DNA of 64,000 bases from assembly GCA_013407085.1 (NCBI GenBank), contig JACCGJ010025883.1, positions 1-64,000 of the forward strand. The letters run 5' to 3'. Each line of letters begins with the position of its first letter. Within the stretch, counting starts at the first letter, position 1. The notes under the pieces are model-generated. The model saw nothing but the letters and a program-made list of their open reading frames with translations, had not been told where the DNA came from and did not search any database. Made by a program: the position numbers and the translations under genes. Shown here one piece after another: positions 1 to 64,000 of the stretch. Source of the DNA: Atriophallophorus winterbourni. Taxonomy: Eukaryota; Platyhelminthes; Trematoda; Plagiorchiida; Microphallidae.

Positions 1-860
1 CAGTATGCTGCGGTTAGCACGGTCAAAAGCTTTAGGCATATCCAAGTTACAAGCATGGATAGGGTATCCATTATCAACAGAATGTCTATATCAATACTGT
101 CAGAATCGTAGTTACCGTGCCCGATATAATGCGACAGAGGTCGTTGATTTTGTTCGCATATCATGCATTCGCATCATTGTAAAATTGAGCGACCTTGACA
201 ATTGAATCGCACGACAGCAATCAACATTTAGTCCAAATTTTTCGTCTTTCTGTGCCTAGTGTTCAGCAGTAGCTGACGGAATTGGCCCCACCCACTAGAC
301 AAGATATTCGTACAGCTCACTGAATGTTTGCCTTGATCTCAAGAAGCCTGTATATGTTGGATACTTGATCGTAAAAACGCCTTTTATTCGGCAATGGGCG
401 TGCGTCTCGAGCATATTCGTTCATATTATGTGAGTAACAATCACCCCCTCACGTACGTTATCTGCTAGACCATAATCATTTTGTCTGAGGCTGGTGTGAT
501 TTTTTCAGAAGCTAGCAGAATCATACGCTTTTATTCATCGTGAAACCCTAGTATTCACATTCACATGGAGAAAATCATGGACTTTTATCGCTCAAATTGA
601 AATATCAAGACATTTAGATTTGTTCGTCTTTTGTTTAAGTGGTCCATGTTTCACGTGCAATTAATACCATTATTCTTAAAATTGGACAAAAGGGCCGTCC
701 GTAGTCGGGTACAAAAGGACAAGAGCAGTAGCCCAGTTGACTCGTGGTAACAATCGTTGTCGAAATCGGCTACTGCAAATCAACGCCTGTAATCGGACGG
801 CGAGCTCAATCAGAAACTCAGATCAAAACTATTCTCATGTGGGATGAAACACCCACGAAT
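1..860. other. No gene recognised
   Basis: Contains one small plus-strand frame (5-205) with no similarity I recognise and otherwise AT-rich sequence without repeats of the local families. It lies downstream of the REV7 poly(A) signal. Confidence 0.4.
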
Positions 861-899
861 AGCAAAGCAAATACGATGAAAGCCACCGCGATAGAATTC

Positions 900-985
900 G
901 TAGCTGTTTAAGACTTGCCCCTCCCCAAGGCAGTTAAGCATTCCGGTGTAATGCTCTTCCTGATGATGATGATGATGATGTGATA
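900..985 (+). repeat. SINE-C 3' end with (ATG)n tail
   Basis: Reads gtagctgtttaag, ccctcccca, cagttaagcattc and tgtaatgctcttcc followed by six ATG repeats. 5' truncated. Confidence 0.65.
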
Positions 986-1117
986 GTCGATATAAGCTAC
1001 AAAATAGCTTGTTTCAACTTAGAATAAATGGGATGCATTTCTAGTCCTGTTCGAGGAAAACGCATGCAGAGTTGCTGTCAAATAACACAACACAAATAGC
1101 ATGAGAGTAGAGAATCG

Positions 1118-1123
1118 TTTATT
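1118..1123 (-). terminator. Poly(A) signal AATAAA of the REV7-like gene
   Basis: On the minus strand AATAAA occurs about 75 nt after the TAG at 1198, in T-rich and A-rich sequence typical of a short 3' UTR. No other good hexamer lies closer to the stop. Confidence 0.55.
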
Positions 1124-1197
1124 GAAATCACATACAAAAATAAGATTTACAAAGAACGATGTAAAATGCGAGTATGAAACAACTGAAGTTAAAATGG

Positions 1198-1536
1198 CTA
1201 CGGTGGGTCATTTTCGTCGTGCTGAAATAGGATTTGCATCTGCCGTGAGATGATTAAAAGCGGATGCACTAACCTGGACATGTTCATTATCAAACGACTT
1301 GATTGAATGTATGACCGAAGTACACACGCTCGTTTGATCGGCTCGGTGAGCAGGCTGTTTCGACCAAGTAACAGGTCTGGCCTGTAGAGTTTACAAGAAA
1401 ACGACCATGGTAACCAATCACGTGCCTGGGTTGTATTGCACAAAACTTTAGCTATGGAAAGTAATTTTGGACGCATACTATTCTTTACAAAGACCATAAT
1501 TATGGGGATTTTGTGGCTAGTAAAGCTTGAGCTGGG
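1198..1536 (-). CDS. MAD2L2: Probable MAD2L2/REV7 terminal exon
   Basis: A minus-strand frame runs to TAG at 1198-1200. It contains DWLPWSF, which could match the family's DFPWIL, and RLVHPLLIISRQMQILF, which resembles the C-terminal seat-belt strand. Two acceptors keep the required phase 0, with exon starts at 1536 or 1482. The stretch between the two motifs is about 45 residues, where human has about 12, so an unrecognised short intron or real divergence is possible. An AATAAA lies 75 nt past the stop, which supports a true gene end. Confidence 0.5.
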   Translation of the reverse strand, partial: PSSSFTSHKIPIIMVFVKNSMRPKLLSIAKVLCNTTQARDWLPWSFSCKLYRPDLLLGRNSLLTEPIKRACVLRSYIQSSRLIMNMSRLVHPLLIISRQMQILFQHDENDPP

Positions 1537-4500
1537 CTGAAATGCTGACAGAGATAATCTACGGAAAACTATCGTTTGCTTTGGTCGATATATGCATGGT
1601 AGTGAAAATTCATAAACACTATGCTGCTGCGACCAGAAGAATATTTGTGCAGTCCTGGATTCTAGTAACAATTTCGATGAGCGGTGCCCCAAGAAAATAC
1701 ACTAATGTTTGCAAACAACTCTGTGTGAGAGACAATTTTCAAAGTGGGGATAAGTGCTGTAAGGCCTCTGACAACCAAGTCCAGCTTCTGGCCTGCACGA
1801 GTGGCTCCCCGAGCTCGGCGGAACTCATTCTACCGACAGGAGAAGGGGCGAGGGCGTGACTGGCGCACGAAAACCAGTTTGCTTCGGGCAGATGGAGCTC
1901 GTTAGCTTGGGAATGCATTTCATCTAAGGGAAGGAAAACCCTGATTTTCAACCTCCGGTGCCTTGCGGGATACCCGATCGCGGGAAAGGCTTCGGGGGAA
2001 AACCCTGAGGAAAAATCTGGAACGGTCAGTTGCTGCACACCACCTCTTTCTGGCAACTCCCTGCTGCCTTGCAGGTCGCACTTGGTTGGGCCAAGGCTAG
2101 AGAAGCTGACTCGAACAAACGCCGAGTGGTGCTGGGGATGCCGCTTGGTACCCAAATTCCCAAGAATCTTCATTGAAGCCGACTCATCCTCCAGGAGGCG
2201 ATAGTCGCACAAAAGTAAATAAAAGTAAAGTAAGTAAGGCATGAAGGAGATTTTGGTATGGAATACAGTGACATGCAGACCAAGAAGCGATTCTACGAAA
2301 ATGGCACATACCTCATTGAGCTGCACCACGGGCGAGCGAAACTGAACGCGGAATTCCCACGTCGTTTCTGCAAGAAGAGCGAAAGTTTACCATTTGATTT
2401 GCATTGGTAACAATGGAGATGATAGTTTCGATAATTGGAGCATTATTAACATATGACTATGAGCATTTTGAGTATTTACCAATGAGGTCGAAAGCTAGCT
2501 TGCTGAGACTACGAGGTAATTGGAGTGTTTCGCAACATTATTCAGAAAACGTTTACCCTGCTTACACAGCTGCTATCGTCATCAGGTTAAATGACATCAC
2601 TAACAAAACTAATTGGCCGTCTGATCGTCCTACCAGTTGGCCAGACTCATTATTTACTTTTTGCATACGCTTATTGGTTGATAGATGGTAGCGAATGGGA
2701 AGCGTTGGTTGACTGACTACTGTCAAGTACCAAGCTTCATAGAAGATGCGGACACGTCAATTACTACTATTGTCTCGGATGTGCAATCGTGTGGTACTTC
2801 GTGTTGTGCTGCTAACACCGTGCTAAATTGATTGGCCAAAGGTAGTGAGCTGCATGCTGAAACACGCTAGAGTCTCACCACAATTTATATTCCCCCCTCA
2901 TATCTTTCTAGGCCTTGGCAACCTGACAGTATCTTAGCCCACGTGCAGTCTCTGACTGTGCGGCACTTTGCCTGGATCAGGCTTGTGCTTTCATACCATA
3001 CCATTCTTTTGTCTCAATCAAAATGATCAACATTCATTGAGGTTATCCATTTAGAGGCACGTCTTCGTACAGTCAAAAGAAGCACACTTGGTCTCGCTGA
3101 AGGGATAGTAATCTATCGCATACCTGATCAAGCCAACATAATACGGAAGTTCTGAGAACGGATAAATCAATTGAGATGTAGAGTAGCGAATAGTTCACAC
3201 TAGCTCGACCAAACTAACATGTTTCTCACGTGATTAATCGATCATTATTCACAGCCTCATATTTGCGTCGAACTCATTTTCCGAGCGAGCCGTGGTGGTT
3301 GTACAGCGGATAGGACGTTTGACTTTCGATCAAACCGTTCCAGGTTCGAATCCCATGCGGTTGCACATTTCGGGAGCTATGCTTAACCCAGATCCTCACC
3401 GTAGCGTGGTGTAAAATGGTCACTAACAATAGTTGAGACAACCTATCACTCTGTCAAGTGGGTGAAATCCCATCACTCATCACCCAAGACAAGCTAAAAT
3501 AATATAGTTTCAAATCTAATTACAGAAAAGAAATTTATTGGTTCCATTTGTGTAGTTTAATCTGGTGAATGAGTAACTTATAAGTGAATTTAGGTCAAAC
3601 CAGTATATGATATGGCATGAAAGCACAGGCCTCATCCAGGCAAAGTGCGGCACAGTCACACTGCACGTGGGCTAAGATACTGTCAGGTTGCCCAGGCCTA
3701 GACAGATACGAGGAAGAAAAAAGAACAGGAAATGGTAGTGAAACTCCAGCATGCAGCCCACTACCTCTGGCCAATCAATTTTGGTCAAACCAGTCAGGGT
3801 TAAAGTGTGCTGAACATAGTCTTGATACGATGTATTGTGGTGATTTCATAACAATGGGAAACAACGTTAATCCTGAGGCTAGAATCTAACTAAAGCGTAA
3901 GAACTGGTTTATCAACTCACCGAAATCAATAACCGGGAAGACAGTCTCCAGCAAATTTATGCGAAACAGACAAACGGCAAAATATTCTCGAAGTACGCTC
4001 AGATGTACATCGTGGCTAGAACAATAGAAGCACATTCACGTTGCAAAAATGGTGTTGAATGCAAAAGATCACAAATACGAGTGGAAGCGGAAGAAACAAC
4101 GAGGCAAAGTATAAACATTCCAAACCATGAAATCTGACCTTAGTGTATGGACAAATAGTTTCACAGATAGCGTAGATTGAAAAATGTGTGAATAGGCGGA
4201 TGAGTTCGAAATACGTGTTGAATGGAGCGCAGGAAAAGAATGGCAAGGGTGAAATGTTTCAGCAGACGGTCAGTCAATTTCAGGAAATGTATGCACAGTG
4301 ATCAAAACTGGCGAAGTGAAAACATAAACCTGACCCTTTAACACACCAACATATGCAAAGCTTTCGCTAGAGTTATAAGAAAATTGAGCGGAGAAAATGA
4401 TGTAATACATTCGCATGTACATAATGAAGTAAAATACTGAAAAATTTGCCTAGGGAGAAATACCATGATGCGAGCAAGGGATTAACTTTGTATTGAATGC

Positions 4501-7500
4501 GTTCAAGCGTCTGATGAATGCGGAATCATCCACCGGAGGGAGATGTTCTGGTAAAGAAACTAAGAACACAATACACGCGGGTTGTCCCAAAGTTAGAATT
4601 TGGCATCACAAATGCGGCTGAGTTTGTTGTGCAATTAATGTATTCCAGCAAGCTAGAATCGTTGGATGAACTTCACAGAGTACAACAGAACAGTTCCCTC
4701 GTAGACAAAGATTTGAAAATCTCATCTGGTTTAGCGCCCTGACGGTAGATTTTATAGCCTCGACATCCTTTTTACGCTGCTGACACGGTGATTTTAAACA
4801 TCTTGGCGTAAAACATCCGCTTAAACAAAATTCTCAAGAGGGACGTGAATCGTTACGTATGTTATATTAAGCTTCGCCTATTAGGCGGTGGCATTCTGCA
4901 GTATTTTTGAGCAGAGGGAAGCTTGCTACCTAAAGAACCGATTGTAAATGGAGCAGAAGGCCGTTGGTTCAAAAATTTTATCACCGTCCAAATTTCGATA
5001 GCACAAGCTCAAGCATCGATCGACGCAATTATCGTCACTCATGGCGAGTTTGATAAATGCATTTCAGTGCATGGCACTGAGGCACACATGAAATTGGGCC
5101 GGAGAACAGAACCATGTCATAACCGACGACCAAAAGTAAACCAAGATTGGTCAGGTTTCAGGCAGGCTTAAAACGCAACTTGTCCATAAGTGTAGAATTA
5201 GATGCATGTTTAATCTCCCGATAGGTTGCTCTATTAACCATTGAAGCCAGTTTCAAATAAGATTGGCACAACCATCATCAATCCGTGTAGCTAAGACGAG
5301 CGGTCAGATAAGTTAAAGAGAGTTTTAAGAGAACTCACGCCACGTGCAGTTACCGCTCACCGCCCGACTCATAATATTGGAAATCATCATGTGGACGCGA
5401 CAGGATAAACGCCAACAGCATTACGCTGGCTTTGCGAATCTGAGTTAAAATGGTCTCTAAAGTAGTATTGAGGAGCTAGTGGAGGAAGGCCGCATGTTAG
5501 AGACGGAATTGCATCGGTAGCATGGACCGAATGCTTAACTGTCACACAACCATGAAAAAGTAAAATCCTAATAGATGGGGAAGGGCTGGACAAATAGCAA
5601 CGTATGCTATAGAAGAGTAGGCACGAACAAACAAACAAGGCCGCATGTGGTGCTAGAACTCGTAAAACCGCCGAATTTCAAGACAAGAAGATTCCAAAAT
5701 TTAAGCTGTATTCAAGCGGAGGAAAGAGAGAAAAAGATAGTTGCAAGGTAGTTGTCCTACCGACGTCGCCTATTTGTCCACCGAAAATTGACTGAATGCA
5801 GGCTCCGCTCGTGTGGGTACCCCTTCCCAGTGTGAACTGTACTCACTGCATAGATTACTAGCCCTAGGAATTTATTGTGTCACGGCTATATGCAAAGTAA
5901 TCAATAAGTAAATACTACCGACGTAATGCTGTCCACAATGATGAAGCGAGCGATTCGAATGCTAAGTTATTTCTATCTGATCAGTAAAATTGTTGGGAAA
6001 AAGAAGGAAAATGTTGCACATGATTAATGATTTCATGAAAGTAGTATAGTAGATAAAACAGTGTTTAATTTAACCTTCCTGTATCTATACAGCTTTGGTG
6101 TAACGTTGGAATATCAGAAGTTTCTTAGAGCGTAAAATCATAGTTTTTCAACGTAAATAGCATCCTTATCACCAAAATGACAATAATTGAATAAACCTGA
6201 TCCAGTAGGTCGTTTAACATTGTCTATTATTTAAGGATCGTAGAACAGATCACGTCGCTTCGGTCGTTTAAGTAAGGACGTCAGGAAACGTTAATGCCGT
6301 TAGTATGGAAATGAGTAAAATAAGAAGTTGGTTAGCGTCATGGGTTTACCATCGGCGTAATTAAATCTTATCTATCTAGATAAAGACGTCATTTTTTGAT
6401 GGGGAAGACTCCGTACTGTTTAACAAAAACTACAATGGTTGACGAATTATTACCTCAAAAATTCCAGTGAGAAATGACCGAATTGTATGGTCAAACTTTC
6501 CACCGGTTTGTCGCAGGCGTTGCTATGAACGCGGAACACCACTATGGAAATCTCTTTCAATTGTGTTAGCCACGGACGCAACGATTCAATACACTCGGCG
6601 ATGTAACGTCGCACCTCGGGATTCGAGCAGACCTGAAAAAAATTCACGAACCACTAGTGAGAAAATTGGTGAACAGATATCACCGGATCGAGAAATGACG
6701 ATGCGCCTAACTAAGCGACTGTTTTTCTAACGGAGTAACGAAGAAACCTTTTTTTGATACGCATCAGTAAAGGAATCCAAGAAACTAGGAGAAACAATCA
6801 TGCTGATTTCAGATCAACGACCCACAAAGTGTATGCGGACTGAATTCCATCATGATTCTGCCGCATATGAAGCACCAATTTCAGTTTTTTATTCATTGAA
6901 AACCGGTCATCAACGAGGCCACAAGTTCACTGATGATGCGCGATAGATGCCGTGATGTACACGTAAGCACATTATAATTACTACTGCTAAATGTAAATTA
7001 TGGACGGACACAAAGTGACTGAACAGCACCTGTAGACTTACCATAAACTATACTTCTGTGCTGTGCGGCTAACATCGAGCTAAATTGATTGGCCACCGGT
7101 AGTGAGCTGCAACTGAAACACGCTGAAGTCTCACTTTCATTTTCTTTCTCAGATCTGTCCAGGCCTGGGCAATCTGACAGTATCTTAGCCCACGTGAAGT
7201 CTCTTACTATGCGGCGCTTTGCGTGGATCAGGCTTTTGATTTCATACATACATACATACCATAAACTAATTTATTTTATTGAGTTGCAATGTCGCACTTT
7301 TTGTCGTGTATGACGAAATGTAAGGAATTTTAAAATACTCAAAATGTAATAACTGATGATACCGGAATTCAAGGATTTTTGTTAAAAAGTGAATGCATGA
7401 GATTTACCAGAGATTAGATTTATCTGTCTCTTCATCGGATCAATGGGATTCCCAGGGTGATTGAACTGTAATGCAGCTGTATTATATATTTTGGTGCTCT

Positions 7501-9450
7501 CACCCCTATTCGTTACACACCACAACCGGTTTCTGGCTGTTTGCTGTTGGGTTAACAAAGTAATTCTTGTATGCGACTGTTAAATAGAGTTCTTACAAAG
7601 AACCGTGAAGTTCAAATAGAGAATCGCAAATTAATTCCTGGCCGAGTGCTCGAGGCACATTTAAATGAAAAACTTTCTTCTTTATGCCTATTACAATTTT
7701 TGGCATTAATGAGCTCACCAATTCCCAAAACTCAAAATAATTTACAATCGCTGGACACAGGGAGTTCAGCAAATATCATGCGCATATCAAGTACCCGATA
7801 AAAGCATAATTGAAGTAATCATTAAGCAAAAACATTTATCTGAATCAATCGGAAATATCTATTCAAACGCAGGATCTGAGATGTCACAACTTCCTCTCAC
7901 TCTTCGTTAACATCCTTTCAATTCATTTCTTTCAGGGCAGTTTTAAACATAAAGCCGCCCACACAAACACACGTGTTCCAAACTATCCAGAAAACGTTTA
8001 CCGTGATTTATCCGTGTTAATGTGTGTGTAGTATGTATGTATGAAATCACAAGCCTGATCCAGGCAAAGTGCCGCACAGTCGAGGACTGCACATGGGCTA
8101 AAATAATGTCAGGTTGCCCCGGCCTAGACAGATATTGGAAAGGAAAATAGCAATGGCATTAAGACTCCAGCGAGTATTCGCATACAGTTCACTTTTTAGC
8201 ACAGTGTGAGCTGTGTAGCTTGGAAGTGCTCTACGACTGCACATCCGTGCAGAGTGTTGTTTGTTTGTACCGCCGAAGCGAATACACCATGCATAGTGTT
8301 AGTGAGCCATAAGGTAGCTCACATTGCAGCTAGCGGTATTAACCGTTAGCAGGTGTCTCATTTTCTGACAACTCCAAGCATTATTGATTAATACAAACAT
8401 AATCGGTTTAGTTTTAATACAACCATAACAAAATAAACGAATGGTCACGGCCTTCTACACGTTTGAACAGCACTATTTTCCTAATCAGATGAAAAAAAGT
8501 TGTTGTTGTCCTACATTGGTTGATATCGGCAATGGATGTACATCATCACAAGTGATTATGTGATTCGTAAGGAACAATCTCTCCAGCAGCGCTCACACAA
8601 ACACGCGGTACTCGGTAGCATTTGTAGGCAGTCGGGTTCAGCAGCCGACAGCAGTAACGGTTTTTCTTCTGCTTCAAAGTGACGTTTCATACTGTGGCTC
8701 AAAAATGAGCGGTCGAGATCAGGTTCTTCCAAATGCATAGGGTTAATGTCACGAACTTCGATCATTTTGCGATTCCAGTCGATTAAGATTTTTGTGATGC
8801 GGGGTTGTGGAGCCCGCTGAATTAGTGAAGGGCCACCATTACTTGGTTTCGATAGCGATACGCGCCCTTTTAATTAAACCTTTCAGTGTATACTTCCAAA
8901 CATTTATTATCAAGGTTGCTGCAACGATGCTTTTAATGTGTTCTAATTAAGAAGATAGATGTTTCGTTTATCGATATCATGTTGTTTCAATATACTTTCG
9001 AGGACTACTAAGCGAAGCTTTGACCAAATCGATGTTAGTGATAGTATATGAACAAGGAAAGCAGAAAACCTAAACTCCAAAGTGAAAACAATGTAAAGCT
9101 AGCATAGTTAATCGATAATTTGGAAAAATGGTTTTATAGCACCCAGATTTAAAATATTCACTGGAACAATAAATGAAGCCACGACAACATATCAAGATAT
9201 TTATTTACAGAACAGGTAAAGAATGAACTACCGAAAAACACTTCGCAGTAAATGAACATTCAGTTACCTGAATTGTCGATCCGTAAATAGAAAACGTGGT
9301 GCAAGAATTGGAAGGATAAACATTACGTCGACACAAATAATTGTGCACGACTGCCGCAATAAAGTCACACAGGGAATCACAGATTTCAGTAGAGTTAACG
9401 GAATCTCTACGAAGAAGTTGAGCTGTTGAGCCAAAAAGTCGAAAAGACAT
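1198..9450 (-). CDS. MAD2L2: MAD2L2/REV7 homologue, HORMA-domain protein (five-exon model)
   Basis: REV7 is the HORMA-domain adaptor of DNA polymerase zeta and of shieldin, acting in translesion synthesis and double-strand-break choice. I found it by joining minus-strand exons: 9450-9268 (61 codons, phase 0 end), 6632-6454 (phase 2 end), 4015-3921 (phase 1 end), 2367-2312 (phase 0 end) and a terminal exon ending with TAG at 1198. Each junction has GT-AG ends and the phases agree, giving 171 residues before the terminal exon. Matches to the family run in order: LCDF and RRNVYP in exon 1, NPEVRRYI and KPVESLTIQF in exon 2, LREYFAVCLFRINLLETVFPVI in two halves of exon 3's helix region, TWEFRVQF in exon 4. 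The C-terminal part is divergent and its exon start is unsettled, so the total length (about 265-283 residues against 211 in human) is tentative. Introns hold SINE-A, SINE-B and LINE fragments. The gene starts 30 nt after ATG12. Confidence 0.87.
1744..2237 (+). repeat. SINE-B copy in REV7 intron 4
   Basis: Matches the 13077-13619 element over nearly its whole length but lacks its first 45 nt. It ends in taaataaaagtaaag-type tail. A 196-residue minus-strand frame here is a by-product of the repeat, since the same frame recurs in the other copy. Confidence 0.8.
2312..2367 (-). CDS. MAD2L2: MAD2L2/REV7 exon 4
   Basis: A 56-nt exon sits between acceptor ctcttcttgcag and donor gtatgt. Two bases complete the codon from exon 3, then 18 codons read TTWEFRVQFRSPVVQLNE, corresponding to the family's FTVLVHTRE strand. 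It ends in phase 0. The next intron holds a SINE-B copy. Confidence 0.78.
2776..3004 (+). repeat. SINE-A copy, plus orientation
   Basis: Near full length: begins cggatgtgcaatcgt, contains attgattggcca and gtagtgagctgcatgc, and ends in the hairpin gcctggatcaggc then cttgtgctttcatacc. Lies in REV7 intron 3. Confidence 0.85.
3287..3510 (+). repeat. tRNA-like sequence with B box, probable tRNA-derived SINE
   Basis: A 70-nt head shows a perfect B-box (GGTTCGAATCC at 3343-3353) and an anticodon-like hairpin (tttgactttcgatcaaa, loop would read TTC). Acceptor and T stems do not close well, and about 150 nt of unrelated sequence follows. That fits a tRNA-derived SINE better than a functional tRNA gene. 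Confidence 0.5.
3609..3783 (-). repeat. SINE-A copy, minus, 5' truncated
   Basis: Plus strand shows the tail side first (gatatggcatgaaagcaca), then aggcaaagtgcgg and the body to ggccaatcaatttt. Loses the first 60 nt of the family. Confidence 0.8.
3921..4015 (-). CDS. MAD2L2: MAD2L2/REV7 exon 3
   Basis: This 95-nt exon lies between an acceptor tattgttctag and a strong donor gtgagt. Taking one base to finish the exon 2 codon, it encodes LSVLREYFAVCLFRINLL followed by ETVFPVID. This aligns with the family's long helix (EQLLRAFILKI-type) and the following segment. It leaves one base, exactly what exon 4 needs. It was too short to stand out as an open frame and was found through splice signals and phase. 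Confidence 0.82.
4016..5180. other. REV7 intron 2 sequence with two unexplained small frames
   Basis: Plus-strand frames at 4518-4742 and 4923-5171 (74 and 82 codons) match nothing I know and lack splice or promoter context. Probably chance or old repeat. Confidence 0.3.
5513..5640 (-). repeat. SINE-C copy, minus, partial
   Basis: Minus strand reads tactcttctatag, cccttccccatct, aggattttactttttcatgg and gttaagcattcggt, as at 47614-47798. The (ATG)n tail is absent. Confidence 0.65.
5797..5950 (+). repeat. SINE-C copy, degenerate
   Basis: Matches in accccttcccagt, ctgcatagattactagccc and taccgacgtaatgctgtcca, then a short gatgatg-like tail. Much diverged. Confidence 0.5.
5951..6453. other. 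REV7 intron 2 remainder, nothing seen
   Basis: AT-rich; I translated parts of the minus strand looking for more REV7 sequence and found none. Confidence 0.4.
6454..6632 (-). CDS. MAD2L2: MAD2L2/REV7 exon 2
   Basis: Acceptor ttttttcag before 6632 and donor gtaata after 6454 bound 179 nt. The peptide contains NPEVRRYIAECIESLRPWL, then KEISIVVF and DKPVESLTIQF. This matches the REV7 pattern of a helix, a hydrophobic beta strand and the PVEKFVF-type strand. It enters in phase 0 as exon 1 requires and leaves two bases for exon 3. Confidence 0.9.
7050..7260 (+). repeat. SINE-A copy, plus, REV7 intron 1
   Basis: Body from tacttctgtgctgtgcggc through ggccaccggtagtgagctgc to tttgcgtggatcaggc, with a clear (CATA)n tail at the right end. 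Confidence 0.85.
8031..8251 (-). repeat. SINE-A copy, minus, REV7 intron 1
   Basis: Plus strand starts with the tail (gtatgtatgtatg), then cacaagcctgatccaggc, and runs to cacatccgtgca. Full length with internal loss. Confidence 0.85.
8498..8820 (-). repeat. LINE-Y 3' end with (AAC)n tail, REV7 intron 1
   Basis: Minus strand ends in acaacaacaac. The body shares aatggatgtacatc, gaggaacaatctct-type and gagcggtcgagatcagg stretches with 25335-25620 and 55743-55978. Non-coding 3' UTR part of that LINE. Confidence 0.65.
9200..9205 (-). other. AATAAA within REV7 intron 1
   Basis: A minus-strand AATAAA lies about 280 nt past the ATG12 stop and inside intron 1 of the REV7 model. It could serve as an ATG12 poly(A) site if the transcript is not spliced, so I record it as an alternative to the operon reading. 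Confidence 0.3.
9268..9450 (-). CDS. MAD2L2: MAD2L2/REV7 exon 1 (start codon exon)
   Basis: The exon reads from an ATG at 9450 to CAG followed by gtaact at 9267. A splice acceptor (T-rich tract ending in TTTTTGCAG) sits at 9455-9456, so the ATG is only 4 nt inside the exon. The peptide has the N-terminal HORMA helix (TEICDSLCDFIAAVVHNYLC) followed by RRNVYP, where the family has a VREVYP-like motif. An upstream in-frame ATG at 9468 would fall before the acceptor, so 9450 is preferred. Confidence 0.88.
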
Positions 9451-9480
9451 GAAGCTGCAAAAAGGCAAATTGTCAGCAAA
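9451..9480 (-). promoter_or_regulatory. 30-nt intercistronic region with splice acceptor between ATG12 and REV7
   Basis: Between the ATG12 stop (TAA at 9481-9483) and the REV7-like ATG (9450) there are only 30 nt on the minus strand. They consist of a pyrimidine-rich run ending in TTTTTGCAG (AG at 9455-9456) and then CTTC before the ATG. There is no room for a promoter. In flatworms with spliced-leader trans-splicing, downstream cistrons of operons begin this way. A single dicistronic mRNA would be the alternative. Confidence 0.6.
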
Positions 9481-9789
9481 TTAGCCCCAGGCTTGAGTCA
9501 TGCAATAATGTATTACAAGTTTGCCTTCTGCATTGAAACAGTCATACAACGGTCCAATTTCAGCATCCATGGGGGGAGCGAAACATTGGTTGACGTAAAC
9601 AAAAAGGGACTCATTGGCAGGACACCGTAAATAGTCACGAAAAAATTTTACAACCCAACCAATAGTGTGGTTGCGACCAACTGTCCAAGTTTTTTTCCGC
9701 ATCATGGGTGCGTTGCCGGTCGCTTTCAGAAGTAAAGTTACCTTCTCCTCTGGCGTGGAGGTCGTTGGGGAACTGGATGCATCATCCAT
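9481..9789 (-). CDS. ATG12: ATG12, ubiquitin-like autophagy conjugation protein
   Basis: ATG12 is the ubiquitin-fold modifier that ATG7 and ATG10 conjugate to ATG5; the conjugate with ATG16 directs ATG8/LC3 lipidation on the growing autophagosome. The frame is an uninterrupted 102 residues. It starts with a short Ser/Thr-rich tail, continues with the first beta strand KVTLLLKATGNAPMM, and carries the family signature FVYVNQCFAPPMDAEIG near residues 63-79 and YDCF just after. It ends in QAWG, so the C-terminal glycine that forms the isopeptide bond is the last residue. It is shorter than the human protein only in the disordered N-terminus. The minus-strand sequence 28 nt before the ATG holds a CTAAC and a T-rich tract ending in AG (acceptor 9818-9819), suggesting an upstream cis or trans splice. 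The stop codon lies 30 nt from the start of the next gene, a REV7 homologue on the same strand. Identity is firm; expression is not shown by sequence. Confidence 0.97.
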   Translation of the reverse strand: MDDASSSPTTSTPEEKVTLLLKATGNAPMMRKKTWTVGRNHTIGWVVKFFRDYLRCPANESLFVYVNQCFAPPMDAEIGPLYDCFNAEGKLVIHYCMTQAWG

Positions 9790-9957
9790 TTAGAAAATCA
9801 GAATAATCGAACAAGATCTAAAAACGTTAGGGTATACCATTTGGAAAAATATGAACAAATAAACATAAATAATTGAAATTAGTAGTAAAAATAGATGAAG
9901 AAGTAAAATATATTGTAATTAGGAATGTTTAAATAGGTAACAATGTAAAACCGGAAG

Positions 9958-10192
9958 TATGATGTATAAAAGTACAAGCTTGGTCCAGGCAAAGTGCCAC
10001 ATAGCCAAGGATTGTACGTTGGCGATATTACTGTCAGGTTGCCCAGGCCTAGACGGATATGAGAAATGGAGAATACAGATGGTAGTGAGACTCCAGCGTG
10101 TTTCAGCATGCAGCTCACTACCCGTGGCAAATCAATTTAGCACGATGTTAGCCACACAGCACAGAAGTATTGCATGATTGCACATCCGTGCA
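9958..10192 (-). repeat. SINE-A copy, minus
   Basis: From agtacaagcttggtccaggc to gcacatccgtgca, essentially complete. Lies just upstream of ATG12. Confidence 0.85.
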
Positions 10193-10269
10193 TTGTTCCT
10201 TGATTGAAGTGACCCCGTTTTAAAGCGAGTCAACAAACGAAAATCGTCCGCATGTATATGTGGAGCAAC

Positions 10270-10459
10270 GTATGTATGTGCGTATGAGATCACAAGCCTG
10301 GATACAGGCAAAGTGCCGCACAGTCATGGACCACACATGGGCCAATATATTGTCAGATATTAGAAAGAAAAATGTTAGTGAGATTCCAGCATGCATCTCA
10401 GCACGAGTGGTAAATCAATTTAGCATGGTGTTAGCCGCACAGCACAGAAATACTGCATG
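10270..10459 (-). repeat. SINE-A copy, minus, internally shortened
   Basis: Tail tatgtatgtgcgtatg, then cacaagcctggatacaggc and the body to acagaaatactgcatg. About 30 nt are missing after the gtcagat point. Confidence 0.8.
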
Positions 10460-10582
10460 AGATACTGTCAGGTTGCCCAGGCCAAGACAAACTTGAGATA
10501 GAAAATAGAAGTGAGACTCTCGTGTGTTTCAGCATGCAGCTCATTACCGGCGGTCAATCAATTTAGCACGATTGCACAGCCG
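10460..10582 (-). repeat. SINE-A copy, minus, 3' part missing
   Basis: Directly abuts the previous copy. Begins gatactgtcaggttgcccagg and runs to gattgcacagccgt. Confidence 0.75.
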
Positions 10583-10650
10583 TAAAAACGGAAGACTCGA
10601 ATAAGCTAATTAGACTCACGATATGGTAATTATGTAGCACTATTTTATGG

Positions 10651-11290
10651 TATAGGCCATGGTGCAATTGGTACACGGGTTGGCATCTTGGCTGCCTGCT
10701 GACATGCCGTGCTGACTTGACGAATAGATCAATATCTGCGTCCAAAACAGGCCAATAAGCGAAACTGCGAACGATCGACTTCATGCGTTGAATGCCTGGG
10801 TGCACATTGTGGAATTGTCGAAGGACACGATCGCGTAGATTCTTTGGAAAAACAACGCGATCATTGGACATTAGGCACTCGTCAATAATTGAAAACGATT
10901 CACGTCGTTGGTAGAATTGTGAGAGTTCCCCAGCAGGCGTAACTTTCGGCCAACCACAGTGAGTATAGGTGATTGCTTGCAACAAAGTATCGTCTGATTG
11001 CGTATATTGTTTAATATCCTCAGCTTTGACAGGCAATCCCCGCACTGCGTCGTCGAACTGTCGCTGCATAGCTTGCTCGATGGAGACGCATGCAATGACT
11101 GTATCCTCGTTTGGGTGACCTCGAACCGGGATTAGGCGGGACAGCGCGTCTGCTTGACCAAAATCTTCGGAACGGCGATATTGTATATCGAAATCGTATC
11201 CCAATAGTGTGAGAGACCATCGTTGTAACCGGTTTGCATAATGTGTTGGTATACCTTTATTCGAGCCGAATATCAAAATCAAAGGTTTGT
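10651..11290 (-). pseudogene. Inverted duplicate of gypsy RNase H/integrase segment
   Basis: On minus this reads [49 protein letters not shown] and SFAYWPVLDADIDLFVKS. It is nearly identical to the plus-strand copy at about 12340-12960. Homology stops at about 10651 on the left and about 11290 at the join with the plus-strand RT. Small indels and a frame change near 10710 separate it from its partner. Confidence 0.85.
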
Positions 11291-14200
11291 GGTCGAACCT
11301 GAACTTCAAAGGCTACAAGATCAAGGTGTTCTGGTTCCCGAAACGTACTCTGCCTGGGCAGCACCCATCGTTGTCGTTAAAAAACGAATGGATCCATCCG
11401 AATCTGCGCCGATTTTTCAACTGGTTTGAATGCCGTTTTGGAAACTCACCATAATTAATTACCGGTCGCAGATGATTTGTTCATAATGCTCAATGGTATT
11501 TCGTACTTCGCAAAGCTCGACTTATCTGACGCCTATCTACAGATCGAAGTTGCACCTGACTAACGAGAACTGCTAACGATTAATACCCACTAGGGATTGT
11601 TCCAGTATCTGCGTCTTCCTTTTGGTGTGAAGACTGCTCCAACCGTTTTCCAGCAACTGATGGATACCATTATGTCTGGCCTCCCGGGTGTGGCCGCATA
11701 CCTGGACGATCTACTCATTGTCGGTTCCTCTGAAGAATAACTCGATGGTCGCATCAACGGATCACTGAAAGTGGTTTACGCCTTTGTCTCGAGAAATGCC
11801 AGTTCTATATGAAATCAATAAAATACCTTGGTTTCATTTTCGATCAAAGTCGACGTCACCCTGACCCTGGCAACATACAATCAATCCAGCAGATGCCGGA
11901 CCCAAAAGATATTGCATCACTGCGATCATTGCTTGGTTTAATCAGTTATTACAGTGCATTCCTGCCATCACTCCACAATGTGCGTCCACCGCTCAATCAA
12001 CTTCTTCAACAAGATCTCCCATGGAATTGGTCACGAGAATGCGAAACAGCTTTTATGAAGCTAAAATCACTGTTAACATCAAACATGTTACTGACGTACT
12101 ACGATTCCAAGCTGCCGATCGTCGTGGCATCCGATGCATCTAGATAAGGTGTGGGTGCTGTAATTCTTTACAAATTTCTCGATGGAAACGAGAAGGCGAT
12201 TATGCGTGCTTCACGATCATTGACTCCTGCCGAACGCAACTATGGTCAAATCGAAAAAGAAGCATTATCTCTAATCTTCGCGGTCAAACGATTCCACAAG
12301 TTGATCTATGGCCGTCACTTTACGTTGCTAACCGACCACAAGCCATTGATTTCGATATTCGGCACATTATGCAAACCAGTTACAACGATGGTCTCTCACA
12401 CTATTGGGATACGATTTCGATATACAATATCGCCGTTCCGAAGATTTTGGTCAAGCAGACGCGCTGTCCCACCTAATCCCGGTTCGAGATCAACCAGACG
12501 AGGATACAGTCATTGCATGCGTCTCCATCGAGCAAGCTATGCAGCGACAATTCGACGACGCAGTGCGGGGATTGCCTGTCAAAGCTGAGGACATTAAACA
12601 ATATACGCAATCAGACGAAACTTTGTTGCAAGCAATCACCTATACTCACTGTGGTTGGTCGAAAGTTACGCCTGCTGGGGAACTCTCACAATTCTACCAA
12701 AGACGTGAATCGCTTTTAATTATTGACGAGTGCCTAATGTCCAATGATCGCGTTGTTTTTCCAAAGAATCTACGCGATCGTGTCCTTCGACAATTCCACA
12801 ATGTGCACCCAGGCATTCAACGCATGAAGTCGATCGTTCGCAGTTTCGCTTATTGGCCTGTTATGGACGCAGATATTGATCTATTCGTCAAGTCATGCCG
12901 TCAATGTCAGCAGGCAGCCAAGGTGCCAACCCGTGTACCAATTGCACCATGGCCTACACCAGAAAAACTGTGGCAACGAATTCATATCGATTTTGCTGGT
13001 CCAATAAATGGGGTCATGTACCTCGTCGTGGTCGATTCTTACTCGAAATGGCCCGAAATAATCGAGATGTCATCTGGCTCCAAAGGTTAGCATAACCGGG
13101 GGTGGCAGTGGGGATAAGCTCCCACTGTTTATAAAATGCTCTCATATGGCACGCGTCTCAAATAGCCTCTAACAACCAAGTCCAGCTTCTGGCCTGCACG
13201 AGTGGCTCCCCGAGCCCGGCGGAACTGCTTCTACCAACAGGAGAAGGGGCGAAGACGAGTGACTGGTGCCTGAAAACCAGTTTGCTTCGGGCAGATGGAG
13301 CTCGTTAGCATGGGAGGACATTTCATCTAAGGGAAGGAAAATACTGATTTTAAACCTCCGCTGCCTTACGGGATACCCGATCGCGGGAAAGGCTTCGGGA
13401 GAAAACCCTGAGGAAAAACCTGGAACAGAGTCTGGTAGACCACCTCTTTCTGGTAACTGCCTGCTGCTTTGCAGGTCGCACTTGGTTGTGCAAAGGCTAG
13501 AGAAGCTGACTCGAATAAACGCCGAGTGGTGCTGGGGACGCCGCTTTGTACCCAATTTCCCAAGAATCTTCATTGAAGCCGACTCATCCTCCAAGAGGAG
13601 ATAGTCGCACAAAAGATAAAGATGTCATCTGCAACATCCAGCAACACTATCAATACAATGCGTCGTTTGTTTAGTCAGTATGGATTGCCAGAAACTCTCG
13701 TGTCCGATAATGGCTCGTAATTTACGTCGGACTTTTTCGCCGAATTTTGCCGGCAGAACAACTTGTCACATCTACGGTCGCCGCCTTACCATTTTCAGTC
13801 AAATGGCCAGGCCGAACGCTTCGTCGACACATTCAAGCGTGCTCTTCTGAAATCACGTGCGGAGGGGACATCTGTCGATAGTCTTCAACATTTTCTGCTG
13901 GTTTACAGAACTACGCCGAACGATACGTTGCCCAGCCGCAAAACCCCCGCCGAAGCACTCATGTGCAGGAAGCTACGCACATGGAACAATGCTATGCTGC
14001 CCAAGTCAACCAATCTGCCGATCAATCAGAATCAACAGTCGTGCTTCGAACCAGGAACTGCCGTCCACGTACGCGACTACAGAACATCAAGTCCGCCGTA
14101 GATCAATGGTAACACCATCCGTCGCAGAGGCAGTGTAATGTTCGATGACGAAATTGGAAAAGGTGTCATGACACGACACAGAAATCAGTTATGCCTGAGA

Positions 14201-14398
14201 TCCGCAACCTTCGATACGCTCGTCGAGATCCGGATACCACAGAATATACTGCATGAAACATTCAAACTTCCAACACCAAGTGAATCTTTCACGACTGAAA
14301 TACCGACTGACCGAAGTCTGCAACCATGTCGCTGGACAACCAGAAAAAGCAAACCCGTGAAACCGTTGCAGGTCAATCCACGCCAGTCCCGGTATTGA
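11291..14398 (+). pseudogene. gypsy pol (RT, RNase H, integrase), interrupted
   Basis: Reading order: RT entry region with YSAWAAPIVVVKK (about 11350-11390), the RT palm with AYLDDLLIV (about 11695-11722), thumb and RNase H with [13 protein letters not shown] and LLTDHKPL (about 12250-12350). The integrase has the HHCC finger HNVHPG plus CRQCQQ (about 12797-12912), the first catalytic Asp in IHIDFAGP (about 12985), the second in SDNGS (about 13705) and the Glu in GQAERFVDTF (about 13808-13835). Several stops (for example near 11427, 11561, 11736, 12145) and a frameshift near 12400 break it. The RT front is joined abruptly at about 11290 to an inverted piece. It can make no full polyprotein. 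Confidence 0.9.
13077..13619 (+). repeat. SINE-B copy inserted in the gypsy integrase (12-bp target duplication)
   Basis: A 543-bp insert with an A-rich 3' end (aaaagataaa) is flanked by the 12-mer agatgtcatctg at 13065-13076 and 13620-13631. Removing it and one repeat restores the integrase reading frame across EMSS. The body is shared with 1744-2237 and 57160-57390. No box A/B promoter or protein is evident. Confidence 0.85.
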
Positions 14399-14416
14399 GA
14401 ATCTCAAAAGGGGAGG

Positions 14417-14714
14417 TGTCGGGGAACTATTATTATTTTCCTCAAAAACTCGTTATAACTTATAATTTATGATTCTCGATTCTGATTGGTCCATTTTGTC
14501 GGCCATAATGATTCAGTGTATAAATACACACGAGCCCCAGCCTAATGGCTTTTTGGTCAGAGACGGTAAAGCTCTTTGTCTAAACGGCCTGTCTTTGTTC
14601 TTGCTACGCGTAGTGTTGGGTTAGTTAGTCAATTGTGACTAATGGCATAAAGGTTTTCAGAGTTAAACATTTTGGGTAATTAATACTTGGGTTCTACTCG
14701 GGTAATATACAACA
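14417..14714 (+). repeat. 3' LTR of the gypsy element
   Basis: A purine-rich tract (aaaaggggaggtg) ends at TGTCGGGG, the LTR start, directly after the pol end. The 298-bp segment ends in ACAACA, giving TG...CA termini. It holds a TATA-like TATAAATAC at about 14519, consistent with a U3 promoter. No matching 5' copy was seen in the window, so the ends are inferred from the polypurine tract and the TG/CA rule. Confidence 0.7.
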
Positions 14715-15120
14715 AGATCATAGTGTGGTAAATTGAAAGCGGTGTAATAAAATGCGACCAAGAACACACTACAGTCTCAGCAACATTGTCTTTGTAAAAT
14801 TTTGTCGAAGACTAAGCCAGCTTAGAGTACACAATCTGCAAAACTATCAGGCCCAATGATTCCAGGTTTGTTATTTTAGACACATGAAAACGGTGAACAA
14901 ACAAGTAACCACCTGAGGATCTAAAACTTCGTTTTGATTTCGGGATAAATTAGAACAGATAAATCGTCGTGGCCATGATGCAAGTATGCGAGGTGAAGGA
15001 GTGTTTAAGCGGACCACTTTTAGAGTTTGTAGTTATTAGGAATAATTTAATTTATTTCTTGCAAAATCTTCAACAAAACACATTTCCAAGCAAGGGAGAT
15101 AAATACAAACTTGCCAATGT
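14715..15120. other. Flank of the gypsy 3' LTR, nothing recognised
   Basis: Follows the LTR end; no coding motif or family repeat seen before the SINE-A target site at 15121. Confidence 0.4.
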
Positions 15121-15131
15121 GCAGCAAAGTA

Positions 15132-15251
15132 TCATGTATGTATGTGTGAAATCACAAGCCTGGATAAGGCAGTGTCACGCAGTTAGAAACTGTCAAGTTT
15201 CACAGGCCTAGACAGATATACGAGAGAATGGCAGTGAGACTCCAGGCTTTA
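15132..15251 (-). repeat. SINE-A copy, minus, with 11-bp target duplication
   Basis: The 11-mer gcagcaaagta occurs at 15121-15131 and 15252-15262 around a 5'-truncated SINE-A whose tail (tcatgtatgtatgtg) is on the left. Confidence 0.85.
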
Positions 15252-15417
15252 GCAGCAAAGTACGTGTACGGTATTAAATGCCACAATAGTCACGCAGAGA
15301 TTAATTTTACATTTAACAGCAGTAGAGCACTGTTAAACAAGCGCACGTAGTTAAGATTGACTGTTTAAAAATGATTCAATCAGCGGGTCTGACAAAATTC
15401 TGTACTAGGCCAAACCG

Positions 15418-15905
15418 CGTTTATTTTTATCGATGAGTTGGCATCGCAACTGTCGTCTCTACTACATGTTTCCAGATGACACCAAATTTACCGGATGCAG
15501 TGACCATAGTGATATTTTGAGAGATGTTGAGTGAATGATGGCGACAAGACTGGATCTTTCTCTGAACTATAGTAAATGTCATCTGTAGTCTGCAGTAGAT
15601 CACGAAATTATAGTAGCTGTCAATAAGTCTGTTTGATCCAAATCCAAGTAAAGTAGTCACATATGACTTTGAATGGGCGGCACAATATGCCCCAGCTGCG
15701 CAATGAATCAAAGTAGGGCTATTTAGGCTTAAATCTATCCTAACTTGTAGAACACATGATATATTTATATCCTTATATGTGTCGACTGTCAGGCCCCATT
15801 TAGAATAATGCGTCAAGCCCGAAAACCATTTTCCAAAAAGACGCATTAGTGCTAAAGATTGTATAAATTTTGTTGAAGGATTTGTCTAAACGCACTACAA
15901 AGCAT
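15418..15905 (+). pseudogene. CR1-like LINE RT/C-terminal fragment
   Basis: In broken frames: FQMTPNLPD-type remnant of the FADD motif, LSLNYSKCHL, then YDFEWAAQYAPAAQ, GLFRLKSILTCRT and VSTVRPHLE. This order matches the 3' half of LINE-D ORF2 at 29600-29970. Stops throughout. Confidence 0.7.
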
Positions 15906-15989
15906 GTCTTAACTAATTAGGTATTTATCAATAGAACAATAGTTTATTGTGGTAGAAAAAGCTTGCAAGCTTGAAGATGACCGCAGAAT

Positions 15990-16700
15990 ATTTTGTACAG
16001 TGGGTCGGATATGATTGGCTAGAAGGCCTTATAGCGAGCCTGAATCGCGTATGGACTACAGCATCAGTGAACCTCTGTGGCTTTGGGATAGGAGGAACAC
16101 GCGCTAATGCGGTGAAGTCTGGACAATTTGTGAGATAGAAAAAGAAAAAAATAATCACGATGAGAAGTTGAGAAAATGTGTAGAGACGATGCTTAAAGAC
16201 AGAAAGAGAGGGTGCGTCTACGATTTCAGTAGGAAGAGAATTCCAGAGGTAGGGAGAAAAAGTAACGGCGGCAATCCAATTTACCCTGTTGATATGCAAT
16301 TTTGAGGGAGTGGCCGCGGTTTTGATTTGAGTGAGACAACGGTATGGTATGTATGAAAGCACAAGCCTGATCCAGGCAGAGTGCCGCAAAGTCAGAGACT
16401 GCACGTTGGCTAAGATACTGTCAGGTTGCCCAGGCGACAACGGTATTATTGCTTTGCAAGGATGAAGCGGTTTCGTCAGAATTCGGTAGGCTAGAATGAG
16501 ATTCCCTCTGACGGTACGGAAGTGCACTGAGAATAAATTGCAGACACGTATTCGAATTACGTAACATTGGAATTTAGACTTTTGACAATTTTTGAGGCTC
16601 AACGTTGAGGCTATTCAAGAAGACTAATGTCCTTACGATGCCAAGGCGACCATGCTTGAACTATATATTCTAGATGAGGTCGAACATATTCTTCGAGCAA
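15990..16700 (-). pseudogene. CR1-like LINE ORF2 C-terminal fragment split by a SINE-A
   Basis: Minus strand reads RPHLEYIVQAWSPWHRKDIS, then NLILAYRILT and, beyond the SINE, FSPYLWNSLPTEIVDAPSLS. It is closest to the C-terminus of LINE-C. Frameshifted in several places. Confidence 0.75.
16346..16435 (-). repeat. Short SINE-A copy with 11-bp target duplication
   Basis: The 11-mer gacaacggtat flanks it at 16335-16345 and 16436-16446. Only the 3' 90 nt of the family is present, ending (in family sense, starting) at the gcctgggcaacctgac point. Confidence 0.9.
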
Positions 16701-17141
16701 ACGAGAGATTGTTATATCAAACGAGTTGAAAACCCGACGAAGCAAAACCAACATTTCGATTAGCTATAGTGGTTGCACAGAGTGTTTGAGCAGAACATCA
16801 CAAATCAAAACGCATCAAAAAAACCCAGGGTTTTTTTCGCAGCTGACTGTAATATGGCGTCTAAGCCTGAACTTTAGTCGAAGCACGCGAGGAATCTGTA
16901 TAATTTTTGCCGTGCAGCTCAGAATAATAGCATGAGGTTATGCAACCTCCTGTGTTAAGGTGATGGACCGTTGTCTGACTATTGAGTCAACATCTATCGC
17001 AGAGGAACGAGTAGTTGAAACACCGGCTCGGCTCACGTCTTCACTGAGGCTAAGTTAAGCAGCGTCATGCAAACCCGACAGTGAGACTGTCACCGATGTG
17101 CTGCTCGGCATGGTCGTCGGTAATTGACCAGCGTTTAGCTC

Positions 17142-17410
17142 ACGAGCCTGGATACGGGCAAAGCGCGACTGTATAGTATGATGGTATGAAAGCATAAGCC
17201 TGATCCAGGCAAAATGCAGCTGTCAGAGACTGCTCGTGGGCTAAAATACTGTAAGGTTTTCAAAGCCCAGACAGATATGAATTAGAAAAAGGAACAGGAA
17301 ATACTAGTAATACTCCAGCCTGTTTCAGCATACAGCTCACTAACTCTGGCCAATCAATTTAGCACGGTGTTAGCCGCACAGCACAAAGTACTGTACGATT
17401 GCATGCCGCT
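17142..17410 (-). repeat. SINE-A copy, minus, plus a 29-nt second fragment
   Basis: 17179-17410 is a nearly full copy (tatgaaagcataagcctgatccaggc to gattgcatgccgct). Just left of it, 17142-17170 repeats the hairpin end (cgagcctggatacgggc). Confidence 0.8.
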
Positions 17411-17559
17411 GTATGACATGCTTACGAAAAACAAATCTTCCTGTCACTAATTTTCTCCAATTTGAAGTGTGAAAATATTGCTTATTCCGGAATGAAGGGT
17501 TGTTTGGTTTAACCTGAATTTCTCATTTGGTATATTTAGTTATGCGCTCAACCCTAGAA

Positions 17560-17700
17560 AATGCATCGCGATTCGCCTGGAATTTGAATTCAACCAATCG
17601 AAGTGCCGGGTGCTCAACCGCATACCGTCGAAGGAAATCTGGGCGCGTGATTGGCTTTTAGCCACCTTCAGCCCTGTGCAACTTGAACTTGAACTTGAAC
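17560..17700 (+). repeat. CR1-like 3' UTR end with (AACTTG)n tail
   Basis: Ends cctgtgcaacttgaacttgaac and shares gaaatctggg, gattggctt and tagccacctt with the LINE-D-type 3' UTR at 44706-44905. Points toward the minus element at 17735. Confidence 0.6.
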
Positions 17701-17734
17701 CAGGATTAACCGCGGATGTTGAACGACCTTGTAT

Positions 17735-19345
17735 CAGTATCAGTATCAGGTCAGTTCATTTGCAGGACATATTTGCTAACGAGCCAATCGAGCGTCCAGA
17801 ATTTCTTTCGGTGAAGCGCAGAGAAGCAACCACCACGGCCCAAGCGTTTTTTTCTTATTGTGATTGGATATCCTCGACGATCGCGCCTCAATGATAATCC
17901 AATCGAGCGTCAGAATTTCCGTCGGTGGAAAGCTAAACAAAAGAGCGCCCACCACGCCAAGTTGGTTCCTTTCCTCTGTATCCTCGTCGGTATGCGGCAA
18001 TGTAGTCCGATGTTTTTTTTCAAGCCGTCCCTTTGGTCACAGATTTGTGCGCGAACTGAGAAAACGGAAAGGTTTCTCTTCACCAACCTGTTATCATAAT
18101 CATTCAGTTCAGTTTGCATCGTTGTATCAGTTCAGTATCTTATCACAGTGCGATAGTATACCAATTCGAAACGAGTGCCCAGATTCTTTCGGAGGTGTGC
18201 TTGAAAACACCCACCACTACCAGGATTGATTCGTAAGTAACACAGGCGTGTGTAACTGTGAATGGAAGATGGGAGATGTCTCATCACCGAAAGGTGAGAG
18301 AGTTATGCATGTTGCATGTCCAATCGAATGAAAAGACGATGGACAGCAGTTTATTTCCAAAAATGCGAAAAAATGAAAAAGAAACTCTTTTTTGTGTTTC
18401 AAAATATTTTTCGAATATTTTTGTGTTTTTTTATCATAAAAATGAGGGATTTAGTCTTAAGGGTAATGCTCCGGGAAGAGCTCCTGCCACCGTTCGTCCA
18501 GCCCATGTTTGAACGCAATTACTGAAGTTGCCAAGATTAGTTCTGCGGAAAGTGAGTTCCACGCGTTCACTATACGGATGCTAAAGAAGTGCGTTCTGGA
18601 TTCGAGCCTGGTGTGCTGTTTACTTAGCTTAAGACTGTGCCCTCGTGTACCAACCAAAGGAGAGAACCGAAAAAAGTCATCGAATTCGAGACAACTTAAT
18701 CCTTTGACAACCTTAAAGGTCTCTATAAGATCCCCCTAAGTTGCCTCCTCCTAAGTGAGAAAAGTCCTAGTGTTAATAGACGATTTTCATAATTGGTGTA
18801 TGCTAACCCCTCGATCATGCGAGTGGCCAGCTTCTGTACCTTTTCTAGCTGCACGATATCCTTCTGGTAATACGGCTTTCAAGCCTGGATACAGTATTCT
18901 AAATGTGGCCTTACTATTGCCTTGTAGAGGGGCAATAGCACCTCAGCTTTTCTGCAAGTGAGGGCTGAACGTAGTCGAAAGAGTTCCCTCCTGGCCCTTT
19001 GAGCTGCAGCGGCACATTGGTCAGCCCACTTAAAGTTTGAGGAGACTACAATTCCTAGGTCCTCAGTAGACTATACCCTTCGGAACTCTGTGTGAGCTGA
19101 GGGCGTAGACACAACCATGTTGCCTGCCAGTGTAGAGAGCAAGTGACTCTTATCTAGGTTAGGGGGAAGGTCCCACTTACACGCCCATGCTGTTACAGCT
19201 TCCACGTCACTTATCACATCGGAGTTATCCGACCTACCGACAATTGTAACGTCGTCAGCAAACATATAACAGAGTGAGCGCAGTTGGTTGGCTAGATCAT
19301 CAATGAAGATGCTCGTGCGTGGTTCGATGGTTTCTAGGCGTTAAC
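17735..19345 (-). pseudogene. CR1-like LINE 3' half (LINE-D relative) with 3' UTR
   Basis: From the right, minus strand: MFADDVTIVGRSDNSD with the FADD motif (about 19265), NLDKSHLLS, FKWADQCAAAAQRARRELF, KAIVRPHLEYCIQAW, QKDIVQLEKVQKLATRMIEG, and FFSIRIVNAWNSLSAELI. The 3' UTR carries cagtttgcatcgtt and ends in ctgatactgatac repeats near 17735. Frameshifts separate the blocks. Confidence 0.85.
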
Positions 19346-19439
19346 AAATCCTACACATTTTAACTTATATCTCGTAGTCGACCACCCCAACTTCTATTCG
19401 TGTGCGCTTTTTTAAAAAACTCTACTTCAGGAATTTTTT

Positions 19440-21535
19440 GACTTGCTAGATAATTATTTTAAGCGTTCTGCTCGAAAATGCCAAGTTCGTCTTCCCAATC
19501 AATCGGAATTTGTTGTGTATGCGCTCGCCGTGTTGATACTCGATTTAAGCACACAACATGTTTACTGTGTTACTACAAGTCTCACATATCCTGCGTTCTT
19601 TGCCTGTCTGAAATTTAGCTAGGGATCATTAATGTTTGTCAATCTTCATGTCTCAAGTTTGTGTAACATTTGAGCATCTAAGACGCACGACTGACTCCTC
19701 TATGATCACCTCCAAAAAATTGTTTCATGCGTGTTGCATCGTTTTATAGGCTTTTAATGCCACATCCACCTCACATAACCATCCGACTTCCTCGTCGTCT
19801 GCATTGCTAGAGAATCAGCTAATTTATGTCTAGTCTCAGCTCAATCGAAAATGGTTTAACAATCATAGTTGTCTTCCTTGATATAACTGAAGCTTTCGAC
19901 ACAGTACTACATAAACTGTTACTATCAAATCTGAGGTCATTTGTTGTCGGTGGGAATCTTCTCTCTTGAATTAGCTCTTTCCTTACAGATCCAACATACT
20001 GCGTTGATGTCAATGATTACAGATCGCGGACCCTGATGATTTCAAGTAGCGTGTTACAATGCTGTGTTTTAAGTCCATTACTTTTTCCTCCTATATATAA
20101 ACGATGTACATACTTTCATATCTCATAATCTACTATTTTCTTTGCAGACGACATGAAAGTAATTATTTCTCTCCTATCTTCAGAAGCACAAACTTACATT
20201 GCCAGGATGAACAAAGATTTGGATGCGTTATCCAGCTCTGGTAAAAAATTAATGGCCTCTCATTCTGTGTAGATATATCTAAGTTCATGTCTTTAAGATG
20301 TACAATATCTAATATATCAATCCTTCTTAAAAATGAGCCCGTTCATGAGATCGACTGCACACGTGACGTCGCGTTCATATATTATGCATCGCTTACATTC
20401 AAGGAGCGTGATATCGAAGGCGAAGATGAGTGTAAATATGACTTATATGTTCTTCACTCTTCCACACTGTAAGTTAGAACTTTGTAAACTTTTCACTATG
20501 CAAATCTTTCATTTCTGTAATATATAGCAGCACCAACAATACCGATAGCATCGTTTTGGAAAAAGTAAAGGTACTTTTACCAAATAAATCATTGGAAATA
20601 GCTCGAATCAATCATATAGAGAAAGGTATAAGCATCTCATGCTAAAAATTATGTTTCCATAGAATTAGACACAAACTTATATTATTTTTTAAGAATAATG
20701 TCTTCTGATAATATAAATATCAAATCGACCATTCTCTTCCGACAAGATTTTAGGTGTAATTTTGAAAATCAAGATAACATAATGGAACTACGAAGATTTC
20801 GCACGAAAGGAAGAAGAAACTTTAATCTGAATAAATATCCTAAACTCTGGAATTTTTCGCGAAAAAGATAAAACTCTGCGCATCTTTACGTGATTTAAAG
20901 CACATATAGATTCATTCTTAACTGTAGAAAAATTAAAGAAACTTTTCAACCTAGATATCTCGCTAGAAGAACTATATAATCATGGCATTCCTGCGTACTA
21001 GTAGTGAAAATAATTTTACAACTTTCATATTAAACATTCACTTGGCCCATTAGTGTTTACCTTCCAGATTAACTCGCTTACATCCATGAGAAAAAAACTG
21101 GCCCATAGATGATTCCACCCTGTCGCACCAAATCTTCTAACAAAATCCGAGAAAAATACGTCTTCCATTCAAAACAGTCTTATATTTCGAACAATCACAA
21201 TTGAAAAGTTTAACTATTAAGCCTCTTCGTGAGTTCCAACATATGCGATGATCACATCCGTTGAAATTCAATATTCTTTAGGACATTTATTTTTCCAAAT
21301 CACATTAATTTATTTCGTGCAATAACAGCACACATATTGAATTTCTGTAAAAACGAATGATTTGTGCTTACCTTCATTATATTAACGAACGTAAAAGTTC
21401 TCCACATTCAACCTCGAAAATTTAATAACGATTATGCATATTCAGCTTTGCTTATACAAATAACTTGTTAATTATTGATCATGCTCAGCATGCCTTGGAT
21501 ATCGAAGAATGAATTATTTATTTATTTATTTATGT
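19440..21535 (+). mobile_element. LINE-X, CR1-like, internally deleted, (TTTA)n tail
   Basis: ORF1 begins with ATG at 19478 and encodes a zinc finger (CCVC, CLLC, H, C, C) by 19610. After a gap, RT blocks appear at 19830-20240: VVFLDITEAFDTVLHKLL and FADDMKV. The C-terminus reads LDISLEELYNHGIPAY near 20960-21000. The 3' UTR ends with catgccttggat, a hairpin and (TTTA)n at 21510-21535. The middle, including the endonuclease, is missing. Confidence 0.75.
19478..19618 (+). pseudogene. LINE-X ORF1 start with PHD-like zinc finger
   Basis: Starts MPSSSSQSIGICCVCARR and continues to CLLCYYKSHISCVLCLSE before a stop. The Cys/His order is C-x2-C, C-x2-C-x4-H-x2-C-x2-C, the same spacing as in ORF1 of LINE-B. 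PHD-type fingers in ORF1 of CR1-like elements are known. Confidence 0.65.
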
Positions 21536-21539
21536 ATAT

Positions 21540-23350
21540 AAATTCTCGTCGAGAACCCCGATCGGTAATTGATGTATTACAATATTATTCTCAATTTATC
21601 ACAAATTTTGCAACAGTTGATAATTCATTGTTTACATTACTGAATGCTACAACGTTTAAGTTGACTGCCAAACATGAAAAGACACTCCGGGATTTTTTGT
21701 CAACAATTAAATCCAGTGCTGTACTTAGGCCGCTAACACCAAATGTGCTTTCTGTTAAAATCACAGATGCTTCTGTTCATGGGATTGATGTTGTTTTAGA
21801 GCAAAATGGTCATTCGGTATTGTGTATTTCACATCGACTAAGTCAAGCAGAACAAAGTTTTGCTCAGACTCATCGAGAAGCTCATGCTGTTTATCGAGCT
21901 GTTATGTGCTTAAACAAATATTTATTTGGTGATGAATTCACTATAGTAACCGAACATGAACCACTGAAATTTATATTCATTTTCAAAATCTAATGCAGGA
22001 ATAATTCGGAAGTGAAGCATAGCTCTTGGTGCATATAATTACACCATTGAGCATTGAAGTGCAAAACAAATTCCGCATGTAGATTTCTTATCCCGCAATG
22101 CTGTGACATATGAAACAACTGGCAGTACAGACTGCTTGTTCAATCGCTGTGTGTATGTCGTTCAGATTTACGATTTGAAACAATGAAATATTTTGGTCCG
22201 GTAATTCATTTTCATTCAGTCCTCTCCGATAATGGCTGCAGTTAAACGATGTTGGTCAGTCAAGAATAAATATCTTGCTTACTATCATCGTCATGATGAA
22301 TAATATTTAACCCCTGAAGGTCTGTTGTGTGTAAATAATTGTATTGTTATTGTTCCTTCACTTCGCAAACAAATTCTTGATGATTTGCATTTAGAACACT
22401 TAGGTATTGAAAAAAATAAAATCGTTGACCAGACAATTATGCTGGTAGTCTGAAATTGACACTGATATCCATAAAATTGCTTCTCCGTGCAATTCCTGTC
22501 AACTCAAATTATTTCGTCTGCCATCAAATTGGATTCCGTGGCCGTCGGCTTGTGGAGCCTGGCAATGTATTCATATAGAGTACTGTGGACTGTTCCTAAA
22601 GAAATAATATGCTCTTGGGATAATCGATTCTTATTCAAAATTGTCAAAAGTATTCCTCACTACTAAATCCAATTCTGATTTCTCAATGCTTGCTTAGGAA
22701 AGTATTTCTGCTGTGAAGGTTTGCCTATAGCTGTTGAGAGTGACAATGGAAGCCATTTTTCTGCTTCACGTGTTACTCAGTGGCTATATTCACTTGGTTG
22801 CCGACATTTGTTTACTGCACCCAGATATCCACAGTCGAATGGATTAGCTGAAAACTTTGTGAGTACGTTAAACGTGCTATTCCCTCTTGTTCCATAAAAT
22901 CCTTCAGGAAATTGCTCGTTATATTGACAATTTGTTGCTTCAATATCGTGAATGTAAACATTCACTTATTGAAATTCCACCATCCATGTTAATAAAATCT
23001 CGATCCTTCAGAACTAATCTGCTTGAACATGGATCTGCCGAATTATCATATTATTGTGGGAATAATTACTCTCCAAGTACTGGTATCACATTAGACAAAA
23101 TCAGAAGAACTATGGTAAATAATACTAGGTTTGAAAGACGGAATCTGCACAATCCTCTTGAAGATCAAATCATCTACCAGGATTCAGGTAAGTTGCATTC
23201 TAATATTGTTTGCGTTAGCAACCATAACACAAAACTTCTAGATTTTTCCGAGAATACTGAATCAAGTTGACCTGTCAAACGATCGGAAATACCGAGAAAC
23301 AATCTAATTCAAGATAAAAAAAACTCCGATGACGATTTTGAACTGCCGTA
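21540..23350 (+). pseudogene. Second Ty3/gypsy pol, heavily decayed
   Basis: RT thumb and RNase H are still open at 21541-21993: VLQYYSQFITNFATV, LSVKITDASVHGIDVVLEQN and FAQTHREAHAVYRAV. Then with many stops come LHLEHLGIEK and CNSCQLK (integrase finger, about 22380-22510), VESDNGSHFSAS and YPQSNGLAENFVST (catalytic core, about 22732-22865), and an integrase C-terminal region to about 23270. It is AT-richer and unlike the first gypsy element. No LTR recognised. Confidence 0.8.
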
Positions 23351-23584
23351 GATGTAGCGATTGTTCAAATGACGATCAATAATACTGTTATACATATTCT
23401 CATTGGCAAACTTATATACATCAATAAATACCGCGTAATTCGAATACTAAGCTTGGTTTATTTTCACTTTTATTCTTAGGTTGGAAGTTTCATTCAATTC
23501 AATACAATACAATTCATTGCATTTTAGCCCAATACTTAGTTCGTTCGGGTCCATAGAATCGGTCTGTGTAAGAAAGGAAATCAA

Positions 23585-24620
23585 GCAAGACTATTATATT
23601 AATTATTTAATTAATGAATTTCAATCTTGGAAATCCAAGGCATGTTAAACATGATCAATAATTTCCAAAAGCTTCGTACAATCAGGTTATAGTATGTACA
23701 TTTGCAAAAACAATTTGTTCAAGGTCATTTGTTTCAGCGGAATTTAACATTCAATAAATATAAAGGTAACGGTATTTAAAGTTGTTTTCAGGTAATCGGT
23801 ACGTGATCTGATATAGTACGGAAACACAGGTATTGCGAGGAAAAGTCTAGAATGTTTTCGGCAAAGCTGATGACCAACGGATAAGGTCCATCGAAGTTGC
23901 GTGAAGAATTTCTATTGTTGATGTTCCAAACTTTTTCATTTTGATTGTTGTAAATAGATTGATCTTTCCTGACCATGAGCCGTTTTTTGTCCGCTAGACG
24001 AAGGTGATTTATTCCACTAGTCTGATTTCTGAGGGCCAGTTTCATTTTGGTGCGGATTAAGAATTTTGCTGTGGAGAAAATACTCAGAAGCGACAGAATG
24101 TTGTTTCGAACGTTATGAACATTTATTTAATATAAATACCCAGGAATACCATTATCATATAAATCATCAGGTAGAACATTTAAATTAAGAAGATTGCAAA
24201 TTTTTCTATGGTAACAAATGAAGCTAGATGTGACTTGAATTCATTTAAAAGGGAACTGAGTCTTATATATTTTGGGAGAAGATTCCACAGTTTAGCATAT
24301 TTAGTCAAAAAGAAACTGTTTCTTACTTTAGTACGAAACCTTGGTAATGTAATAGTTTTTTCACTGTTTCTAAAGCTATATTTAAAATCATGTTGGTCGA
24401 AATCAAAGATCAGAGAGAAATTTTATTTTTCCTTTGATAAAGTGACCAAATACATTCCAATATTAATGGCTTGTATAGATTTGTTGCAGACATTTGCCAA
24501 TCTTCGCCAAAATATCTTTCGTTTTAGCGTTCGCGTCGCAACGTAGCAAAACCGATAAGAAACTTCAAGAAACGCGGACGAAATAACTGCGCAACAGCGG
24601 ATATTTCTGTCAAGATCGCT
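23585..24620 (-). pseudogene. LINE-X copy, 3' part, minus
   Basis: Minus strand: LANVCNKSIQAINIGMYL, RNSFFLTKYAKLWNLLPKYI, then a C-terminus resembling LYNHGIP of the plus copy. Its 3' UTR carries acatgccttggatttcc and an AT-rich tail at about 23590. Confidence 0.7.
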
Positions 24621-24939
24621 CAATTGCTAGTAAAAACATACGTGAGTATTCTAGGCGAAGTTGTGATTCAGCGTAGAAAAAATTTGCTTTGCCTGCACTC
24701 AACGCCGCTTATTAGGAACCTTTACGTCAATATCTTCCAGCGAGGTGGATTCCACATATAGTACTAATCTGCTACAAGATTTGGACACAACAGGAAAAAT
24801 CGGTAATACTTCGGGTTTTACGCCGAAATAATTCTCCAAAAGTAGGCGCGATACATCTTAATTACGTGTGCATACTGTTCAAAGATGCTTGCATCGTGCT
24901 TAGTAAATGGCTGAAATTATTGTCAAAGGCATCCAAAAG

Positions 24940-25170
24940 TAAATCTAGGATCCGCGGTGTATCAAAGACCTGGTTTAAAAATACAAACACTATTTCCATT
25001 AACCTTCTTTCGACCTATACAGCCCTCAGATCAGATAGACCAGACGGCAGACACGGAGAAGTAATTTTAATACATCTACATCATGGTATGAAATACCAAG
25101 ACTCTGGCATTAAAATGGCCAACTTAGGCATCCCCACTTATCAATTTGTTCATAGACAATTCCAGTTCAT
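24940..25170 (+). pseudogene. CR1-like endonuclease fragment
   Basis: SKTWF followed by ALRSDRPDGRHGEVILIHLHHG resembles the ETWL and RCDRPGDRRGGGVAFF stretch of the APE endonuclease in LINE-D (27720-27850). Short and isolated. Confidence 0.5.
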
Positions 25171-25171
25171 A

Positions 25172-25290
25172 TATAAATAAATAAATAAATAAATAAATAA
25201 ATTTTATTCTTGGAAATCCAAGGCATGTTAAACATGATCAATAATTTCCAAAAGCTTTGTACAATCAGATTATAGTACGTTCTTTTATGA
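25172..25290 (-). repeat. LINE-X 3' end with (TTTA)n tail
   Basis: Seven ataaa repeats followed on plus by ttttattcttggaaatccaa; on minus this is the conserved tail with AATAAA and the cttggatttccaag hairpin. Confidence 0.8.
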
Positions 25291-25334
25291 ATGGGACCCG
25301 TTCAATACTCACCTTGACACTATTCAAACCAGGT

Positions 25335-26690
25335 ATGTTGTTGTTAGCCTCCGTCGGTCGATGTCAACCATGGATGTACATCACAATCACATGAATTTCA
25401 TGTCTTACAGCTTTTCGAATGACTAAACAGTCCGATTCGGGAGGAACAATCTCTCCCGCAGCGCTTGCGACGATAGTCAGATCTCTGTTGTATTGCATCA
25501 GTTGCACAACAGCGGCGTTATCTGTGTTCAGCAGCCAAGAGCTGTATCTGCTCCTCCTCAGCTTGCAGACGACGCTTTACACAATGCCTCTAAACTGAGC
25601 GGTCAAGATCAAGTTTTTCTCAGCTCGCGGGGTCAATATCAAGAGCTTTCATATCTCTTCTGCAAACATATATTTACCGCAAGTGCGGTCTGCCCAGTGG
25701 TCAACTTCCTAACTGCAACTCACCACAGAGTAGATCTTTCGGGAAACAACCATTTTACATTCCATAGACATGACCAATCCACCGCAGGCGGAGCTGACGT
25801 AATAGGGTGAACATGCTCTGTAGATCAGCTTTTGACAGCACTTCGGCGTTTATCAATCTGTCCATCCACGATATGTTCAAAATACGACGGATGCTTCGTA
25901 GATGGAAAGCATTCAGCTTCCGTTCGTGTCTTACGTAGGTGGTCCAGGTTTCACTGCCGTACAGTAAAGCATTCAGTACGCACGCGCTGCATACCATCAT
26001 CTTTGTCTTTACAGTCAGCTTGCGGTTACGCCAAACACAAGAGTTCAATCGGGAAAAAATGACAGCTACTCTGCCAATCCACTTATCAATCTACGTGTCT
26101 AGCGATGGTTAGACCAACATATGCAAAATGATGTACTTGTTCAAGCTGACAGTTTCCAACAGTGATGATTGATGACGATACAGTTCCTTGACCAAGGACT
26201 TTGGTTTTGCTCATGCTCATTGTTAGACCAAAGTCTTTGCATGCCGACTAAAAAAGTCCATTAGCGAATGTAGGTTCTCTTGGGAGTGAGCAATAAAGGC
26301 TGCATCGTCGGCAAACAATAGGTCACGGATTAGCACATCCGGTGTTTTGGTTTGTGCTCTCAACCGGTTCAGGTTAAAAAGCTTACCATTACTTCGTGCG
26401 TATATAAATGCCTTCTGTTCTTGTGCTAAAAGCGTGATTCAGAAGCACAGTGACGAGAATGCCGAACAGCGTGGAAGCAAGAACACACCCTTGTTTTACG
26501 CTCCGGCGAATTTCAAATGCTTCTGAACTGCAACCGTTAAAATTGACCAAACCTTTCCTGAGTAGAACGAAATAACGAGTCTGAGCAGCCTTGGGGGCAG
26601 CCTATCAGATCAAGCATTTTGAAAAGACCCTCCCTGCTAACGTAGTCGAATGCCTTAGTTAAATCAATATAAACAGGTATAGTCTAAAGC
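25335..26690 (-). pseudogene. LINE-Y, RT and 3' end, (AAC)n tail
   Basis: Minus strand: IDLTKAFDYVSREGLFKML (about 26640-26685), FADDAAFIAHSQENLHSL, WRNRKLTVKTKMMVCSACV, LNALLYGSETWTTYVRHERK and LRLRWIGHVYGM (about 25760). These are RT and the C-terminal domain of an RTE/related LINE. The 3' UTR extends to an acaacaac tail at 25335. Frames are broken. Confidence 0.8.
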
Positions 26691-26699
26691 AAAATTTTC

Positions 26700-27129
26700 C
26701 TCTACATTCCTAAAATCCTTACTTAAATTATCACCATCAATTTCAGACCACTTGTGTAAAGCATTTTTGGTTACTCATGTTGAATACCCTAAAATTCGTC
26801 TTCTATTATTTAATGCAGGGTCGTTTTTTTGAGATTCCTACCCTTCAACATTTTCGGCTTTCGAACCCGTATGAAATAGTTCTTATAAAAAATGTGGGCA
26901 TCTTATGACGTTTCCAACGTTTTAATTTAACTAGCAATCTATTTGACGTTTTGTAGCAACCGAACTCACACTCGTAGTGGTGGTATTCTTATTTCATGTT
27001 AGTACATATTTTAGACAGAAATATACAGTTCCCGTAAATTAGATTATCTAGATGTCCAAATTTGGATTATTGTAATTCTGTCGAAGCTCTGATATGGTGC
27101 TTTATAACCCACCATCACCATCCACGCTA
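26700..27129. other. Unassigned sequence between LINE-Y and a LINE-X tail
   Basis: AT-rich with no readable motif. Confidence 0.35.
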
Positions 27130-27225
27130 AATATTGATAAATAAATGAATAAATTTTATTCTTGGAAATCCAAGTCATGTTGACCATGATCAATAGCTTA
27201 AAGCATATAAATATCCTAACTGAGG
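27130..27225 (-). repeat. LINE-X 3' end, short
   Basis: ataaataaatgaataaattttattcttggaa on plus, followed by a diverged catgttgaccatgatcaat, as in the other tails. Confidence 0.7.
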
Positions 27226-27362
27226 CATTCATTGCCACATCTGCAATAAATACATTGCTGGGGTTTTCAACATGCCATGCACCTGCTGGGAATACACCAC
27301 TATTCTTTTAAATTTTTATCGATGACTTGTCGCCTATCTTGGAGTGCCCGTGCTTCATTTTT

Positions 27363-27611
27363 AGTGGCAGCTCCCATGGTATAAATAAGGGCTCAATAGT
27401 CAGGCAACGTTCCATCAGCTTGAATGGCGTAGGAAGTCAGTCAAGTCTTTCTAGTGGCAGCTCCCATGTTATAAATGTTGGCTTAATAGTTAGGCAACGT
27501 TCCATTACCGTCGTGCAAGATGCACACGATATTGCTTTCCCTGCATTAAGCAGTACACCAAAAAACGTGCAGCTTCCCCGGGTGCTTCGACCGAGGGCAA
27601 AGCACGATTGA
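27363..27611 (+). pseudogene. LINE-D ORF1 C-terminal remnant with in-frame tandem repeat
   Basis: The frame has two copies of a 30-codon unit beginning SGSSHGIN and SGSSHVIN and sharing IVRQRSI (AGT at 27363 and 27453). It ends RVLRPRAKHD with TGA overlapping the first codons of ORF2. Upstream it is fused to a 50-nt piece of RT. Confidence 0.5.
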
Positions 27612-30379
27612 GCTCAGAAGCGCGCGTTTCCAGTGCCACTGTGTTGTACGCTAATGTGTGCAGCATAAAAAATAAGTGGTCTGAACTTTCTCTTCGTGTA
27701 GCCGAGCTACACTCGAGGGTTATAGCGCTGTCAGAAACCTGGCTGTCTGCGGTTGATGTTGTGCCAGCTAGTATCAGCAAACAGTATCTTGTCATCAGAT
27801 GCGATAGACCTGGCGATAGAAGAGGCGGGGGCGTGGCTTTTTTCTTTGAACATGGTCTGCGCAATACGGGCCCAGGGTTATCACTCGCTATTGAAAATGT
27901 GCAAGTTGTTACTAGTGTCCTGACTTGCTACAAGTCAGCACTGGCGATTGCTTGTGTTTACGTTACGCCCTGTGCAACCCTGCGAGAAATTAGTCAACTG
28001 CTTGAGATGCTTGACGGGTTGTTTCAATAATCCCCAGGCGTACTCATTCTAGGTGATTTTAATCTCCCAGATATAGACTGGTCAGCTCCCTCAGGGGTAC
28101 TCATTGAGCAATCCACATCTTTTCTAGATTGGATCCACTATCATGGATTACATCAGCACGTGAACGAACCCACTAGGTTTCGCGATGGATGCACTCCATC
28201 CACTCTTGACTTGGTGCTGTCGTCTCAGCTAGAAGCTGTCAAGAATGTCAAGTTTCTACCCCCTCTTGGCAAAAGCGACCACGTAATGTTAGGCTTCGAA
28301 GCGGTGTTGCGTTTTCACAAACCTCTTGCGCGCCCTAGACGTAATTTTAGGCGTGTTGACTGGGGCCTACTTTTACAGTCATCAAAATCTTACCTTCTGT
28401 TCTCGAGTGATTCTAGTGTAACTGAAAACTGGGACAGAATTTGCAGATTTCTTAACGGGCTACAAGACCTGCATGCTCCACTGCAATGCGTGAATAAGCA
28501 CCAGCGGCCACCCTGGTGGTCTCCCAGCGTTCGTCGTTCTATTCGTAAACGTGATCGCTTATGGAGGCAATATAGGCTATCGCTCACCTCTGGTTCGTGG
28601 GTCCGTTACAGAACCGCCCGAAACGCTTGTGTCAAAATGCAGCGTGTGCTCAAACAGAAGTTTGAGTTATCCTTAGCCAGGGATGCTAAATCCAACCCGA
28701 AAAGGTTTTACAGTTACGCGCAATCTAAAGGAAAAACTAGGGTAAACATCGGTGACTTAAAACTGGAGGATGGACAAGTAGCTACTAGTGACCTAGCTAA
28801 GGCGACAGCCTTCTCAAAGTTTTTCAGTAGCGTTCAGCGAAGGGATAATTCTTTACTCACACCGCCTGAGTTGCTTAACTTTCCATCTGGTGTCCCTGCA
28901 CTAGATGATTTGTCCTTTAATGAGGCGGAGGTGTATGGAGCTCTTATTCATGTTCGTGCTAACAAGGCTGAGGGTTCGGATCACATCCACTCAATTATGT
29001 TGAGAAATCTCGCCCCAGTGCTTGCAGAACCACTATGTGAGCTCTTCAATTCATGTTTGCACTCGGCAATGGTTCCTCGTGAGTGGAAAGAAGCCATAGT
29101 AGTACCAATACACAAAGGTGGTTGCAGGTCGATTCTTGGTAACTATAGACCAGTCAGCCTGACCAGCATCGTCTCGAAAGTATTGGAAAGACTTATACGC
29201 GACAAAATCTGCCAGCATTCTCTACTTAGTGTAGCTCAACATGGATTCCTGAAAGGGAGGTCTTGTCTGACTAACCTCTTGAGTTTCCTCAATATTGCTA
29301 CGAAAAGGTTGGATGAAGGGAAGCCGGTCGAAGCGCTCTACCTGGATTTTAGCAAGGCTTTCGATTCCGTCAGCCACAGATTTTTAGAAACTAAGCTGGC
29401 AGCAAAAGGCATACGGGGTAGTTTACTTGCTTGGATAAAATCATTCCTGACAGGTAGGACCTTTAGAGTACGAGTAGGATCTACGTTGTCGATCCAAACG
29501 GAGGTGATAAGTGGGGTGCCTCAGGGGTCTGTGCTAGGTCCGCTGCTCTTTCTGATTTTTATCGATGACTTGTCGCCTATCTTGGAGTGCCCGTGCTTCA
29601 TTTTCGCGGATGACGTGAAGTTCATTGGTTCAACGAATGAAGATACTCTGTTGCACGACCTCGAGCGGGTCATTGACTGGTCCATACTTTGGGACCTCCC
29701 ACTGAACCTCAATAAGTGCCAACTCTTGTCTGCTCTGGTCGACAAGATCACAGTCCAGGTGTCAGGTACTCCTATTAGCGTTGATGCCACACAGCGGGTT
29801 AAGGACTTGGGTGTTCTAGTTAGAGCTGACTTCAAATGGGAGGACCAATGCGCTGTTGCAGCGCAACGTGCACGCAATGTGCTCTTTCGGTTGAAGTCGG
29901 TGCTTTCCAGCAGAAGTCCCGACGTGTTCCTGCCACTTTACAAGGCGTTAGTCAGGCCGCATTTGGAATATTGTGTCCAGGCGTGGTGTCCTCACTACCA
30001 GAAGGATATCATTCGACTTGAAAGCGTCCAGCGACTAGCAACACGCATGATTGAGGGTCAGCGTGGGAAAAGTTATGCTGATCGCCTTTGGAATGTAGGT
30101 CTTTTCTCTTATAAGCGTCGTCGTTTGAGAGGTGATTTCATTGAAACCTTTAAGATCTTAAAGGGCGTAAGCGACGTTAATCCAGATGACATCTTCACCT
30201 TAAGTCATAAGCCGGACAATCGCGGACACGCACTCAAGCTTGCTAATGAACGATGTCGACTAGATTCTAGGAAAAACGTTTTCAGATTCAGGGTGGTCAA
30301 CTTCTGGGACAAGCTCCCTGAAGAACTTATCACCTGTAGTTCCGTCTCAACTTTCAAGCAGGGTTTAGACCGTGACTGA
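27608..30379 (+). CDS. LINE-D ORF2, APE endonuclease and reverse transcriptase, one in-frame stop
   Basis: About 920 codons are open except for a TAA at 28028-28030. Order: endonuclease start TVLYANVCSIKNKWSELSL, ALSETWLS, DRRGGGVAFF, then after the stop GVLILGDFNLPDIDW, STLDLVLS and GKSDHVMLGF (SDH catalytic motif). RT: REWKEAIVVPIHKGG, NYRPVSLTSIVSKVLE, LYLDFSKAFDSVSH, SGVPQGSVLGPLLFLIFIDD and FADDVKF (the YADD-type catalytic box near 29610). Then KSVLSSRSPDVFLPLYKALV, and the C-terminal CR1 region VVNFWDKLPEELI. Start is unclear, since ORF2 overlaps the ORF1 stop and the first codon available is TTG. This is the most intact element in the window and may be recent. Confidence 0.9.
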
Positions 30380-31171
30380 GGTAAGTTATTCTCTGATTAT
30401 ATCCCATGATTACCATGCTTAGGTTGTCCTCCATTTTGCTCGCTATTCACTGTAGCAATTTTAGAGCATCTTCGTATTCTTGATTCTCCATCAGCTGACC
30501 TCTCACCGTGCTGGTGAGGAGAAACTGCCTTTTTCCAGCATCGATTATTGCGCGTTGCTGTCCTACTACTATCCTACTATTACAGCGCCTGGCACCGCGA
30601 TCAACAAAGATTGGAAAACGGAAAAGAAAGAAAATTACCTTTTGGCAGTGCATCGAATATAGTGCGGTGCTCCCCCAACTATATTCTCCTAGTCCTACGA
30701 CCATCAGAGGTTTCACACGGAGAAAAAGGATTGACCCTTTGGCAGTGGTGGGTGTTTCTCCGCAGCTTTCCACTGGAAAACATTCTGGACGCTAGATCGG
30801 CTAGTCAGCCACTTACTGTCCTCTGCCTACTGAAATGAACGGAACCAAACTTCTTCTTGTTAACCGCACAACACGGATTCCTCAAGACAAGGTCATCATT
30901 TTCTTCTTCTTCAGAATCGAAAGCAAAAAGGATAAAATACTGTTTGAGCTTCATCGCAGTAATAGACATGGATGAATTCTGCTGACAAGGCAAACCCTGA
31001 GAGTAGAGGAACAGAATTATATCACTCCGGGGATCAAGTCCACCCGTCTCAACAAATGCTGATCCAACGCACTTTAGAATAGGTGTTCAGATGGTAGAGA
31101 CAGGAGCCCTTTCAGTAGAGAGTTCCGAGTGTTCACCACCTGCGTGGATAGTGTGCTCATATAACTCAGCT

Positions 31172-33876
31172 TCATCCTTTTGGCTTCTGCAACTTAAAGT
31201 CATGTCCACGAGTCCTCGACTCACCTACTAATCGGAAGTACTGGAGGAACTCGTCTTCATATTGACTGAGAAGAATACGGCGTGTCAGGAGCAGGTCATA
31301 TCTTTCCCTTCGAAGTTCAAGGAGGTATAGTTTTAGCAACCTCCTCCTATCCTCGTACGCGAGTTGGCGCATTCCACAAACCATCTTAGTGCCCCTCCTT
31401 CGTACCCTCTCCAATGAGTCGCATTCGCCTCTAGACTGAGGAAATGCAACAGGTAGCCCATATTCCAACAGAGGACGAATGTACACGGAGAAAAGTGTCT
31501 GGGACAATTGCGGGGTAATGGACGCAGAGGAACGCCGAATCGTCCAGAGCATCCTGGTAGCGCTGCCTATTCTCCGACAAGTGTCAGCCTTCGACTTCAA
31601 GGAATCCATAACCAGAATCGCTAAGTCTTTTTCGACCGTCACCGCTCTAATAGGCTTACCTCCAAGAAAGTATTCACCACCAGTGTCATCGGAGTTTATG
31701 CGCATGACCACTGTCTTGTCCTCATTGATAGGCAGTGACCAGCGATGTGTCCAACTGACTAAGTCATCAACTGCTTGTTGCAGTTGCTTGTGGCCATCGC
31801 AGGAACTGACAGAGGCCCACAGTTTCAGATCATCCGCGAATAAAAGACAATCGATCGCTACCGCGTCCGGAATATCATTCACGAAAACTTTGAATAACAA
31901 TGGGCCAAGGACAGATCCCTGCGGCACTCCGGAGCCTGCTATCATCTCTGAAGACAAAACTCCATTCACCTCGACACGGTTTGACCGCCCTGAGATGAAT
32001 GCCTCGATCCATTTAAGTAGACAACCCTGAATACCCAAACCCTCCAGCTTGACGAGCAATCGGCGGTGGGGCACGCGGTCAAACGCCTTACTGAAGTCGA
32101 TAAAAATGACATCGACCTCTTGACCAGAATCAGTCAAAGCACACCAACTTTCTCGCGCCAGGAGCAGATTACTTACGCATGAGCGATTTTTGGTGAATCC
32201 ATGTTGTTGTGGACACCAACGCCCACACTCCAAAAGAAAGTGCTCTAATTTCCTTTTGATCAGCTTCTCTAAAATTTTACCGATCACAGAAGTCAATGTG
32301 ACCGGCCTGTAATTAGCAGGATTACTGGGGTCCCCACTCTTAAACATAGGTTTAATAATACCCTGTTTCCATTCTTGTGGCAAGACCCCTAATGTTACAG
32401 ATTTTGTAAACAACCTGGCCAGCGGAACGCACAACACTTCTGATAGTGCTCGTAAAACCAACGGATGAATACCGTCTGGTCCTGGCGCGGATTGTGTGTC
32501 TAACTGTTCCAACAGGAGTCTAACAGTCTCTACATCTACATCAAGATCAGACAGCACCTCACTGTTATTAGAGACAGAAGGAGGATCACTGTCTTCCAGA
32601 CAGTACACGGAGGCATACTGCTTAGCCATGGCTTCAGCTTTCAATCCATCCTCAGTAATGTCTACCCCATTAGTATCTATCAAATTAGGAATATATGGCG
32701 ACGCCTTTGTGCGGCGTCGAATGTATGCGAATAGCCGTTTTGGTGCACAAGTAGACTCGTCAACCAATCGCTGCTCGTACAACATACGTTTCCTGCGTTT
32801 AATGCCGTACAAAGGTTTCTAGCTTGCCGATAATTGTCATAGTCAGTGGCGTTTTTCCGACTTACGAATATCGACCAGAGCTTTTGACGTTGCCGCAAAA
32901 GTTTCCTTATCTCCTTATCAAACCAAGGTGGACCTTTCGCCTTACGACGACGTGTGGACAACGGAACAGCCACCTCAATAACTGTCAAAATGTTATTACG
33001 GATCACCAGCCAACAATCTTCAACATCAGCTGCTTGATCGAAAGACCAATCGAGAGATGAAGCAACATTCCGTAACCTACCCGCGTCTGCCTTCCAAAAA
33101 TTCCTTCTGGGAATTGGATCTGGTACCCAGCCAGTGTTGCGTTTCCACATAAAACTTAAGGTGGCATGGTCATTGCAGCCTAATGGAGCTTCAGTCCGAA
33201 GCTGAGTAATATCGGACTGCGTGGGAGTGAATACCAAGTCCGAAATGGACTCACACCCAGTAGGGCCTACTCTGATCGGTTGGGAAACGTGCTGCACGAG
33301 GCCCACATCAACCACAGCGTTCAATAAGTCCCGCTCGAATGACCTAGAACCTTCATCTAGCGAAGTCCAATCAATACTAGGAGCATTGAAATCCCTCATA
33401 ATCAAGCAGTTTGAGGATCTACCATACTGACATATCTGTGATATCAGAGTATCTGCCTGAGTATTGGGAGAGCGATAAACGACACCTATCGCGGCGAATG
33501 AAGCTGCAGTCCCTATACGGCACCATATACTCTCAGCCATACCGGCAGTCTGCTGGAAGCGAGCCAACACTGCGACGGAAATATGTTGTTGGAAATATAA
33601 GGCAACCCCACCACCGATTTTAGTGTCTGTTTGATCTGAGCGAAAGAGTCTATATCCAAGTAGGGTCAGCTCGGGATCATCCTGCTCAGGTGAGAGCCAG
33701 GTTTCCGTCACCGCAATGATCGCTGGAGGGTCCCGTCTAATCAGATCAAAGAGTTTATCCAGTTTGTTTCTCAAGCTCCTCGCATTAAAATATATAACTT
33801 TTAAAGATCCAGATCCCTCCGAATGCATATCGTCAGAGGTTGCCAATGAACTTTTGGCCTCATCCTCACAACCCAA
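31172..33876 (-). pseudogene. LINE-A ORF2 (endonuclease and RT), one frameshift
   Basis: Endonuclease: VIYFNARSLRNKLDKLFDL, AVTETWLSPEQDD, GGGVALYF, MRDFNAPSIDW, then CNDHATLSF. Linker with KGPPWFDKEIRKLLRQRQK. A one-base deletion near 32799, seen by comparison with LINE-B, shifts the frame. RT then continues with APGPDGIHPLVLRAL, NYRPVTLTSVIGKILEKLI, FIDFSKAFDRVPHRRLL, SGVPQGSVLGPLLFKVFVND and LLFADDLKLW, ending SRTRGHDFKLQKPKG. In the endonuclease, MRDFN replaces the usual LGDFN, so a conserved Gly is lost. Confidence 0.9.
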
Positions 33877-33890
33877 AAATACACAATGCG

Positions 33891-34613
33891 CTAGTTATTT
33901 TCACCTGCGGCTCTGCACTCGCTAATTTCCTCAGTAGCTTTTCGCATCTCCACACGATCTTCCGGAGAAAGATCACGCAGGATTCGAATTTCACTACCTT
34001 TTAACCTGTAACCCCTCTTAAGCAGTAAGGTCACTTGCTCAACAGAGTCTAACACAATCTTTAACGGTCTTGGGCGATCTCCCAGCGCTGGCCTGCGGCC
34101 TAGACGAAACGCTGTGCGTACCGTTACACCCTTTTCACTTTCGTCGAAAAGGGGGGCAAGAGCAGAATTTAAGAAATCGCGTTCCTGTTTAACCCTGTCT
34201 ATCGCCAAAGCACCTGTTTGCTCCAGCGCATTATGAAGAATGACCCGGGATTGTCTACTCTTAACAGTTGTAAAGCTCTGGTGTTTCTTCTTTATAGTTT
34301 TATCTAGCTTTGATGGTTCCTGTACCTCTTGGGCCTCAAGAACATTCGTTTCACCGGCAAAACTAATACCGTCTTTGGAACCGAGTAAAGACGAGGAAGC
34401 CAATTCCGCAAAGGTGCGTACATCTTCAGATTGCACGCAAACTTGCTGTACACAAGATGTGTGGTGGTTATTCTTTTTCGAGGGCGAGCCACTATTTACA
34501 ATACTCCCATCAATACCTTCAGAGGTCTTAGCAGAAGCCGTGTCAACTTGAAGCTGAGTACTTGCGAGCTTGAAACCAGTCGGTGGAAGGCATATCTTAC
34601 ATAATAAAGTCAT
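33891..34613 (-). pseudogene. LINE-A ORF1 (C-terminal part)
   Basis: Contains the second half of the PHD finger (CKICLPP), a Ser/Thr-rich linker, and an RRM-like/coiled region: RVILHNALEQTGALAIDRV, RTAFRLGRRPALGDRPRPLK, LSPEDRVEMRKATEEI. The stop lies just before ORF2. Upstream the finger (CEICLMWKHIRC at about 34730) is out of frame: one of the paired cysteines reads as Phe, a stop follows MYR, and about 33 nt are inserted near 34600-34630. Confidence 0.8.
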
Positions 34614-35262
34614 TCTTCTTCTTCTTCTAAAAAATATCGTGCGAATGATATCGCATGAATTCTTCTGAAGCTAACGATACATCTCCGTCTTCATTCCACC
34701 GCATCGAATATGTTTCCACATTAAACAAATTTCACATTGAACAGATTCAGCGTTATTGGCGACCTGTTTCAAAAAAACCAGACAAGAATCCCCAGAGTGA
34801 GCAGCGGAGCACCCATTCTCTTGAGGCTTCCTTGCAGTCGTTGCTGCATGATCTCCTTTTGCAGATTTACGAGTCGTCGTTCAAATCCGTTGAAAATAGA
34901 ATAAAAGTAGCTCGAAACTGTGCATAATAAAAGAGGCATTTAGTTTTCATAGTTGTAAAAACATTTGACGCATACGTTTTGAATTTGTGGAAAATGGACA
35001 TATTTAATTGTTCATGCTCAAGTTGCACAGGGCTGAAAGTGGCCATAATCCTATCATGGGCCCCATAGTGTATTGACTTTTACACTATTGACTACCGCAC
35101 GTCATGGGATAAAGAAGAAACACCGAAAACTGTCAAAATATTCGTAGATCGTTAATTATATATAAGCGAAAATTTAACCGACAAGAGTTGTGGACGTCGA
35201 CAAATATAACACCTGGCAATATTCCCTTGATACACATATGATCCGCCAAAATATATATTTAG

Positions 35263-35520
35263 TTCAGTTCATTTCTTCTTCTGAATCGAAAGGGATAAAA
35301 TCCCGTTTGAGCTTCATCGCAGCATTAGACATGGGCGACTTCTGCTGACAAGGCAAACCCTGAGAGTAGAGGAACACCACTATATCACTCCGGGGATCAA
35401 GTCCACCCGTCCCAACAAATGCTGATCCAACGCACTTTTGAATAGCAGTTCAGATGGTAGAGACGGGAGCCCTTTCGGTAGAGAGTTCCAAGTGTTCACC
35501 ACCCGCGTGGATAGTTTAAC
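35263..35520 (-). pseudogene. 3' end of another A/B-type LINE
   Basis: Minus: LSTRVVNTWNSLPKGLPSLP and LLFKSALDQHLLGRVDLIPG, then the 3' UTR ending gaagaaatgaactgaac directly at the 5' edge of LINE-A. Confidence 0.75.
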
Positions 35521-35904
35521 CGACAATTCGGTCCGGGGAAAATCGAGTTCAACGTCAAAGATTTTAGTCACGATACAAACACAAATGTGTCTATCCAACG
35601 GTTGAGTGGCGCGTCCAAACCCACCAAGATATTGACAAGACAATACGTGAGATGAGTACGGTACTATTGAAGCAAAATAATTATACAATAAAAATAGCAA
35701 ACCTCAATTATTCCGCTCCGTACTGAATCCAAAAACAAGAATATTCAACAGCAACAATGACCACGAATGATTACAACTTCATATAGCGCGCAAACGGCCA
35801 AATAAAGATACACAAAAATAAACTCAGGAACGGGTAAATTCAAGCAGTTCGATAAAAAATGGTAAAAATATACAAAAATACCAGCAAATTTGAACAGTTA
35901 GTTG

Positions 35905-36424
35905 TCAATAAAATAAATTCAATGTACATCTTAGAGATAGCGTGCTCACATTACTCAGCTGCAGGCTTCTAGGCTTCTGCAACTCAAAGTCATGTCCGCG
36001 AGTCCTCGACTCACCTACTAATCGGAAGTACTGGAGGAACTCGTCTTCATATTGACTGAGAAGAATACGGCGTGTCAGGAGCAGGTCATATCTTTCCCTT
36101 CGAAGTTCAAGGGGGTATAGTTTTAGCAACCTCCTCCTATCCTCGTACGCGAGTTTGCGCATTCCACAAACCATTTTAGTGCCCCTCCTTCGTACCCTCT
36201 CCAACGAGTCGCATTCGCCTTTGGACTGAGGAAATGCAACAGGTTGCCCATATTCCAACAGAGGACGAATGTACACGGAGAAAAGTGTCTGGAACATTTG
36301 CGGGGTAATGGACGCAAAGGAACGCCGAATCGTCCAGAGCATCCTGGTAGCGCTGCCTATTCTCCGACGAGTGTCAGCCTTCGACTTCAAAGAATCCATA
36401 ACCAGAATCGCTAAGTCTTTTTCG
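35905..36424 (-). pseudogene. LINE-B ORF2, C-terminal part (left of the LINE-C insertion)
   Basis: From FTEKDLAILVMDSLKSKADT through SVYIRPLLEYGQPVAFPQSK and YEDRRRLLKLYPLELRRERY to SRTRGHDFELQKPR. It continues, without gap or overlap, the sequence that stops at 39996. Confidence 0.9.
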
Positions 36425-36426
36425 GT

Positions 36427-36945
36427 GAACAAAACACGTCACGTATCTTTGTTGACATACCCTGGTCAAAACGGACAAAATATACAGTAAACAGGAACAC
36501 TGGGAAAGTAAACGAGCGCGACAGTCGTAGTCTTATAATCCTGAACGTTCCTGAAGCTGCTGATAGTCAAGATGCAAAGTGTAACTCCAACCACGATATA
36601 CAACAATGGAAATTTATAAGTGACGCTATCCAAACAAATAAGACGACTGTTATCAATACCTTTAGGATCCCGACATCACCGAAATACGAAGGTAAAGCTC
36701 CGCGACCACTCAAACTGACACTGCTGACAGACAGTATGGCTGACGCCGTTCTTAAAAATTGGAAGCAATTTCGATACAAATTGCCCCGAGAGATTAAAAT
36801 TATTCCCAGACGTCTCAAAACTAATAATATCAAGGCTGATGCCGAAAGTCCAAATACCAAGCCAAAAAACGGAATTCGGCCGACTCTACCGGAGTCGGCG
36901 AACAAAATTACCTACCTACCGACTCAGACCGAGCTGTACCAATAA
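36427..36945 (+). CDS. LINE-C ORF1, 5'-truncated, RRM-like
   Basis: Open from the insertion edge to TAA at 36943. SRSLIILNVPEAADSQD and PRPLKLTLLTDSMADAVLKN match the ORF1 C-terminal domain of LINE-A/B (VILHN, RPRPLKIVLDS), with a basic tail. The zinc finger part is lost by truncation. Confidence 0.75.
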   Translation, partial: EQNTSRIFVDIPWSKRTKYTVNRNTGKVNERDSRSLIILNVPEAADSQDAKCNSNHDIQQWKFISDAIQTNKTTVINTFRIPTSPKYEGKAPRPLKLTLLTDSMADAVLKNWKQFRYKLPREIKIIPRRLKTNNIKADAESPNTKPKNGIRPTLPESANKITYLPTQTELYQ

Positions 36946-36965
36946 GTTTATCTCATGAACCGTCC

Positions 36966-39775
36966 TTGCTATCAACATCGACTGTCAAATTTTTATATAC
37001 GAATGCCCAATGCTTGACAAACAAACTACACGAATTGACTGAACTAACTACCACACACTCACCAGACGTGATTGCCGTAACTGAGACATGGTTTCATCCA
37101 ACTTTAACAGACAATGAAGTTGCCATTGAAGGTATGTCCCTACTTCGTCACGATCGCCTGACTCGAGGAGGTGGTGTTGCGATTTACCATATTCCGAGAT
37201 TGCTCTGCCAAGAGATCACTGATGATGACTTACAACTGCAAGACACATTATGGTGTTCGCTTAATGTAACAGCAGGAGAAAAATGCATAGTGGGTGTGAT
37301 TTACCGTTCGCCCTCAGCCGACGAAGCCTACAATTCAGCATTACTTGCAAATATACGCTTAGCGGCTAACAGATACCGCGGCAGACTTCTTCTGATCGGA
37401 GATTTCAATCTGCCGAACTTTAAGGGAAATTCATTTCATCCAGAAAACTCTTTAAATGCTTTATACCAACAGTTGCTTGAAGAAATTCCACTTTACAACC
37501 ATATTTTCAACAATACCCGATTTCGTGGTACTGATACGCCGTCTATCTTGGACTTGATACTGACAAATGAAGAGCACGTGATTGAAAGTCTCACTTATGA
37601 AGCTCCAATAGGACTCAGTGACCACTTAGTTATTACGTTTGATTATATTTGCCAGGCAATCAGAACAAGTGACATCAACAAGGTGATTAGAAAAATTGAC
37701 TTTTCACAACTTAAATCTACTCTTAAGAACACCACAGACCCTGGTCTTAAGTCCGACAGCGTGCACGATCAGTGGCAGTGGATGATAAACAAACTTAAAT
37801 CTGCCGTTGAAATGCACTCTCATCTTGTTCCAAATGTGCAAAAAATGGATATACGTTTAAGCTGAGTAGCCGAACACGAAAATGGTTAACTTTGCGTAAT
37901 GCTGCATGGCGGGCTCATCGACAAGATACCACTGTTGAGAGTTGGGAGACATTCCGGTTGCTGAGAAATAAGGTAAACAAACTTGTTGTTGAGGACAAAC
38001 TGAATTATCAAAAACATTTACTCAACAAAATGGAATCAAACCCCAAAATTCTCTATCAGATCATAAATAACCGGTCTAGGGTGAAACCAGGGGTTGCTGC
38101 TTTAAAGACGCGTGATGGGACAACAACCACAGCATCGGAATCTGCCGAAGTTCTAGCCCATTTCTTCTCCACTGTCTTCAGCCCACGAAACACCGTTACC
38201 TGCCCCTTAACTCCCGTCACCTCACCTGAAAATGTTTTACAAGAACTAACTATTACCCCGGACAGTGTCCTCCGAACATTGCTAAATCTCAACACGAAAA
38301 AATCTCCCGGAGCTGACGAAATTACCCCGCTGATCCTCAAAAACTGTGCTTCTACTTTGTGTACGACCCTGACCTACTTGTTTAATCTCTCTTTAACCCA
38401 AAGTTTCGTTCCATGTGATTGGAAGAATGGCATCATTACCCCAATCTACAAAGGAGGAAACCGTTCCGAAGTATCCAACTATAGACCAGTAACACTACTA
38501 CCGGTGATATCTAAAGTAATGGAGCGCCTCGTTGCAAACAGCGTCACAAAACATCTGGAAGACAATTGCTTGCTCGCAGTCGAACAACACGGCTTCAGAA
38601 AAAGACACTCTTGCCTTTCAAACCTTCTGCTCTCCCTCGATGACTGGACACAAGCTGTAGACAAAGGTCTCACCATACACGCGTGTTATCTTGATATGTC
38701 CAAAGCATTCGATCGTGTCAACCACAGTCTGTTACTACAAAAAATGGAGCAATGTGGCATCAAGGGTTCATTACTAGCCTGGTTTGAGGATTATCTCCGC
38801 GACCGTGTCATTCGAGTAAGGGTTGACGGTGCTTTATCACGACCCATTGCAGTAACGAGTGGGGTGCCGCAGGGATCAGTGCTTGGACCAATTCTTTTCC
38901 TGATCTATGTAAACGACTTACCGAAACTTGTTCGCAGCAAAATCTTGTTATTTGCGGATGACATCAAGCTGTGGACACAAGTACGCACAACTGAAGATTG
39001 CAGACAGCTTCAGCTGGACCTTGATGCCTTACAGAACTGGTCAGTTAGAAATGAACTACCTTTCAATTTCAGCAAATGCAAGGTATTGACTGTTGGAAGA
39101 TATTTTGAGTTCTCTTACACCCTTGGTTCCCATATTCTTGAAAGCACTGACAAGGAGAAGGACTTGGGTGTGTGGGTGAGCAGCACGTTGAAACCGTCGC
39201 ATAACGCCACAGCTGTCTATGAAAAGACGTCGCGAGTACTGCTTCTTCTTAAACGCGTGTTCGGGAGTTTCACGAAGCAAACTGTTCATCGAATAATTAA
39301 TACGTACTTGAGGCCAACCATGGAGTATGCGGTTCAGGCTTGGTCACCCTGGCTACAGAAGGACATCAGCCTCTTGCAGAGAATATATCATCGGACCACC
39401 AAGCTCGTACGTGGTTTAAAACATAAACAATACGAAGATCGGATTACAAGCCTCAATCTCTTCGACTCTCGCTACCGCCGTCTTAGAGGCGACTTGATTC
39501 TTATGTTCAATGTACTGCATACCCACAACCATCCCCTGAATCAACTATTCACACGACTACCACCACGAACAAGCCGGAGTCATAACTATACAGTACTTAT
39601 TCCTGACTCGAGGCTGAACTGTCGAAGGTATTTTTATTCTGTACGTGTATGTTTTACTTGGAACTCCCTACCCCGTAACGTTGCACATTCACCCAACTTG
39701 GATATATTCAAATCGAACTTGGACAACTTCATGTCGACCAATCCAAACATTGAAACAATATATTCTGCATCATAA
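36966..39775 (+). pseudogene. LINE-C ORF2 (endonuclease and RT), one frameshift
   Basis: Endonuclease 36966-37865: VKFLYTNAQCLTNKLHELTE, AVTETWFHPT, RGGGVAIYH, GVIYRSPSAD, LLLIGDFNLPNF and GLSDHLVITF. A frameshift near 37840-37880, close to an A6 run, separates it from the RT at 37892-39775. RT: SPGADEITPLILKN, NYRPVTLLPVISKVMERLV, CYLDMSKAFDRVNHSLLL, SGVPQGSVLGPILFLIYVND and LLFADDIKLW. The C-terminus is FTWNSLPRNVAHSPNLD. Otherwise well preserved, which suggests a fairly young insertion. Confidence 0.9.
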
Positions 39776-39995
39776 AGCTTTGAACCAATGCATCCAAGTA
39801 AACTATACATATTTACCCTATCAAACCGGTTGAAAACAATTTCTGCTCTATGTATTTTTACGTGATTCCTGAACTAATCGGTAGGCAAACAAACCCCGTT
39901 TTACTACCTATGTTATTTGTAATTTCGCATATTATTCTGTGGTTTTTGTAAAGCTATGTGCTTTTTAGACCATTAAATTGAATTGAATTGAATTG

Positions 39996-42207
39996 ACCGT
40001 CACCGCTCTAATAGGCTTACCTCCAAGAAAGTATTCACCACCAGTGTCATCGGAGTTTATGCGCATGACCACTGTCTTGTCCTCATTAATAGGCAGTGAC
40101 CAGCGATGTTTCCAACTGACTAAGTCATCAACTGCTTGTTGCAGTTGCTTGTGGCCATCGCAGGAACTGACAGACGCCCACAGTTTAAGATCATCCGCGA
40201 ATAAAAGACAATCGATCGCTACCGCGTCCGGAATATCATTCACGAAAACTTTCAATAACAATGGGCCAAGGACAGATCCCTGCGGCACTCCGGAGCCTGC
40301 TATCATCTCTGAAGACAAAACTCCATTCACCTCTACACGGTTTGACCGCCTGAGATGAATGCCTCGATCCATTTAAGTAGACAACCTTGAATACCCAAAC
40401 CCTCCAGCTTGACGAGCAATCGGCGGTGGGGCACGCGGTCAAACGCCTTACTGAAGTCGATAAAAATGACATCGACCTCTTGACCAGAATCAGTCAAAGC
40501 ACACCAACTTTCTCGCGCCAGGAGCAGATTACTTACGCATGAGCGATTTTTGGTGAATCCATGTTGTTGTGGACACCAACGCCCACACTCCAAAAGAAAG
40601 TGCTCTAATTTCCTTTTGATCAGCTTCTCTAAAATTTTACCGATCACAGAAGTCAATGTGACGGGTCTGTAATTAGCGGGACTACTGGGGTCCCCACTCT
40701 TAAACATAGGTTTAATAATACCCTGTTTCCATTCTTGTGGCAAGACCCCTAATGTTACAGATTTTGTAAACAACCTGGCCAGCGGAACGCACAACACTTC
40801 TGATAGTGCTCGTAAAACCAACGGATGAATACCGTCTGGTCCTGGCGCGGATTGTGTGTCTAACTGTTTCAAAAGGAGTCTAACAGTCTCTACATCTACA
40901 TCAAGATCAGACAGCACCTCACTGTTATTAGAGACAGAAGGAGGATCACTGTCTTCCAGACAGTACACGGAGGCATACTGCTTAGCCATGGCTTCAGCTT
41001 TCAAACCATCCTCAGTAATGTCTACCCCATTAGTATCTATCAAATTAGGAATATATGGCGACGCCTTTGTGCGGCGTCGAATGTATGCGAATAGCCGTTT
41101 TGGTGCACAAGTAGACTCGTCAACCAATCGCTGCTCGTACAACATACGTTTTCTGCGTTTTAATGCCGTACAAAGGTTTCTAGCTTGCCGATAATTGTCA
41201 TAGTCAGTGGCGTTTTTCCGACTTACGAATATCGACCAGAGCTTTTGACGTTGCCGCAAAAGTTTCCTTATCTCCTTATCAAACCAAGGTGGACCTTTCG
41301 CCTTACGACGACGTGTGGACAACGAAACAGCCACCTCAATAACTGTCAAAATGTTATTACGGATCACCAGCCAACAATCATCAACATCAGCTGCTTGATC
41401 GAAAGACCAATCGAGAGATGAAGCAACATTCCGTAACCTACCCGCGTCTGCCTTCCAAAAATTCCTTCTGGGAATTGGATCTGGTACCCAGCCAGTGTTG
41501 CGTTTCCACATAAAACTTAAGGTGGCATGGTCATTGCAGCCTAATGGAGCTTCAGTCCGAAGCTGAGTAATATCGGACTGCGTGGGAGTGAATACCAAGT
41601 CCGAAATGGACTCACACCCAGTAGGGCCTACTCTGATCGGTTGGGAAACGTGCTGCACGAGGCCCACATCAACCACAGCGTTCAATAAGTCCCGCTCGAA
41701 TGACCTAGAACCTTCATCTAGCGAAGTCCAATCAATACTAGGAGCATTGAAATCCCTCATAATCAAGCAGTTTGAGGATCTACCATACTGACATATCTGT
41801 GATATCAGAGTATCTGCCTGAGTATTGGGAGAACGATAAACGACACCTATCGTGGCAAATGAAGCTGCAGTCCTTATACGGCACCATATACTCTCAGCCA
41901 TACCGGCAGAATGCTGGAAGCGAGCCAACACTGCGACGGAAATATGTTGTTGGAAATATAAGGCAACCCCACCACCGATTTTAGCGTCTGTTCGATCTGA
42001 GCGAAAGAGTCTATATCCAAGTAGGGCCAGCTCGGGATCATCCTGCTCAGGTGAGAGCCAGGTTTCCGTCACCGCAATGATCGCTGGAGGGTCCCGTCTA
42101 ATCCGATCAAAGAGTTCATCCAGTTTGTTTCTCAAGCTCCTCGCATTAAAATATATAACTTTTAAAGATCCAGATCCCTCCGAATGCATATCGTCAGAGG
42201 TTGCCAA
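39996..42207 (-). pseudogene. LINE-B ORF2, endonuclease and RT, frameshifted and split
   Basis: Open in one frame from 42207 to about 40350: VIYFNARSLRNKLDELFDRI, AVTETWLSPEQDD, then RT to FIDFSKAFDRVPHRRLL. At about 40348 one C is missing relative to LINE-A, which shifts SGVPQGSVLGPLLLKVFVND and FADDLKLW into another frame. The coding line then breaks at 39996 where LINE-C is inserted. It keeps the frame at the site where LINE-A has its own deletion. Confidence 0.9.
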
Positions 42208-42251
42208 CGAACTTTTGGCCTCATCCTCACAACCCGAAAATCCACAATGCG

Positions 42252-43203
42252 CTAGTTATTTTCACCTGCGGCTCTGCACTCGCTAATTTCCTCAGTAGCT
42301 TTTCGCATCTCCACACGATCTTCTGGAGAAAGATCACGCAGGAGTCGAAGTTCACTACCCTTTAACCTGTAACCCCTCTTAAGCAGTAAGGTCACTTGCT
42401 CAACAGAGTCTAACACAATCTTTAACGGTCTTGGGCGATCTCCCAGCGCTGGCCTGCGGCCTGGACGAAACGCTGTGCGTACCGTTACACCCTTTTCACC
42501 TTCGTCGAAAAGGGGGGCAAGAGCAGAATTTAAGAACTCGCGTTCCTGTTTAACCCTGTCTATCGCCAACGCACCTGTTTGCTCCGGTGCATTGTGAAGA
42601 ATAACGCAGGATTGTCTACTCTCAACAGTCGTAAAGCCCTGGTGTTTCTTCTTTATAGTTTTATCTAGCTTTGATGGTTCCTGGACCTCTTTGGCCTCAA
42701 GAACGTTCGTTTCACTGGCAAAACTAATTCCGTCTTTGGAACCGAGTAAAGACGAGGAAGCCACTTCCGCAAAGATGCGTACATCTTCAGATTGCACGCA
42801 AACTTGCTGTACACAAGATGTGTGGTGGTTATCCTTCTTCGAGGGTGAGCCACTATTTACAATACTCCCATCAATACCTTCAGAGGTCTTAGCAGAAGCC
42901 GTGTCAACTTGAAGCTGAGTACTTGCGAGCTTGAAGCCAGTCGGTGGAAGGCATATCTTACATATCGTGCGAATGATATCGCATGAATTATTCTGAAGCC
43001 AACGATACATCTCCGGCTTCATTCCACCACATCGAATATGTATCCACATTAAACAAATTTCACATTGAACAGCTTTAGCGTTATTGGCGACCTGTTTCGA
43101 ACAAACCAGACAAGAATCCCCAGAGTGAGTAGCGGAGCCCCCATTCTCTTGAGGCTTCCTTGCAGTCGGTGCTGCATGATCTCCTTTTGCAGATTTACGA
43201 GTC
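42252..43203 (-). pseudogene. LINE-B ORF1 with intact PHD-like finger, start codon lost
   Basis: Reads ATHSGDSCLVCSKQVANNAK, VQCEICLMWIHIRCGG and TICKICLPP: C-x2-C, C-x2-C-x4-H-x2-C, C-x2-C, a C4HC3 PHD arrangement. The RRM-like tail is as in LINE-A. The frame is open upstream of the ATG at 43049 but reaches TGA near 43205 where a few bases including the ATG are missing relative to the fragment at 43730-43800. Confidence 0.8.
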
Positions 43204-43571
43204 GTCGTTCAAATCCGTTGAAAATAGAATAAAAGTAGCTCGAAACTGTGCCTATTAAAAGAGGCATTTGGTTTTCATAGTTCTAAAAACATTTGACGCA
43301 TACTTTTTGAATTTGTGGAAAATGGACATATTTAATTGCTCAAGCTCAAGTTGCCCAGGGCTGAAAGTGGCCATAATCCTATCATGGGCCCATAGTGTTT
43401 GACGTTTACCCTATTGACTACCGCACGAGTCATGGGAAAGAAGAAACACCGAAAACTGTCAAAATATTCGTAGATCATTAATTATATATAAGCGACAAGA
43501 GTTGTGGACCTCGACAAATATAACAGCTTGCAATATTCCCTTGATACACATATGATCCGCCAAAAAAATAT

Positions 43572-43709
43572 TTAGTTCAGTTCATTTCTTCTTCTGAATC
43601 GAAAGGGATAAAATCCCGTTTGAGCTTCATCGCAGTAATAGACATGAGCGACTTCTGCTGACAAGGCAAAACCTGAGAGTAGAGAAACACCACTATATCA
43701 CTCCAGGGA
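43572..43709 (-). repeat. 3' UTR of a further A/B-type LINE, cut by the gap
   Basis: Same sequence as 35263-35400 (gaatcgaaagggataaaatc, then atatcactccaggga). Runs into the N block. Confidence 0.75.
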
Positions 43710-43729
43710 NNNNNNNNNNNNNNNNNNNN
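43710..43729. other. Assembly gap (20 N)
   Basis: Twenty ambiguous bases separate an A/B-type LINE 3' UTR from an A/B-type ORF1 start. The true missing length is probably a whole LINE body, not 20 bases. Confidence 0.95.
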
Positions 43730-43870
43730 AGGCTTCCTTGCAGTCGGTGCTGCATGATCTCCTTTTGCAGATTTACGAGTCGTGACCATGTTCAAATCCG
43801 TTGAAAATAGAATAAAAGTTCTTGTAATAATCTTGAAATAGATCGGATATCCACAACAATATAAAAAATA
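43730..43870 (-). pseudogene. A/B-type LINE ORF1 start with intact ATG
   Basis: Minus strand reads MVTTRKSAKGDHAAPTARKP from an ATG at 43787-43789. It supplies the start that LINE-A and LINE-B have lost. 5' sequence beyond about 43810 differs from theirs. Confidence 0.75.
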
Positions 43871-43891
43871 TCGTAAGGAGCAAACGTCCAA

Positions 43892-44905
43892 GGCCGCATT
43901 TAGAATATTGTGTCCAGGCGTGGTGCCCTCACTACAAGAAGGATATCGTTCAACTCGAAAGCGTACAGCGTCTCGCAACTCGCATGATTGAGGGTCAGCG
44001 AGGGAAACCTTACGCTGCACGCCTAAAGTCCCTAGATCTTTTTTCACTTACGCACCGTCGTTTGAGAGGTGACTTAATTGAAACCTTTAAGATCTTGAAG
44101 GGGTTAAGTGGCGTTAGCATGACCGACTTCTTTGCCTTAAGTCCTGAGCTGGGCACCCGGGGCCATTCACTCAAACTTGCTCAGGAGCGATGTAGACTAG
44201 ACTCCAGGAAAAACTTTTTCAGCCTCAGGGTGGTAAATTTCTGGAACCGGCTTCCAGAAGAACTTATATCCTGCAGTTCTGTCGTAAGTTTTAAGCAGGG
44301 TTTGGACCGCATCTGGGGTAAGCTTTTTCCTGAATATTCCCCCTAATTTTTATGCAAGATTAGGTTGCTCACCATTTATATCGTTGTTTGGTAAGTAAGT
44401 AAATGCTAAAGTTCTGTTTTTTTAATACACAACTCTTCTTTAGCTGACCTCTTACCGTACTGGTGAGGAGAAATGTATTCTTATCTTTCCACCATCATTC
44501 ATTACGTGGTGCTTCCTAAATACAACCCGGATAATCCCTTGGCATCGCGATCGTCGAGGATATCCAAACCACAATAAGAATAAACGCTTTGGCAGTGGTG
44601 GTAGCATCTCTGCAGCTTTCCACCGAAAGAAATTCTGGACGCTCGATTGGCTCGTTCGCCACTTACTGTCCTGTGCAACTGAACTGAACTAAACTGAACT
44701 GAACGCGGTGCTTCCTAAGTTCAACCCGGATAATCTCTTGGCTTCGCGATCGGCGAAGATCATAAACAGACAAAAAGAATATACGTTTTGGCAGTGGTGG
44801 GTGCTTCTCTGCAGCTTTCCACCGAGAGAAATTCTGGAAGCTCGATTGGCTTGTTAGCCACATACTGTCCTGTGCAAACTGAACGAACTAAACTGAACTG
44901 AACGT
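43892..44905 (+). pseudogene. LINE-D-type 3' end with duplicated 3' UTR unit
   Basis: ORF2 C-terminus: PHLEYCVQAWCPHYKKDIV, LATRMIEGQRGKPYAARL, VVNFWNRLPEELISCSS, ending FPEYSP at 44343. The 3' UTR then contains two tandem copies (44508-44706 and 44707-44905) each ending in aactgaactgaac. Confidence 0.85.
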
Positions 44906-45237
44906 TGACCTTCAAAATTCAAGTTGGGGACTTATACTATGCCATGTCTAACTAACTTGTTGTTTCCCAAATAAAGTCACCACGAAGATAGATTATGGTG
45001 TAGCGATAGAAGTCGTATTTAAAAAACCTGAAGTGCTGCCAACCATCTTCAATGCGCTTGTACGGGTCCCATAATAACATTGCTTGAGTTGACTACATTT
45101 TAAGTCTTTCACATATCTTAAAACTATGCCGTACTCGGCCGACAGTAGCTATTTTAGACGTCAAACCGTTATTCCACTTATTTGATCGAAATGTCTTTTC
45201 AGCCTAGCCAAAATTGGTAGTAGAGATAACTTTAGCC

Positions 45238-45275
45238 CTTTGCCTGGATCAGGATTGTGCTTTCATTCATTCAAT
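45238..45275 (+). repeat. SINE-A tail fragment
   Basis: tttgcctggatcaggattgtg followed by ctttcattcattcaatc: only the hairpin and tail. Confidence 0.6.
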
Positions 45276-45300
45276 CTTTTATCCGGTATACTATTGCACT

Positions 45301-45544
45301 GATGTGCAATCATGTAGTATTTCTGTGCTGTGCGTCTAACATCGTGTTAAATTGATTGGCCACCGGTAGTGAGCTGCATGCTGAAACATGCTGGAGTATC
45401 ACTACCATTTCTATTTTCTTTCTATTTCTTTTGTCGTCTGTCTAGTCCTGGGCAACCTGACAGTGTCTCACCCCGCGTACAGTCTCTAACTGTGCGGCAC
45501 TTTGACTGGATCATGGTTGTGCTTTCATACCATCATACCATACC
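45301..45544 (+). repeat. SINE-A copy, plus, full length
   Basis: From gatgtgcaatcatgtagtat through ggccaccggtagtgagctgc to gactggatcatggttg and a (CATAC)n-like tail. Confidence 0.85.
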
Positions 45545-45639
45545 GTTCGAATAGGAATAGAATGGCGGTCCAAAACTTCTCTCAGAAGTGTTGGAATTAT
45601 TCTTAGCCAAAAAACTAAAACCTTCTTTCTAGATTGGAT

Positions 45640-46954
45640 ACCCGTTATAGCCGACTGTGCGCAGCGAGATTTTAGGGTTACAGCAGTGAACAAGCACAGC
45701 AACGAGAGACGTAACATATTCGTGATCTCGGCGTACGTACCCACGAACTGTGGGGCATATGAGGTGAAGGACGAATGCTACGAAGAACTTCGATCTCTCT
45801 TAACAAAAGAACGCTTTTGACGATTTTAATTCAGGAGTTGGATGTACAGAGCAGTCTGAGCGCTTCTTTAGAGAGAAGTATGGAATGCCCGACGAATGAA
45901 CAATGGATAGATTGTTGCTCGTCTGCGACGACCACCGTCTCTTTATCGCCTTCACAATTTTTCGACATTTCAAGCGCTATCTAGCTACCTGGGGCACCAC
46001 ATTATAGTATTAGGGCGCAGCTTGATAATTACGCGATACAGGTGGCGAGTTAGTGTCTAAAACTGCAGATCTTATTGGAGTACCGGTGTAGATTCTGATC
46101 ACGCTTAAGTGCGAGCAACAATCAACCTTGAATTAAGAGGAAAACCAAAACGAATGCGTCCCGAACTAGACACAGACGCTTCATCGCTGCCTGAAGTAAA
46201 AGCCAGATTTGGGGATACTCTATCGATTTCCCTTTAAAAAATCGACCGGTCGAGCTGGATCGTCATTGGCACTACCTTAAGCAAGCATTATACGACTCTG
46301 CTTCAGAATGCTGCAAAGTCGCTCGTCAACCGTCACACCATTGGATCTCGCTGAGTCCCTCGTGCTACTCGAACAGCGACGTGCCTTACCGAGTGGTTTA
46401 GAGTATGACGACGATCGGAAGTGTCTTAGACTCTTAATCAAAGATTGTCTGAGGCATGACCGTGAGATTTGGTAGAAAGTACGCGCCTCAGAGATTGAAA
46501 GATCGTCAACTATGGGCAACATGCGAAGCCTTTACCAATTGATTAGTGTCTGTGGCATTAAGCCGCAAGGCCTGATGCTTCGCACATAACGAGCCTTCAT
46601 AAACGTTTAGAAAGATGAAGAGAATATTTTAGTCAGCACCCTCCTTCAGACACCGCCGTCATCTCTCAATATTCTTTGCAATGGTCCAAGTGGCTAGCCC
46701 CGCCAAGTGTCGAAGAAATACGAAGAGAAATCCAATTACTAAAGCGACACGAGGCGCCGGGCCCCGACAAGCTCCACCCGGTATTTTTTAAGGAAGGAGG
46801 CGAGACAGTCGTAGCAGAATTGTACGAGCTGTTCGCAAAGGTTTTGATGGATGAGGGGGTATCTGCCTCATGGGGTGAATCCCTGATAATGCGTCCATAA
46901 AAAAGAGTACGAAACGAATGTTGCAACTATCGCGGAATTTCGCTTATTTCAGCG
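45640..46954 (+). pseudogene. RTE-like LINE, endonuclease to early RT, decayed
   Basis: PTNCGAYEVKDECYEELRSL (endonuclease, about 45740-45800), a poorly preserved linker, then EEIRREIQLLKRHEAPGPDK and VSASWGESLIMRP, with CCNYRGISLIS at 46920-46950. Interrupted there by a SINE-A. Many stops before 46670. Confidence 0.75.
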
Positions 46955-47202
46955 GTATGTATGTATGTATGTATGTAATCACAAGCCTGATCCAGGCAAA
47001 GTGCCGCACAGCCAAGGACTGCACGTGGACTAAGATACTGTTAGGTTGCCCAGGCCTAGACAGATATGAGGAAGAAAAAAGAACAGGAAATGGTAGTGAG
47101 ACTTCACCCTGTTTCAGCATGCAGTTCACTACCTCTGGCCAATCAATTTAGCACGATGTAAGCCGCACAGCACAAAGTACTGCACGATTGCACATCCGTG
47201 CA
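46955..47202 (-). repeat. SINE-A copy, minus, full length, (TATG)n tail
   Basis: The best complete copy: tail of six tatg repeats, cacaagcctgatccaggc, cagatatgaggaagaaaaaag, gtttcagcatgcagttcac, ending cacatccgtgca. Follows NYRGISLIS of an RTE piece. Confidence 0.9.
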
Positions 47203-47453
47203 AACTGCAGCAGTAGCTCAGATATCGGTCGCCATCCGTACACGCTCGCTCGATAGGGAGGGTAAGGGCGTATGATAGCTTTTCAATGTCATTATACACT
47301 ACTACGGGTGGACCAACGTCGGTTGCTTTTTGCTGATAGCATACATGGTGCGTCACAAAGGCGTATTAATCGTAAACTGGTTGCCAGTTTGAGAACCGAC
47401 AGGGAAAGTTGGTGGAGTTCTAAGGCTACTGAAATGGAATCTGCGGCAGCTTT

Positions 47454-47538
47454 GAATGAATGCACAAGCCTGATCCAGGCAAAGTGCCGCACAGTCAGAG
47501 ACTGCACGTGGGCTAAGATACTGTCAGGTTGCCCAGGT
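47454..47538 (-). repeat. Short SINE-A copy with 12-bp target duplication
   Basis: The 12-mer tgcggcagcttt occurs at 47442-47453 and 47539-47550. The 85-nt insert contains only the hairpin end of the family and stops at ggttgcccagg, the same point as the copy at 16346-16435. It interrupts the RTE-1 frame. Confidence 0.9.
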
Positions 47539-47613
47539 TGCGGCAGCTTTAGGCAATTTCAGAAAATTGTTCCAAATCATCAGAACAACTGGAAGCGGTC
47601 GACCAGGCATCAT

Positions 47614-47798
47614 GTTCCATTCGAGGTGTATGCACCTCTTCCCAGTTTGTATGTGCTTACTCTTCTATAGAAGCCGTAGCTATTTAAGTCCCACCCTTCC
47701 CCATCTTTTAGGATTTTACTTTTTCATGGTTGTATGGCAATTAAGCATTCGGTACGTGCTACCGATGTAATGCTGTCTTTGATGATGATGATGATGAT
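47614..47798 (+). repeat. SINE-C copy, full length, (ATG)n tail, nested in RTE-1
   Basis: Starts gttccattcgaggtgta, contains actcttctatagaagcc, ttaagtcccacccttcccc and ggcaattaagcattcggt, and ends in about six gat repeats. RTE coding resumes with READGLPLFN right after. Confidence 0.8.
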
Positions 47799-49711
47799 AC
47801 GTGAAGCAGATGGTTTGCCACTTTTTAACATGCACAGACGCATGGAGCGATGGGCAGAACATTTTGAAGCACAGTTTAACTGGCCTTCTGCACCCACTGA
47901 TTTCGAGAATACGGAACACTGTACGCCATGGTCGATTTCTCTTGAGGCTCCGACTCAATCAGAGATTTACAGTGTAGTCCGGAGCCTTAAGCGCCATCGA
48001 GCATCAAGTGCTGATGCTTTACTTTCGTCATTGTTCAAAGATGGCGGTTTCGCTTTAGTTCGCTAACATATGAGCTGAGGAACGCGTTCCGATCCCTTGG
48101 AGAGAATCAGTAATTGCTCCGATTTTCAAAAAGGGACGGCGCGATTCCTGTGAAAATCATCGGGGTATCAGTCTCATTTCAGTAGCTCCTAAAATACTGG
48201 CGTCCATTCTGCTTCACCGATTGAGTACCAAACGGGAAGAGCAAATCCGTGAGGAGCAAACTGGGTTTCGTGCCGGCCGAGGGTGCATAGATCAAATTTT
48301 CACACTCCGTCAGTTACTGGAGCAACGCCACACTTTTCGTAAACCAACTATCGTGGTATTCCTTGACATCCGAGCGGCATTCGATTCAATCGATCGTGAA
48401 AGTCTTTGGAACTGTCTACTGAGACATGGAGTGCCCGAGAAGTATGTTTGGATCTTGAAAGCATTATATTGCCAAACTTCGGGCAGGGTTCGAGCGTACG
48501 GACAATTGTCGTCTTCGTTCAATATCTCCAGCGGGGTGCGGCAGGGCTGCCCTATCTCGCCGTTCCTTTTTAACTTCGCGATCGACGATGTCCTGAGAAA
48601 AGCTTTAGCTGGCCTGGTGGGCACAGGTGTTGAACTTCTGCCGGGTGAGCGAGCGACCGATCTAGAGTATGCCGATGACATCGCACTTCTGGGGAGATGA
48701 CCCTCATATAATGCAACAAGCCCTGGACCGCCTGGCACTTGAAGCTTCAAGGTATGGCATGTGCTTTGCGCCTAACAAGTGTAAAACACTTACCCAGGAT
48801 TGGAGCGGCTCTCTTCCAAACCTAAATGTGTGCGATGTCAATCTTGAATTGGTCGACAGCTTTGTTTACCTTGGCAGTTGTATCTCCGCTGGAGGTTGTG
48901 TCGAGGACGAGATCTCACATCGTGTTCGCAAAGCGGGTGCAGCGTTTGCTAACCTTCGCCACCTGTGGCGTCGACGCGATGTTTCACTCCATACTAAAGG
49001 CCGAGTGTACAACGCAGTGGTGCGTGCTACACTCCTTTATGGCTGCGAAACCTGGTCTATCCGAGCGGAAGATGTCCGTCGGCTTTCTGTTTTTGATACC
49101 CGTTGCCTGCGTAGAATTGCTCGCATTCGGTGGCAGCATCGTGTTACAAATATAGATGTCTGCAAGCGGGTGTTAGGACCAGGTGGCCACGGACTGAGAG
49201 AAATGCTGATGCTTGCTCGCTTGCGATGGTTGGGAAGTGTTTTAAGATTGCCTACTCACCGTTTAGCGTACCGCGCCTTATTCGCAGAGCCTAGCAGAAG
49301 CTGGGAGAAAAGATCGGGTGGCCAGTTCATGACGTAGCGCGTTGGGATGAAGAAACTCACAGTAGCGCTAGGCTCAGTTGGGCGTATTCGTTTGCCTGGG
49401 TGTGGTCCAAAAGCTTCACCTAAAAGTTGGCTGGAAACCTTACGCCATTACGTTACAAACCGAAGTCAGTGGCGCCAGTGTATTTTATTGTGTCATAATT
49501 TTATTCGGTATTATTTTACATGGAAAAAAAACAAAAAAAAACAAAAAAATCGCATGCAGTGAAACTACAAAAACAAGCTGCTTTTTGTGCATTTGCTTTT
49601 GCGTATACTGCTTGCCTGCTTTCCCTTTTCCACGCGCTTGCTTATCTGCTTTTCCTCCTTCATATTGCTTGGCACTTTGTCTGGCTCCAGACTTGTGCTT
49701 CATGATGATGA

Positions 49712-50400
49712 TGACTACGGGTGTAAGAAAAGGCTGTCCAATCTCCCGGTTCTTATTCAACTTTGCCATTGAGGAAGTCTTCCGGAGTGCTCTTAGTGGT
49801 TTCTCCACTGGTGGCGTTGAGCTCATTCCAGGTGGAATCGGATTATGTTGATTATATATCATTACTGGGCGAAGACCCAACATTTATCTAACTAGCCTTG
49901 GATATGATGGCAATGAAGGCATCTAAGTATGGGCTATGTTTCACCAAGCAAGTGTAAAGTGCTCCTTCAGGACTGGTCCGGTGAACTGTCAAATTTCGCT
50001 ATAAATGATCTGCTTCTCGGTCATGTTGAGCAATTCAACTACCTAGGAAGTCTGGTGGTTGCTGGGGGTCGGATAGAGAAGGAAATCACGTCCAGAATTG
50101 CTAAGGCCAGACTGGCATTCACTAAACTTAAGTGCCTCTGGAAGAGACATGATTTGAGCTTGAGTTTGAAAGGAAGGATATATTCCACTTCGGTAAGGAC
50201 AGAATTGCTTTGCGGAAGTGAATGTTGGACAGTTCGCGCAGATGTTAGAAGGCTGGAGATATTCGACCAACGTTGTTGGCGAAGGATTGCTCACGTTCAG
50301 TGGCAACACCACTTTTTTCCAACCCTGAGGTCAGGCGCCGCGCCTTCAGACAGCCATTAACCGACGTCGTTTCCGCTGGTTGGGGCACGTCCTGTGCATC
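49712..50400 (+). pseudogene. Second RTE-like LINE (RTE-2) 3' part
   Basis: Begins at the (ATG)n tail of RTE-1: GVRKGCPISRFLFNFAIEEV, later SPSKCKVLLQDWSGELSN, EQFNYLGSLVVAGGRIEKEI and CGSECWTVRADVRRLEIFDQ. It is a diverged relative of RTE-1. Frames are broken near 49850. Confidence 0.8.
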
Positions 50401-50503
50401 AAATCTGAACGGTTACCTAGCGCTCTATAATTCAGCTTGTACTGTCTTGATAAGTGGTTGGTTGCCAGCCGCTAACTTGGTCATGTGCTTCGCCTAAGTG
50501 TCC

Positions 50504-50726
50504 TGAGGTCGCAGGTTCGAGTCACGGTGGCGGAATTATTTTCTGAAAATTATTCGTCATCGGATTGAAGACACATCATTTTTTTCAAATAGGATTTTCT
50601 AACTTATGTCTCTTATCTTAATTTCGATTTCTTCCAAAGCTATTTAGAATAAATGCTGTCTTCAATCCGATGACGAATTATTTACAGAAAATAATTTAGC
50701 CACCGGGACTCGAACCTGCGACCTCA
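50504..50726. repeat. Inverted repeat with tRNA-like B boxes
   Basis: Arms 50504-50574 and 50657-50726 (about 70 nt each, a handful of mismatches) face each other across an 82-nt spacer. Each arm contains gaggtcgcaggttcgagtc, a B-box match, and the shared cgtcatcggattgaagaca. Confidence 0.8.
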
Positions 50727-50784
50727 AATTAGAGGGTGTAGAGATAATGTCAACCACAGCACAGAAGTGCTGCAGATTAGGACA

Positions 50785-50912
50785 CATAATAAAATACACT
50801 GACGCCACTGCCTTCAATTTGCAGCCATATCTCGTAAGGTTTCCAGCCAACTATTATTTGGAGCTTTTGGACCCCACCTAGGCAAACGAATACGCCCAAC
50901 TGAGCCTGGATA
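50785..50912 (-). repeat. RTE 3' UTR fragment, minus
   Basis: Minus strand repeats the post-coding part of RTE-1: ggctcagttgggcgtattcg, agttggctggaaacctta, gtgtattttattatgtg. Confidence 0.75.
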
Positions 50913-50929
50913 GATGCATCTAAGCGACT

Positions 50930-52057
50930 AACTAGCATTTCTCTCTCTCTAACAGAACAATTTCGGAGCTTTTCGCAAGTCCCAAAAGAGCACATAGATC
51001 GTAGAGCGTGTTCTTGTTGTCGAAATTCGTATTAGTCGAGGCATCAGTTGCTACGATCAACGAGTATTTTTTATTAAAATATTTGAGTTGGGCCCAATAT
51101 TCGTGGCTGGTCGAAATGTGCACCCCCAACAATTAAGTTGGATCCTATCGATTCGCGAGGATTCGGAACACAAATTCACCGTTGTACCAACACATGCCTA
51201 TCTTGAGATGGCAGCTATGTAATCACCAGAAGAGCAAGTCGAAAGATTTAGAGCGGTTATTTCTATAATTTTAGAAGGATCATACAAGTGTGTTTCTGGT
51301 AGACAGCAAATATCAACAGCTAAACTATCTAAAGTGCTATACAGCCTGCTGGCATATCTGTCTGAGGGTTCTTATATTCAGAACTCCCACGTGCGCAACT
51401 GTGTGAGCTTTCAGTAAATGATTTGTATGTCTTGGAATCGAGAATGCTCCAGCATGTTCAGTACGGTCATTTTAAGACTGGGATTAAAAGATAAAGAACT
51501 ACAAAAAATTGTACGAAAGGAGTCAGAAACAGTTTGAAGAGTAGAGCCAACAGTAGCTTGTTTTTGCTTACCTGCTCTGTTGTATGCAACGTGTTATGGG
51601 ACCCTGTTTATTGTGATTGGTGGTTGATGCTCTATGGAATTGGTTATTTGTAGTCATAGTCATGGTTGTGTGCGAGCTGTGATACTGCCAGTTCGCCCAT
51701 ACATAGAAAGGCGAACAATTACGGTTCTCAATCAAAGCTTTTCGCTAAAATGCTTGATCCTCAAGGCAGCGGATTTGATTGAGACCGTGTTTGTCTGACC
51801 TTTGTTCATTGACCTATCTAGTATGAGTTGCGCTGATGGTGCCTGGAGGGCAATATCCCGGTATAGCTGAATGTGTCATGGTGATACGCTAGCCATCACG
51901 CCGTTTTAAGGTCCATTTTCAGTGTGAAGGGTTAGACAGTAAATTATTGAATTATTAGTGGTAACGCTGCAGTGTTTCATTGATTGCTGCTTATTATCGA
52001 TGCTTGTCATTTGAATCTTTTTAACATGCCGTGCTAATGTCTCCATTATTTCCCTAC
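50930..52057. other. Region upstream of TAF1 exon 1
   Basis: Broken frames around 50990-51130 (minus) and 51140-51420 (plus) look like old coding sequence but show no motif I can name. Any TAF1 promoter and 5' UTR exon should lie here or further left; no TATA or initiator stands out. Confidence 0.35.
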
Positions 52058-52070
52058 AGTCTTCTCTTCA

Positions 52071-52427
52071 ATGGATCGCATTTACTCTTTGTCTGAAGAC
52101 GTTCCCAGATACAAGTTATCAAGTTTTTTATTCGGCAACGTTGATGTACAAGGACAGATTGAAGAATACAAAAATGACCAAGATCTTGTGTCAATTAATA
52201 ACATTGATCAGTGTCACGTAAAAGAAGTTGAAGAAACTGTACAACGTGTAGTTGATACTAATGAGCTCGTTGAAGTTAGCAATGAACCTGTGGGTTCTCC
52301 TGTTTCTCTGCCATCACCAACGGATTATTATGACGAGCAGGAAGTCATTCCAGATTCGCTTATTGAAGATGCGTTTCGTGCCTTTAGACCGGAAACGAAC
52401 AAGCTTAGTGGTCTCTCTAATGAAGAT
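52071..52427 (+). CDS. TAF1: TAF1 exon 1 (coding start)
   Basis: Encodes residues 1-119, with [18 protein letters not shown] at about 15-32, the conserved start of the TBP-binding region, followed by an acidic stretch. An acceptor (tttccctacag, AG at 52058-52059) lies 11 nt before the ATG, so a 5' UTR intron or trans-splice site precedes it. Donor gtaagc. Confidence 0.93.
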
Positions 52428-55400
52428 GTAAGCTTTAATTGTTTTTTTCTTGTAACTTTAATAGATGGCATAATTTATTCTTATAAACGCTTGTAGTTTT
52501 CTAACGCCTTCGTATCTCCGTTTCTTATGTGTAACATCACGTCATGATGCATGATGCAGGCTCAGGAATAACTTTGATGATTAGCCTGACTCTGACATAA
52601 GGATTACAATAAGAATAATGATTGTGTGTGTTAAACTTGTAATCATGATCTATTTTGTTTCATATTTTTACGCAATCAGGTTAGGTTATAAAGCATACAT
52701 CAAGCCACATTATCAGCACATTTCATATTCAACCTTGGCACACTCAACTTATGGTTTATTATAATTTTTATCTCTGCTTGCGGTTGTGTCACGGACAAGA
52801 TCTCACAGCGTGTTCGCAAAGCGAGTGCAGCGTTTGCTAACCTTCGCCAGCTGTGGCGTCGACGCGATGTTTCACTCCATACTAAAGGCCGAGTGTACAA
52901 CGCAGTGGTGCGTGCTACACTCCTTTATGGCTGCGAAACCTGGTCTATCCGAGCGGAAGATGTCCGTCGGCTTTCTGTTTTTGATACCCGTTGCCTACGT
53001 AGGATTGCTCGCATTCGGTGGCAGCATCGCGTTACAAATATCTTTAAGCGTTTCTTAGGATCAAGAGGCCACGGATTGAGAGATGCTGCTGCTTGGTCGT
53101 TTGTGATGGCTGGGACATGTTTTAAGAATGTCTCATCAATGTTTACCATACCGCGCCTTTTTCGCAGAGCCTGGTAGAAGCTGGGAGAAAGGATCAAGTG
53201 GCCAGTCCACGACGTGGGGCGTTGGGATGAAGAAACTCACCGTAGAGCTAGGCTCAGTCGGGCGTATTCGTTTGCCTGGGTTTGGTCCGAAAGCTCTACC
53301 TAATAGTTGGCTGGCAACCGTAGTCAGTGGAGGAAGTGTATTTTATTATGTGTGTCATAATTTTTTAATCCGGTATTATTTGATGGGGAAAAACAAAACA
53401 TCACAAAATCGCATACAATGAAACTACAAAAACTAGTTCCTTTTTGCGCATTTGACTTTGCATATTCTGCGTGCCTGCTTTCCCTTTTTCACGCGCTTGC
53501 TTATCTGTTTTTCCTGCTTCATGATGATGATTATGAAAATTTTTGCCATTATCAAGTTCATGGAATTTTATACTTTTCATTTTACTAAACTGCTCATGGC
53601 GCTAGTTTACTTAACACGCATGCCCAATCGATCTCTAACTGACTACAATTTTGTATTGAAGAATATTTTCCTGTCTCTTAAGCATCACGAAATTTCAGGC
53701 AACATTTACCCAGTTGTAAAACAGGGTTCCATTTTCGTTAACTTATATTTAATCTTTATTTGGTTGCGATCAGTATTTTTTATATCAAACTTCCGCTTGT
53801 AAGTTACGCTTACTCCTGCAGAATGATTATGATTCACCGACTCCAGTATCAACCGATCCACAAATGGATGCTGTTCCGGTTGAAAATACCCAAACATCCG
53901 ATGCTTCTGTTCCGCTCTCTCCCGTTACGAGCGAAATTGGTATTGTCTCGTCAGGATCTATCGTCGGTGATCACGAAACCAATGTTCTACAAGTCACCAG
54001 TGCTGTTACGTGTGCGACTGCTTTTTCACCGAGTGCAGTATCCGAAAACGATACTACAATGATGCCCCCACCTTTACGTCCGGCCCCATCGTCTACTTCT
54101 CGTCAACCACATTCCAAGCCTGTAAGTTTTGCTGACTAGTTGAATTTGTATGTTTCCTCGACATTTTATCGATTCCTTGTCATACTGCCAATTCATCTCC
54201 CTTTATGTTTCTCACTTTTCAGTCCCCGTGTGGTGTGGAATCTCCATCTAATTTATCGCTATCGAGTACCGAGTCAATTGATACCCCTTTGACAAGCCCG
54301 CATGCCGCCGGTTCTGCCAGCAAAGCTGAAACACTCAATACTCCTCTCGGTAGTTTATTGCCACCCGAATATGCGTCCGTCAATATTAGGGATCTTTTTC
54401 CTGCCTACGATCCACATAGACCACCAAAATGGGGAAACTTTTTCCGACTGCCTTATTCTCCTGATGTTTACCGGGAATTCGCTAATGGAGCTAACATGGT
54501 AAACGAAGTGCTGGCACAAAATCCATCTCAAAATCCCGATAGGTTTGTGCCTAATATTTGTAGCGCCTAGATTTAGATAATTTGACTTTTTTGTAATCAT
54601 TCCTCCCTTTTTTCAGGTTGCATCTTGTGTACGACAATCAGCTTGACCTCGGAATGGTTCCCACTGTTGATGAAATTTTCGAGCATGACGAAGTGGTCGA
54701 ATTCAATACTTTTCCTCCACCGGGAACAGATTTCATTGCTGGTCATGCGAATTCTTGGTGGCGACGAGCGTATGCTGCAGCCCTTGAAATGCTGACAAAA
54801 CCTCGGCAACATTCCGAAAGCGATTCACAAAAGAATGACTCCTCTGCTCTCGGTGAATTAAGAAATGGTGATTCAACCGCAAACAGCAATGAAGGTGCTC
54901 GGTCAATGACAAAGGAAGAAATGTGAGTTATGTGGGAAACCGTTCAAGTGATTGTGAACGCATTTTCGAGATTTTCTCGGTGATCAGTCTGGTGACCTTT
55001 CCTCGGCAGCTTGTGTTTACCTTGGCATTCAGACATTCGCGTTTGTGGTTTACCCGTCGTACGGCTTATCTGTGCAGCTTCATTGTAGTGAATGAATAGA
55101 TAGATGCAAGTCAAGTTGGCCTGCTAAGGCATCTTGTTCTTTTGCTGTTCAAATGCGGAACGTTGATTTCGTACATGCCAGGCGCTTGCTTTGCATGTTT
55201 CGATCCAGCCGCATGTGCCTACTCCCAGTTTGTCCGCACTGTCATTGTTTATCTCCCTGTTCTGAGCATTACAAGAATGTTTTTTGTAGACATTAGCCTC
55301 GGTCTATCGATGTTGACTGTAAGTGTAAATCGCAAGTGCATATTTTTTACTACACCCCGTCTAACAGTCCGCTTGTTACACATTTCCCCGTGATTGATAG

Positions 55401-58400
55401 TACATTGTCGATCGGTGGCAATTGCACACTGTCAGTGTGTTCTCCATTTAGCATCTTCTCTTCTAATTCAAGACGACGCTTTGCACTATACCTCCGAACG
55501 AGCGGTCAGAGCAAGTTCCTCCCAAATCACAATGTCGTAATCCAAAGTTTTCATATCTTAGAAACGTCTGTGTACCACAAGTGCAATCTGACCAATGGTT
55601 GACTCGCTGATTTCAACTCTCTGTAGGTTATATTTTTTTGGAAAATGACCGTTTTTGTCTTCTAATCACGACGCATTCAGTGTACATGATGCTGTTGCGA
55701 TAGAGTTAGCGTGATGTGTTAAACATCTTTAGAGTATGCTATGTTGTTGTTGTTGTTGTTGGCCTCCTTCGGTCGATGTTGACCATGGATGTACATCACA
55801 ATCGCATGAATTTTCATGTTCTACAGCTTTTTGAATGACCAAAAAGTCCGATTCGGGAGGAACAATCTCTCCCGCAGCGCTGGCAACGATAGTCAGAACT
55901 CGGTTGTATTGCATCAGTTGCACGCCGGTGGCGTGATCTGCGTTCAGCAGCCAAGAGCTGTATCTGCTCCTCCCCAGCGAATTAATATTATCCTACTTTG
56001 TTGTATATGCAATATGATTTATGCCGTAGTGTGCTGTATAAATTAATATATTCTCCGTGACTATGACATGCTGCTCTCCATCATCATCAAATACAATATT
56101 ACATCGATATCGCCTACCCGGGTGCCGCGCAATCTTGACAGAATTTCGCTTACTAAAAAGCTGCCAATGTGCATTCTGTTTGTACTATCTGGTGCAACTT
56201 TATAATAAGGTAATTATCCATATATACAAGCGTTCCGATCATGTCCAAGAAACGGTCTAACATTGAATAGCTTGACCGTGTCAATCTTATCTAGCAATAC
56301 CTTGAAAGTTCAACTTTTTTAACCAGCGATCCATCATTTCAACAGAAACTGATCTTTTTTACCTCTTCGTTCAGCGCAGACATCACCAAATCAGTTTTAG
56401 GCTGTGTATACCATATATTATTCCTCTCTCAAGTACTGTACAAGTTATTATATCTCTGATGCCGTATGGTCTAGGTCGTCTGACCTTAATGAAGTCGGTG
56501 GCCTATCGGAATCGGCTTTTGCTAACTCTTCTGATAAACCGTTCTTGAACCACTTTCTACCGCAAGGGAACCACCATCAACTCGATGTTTTTTCGTATTT
56601 TTCATTATACGTTGTTCTACTTTCAGTATTTCTCTCAACTCACTCTGCCCTTAGGTGTCGCGGTTGGCGTCTGGGTCCCGCCAAGTATTGGTATGACCAA
56701 TTAGGCATCCCTCTTGATGCGGATATCACAACGTGGACTGATTGGCGCCGTCCAACTTGCGGTCTCGTCAGTTCCAACCACGCTGATTCTGCGTCGGTTA
56801 ACCCGGGATCCGTTGGCGGTGATAGTGCACTCGCTCAAGATGATCAGCGTTCCATCGATCCGCTTGATGAAACGAAGAGAGAGCAGAATTTACCTGTGAA
56901 AAGTGAGTACTATTTATGGCTATTTTTCTGTTATTCTTTGGTTTTCTCAGTGAGCGATATTGTGCTGCCCATGCCAGTAAATTTTCGCAAATGAGTCATT
57001 TATTTTCATACCTATTGTCTCATCTGGATTGTCGCTTGAATGTTCGCCATTCGACTAATGATTCATCAAAATATATTGACAGTAATCGAATTTAAATTTA
57101 TGAAGGTTCTATCATCAGCACGGTGCATTGTTATAGAATGGTAAGGTATTTGGTTCTGGGGTTGTCATAGCCGGGGTGGTTTTATGATAAGCTCTCATTT
57201 CCAAAAATAATCTAACAACACGCGTCTCTGACATCCAAGTCCAACTCCTTGCCTACGCGTGTGGTTCTCTTTGACCTGGCGGAACTTTTTCTACTAACAT
57301 ACGAAGAAACGAAGGTGAGTGACTGGCGTCTCAAAACCAGTTTGCTTCTCATTTTGATCCTCCGCTGCCTTGTGGCTATATCCAATCATGTAGGAGTCAA
57401 GCTTGCGGAAAATTTCGGAGCCCAAGTCCCGTTAGGCTTTTAGAAGTTGTACTCAGCTTCGTCCTGGCAACTTTTCCGACGGCATGGTTGTCCAAACGTA
57501 TCAGCCTAGCTGTTCCTTTGGCTCCAGTGGTGTCGTGAAGAGGGTACACTTGCTGCGTGTGCAACATCTAGTAAGGTATTATAAAATCACAAGCCTAAAC
57601 TCAGGCAAAGAACCGCACAGTCATAGTCTGCACTTGAGCTAAGCATAGACCTATACAGATATAAGAGAATGGAAATAATAGTGAGACTAGCTTGTTTCCG
57701 CGTCCAGCTCAGTGCCTGTGGCAAATTGATTTAGCACGGTGTCAGCTGCACAGCAACGAAGTACAGTACAATGGCACATCTTGTGAAACATTTAGCCCCA
57801 TCTTTTCAGAATTTTTAACATGTCATAGTTGTATGGCAGTTAGTCACTTATTACTTGCTACTGGTGTAATGCTGTCCATGATGATAATGATGTAAAGGCT
57901 AGTAAAGGGCTAACTCGGAAGCTATCACTTGACTGCTTAGTCTGATGCTGAGGTCCAACTCAATCGGGCTATAATCCCAACGCACCACGGAGAATCCTGC
58001 GTCTGAGTTTTCACCTGTACTGTCGACTAGCTCTTACTATAAATAGGTAACCATATTTTTATGGTGGTGTGTATCGGTCTCTGTGCACAAAATGCCATAA
58101 TTTCCTATTTTCGCCTGCCAGAGTCTCAGCTCTCGCTTACAGCCAAATTCAGACACCCGGTATCGGGCAAATTACACAAAAACTGTTTGTCCCACCAGCG
58201 AACTGAGATTTGCCACTTTTACTCGTGTCGCTATTGTTCGGATCAATTTCGTATTTTTCTAACGTGGATTCCTGGCCTGAATTCTCCCATCTACTTTTAG
58301 TGCAATTAGTCACTTCTAGCTTTGTTCGCTTGCTGTTGACACTGCTCTTCAATCCAGATTTTAACTCACCTTCCCTGGTGTAGCTTACCTCGTTTTCTGC

Positions 58401-61400
58401 TAAATCGGCTGTCACCAGTAGTGTAGCGCAGCTGGAAGCTGTGTAGCCTTTTATTGTCGGCTTAGTTATAAGACACGTCTTTTTGCGAATGCATGCCACC
58501 GTTTCTTTTTAGCATTTTGCTTTATTTTGGTGACCACTGTTAATCAATATTTGGACTACTTGTAGTCTGGTAAGCATCGGCTCACTGAATCATACGGCAC
58601 TGAAAGGAACATTTTAATGCTTCCGTTGCTATACGTATTCTTTTAGCTTTTCGATAAAATATTTTTAATAGGAACTTTCCCAATTGGTATGGTATGAGAG
58701 CACAAGCCTGATCCAGGCAAAGTGCCGCACAGTCAGAGACTGCATGTGGGCTAAGATACTGTCAGGTTACCCAAGCCTAGACAGATATGAGGGGGGATAG
58801 AAATGGTAGTGAGACTCCAGCGTGTTTCAGCATGCAGCTCACTACCGTTGGCCAATCAATTTAGCACGATGGTAGCCGCACAGCAAATAAATGCTGCACA
58901 ATTGCACATCCGTGCAAGATCTAACAATCGACGCACTGTTCTTAACCCTGTGGTGAAAAACGGAGCAGCAGTCTGACAACGGCATTGTTTTCGAGCCATC
59001 AATGAGCGCTTTTATCTTAACCCAACCGCGAGAAAAAATTAAAATATCCAGTGAACATTTTGAACAGAAAACAATTGCATCGCTTTACAGTAGCTTAACT
59101 AATTCACTTGTGGTTGCATGGCTTGTTCACAATGCGATTTTAATTTTGTATATTTTTGCGTCAACCGTTTCCCATGTTGTGTTTATTTGTGCTCTCTGTG
59201 TGTGTGTGCTCTGTTTCATCAAACTGTGTTGCCATCCAACCTAAGCGCACTCATTAAACGAGGGAATGGATGTGTCCAGTGTAAAGTTATCGGAGAGCAC
59301 GTTCTACCCGTATCAACTGATCAATTGGGAAGATGACATCATCTACGACCCACAATTGAGTGCCACTAAAATTGCTGCCAGCTCACGGTTAAATGCCGCG
59401 TACGCCGGTTGGATCCCTTCTCAGCATTGCCGAACAATGGCGGCATTTCAAGTGAGTTCCTCGCTTTCATGATTCCAATGTTGAGCCTGTATCGTTCCGT
59501 TTGTTTAATCGTTCTTTTTCATAGGATACTTATCAAGGAAAATTCCCTTTTATCGTCGGCTCAAAGGCTTTGAATGGACAAACTCCAGCAAATACCCTGA
59601 TGGAGCACCTAATGTCTCCCAACCAATCTTCTACTTCCTCCCAAAACCCCCCGTATTCAATCTTTCCAATAGAAAATCAAGGAATCTTAAACAACTCTTG
59701 GGTGTATGACATCATTTATGATTCGGATCTGCCGTCTGATCAGCTTCCACCGCCCTTCCTTCTAACTTTGGATTATAACGATGAATCTTGTTTGTTTGGC
59801 TCGATCGATGACGCGGCCATTGCCACGGCTGTATCTAACACCTCAAAAAACCGTCGTGTGCAACGTCACCTCAGTAGAACAGCTGACTCTACTGTGGACG
59901 GGGCTTCTTCTACCGCCACGGCGGAGCCTCGAACGGAAACGACTTGGGACGCGCAAGGCGAGGAGGTTCTCCAAACGCCATCCTCTAAAACGACTGCCCC
60001 GGTTAATCGCGCTAGCTTGCAGGTCAGCTTTGGATTGGCCTCTACGCGAGGAATGCTGACTGGAGCCTTGGCCAAAGCGGAACATGGTGCTGAGAAGGTT
60101 AAAATGATTTTAGGAAAAGTGAGTTTTCTTGTGATTTGTCTTTAATGCTTCTGTTTGTACAGCTCTATTTTGATCTAGCTGAAATCCGGTTTATGGGTGA
60201 TGGATTTTGTAGTGAAATCTCGGCACTTAAATTCAACGTTCCATCTGGTCAATAAGATATGATAATCAGAAGTGCACGTATCTGGAATCAAGCAGTGACT
60301 CACTCTTTAAACACTATACAAGGATAATACGAAGTGTTGTGATCAATGTAGTCAGTGTGTACTCAGTATCAACTGAAGGAGACTAACAAAACCAAATTGT
60401 TTCTGTGCTATGCTGGTCGGGTCACGATTTACGGACTTCGAAACAGATTTTTTGTGTGACACAATATAGCGATTGGCATATATCTGGTAGTGTACGCGCT
60501 AAAAACCCTTACTAATAACCTTTCCAAAGTTGGCTGAAGTCCCGGCGATCAGATTTCGCGGTGGTTAGTTACGGTTCAGGATATGTCCCGAAACGGTGTT
60601 TACTGGCGATCTTACGCTAAACATCATCTTGGTGTACAACAAGTGTATACTTCAATGCCACTGTTTCATAGGCTTCGTACAACGAACCACGATGATCAAA
60701 CACAGAATCACATAGTGATTCGTGGTCAAGCACTCAACCTAATCTTACTATCTCCACCTGATGACGGCAAACAGCCAGAAACCGGTAGTGGAGTGTAATT
60801 TCGGGGGATGTGAGCAACACATCACTTTGATCATCTTTTGGTCTTTGCTTAACCTTGTATGTCGTCAAGCGGAGTGACGAGAAAAGCTTGTTATGATGCA
60901 TGACCGTGAAAGCCGCAAGGAAGCTGCCATGCTGATGTCTCTCTACTCGTTCACGAAACTTGATTGAATGCGTGTTCCATTCGAGATGTAGCCACCTCTT
61001 CCCAGTTTCTTTGTGCTTACTCTTCTATAGAATCCGTAGCTATTTAAGTCCCACCCTTCCCCATATTTCAGGATTTTACTTTTTCGTGGTTATGTAGCAG
61101 TTAAGGATTCGGTACACTGTCCATGATGATTATCCTGCATCCACATCTAAAATATCTGTGTCCTGTCACCGTCTGGTGTCAAACTTACCGTTTCAATGGA
61201 TTCACTCGCAAATCCACCTCATATCTATTTCAGCTCTATCGGGTATAGTTTCTTACTCAACGTATACATGTAAGAGAAAATGAGAAAATGGCAGTGAGAC
61301 TTCAGTGTACACATGCAGTTCAGTGCCTTTAACAAATACATTTAGCACGGTTACCTGTGCAGTACCGCAAGCTTGCATATTCGTGCGTCGTAAGTGGATG

Positions 61401-63781
61401 CCATCTTATTCAGACGTTCCACCAAAATCTTCGTCTAACTTCACATTGCTATGAATGTCGTCACTGTCCACCTCTTTTAAAGTTCATTAAAATGCTTCTT
61501 GTTTTCTTTCGTGATCAGCACGGCCTGCTAGCAGAAGATGACTGGCAAACTGATGCAGACAAATCTGGTGATGGTCCCAACCCAGAAAATATCCATGACG
61601 CTAACGCGGATACTGAGGGTTCCGCCTTGGCCTCTGCTGCCGCCGCTGCTTCCGGCATCCCACCGAAAGATCCGTTGAACCTGTCCAATGATGAGTATTA
61701 TGCGATACGTGGTGGCGCGTTAGGAAAAGGTGGTTTGGCTCGGTGTGGTCCCTTGCAACACAGCACACCAGCTGTTGAACTTTGGCCTCCGTTTTTCCCA
61801 ACATATATGAGTCAATTACGTTTGCGACAGTTCCATCGCGTGCCGTTAAAGCGGTAGGTTCAGGAATCGTATAATTTTTTTCCTGGATGGTTATTTACCC
61901 GAGTTCAATGTTTTGAGTTATATTTGGTTTGCTTTTATTTTGTGTGCATAGAGGACCACAGCAACAGTCAATATTTTACGGTATATCATTAAATTTGACG
62001 TTTTCCTTCATGCAACATTGCCAATTTGTCAAATGTTCAGTCGTATTTTGCACATCCATAATTGAGACTCATGTTCCAAATGGAAGTTATGAGTTTTTAT
62101 GGCTATCGACTATTGATTCTTATTGAGAATCAAGGAAATTCCCCAATATGGAGTTACGCGCAAAATCCCAGGTATTTCAGAACCAACGAGGATTTGTCAA
62201 TAAAAGCGGTACTATATTGAGGCAATCAAAATAACTGAAAAACATACCTCAATTATTGGGTTAACCGGGTTAGATCCGGGTCAATGTCAAAACAATATCG
62301 TGTACGTACCAAGTTACGTACACGAGTCAAAATCAAATCAAGTTCAAATGTCCGACCGTCCCACGCAATCGAGATTACGACAAATTGTGCGCAGTAAATC
62401 AAGGTCAAAATAAGCAAAAAAAGCAATAGGATAATGACAGGTCAGAAAAACAGTGTGGACGGCGATATTGACGGAACAGAAAGAAGCAACATCGACCTCT
62501 TTCTATTTAACTACCTTGCCCGGATGTGCAATCCTGCAGTACGTTGGGCTGTGTGGCTAACAGCGTGTTAAATTGAATGGCCAAAGGTAGTGAGCTGCAT
62601 GCTGAAACAGGTTGGAGTCTGACTACCATTTCCTGATTTTCTTCTTCCTCATATCTTTCTAGGCCTGGGCAATCTGACACTATCTTAGCCGATGTGCTGT
62701 CCGTGACTGCGGCACTTTGCCTGTATCAGGCTTGTGCCATCCCATACCTTTAGAATAAGGCTTGTTCTACTTCTGGTGTTGATTCGGGATAAACCTGCTC
62801 GTTTTTTGCTCTGTTCCTGATGCTCCATCTTTCATTGTTTCAGTTATGTTCGCGGCCCTATGGCTCAGTACAACGTGCCTTTCCCGGTCACAAACCTCGT
62901 CCGTCAAATCCAAAGAAAGGCTCGTGAAAGGGAAGAAGAAAAGGCAGTCACCGGTGGCGGAGATATATTTTTCATGCGGACGCCTGCGGATTTATCAGGC
63001 TCTGATGGTGATGTAGTGTTGTTTGAATTTTCCGAAGAATATCCACCACTCATGACCCAAGTAAGTCGTGGAACTGCACATCGATATAATTTATTACTTC
63101 ATTTCATGACGTAAAAATACAAATACATGTTTTGTTACCGTGGTTTCCACGTCTGGTCTGATATTCTCCTCTTAGATTGGTATGGCATCGCGCGTTATCA
63201 ATTATTATCGTCCGCTCGTTCCACGAGATCGAAGCTTGTCCCCGGCTCCACATGCTTCAAACGAACCTCCGAATCTGCCTTACGGTTCACTGGTATACGT
63301 CGGTTCCACCGATAGCCCGTTTCTCGGTACCGTGAGACCAGGTGGTTGCTTACAGGTTCGTGTTTCACTGTTTACCTACTACTTATTTCATATAAGTAGG
63401 CAGATCAGCTTATATTGTATCATGTGATTGTTTTGCAGACACTCGAGAACAATATGTACCGTGCACCCATCTACCCGCACACGATGCCCTATACAGATTT
63501 TCTACTCATTCGAAACCGTAACGGGATTAGCATTCGACGTGTTCGCGATGTGTTCACTGTCGGTCAGCAAATTCCGTTGATGGAAGTCCCCGGTCCGAAT
63601 TCCAAACGTGCTAACAACTTCATCAGGGATTTCTTGCAAGTGTTCATTTTGCGCTTGTTTTTGCAAAACACCGATGAACCAAAACGAATTAAAATCGAGG
63701 AGATTCGGAAAGCTTTTCCGAACCATTCAGAAAGTAGCGTACGGAAACGGTTGAAAGTTTGTGCCGATTTCAGGCGGACAG
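52071..63781 (+). CDS. TAF1: TAF1, TFIID subunit 1 (5' part, 11 exons, continues past window)
   Basis: TAF1 is the scaffold subunit of TFIID. It binds TBP through its N-terminus, contacts TAF7 and promoter DNA through its central DUF3591 domain, and has bromodomains at the C-terminus (outside this window). Exons: 52071-52427, 53822-54121, 54223-54542, 54617-54922, 56655-56902, 59246-59451, 59525-60118, 61519-61853, 62844-63060, 63176-63355, 63439-63781. All junctions are GT-AG and all phases agree, giving 3406 coding nt (1135 codons plus one base). Signatures in order: SSFLFGNVD (TBP-binding N-terminus), [96 protein letters not shown] and [15 protein letters not shown]. The last exon ends in RRTG followed by gtaaac, so the gene runs off the right edge. 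Introns contain SINE-A, SINE-B, SINE-C, RTE and LINE-Y pieces. Confidence 0.97.
52770..53530 (+). pseudogene. RTE-like LINE (RTE-3), 5'-truncated, TAF1 intron 1
   Basis: Closely related to RTE-1: [54 protein letters not shown], then the 3' UTR to gcttcatgatgatgattatg. It lacks the terminal hairpin, apparently lost between two cttcat words. Confidence 0.85.
53822..54121 (+). CDS. TAF1: TAF1 exon 2
   Basis: Residues 120-219, starting [14 protein letters not shown] after acceptor tactcctgcag and ending before gtaagt, phase 0 on both sides. The segment is Ser/Thr/Pro-rich and poorly conserved; it is placed by splice sites and phase. Confidence 0.85.
54223..54542 (+). CDS. TAF1: TAF1 exon 3
   Basis: Contains [19 protein letters not shown] and then [11 protein letters not shown], the conserved LFPxFRP-type block that precedes the TAF1 core. 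It ends with two bases of an Arg codon before gtttgt. Confidence 0.93.
54617..54922 (+). CDS. TAF1: TAF1 exon 4
   Basis: Completes the Arg codon and reads [20 protein letters not shown], then a low-complexity Ser/Asn/Glu-rich stretch. It ends in phase 2 before gtgagt. The long intron after it (1.7 kb) holds LINE-Y 3' pieces. Confidence 0.88.
55470..55640 (-). repeat. LINE-Y 3' UTR internal piece, TAF1 intron 4
   Basis: agacgacgctttgcactatacc, gagcggtcagagcaagtt and ccacaagtgcaatctgaccaat match 25565-25700. Confidence 0.65.
55743..55978 (-). repeat. LINE-Y 3' end with (AAC)n tail, TAF1 intron 4
   Basis: Five tgt repeats on plus, then cctccttcggtcgatgttga and cgattcgggaggaacaatc, as at 25335-25560. 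Confidence 0.8.
56655..56902 (+). CDS. TAF1: TAF1 exon 5
   Basis: Starts after gcccttag, completing an ATG across the junction, and reads [19 protein letters not shown], the strongly conserved WRxGPAxxWYDxLxxP motif. Ends with one base before gtgagt. Confidence 0.92.
57160..57390 (+). repeat. SINE-B copy, 5' half, degenerate, TAF1 intron 5
   Basis: Starts ggttgtcatagccgggg, like the 5' end of the 13077 copy, and can be followed to ctccgctgcctt, with many changes. The 3' half is missing. Confidence 0.7.
57575..57783 (-). repeat. SINE-A copy, minus, degenerate, TAF1 intron 5
   Basis: ataaaatcacaagcctaaactc to caatggcacatcttg, with internal losses. Confidence 0.75.
57793..57895 (+). repeat. 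SINE-C 3' part, TAF1 intron 5
   Basis: agccccatcttttcagaat, catagttgtatggcagtta, gtgtaatgctgtccatgatg. Confidence 0.6.
57896..58685. other. TAF1 intron 5 middle, nothing recognised
   Basis: Small frames only, none in phase with TAF1. Confidence 0.35.
58686..58917 (-). repeat. SINE-A copy, minus, full length, TAF1 intron 5
   Basis: ggtatggtatgagagcacaagc through cagatatgaggggggatag to cacatccgtgca; well preserved. Confidence 0.9.
59246..59451 (+). CDS. TAF1: TAF1 exon 6
   Basis: Contains [12 protein letters not shown] and [16 protein letters not shown], matching the TAF1 WEDDIIWD block and the following AGWLPS. The acceptor after ccatccaacctaag is the one that satisfies the incoming phase (one base held by exon 5); the acceptor itself is weak, so the 5' edge is less certain than the rest. 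Confidence 0.85.
59525..60118 (+). CDS. TAF1: TAF1 exon 7
   Basis: 198 codons in phase 0. [11 protein letters not shown], then WVYDIIYD and [15 protein letters not shown] match consecutive TAF1 blocks. A longer Thr/Ala/Ser-rich linker follows before gtgagt. Confidence 0.93.
60119..60973. other. TAF1 intron 7 first part, nothing firmly recognised
   Basis: A stretch near 60760-60800 (ggcaaacagccagaaaccgg) recurs inverted near 7520-7545, hinting at one more low-copy repeat. Confidence 0.35.
60974..61132 (+). repeat. SINE-C copy, TAF1 intron 7
   Basis: Starts gttccattcgagatgtag, the same first bases as the copy at 47614, and ends ctgtccatgatgattat. Confidence 0.8.
61273..61387 (-). repeat. SINE-A 5' half, minus, TAF1 intron 7
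   Basis: gagaaaatggcagtgagacttc, acatgcagttcagtgcc, atttagcacggtt, gcttgcatattcgtgc. No tail end. Confidence 0.65.
61519..61853 (+). CDS. TAF1: TAF1 exon 8 (start of DUF3591)
   Basis: After an acidic linker and an Ala run it carries [31 protein letters not shown] and [12 protein letters not shown], the opening of the conserved central domain. Acceptor gtgatcag, donor gtaggt, leaving two bases of an Arg codon. Confidence 0.95.
62521..62749 (+). repeat. SINE-A copy, plus, full length, TAF1 intron 8
   Basis: cggatgtgcaatcctgcagt to cctgtatcaggcttgtgcc and cccatacc, 95 nt before the exon 9 acceptor. Confidence 0.88.
62844..63060 (+). CDS. TAF1: TAF1 exon 9
   Basis: Encodes [19 protein letters not shown] followed by [20 protein letters not shown] and [10 protein letters not shown], in direct register with the TAF1 core. 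Phase 0 end before gtaagt. Confidence 0.96.
63176..63355 (+). CDS. TAF1: TAF1 exon 10
   Basis: Reads [18 protein letters not shown], then [20 protein letters not shown]. It corresponds to the GMATKIKNYY and SPFLG blocks of the family. 60 codons, phase 0 on both sides. Confidence 0.95.
63439..63781 (+). CDS. TAF1: TAF1 exon 11
   Basis: Most conserved segment: [38 protein letters not shown], then [19 protein letters not shown]. Donor gtaaac after one base of the next codon. The following intron starts with a SINE-A copy cut by the window end. Confidence 0.97.
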
Positions 63782-63904
63782 GTAAACCACTCGCTTGTTT
63801 ATCCGTTTGAGGTCCCATGACTTACGTCATATTTTTTATCGTCTGTACTCCTTGTGAATATTCACTTGATCCGTCACGCTCCCTGATTACTGATCACACC
63901 ACGT

Positions 63905-64000
63905 GCACGCATATGCAATCGTGCATTACTTCTGTACTGCAGAGCCAGCTATCACCGTGCTTAGTTGACTCGGGATTAAGCTGCATGTGCAGACACGCTG
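63905..64000 (+). repeat. SINE-A 5' part, cut by window end
   Basis: gcacgcatatgcaatcgtgcat, acttctgtactgcagagcc, gggattaagctgcatgtgcag; diverged. Confidence 0.7.

Follow-up and report, generated by a model that had tools for sequence, protein, structure and literature searches.

A probable trans-spliced ATG12-REV7 operon in the trematode Atriophallophorus winterbourni

Two genes, ATG12 and REV7, follow one another on the minus strand of an A. winterbourni contig, and the question they raise is whether they form one transcription unit whose second gene is released by spliced-leader (SL) trans-splicing. This was the proposal of the initial annotation, made on the first 64,000 nucleotides of contig JACCGJ010025883.1 (the window), and its interpretation is partly supported by the analysis reported here. 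The sequence confirms the geometry it described, all of it on the minus strand, with the ATG12 stop at 9481, an acceptor ending at 9455, the REV7 ATG at 9450 and 30 nt between the genes. This one-strand, 30-nt spacing falls within the distances used to call candidate operons in flatworms, namely no more than 300 bases on the same strand (PMC12582326) or no more than 200 bp (PMC5832876).

The identity of the upstream gene as ATG12 was upheld. The open reading frame (9481..9789, minus) is a single exon of 102 amino acids, read from 9789 and ending in ...TQAWG before a TAA stop codon at 9483-9481. It matches Pfam APG12 at 3.1e-30 across the entire profile (1-87 of 87) and human ATG12 (4gdk) at 3.3e-30, and the final AWG keeps the C-terminal glycine, so that it has both a full-length APG12 domain and the terminal residue. 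These two features are held in common with human ATG12 and with Paragonimus westermani P0001 (67% identity by BLASTP, 74% in the multiple alignment), and no notable difference from either was seen. In a 13-row tree, drawn from 18 proteins by excluding P0009, P0010, P0011, P0012, P0017 and P0018 and by trimming P0003 to its ATG12 part, the window sequence falls within a nine-row fluke group (100/99); Paragonimus is nearest to it by path length, and no smaller starred set contains it. A second acceptor-like site, CCCTAACGTTTTTAG (9818..9832, minus), precedes the gene, and an exon beginning after it at 9817 would start 28 nt 5' of the ATG12 ATG. A candidate donor, GTAATACA (9509..9516, minus), lies inside ATG12 after codon 91 (EGKL). 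The surroundings of this single-exon gene are rich in repeats.

The initial annotation also named the downstream gene REV7 and ended it at 9268. The name has been borne out by later exons and by matches to fluke REV7 proteins; the end has not, as 9268 is the end of exon 1 and the gene reaches 1208. We assembled five phase-consistent exons on the minus strand (9450-1208), encoding 228 amino acids. Exon 1 (9268..9450) has 61 codons and a GTAACT donor, with tblastn identities of 45% to P0012 and 44% to P0017; exon 2 (6454..6632) is identical at 28 of 62 positions to residues 102-163 of P0003; and exon 3 (3921..4015) shows 53% identity to P0012 and 34% to P0017 by tblastn. Exon 4 (2312..2367) has GT-AG sites and a fitting phase with a weak tblastn match (P0017, E 0.25), and exon 5 with the stop codon (1208..1381) is also weak by tblastn (P0017, E 1.7), sharing IKSF with P0017 in the alignment. 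An AATAAA at 1118..1123 (minus), with T+G-rich sequence downstream, is the probable REV7 poly(A) signal. Taken by itself exon 1 is weak evidence, matching no Pfam family and finding MAD2B as its best PDB chain at E 0.027. The identification is firm because four more exons were found downstream and two other fluke REV7 proteins match them: P0012 over exons 1-3, and P0017 clearly over exons 1-3 and weakly over exons 4-5.

By profile comparison, the predicted HORMA protein is nearer to REV7/MAD2B than to MAD2. A three-sequence fluke REV7 profile matched MAD2B at 6.5e-13 and MAD2A at 2.7e-9, the MAD2B match also being the longer, whereas a single-sequence search with an early model, which carried a wrong exon 3, placed MAD2A (1.8e-7) ahead of MAD2B (3.3e-7). 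The profile search cited for the H. americana proteins likewise carried the rejected exon 3 in its first row. A fold search with a low-confidence model (pLDDT 56) returned MAD2 and REV7 mixed. The fluke proteins have the HORMA fold in common with REV7/MAD2B/MAD2L2 and are very diverged from it, and none of four proteins tested, a chimera described below among them, reached the Pfam HORMA cutoff. Among the 32 chains listed for the profile, 26 are MAD2A, MAD2B/REV7 or MAD2, one is a polymerase zeta subunit and five are unrelated; an assignment to autophagy ATG13 or ATG101 was set aside, neither name occurring among them. The first candidate for exon 3 (4547-4464) was rejected for its phase misfit, P0012 and P0017 indicating 4015-3921 instead, and an open stretch at 8559-8837 in intron 1 was discarded as a decayed repeat. 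A protein search with the early model carrying the wrong exon 3 gave none at E <= 0.01 among 112 candidates, the three minus-strand frames of 1-9267 had no match in Pfam, and a tRNA scan returned none.

What lies between the two genes bears most directly on trans-splicing. The gap (9451..9480, minus; TTTGCTGACAATTTGCCTTTTTGCAGCTTC) has 21 pyrimidines in 30 nt and a single AG, which ends at 9455, so that an exon would begin at 9454. This acceptor, TTTTTGCAG, includes TTGCAG at 9460-9455, a canonical UUNYAG site 5' of the second gene, and agrees with UUNCAG, the published trans-splicing motif that non-schistosomatid trematodes favour (PMC12582326). On this motif match, it is plausible as a spliced-leader recipient. 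In random 30-nt stretches of the minus strand, TTNCAG occurs with a probability of 0.031, TTNYAG of 0.055 and any AG of 0.83; with the motif in 3-5% of such stretches, the acceptor is suggestive and not decisive, and its pyrimidine tract is not stronger than those at REV7's own cis acceptors. No Rfam family matched the window at gathering scores, although Rfam may hold no fluke SL family.

The REV7 start codon at 9450 has a T at -3, which is a weak start context. Nearly all reported fluke leaders end in AUG (PMC12582326). With such a leader, the AUG would be offset by 7 nt from the REV7 ATG, in a different frame, and would open a 16-codon overlapping frame. Use of the SL AUG as the start is a common trait and not a defining one; of 187 Echinococcus clusters bearing an SL, 143 were predicted to be full length and to start at the SL ATG (PMC3510090). 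If the leader ends in AUG, the in-frame arrangement is absent here, and together with the T at -3 this indicates that the REV7 start is not apparently tuned for a leader. Both features, like the 3-5% frequency of the motif, would suit two independent genes, with a REV7 promoter in ATG12 or in the gap and an acceptor that is a chance match in pyrimidine-rich sequence. However, such a promoter would need to sit within coding sequence, and the pairing recurs in fused models from Paragonimus and Heterobilharzia, which makes independence an improbable account.

The ATG12 and REV7 frames are identical, separated by only the TAA and ten sense codons and open from 9480 to 9205. This shared frame could point to a mature bicistronic mRNA translated by termination-reinitiation or read-through, but it has a 1 in 3 chance of arising anyway. 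Reinitiation past a 102-codon open reading frame tends to be inefficient, and fusion would deprive ATG12 of its free glycine; we consider bicistronic translation very unlikely.

The pairing in other flukes is, by comparison of gene models, harder to attribute to chance than the acceptor motif is. In Paragonimus heterotremus, P0003 is a chimera of ATG12 residues 1-101 fused to REV7 exon 2, and a count by eye finds its REV7 part in agreement with the P. kellicotti REV7, P0012, at 60 of 62 positions. In the schistosomatid Heterobilharzia americana, P0011 consists of ATG12 residues 1-69, seven further residues and then REV7 from methionine 1. This species also has separate models for ATG12 (P0002) and REV7 (P0017), listed on contigs of one identical size, and the REV7 part of P0011 is missing about 35 residues of P0017 with about 10 others present instead; P0011 may therefore be a rare or wrong model. 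Flatworm annotations, those of flukes among them, have been documented to fuse operonic genes into single models (PMC12582326), and with that precedent the ATG12-REV7 pair looks old in flukes. That gene order is kept elsewhere, as the initial annotation suggested checking, thus receives support from two species, the adjacency in Paragonimus and Heterobilharzia being inferred from the fused models only. The same models argue against ATG12 being a retrocopy that landed beside REV7. Its one exon and repeat-rich region would fit such an origin, and tblastn (E <= 0.01) found no second ATG12 within the window for comparison, but the reading frame is intact, the C-terminal glycine is present and the partner is the same in both other flukes, so that we regard a retrocopy as extremely improbable.

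The chimeras can also be read as true cis joins. A shared promoter with cis-splicing only would link an upstream 5' UTR exon or an ATG12 donor to the 9455 acceptor or to REV7 exon 2, yielding REV7 mRNAs that are splice variants skipping all or part of ATG12 and that bear no spliced leader. As gene models, P0003 and P0011 are joins of this kind; the point at which the P. heterotremus chimera departs from ATG12 is donor-like in A. winterbourni too (GTAATACA at 9516), a join from there to REV7 exon 2 keeps the frame, both being phase 0, and acceptors in these worms often serve both cis and trans splicing (PMC12582326). However, neither the codon at which ATG12 breaks off nor the point of entry into REV7 is the same in the two chimeras, as would be expected of gene-finder noise, and both lack the ATG12 C-terminal glycine. 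The acceptors of downstream operon genes are, moreover, the least cis-spliced in almost all species analysed in PMC12582326. Cis-splicing alone is thus an unlikely explanation.

Given the pairing in A. winterbourni and in gene models of two other flukes, ATG12 and REV7 are probably co-transcribed and then separated by a form of splicing known in flukes; the 30-nt spacing and the joined models lend good support to the two-gene unit originally proposed. We therefore favour, at a probability of about two in three, a trematode-inherited transcription unit of two genes in which REV7 is released by SL trans-splicing. A single promoter 5' of ATG12 (above 9817) would drive a precursor running from ATG12 on into REV7, the fluke spliced leader would be joined at the 9455 acceptor to give a capped REV7 mRNA from 9454, and this mRNA would be cis-spliced via exons 2-5 and end by the AATAAA at 1123. 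The ATG12 mRNA would have a separate 3' end. If true, a shared unit would account for the fused ATG12 proteins in databases.

Where that 3' end would lie is constrained by the gap. The 26 nt running from the ATG12 stop through the acceptor hold no poly(A) hexamer, and the initial annotation was right that a normal 3' UTR does not fit there. The nearest AATAAA (9200..9205, minus) falls within the first intron of REV7 and is a candidate poly(A) signal for ATG12; no other AATAAA or ATTAAA occurs on the minus strand between 9481 and 9100 (about 380 nt past the ATG12 stop). The ATG12 3' end may therefore overlap REV7 exon 1, and a given precursor may yield ATG12 or REV7 mRNA, not both. In an old trematode unit of this either/or kind, poly(A) addition in intron 1 would give ATG12 mRNA at the cost of REV7, and a leader at 9454 would give REV7 and leave ATG12 without a poly(A) site. 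This version is tentative and rather unlikely; if true, a single RNA-processing decision would set an autophagy gene against a translesion/HORMA gene.

A functional link between autophagy and translesion synthesis, also part of the initial annotation, finds no backing in PMC3254664, where schistosome polycistron partners are reported without a functional pattern. As for earlier descriptions of the pair, the main text of PMC12582326 does not contain autophagy, ATG12, Mad2, Rev7 or HORMA, that of PMC5832876 autophagy, Atg12 or mad2, or that of PMC3254664 autophagy, mitotic spindle or Mad2. Literature on ATG12 with MAD2L2 gave no flatworm title, a combination of ATG12, trans-splicing and operon had no match, and for trematodes with ATG12 and REV7 the pair is in no title among the matches listed. 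The survey of 24 species in PMC12582326 finds little conservation of operon pairs among trematodes other than Schistosoma, some being conserved, such as the enolase operon. Similarity is described there as confined to Schistosoma, which its authors ascribe partly to low recovery. This limited similarity counts against an inherited unit. A pair common to a schistosomatid, Paragonimus and A. winterbourni would be informative about how old operons are.

The ATG12-REV7 pair is probably a trans-spliced flatworm operon of a kind already known. Trematode SL operons include cytochrome b-c1 subunit 7 with enolase (PMC12582326), and 65 dicistrons and one tricistron are reported from S. mansoni (PMC5832876). 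The pair resembles them in strand, short spacing, UUNYAG-type acceptor and fused annotation models, and differs in that the leader role is here a candidate one and only 26 nt, with no poly(A) hexamer among them, run from the stop codon to 9455. In the 45 S. mansoni pairs analysed in PMC12582326, all have at least 5 bp between cistrons, with a median of 99, which counts against the favoured reading. C. elegans SL1-type and Ciona operons have no intercistronic sequence (PMC12582326). There, as here, no room exists for a separate 3' UTR plus an intercistronic region, and in both the poly(A) site would have to adjoin the downstream acceptor or overlap it. The abutting or overlapping type is unsettled for most flatworm species for want of 3' UTR data, according to PMC12582326, and the tight ATG12-REV7 geometry would test whether flatworms have it. 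In contrast to the C. elegans and Ciona operons, the nearest AATAAA here lies beyond the acceptor, in intron 1 of the downstream gene, and the ATG12 and REV7 mRNAs are therefore predicted to overlap rather than abut.

REV7 comes directly after ATG12 (9789-9481, 102 aa) on the minus strand, its start codon at 9450 lying 30 nt past ATG12, with a splice acceptor (AG ending at 9455) between them; this layout, described in the initial annotation, is present in the sequence. The identity of ATG12 is secure on its matches, as Pfam APG12 covers it over the entire profile (3.1e-30) and human ATG12 matches it at 3.3e-30. In the ATG12 tree the window protein falls nearest Paragonimus, a placement without firm support. 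REV7 exon 1 alone matched weakly (MAD2B, E 0.027), and the remaining exons were therefore traced. Five exons (9450-9268, 6632-6454, 4015-3921, 2367-2312 and 1381-1208, all minus), with GT-AG introns and fitting phases, together encode 228 aa, and AATAAA lies 3' of exon 5 at 1123 (minus). In tblastn searches of the window, a REV7 protein of Paragonimus kellicotti (P0012) matches exons 1-3, as does a REV7 model of Heterobilharzia americana (P0017; E 8e-8, 6e-12 and 6e-5). P0017 matches the sites of exons 4 and 5 weakly (E 0.25 and 1.7), a range that chance matches elsewhere in the window also reach. A single-sequence search, made with a REV7 model carrying a wrong exon 3, put MAD2A (1.8e-7) slightly ahead of MAD2B (3.3e-7), so the assignment to REV7 and not MAD2 depends on a profile of three REV7 proteins (MAD2B 6.5e-13 over positions 13-164 vs. 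MAD2A 2.7e-9 over a shorter stretch). Pfam HORMA stayed below cutoff in 4 of 4 proteins tested, and the predicted P0017 structure (mean pLDDT 56, low) resembles MAD2 and REV7 structures alike.

A trans-spliced operon, as initially proposed, is the best reading of the acceptor motif, the 30-nt spacing and the recurrence of the pair. The gap is 21/30 pyrimidine and its single AG falls within TTTTTGCAG, which agrees with UUNCAG, the trans-splice site motif favoured in non-schistosomatid trematodes according to a 24-species survey (PMC12582326). A random 30-nt stretch of this strand would contain TTNCAG with a chance of 3.1% and TTNYAG with 5.5%, and pyrimidines ahead of the AG (11/17) are no better than in REV7's own introns (11-13/17); the motif alone is therefore modest evidence.

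Judging from fluke proteins, the pair also occurs outside this species. Searches returned 10 proteins with ATG12 and 18 with a joint ATG12-REV7 profile, and among the 16 of these 18 whose sequences were inspected, two are chimeras. P0003, annotated as ATG12 in Paragonimus heterotremus, switches after ATG12 residue 101 to REV7 exon 2, its REV7 part being identical to window exon 2 at 28/62 positions and to P0012 at 60/62 (counted by eye). P0011, from Heterobilharzia, joins ATG12 to residue 69, seven residues, and REV7 from its first methionine, without one stretch of REV7. Separate Heterobilharzia models for ATG12 (P0002) and REV7 (P0017) are also present, and since their contigs are identical in size (159,726,811), they very likely share one contig. 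Operons are known to yield fused gene models, as the same survey reports (PMC12582326), and the fused models suggest that the genes adjoin in P. heterotremus and Heterobilharzia; to that extent they support a gene order kept in other flukes. Single-gene fluke matches to ATG12 or REV7 are neutral on which gene adjoins.

However, a leader ending in AUG would open a 16-codon frame overlapping the REV7 start out of frame, which counts against a simple version of the trans-spliced operon; ribosomes would need to bypass the leader AUG to reach the REV7 start. In Echinococcus, 143 of 187 clusters bearing the spliced leader were predicted to be full length, with translation starting at the leader ATG (PMC3510090). 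Likewise against the simple version, no AATAAA separates the ATG12 stop from the acceptor (minus strand scanned). The sole AATAAA within 9481-9100 (minus), at 9205, lies in REV7 intron 1 and is unremarkable by itself, given 0.19 such hexamers expected per 276 nt of this strand; compared with the other AATAAA sites of the window (92 in all), the sequence 3' of it is in the top 4% for T content and in the top 10% for T+G. Hypothetically, if this signal served ATG12, the ATG12 3' UTR would include REV7 exon 1 and each mRNA would exclude the other. Variant hexamers occur at 9514 (AATACA) and 9138 (TATAAA).

A donor-like GTAATACA lies at 9509-9516 (minus), after ATG12 codon 91. A cis join from codon 91 to REV7 exon 2 (6632, minus) would be in frame and matches the join annotated in P. 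heterotremus; its product would retain neither the glycine of ATG12 nor REV7 exon 1. Above ATG12, an acceptor-like CCCTAACGTTTTTAG (9832-9818, minus) leaves 28 nt before the ATG, so ATG12 itself may be cis- or trans-spliced. DNA recurring elsewhere in the window starts at 9945, which leaves roughly 110 nt above the CCCTAACGTTTTTAG site unrepeated.

Six repeat segments, 170-315 nt long, are each overlapped by 10-14 self-matches within the window; four lie in REV7 introns (2765-3022, 3594-3781, 7050-7263 and 8024-8193) and two upstream of ATG12 (9945-10192 and 10258-10572). REV7 intron 1 also holds an open 93-codon stretch (8559-8837, minus) with a faint, non-significant likeness to DNA topoisomerase 3-beta (E 0.65) and diverged relatives at 25431-25661, interrupted by stops, and 55847-55981. 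Retrotransposon polymerase-like frames at 10563-11312 (minus) and 11734-14101 (plus), gypsy-like by eye, have near-identical stretches in common on opposite strands, and a repeat segment at 1764-2219 resembles, by eye, a 151-aa open frame at 13169-13624.

Searches of paper titles and main texts found no description of the ATG12-REV7 pair. P. heterotremus is among the species of the 24-species survey (PMC12582326), and the pair may stand unnamed in its supplementary operon tables. The trans-spliced operon is itself an already known class of mechanism. The initial annotation saw in the pair a link between autophagy and translesion synthesis; we give this no weight, because the partners in schistosome polycistrons are reported to follow no functional pattern (PMC3254664).
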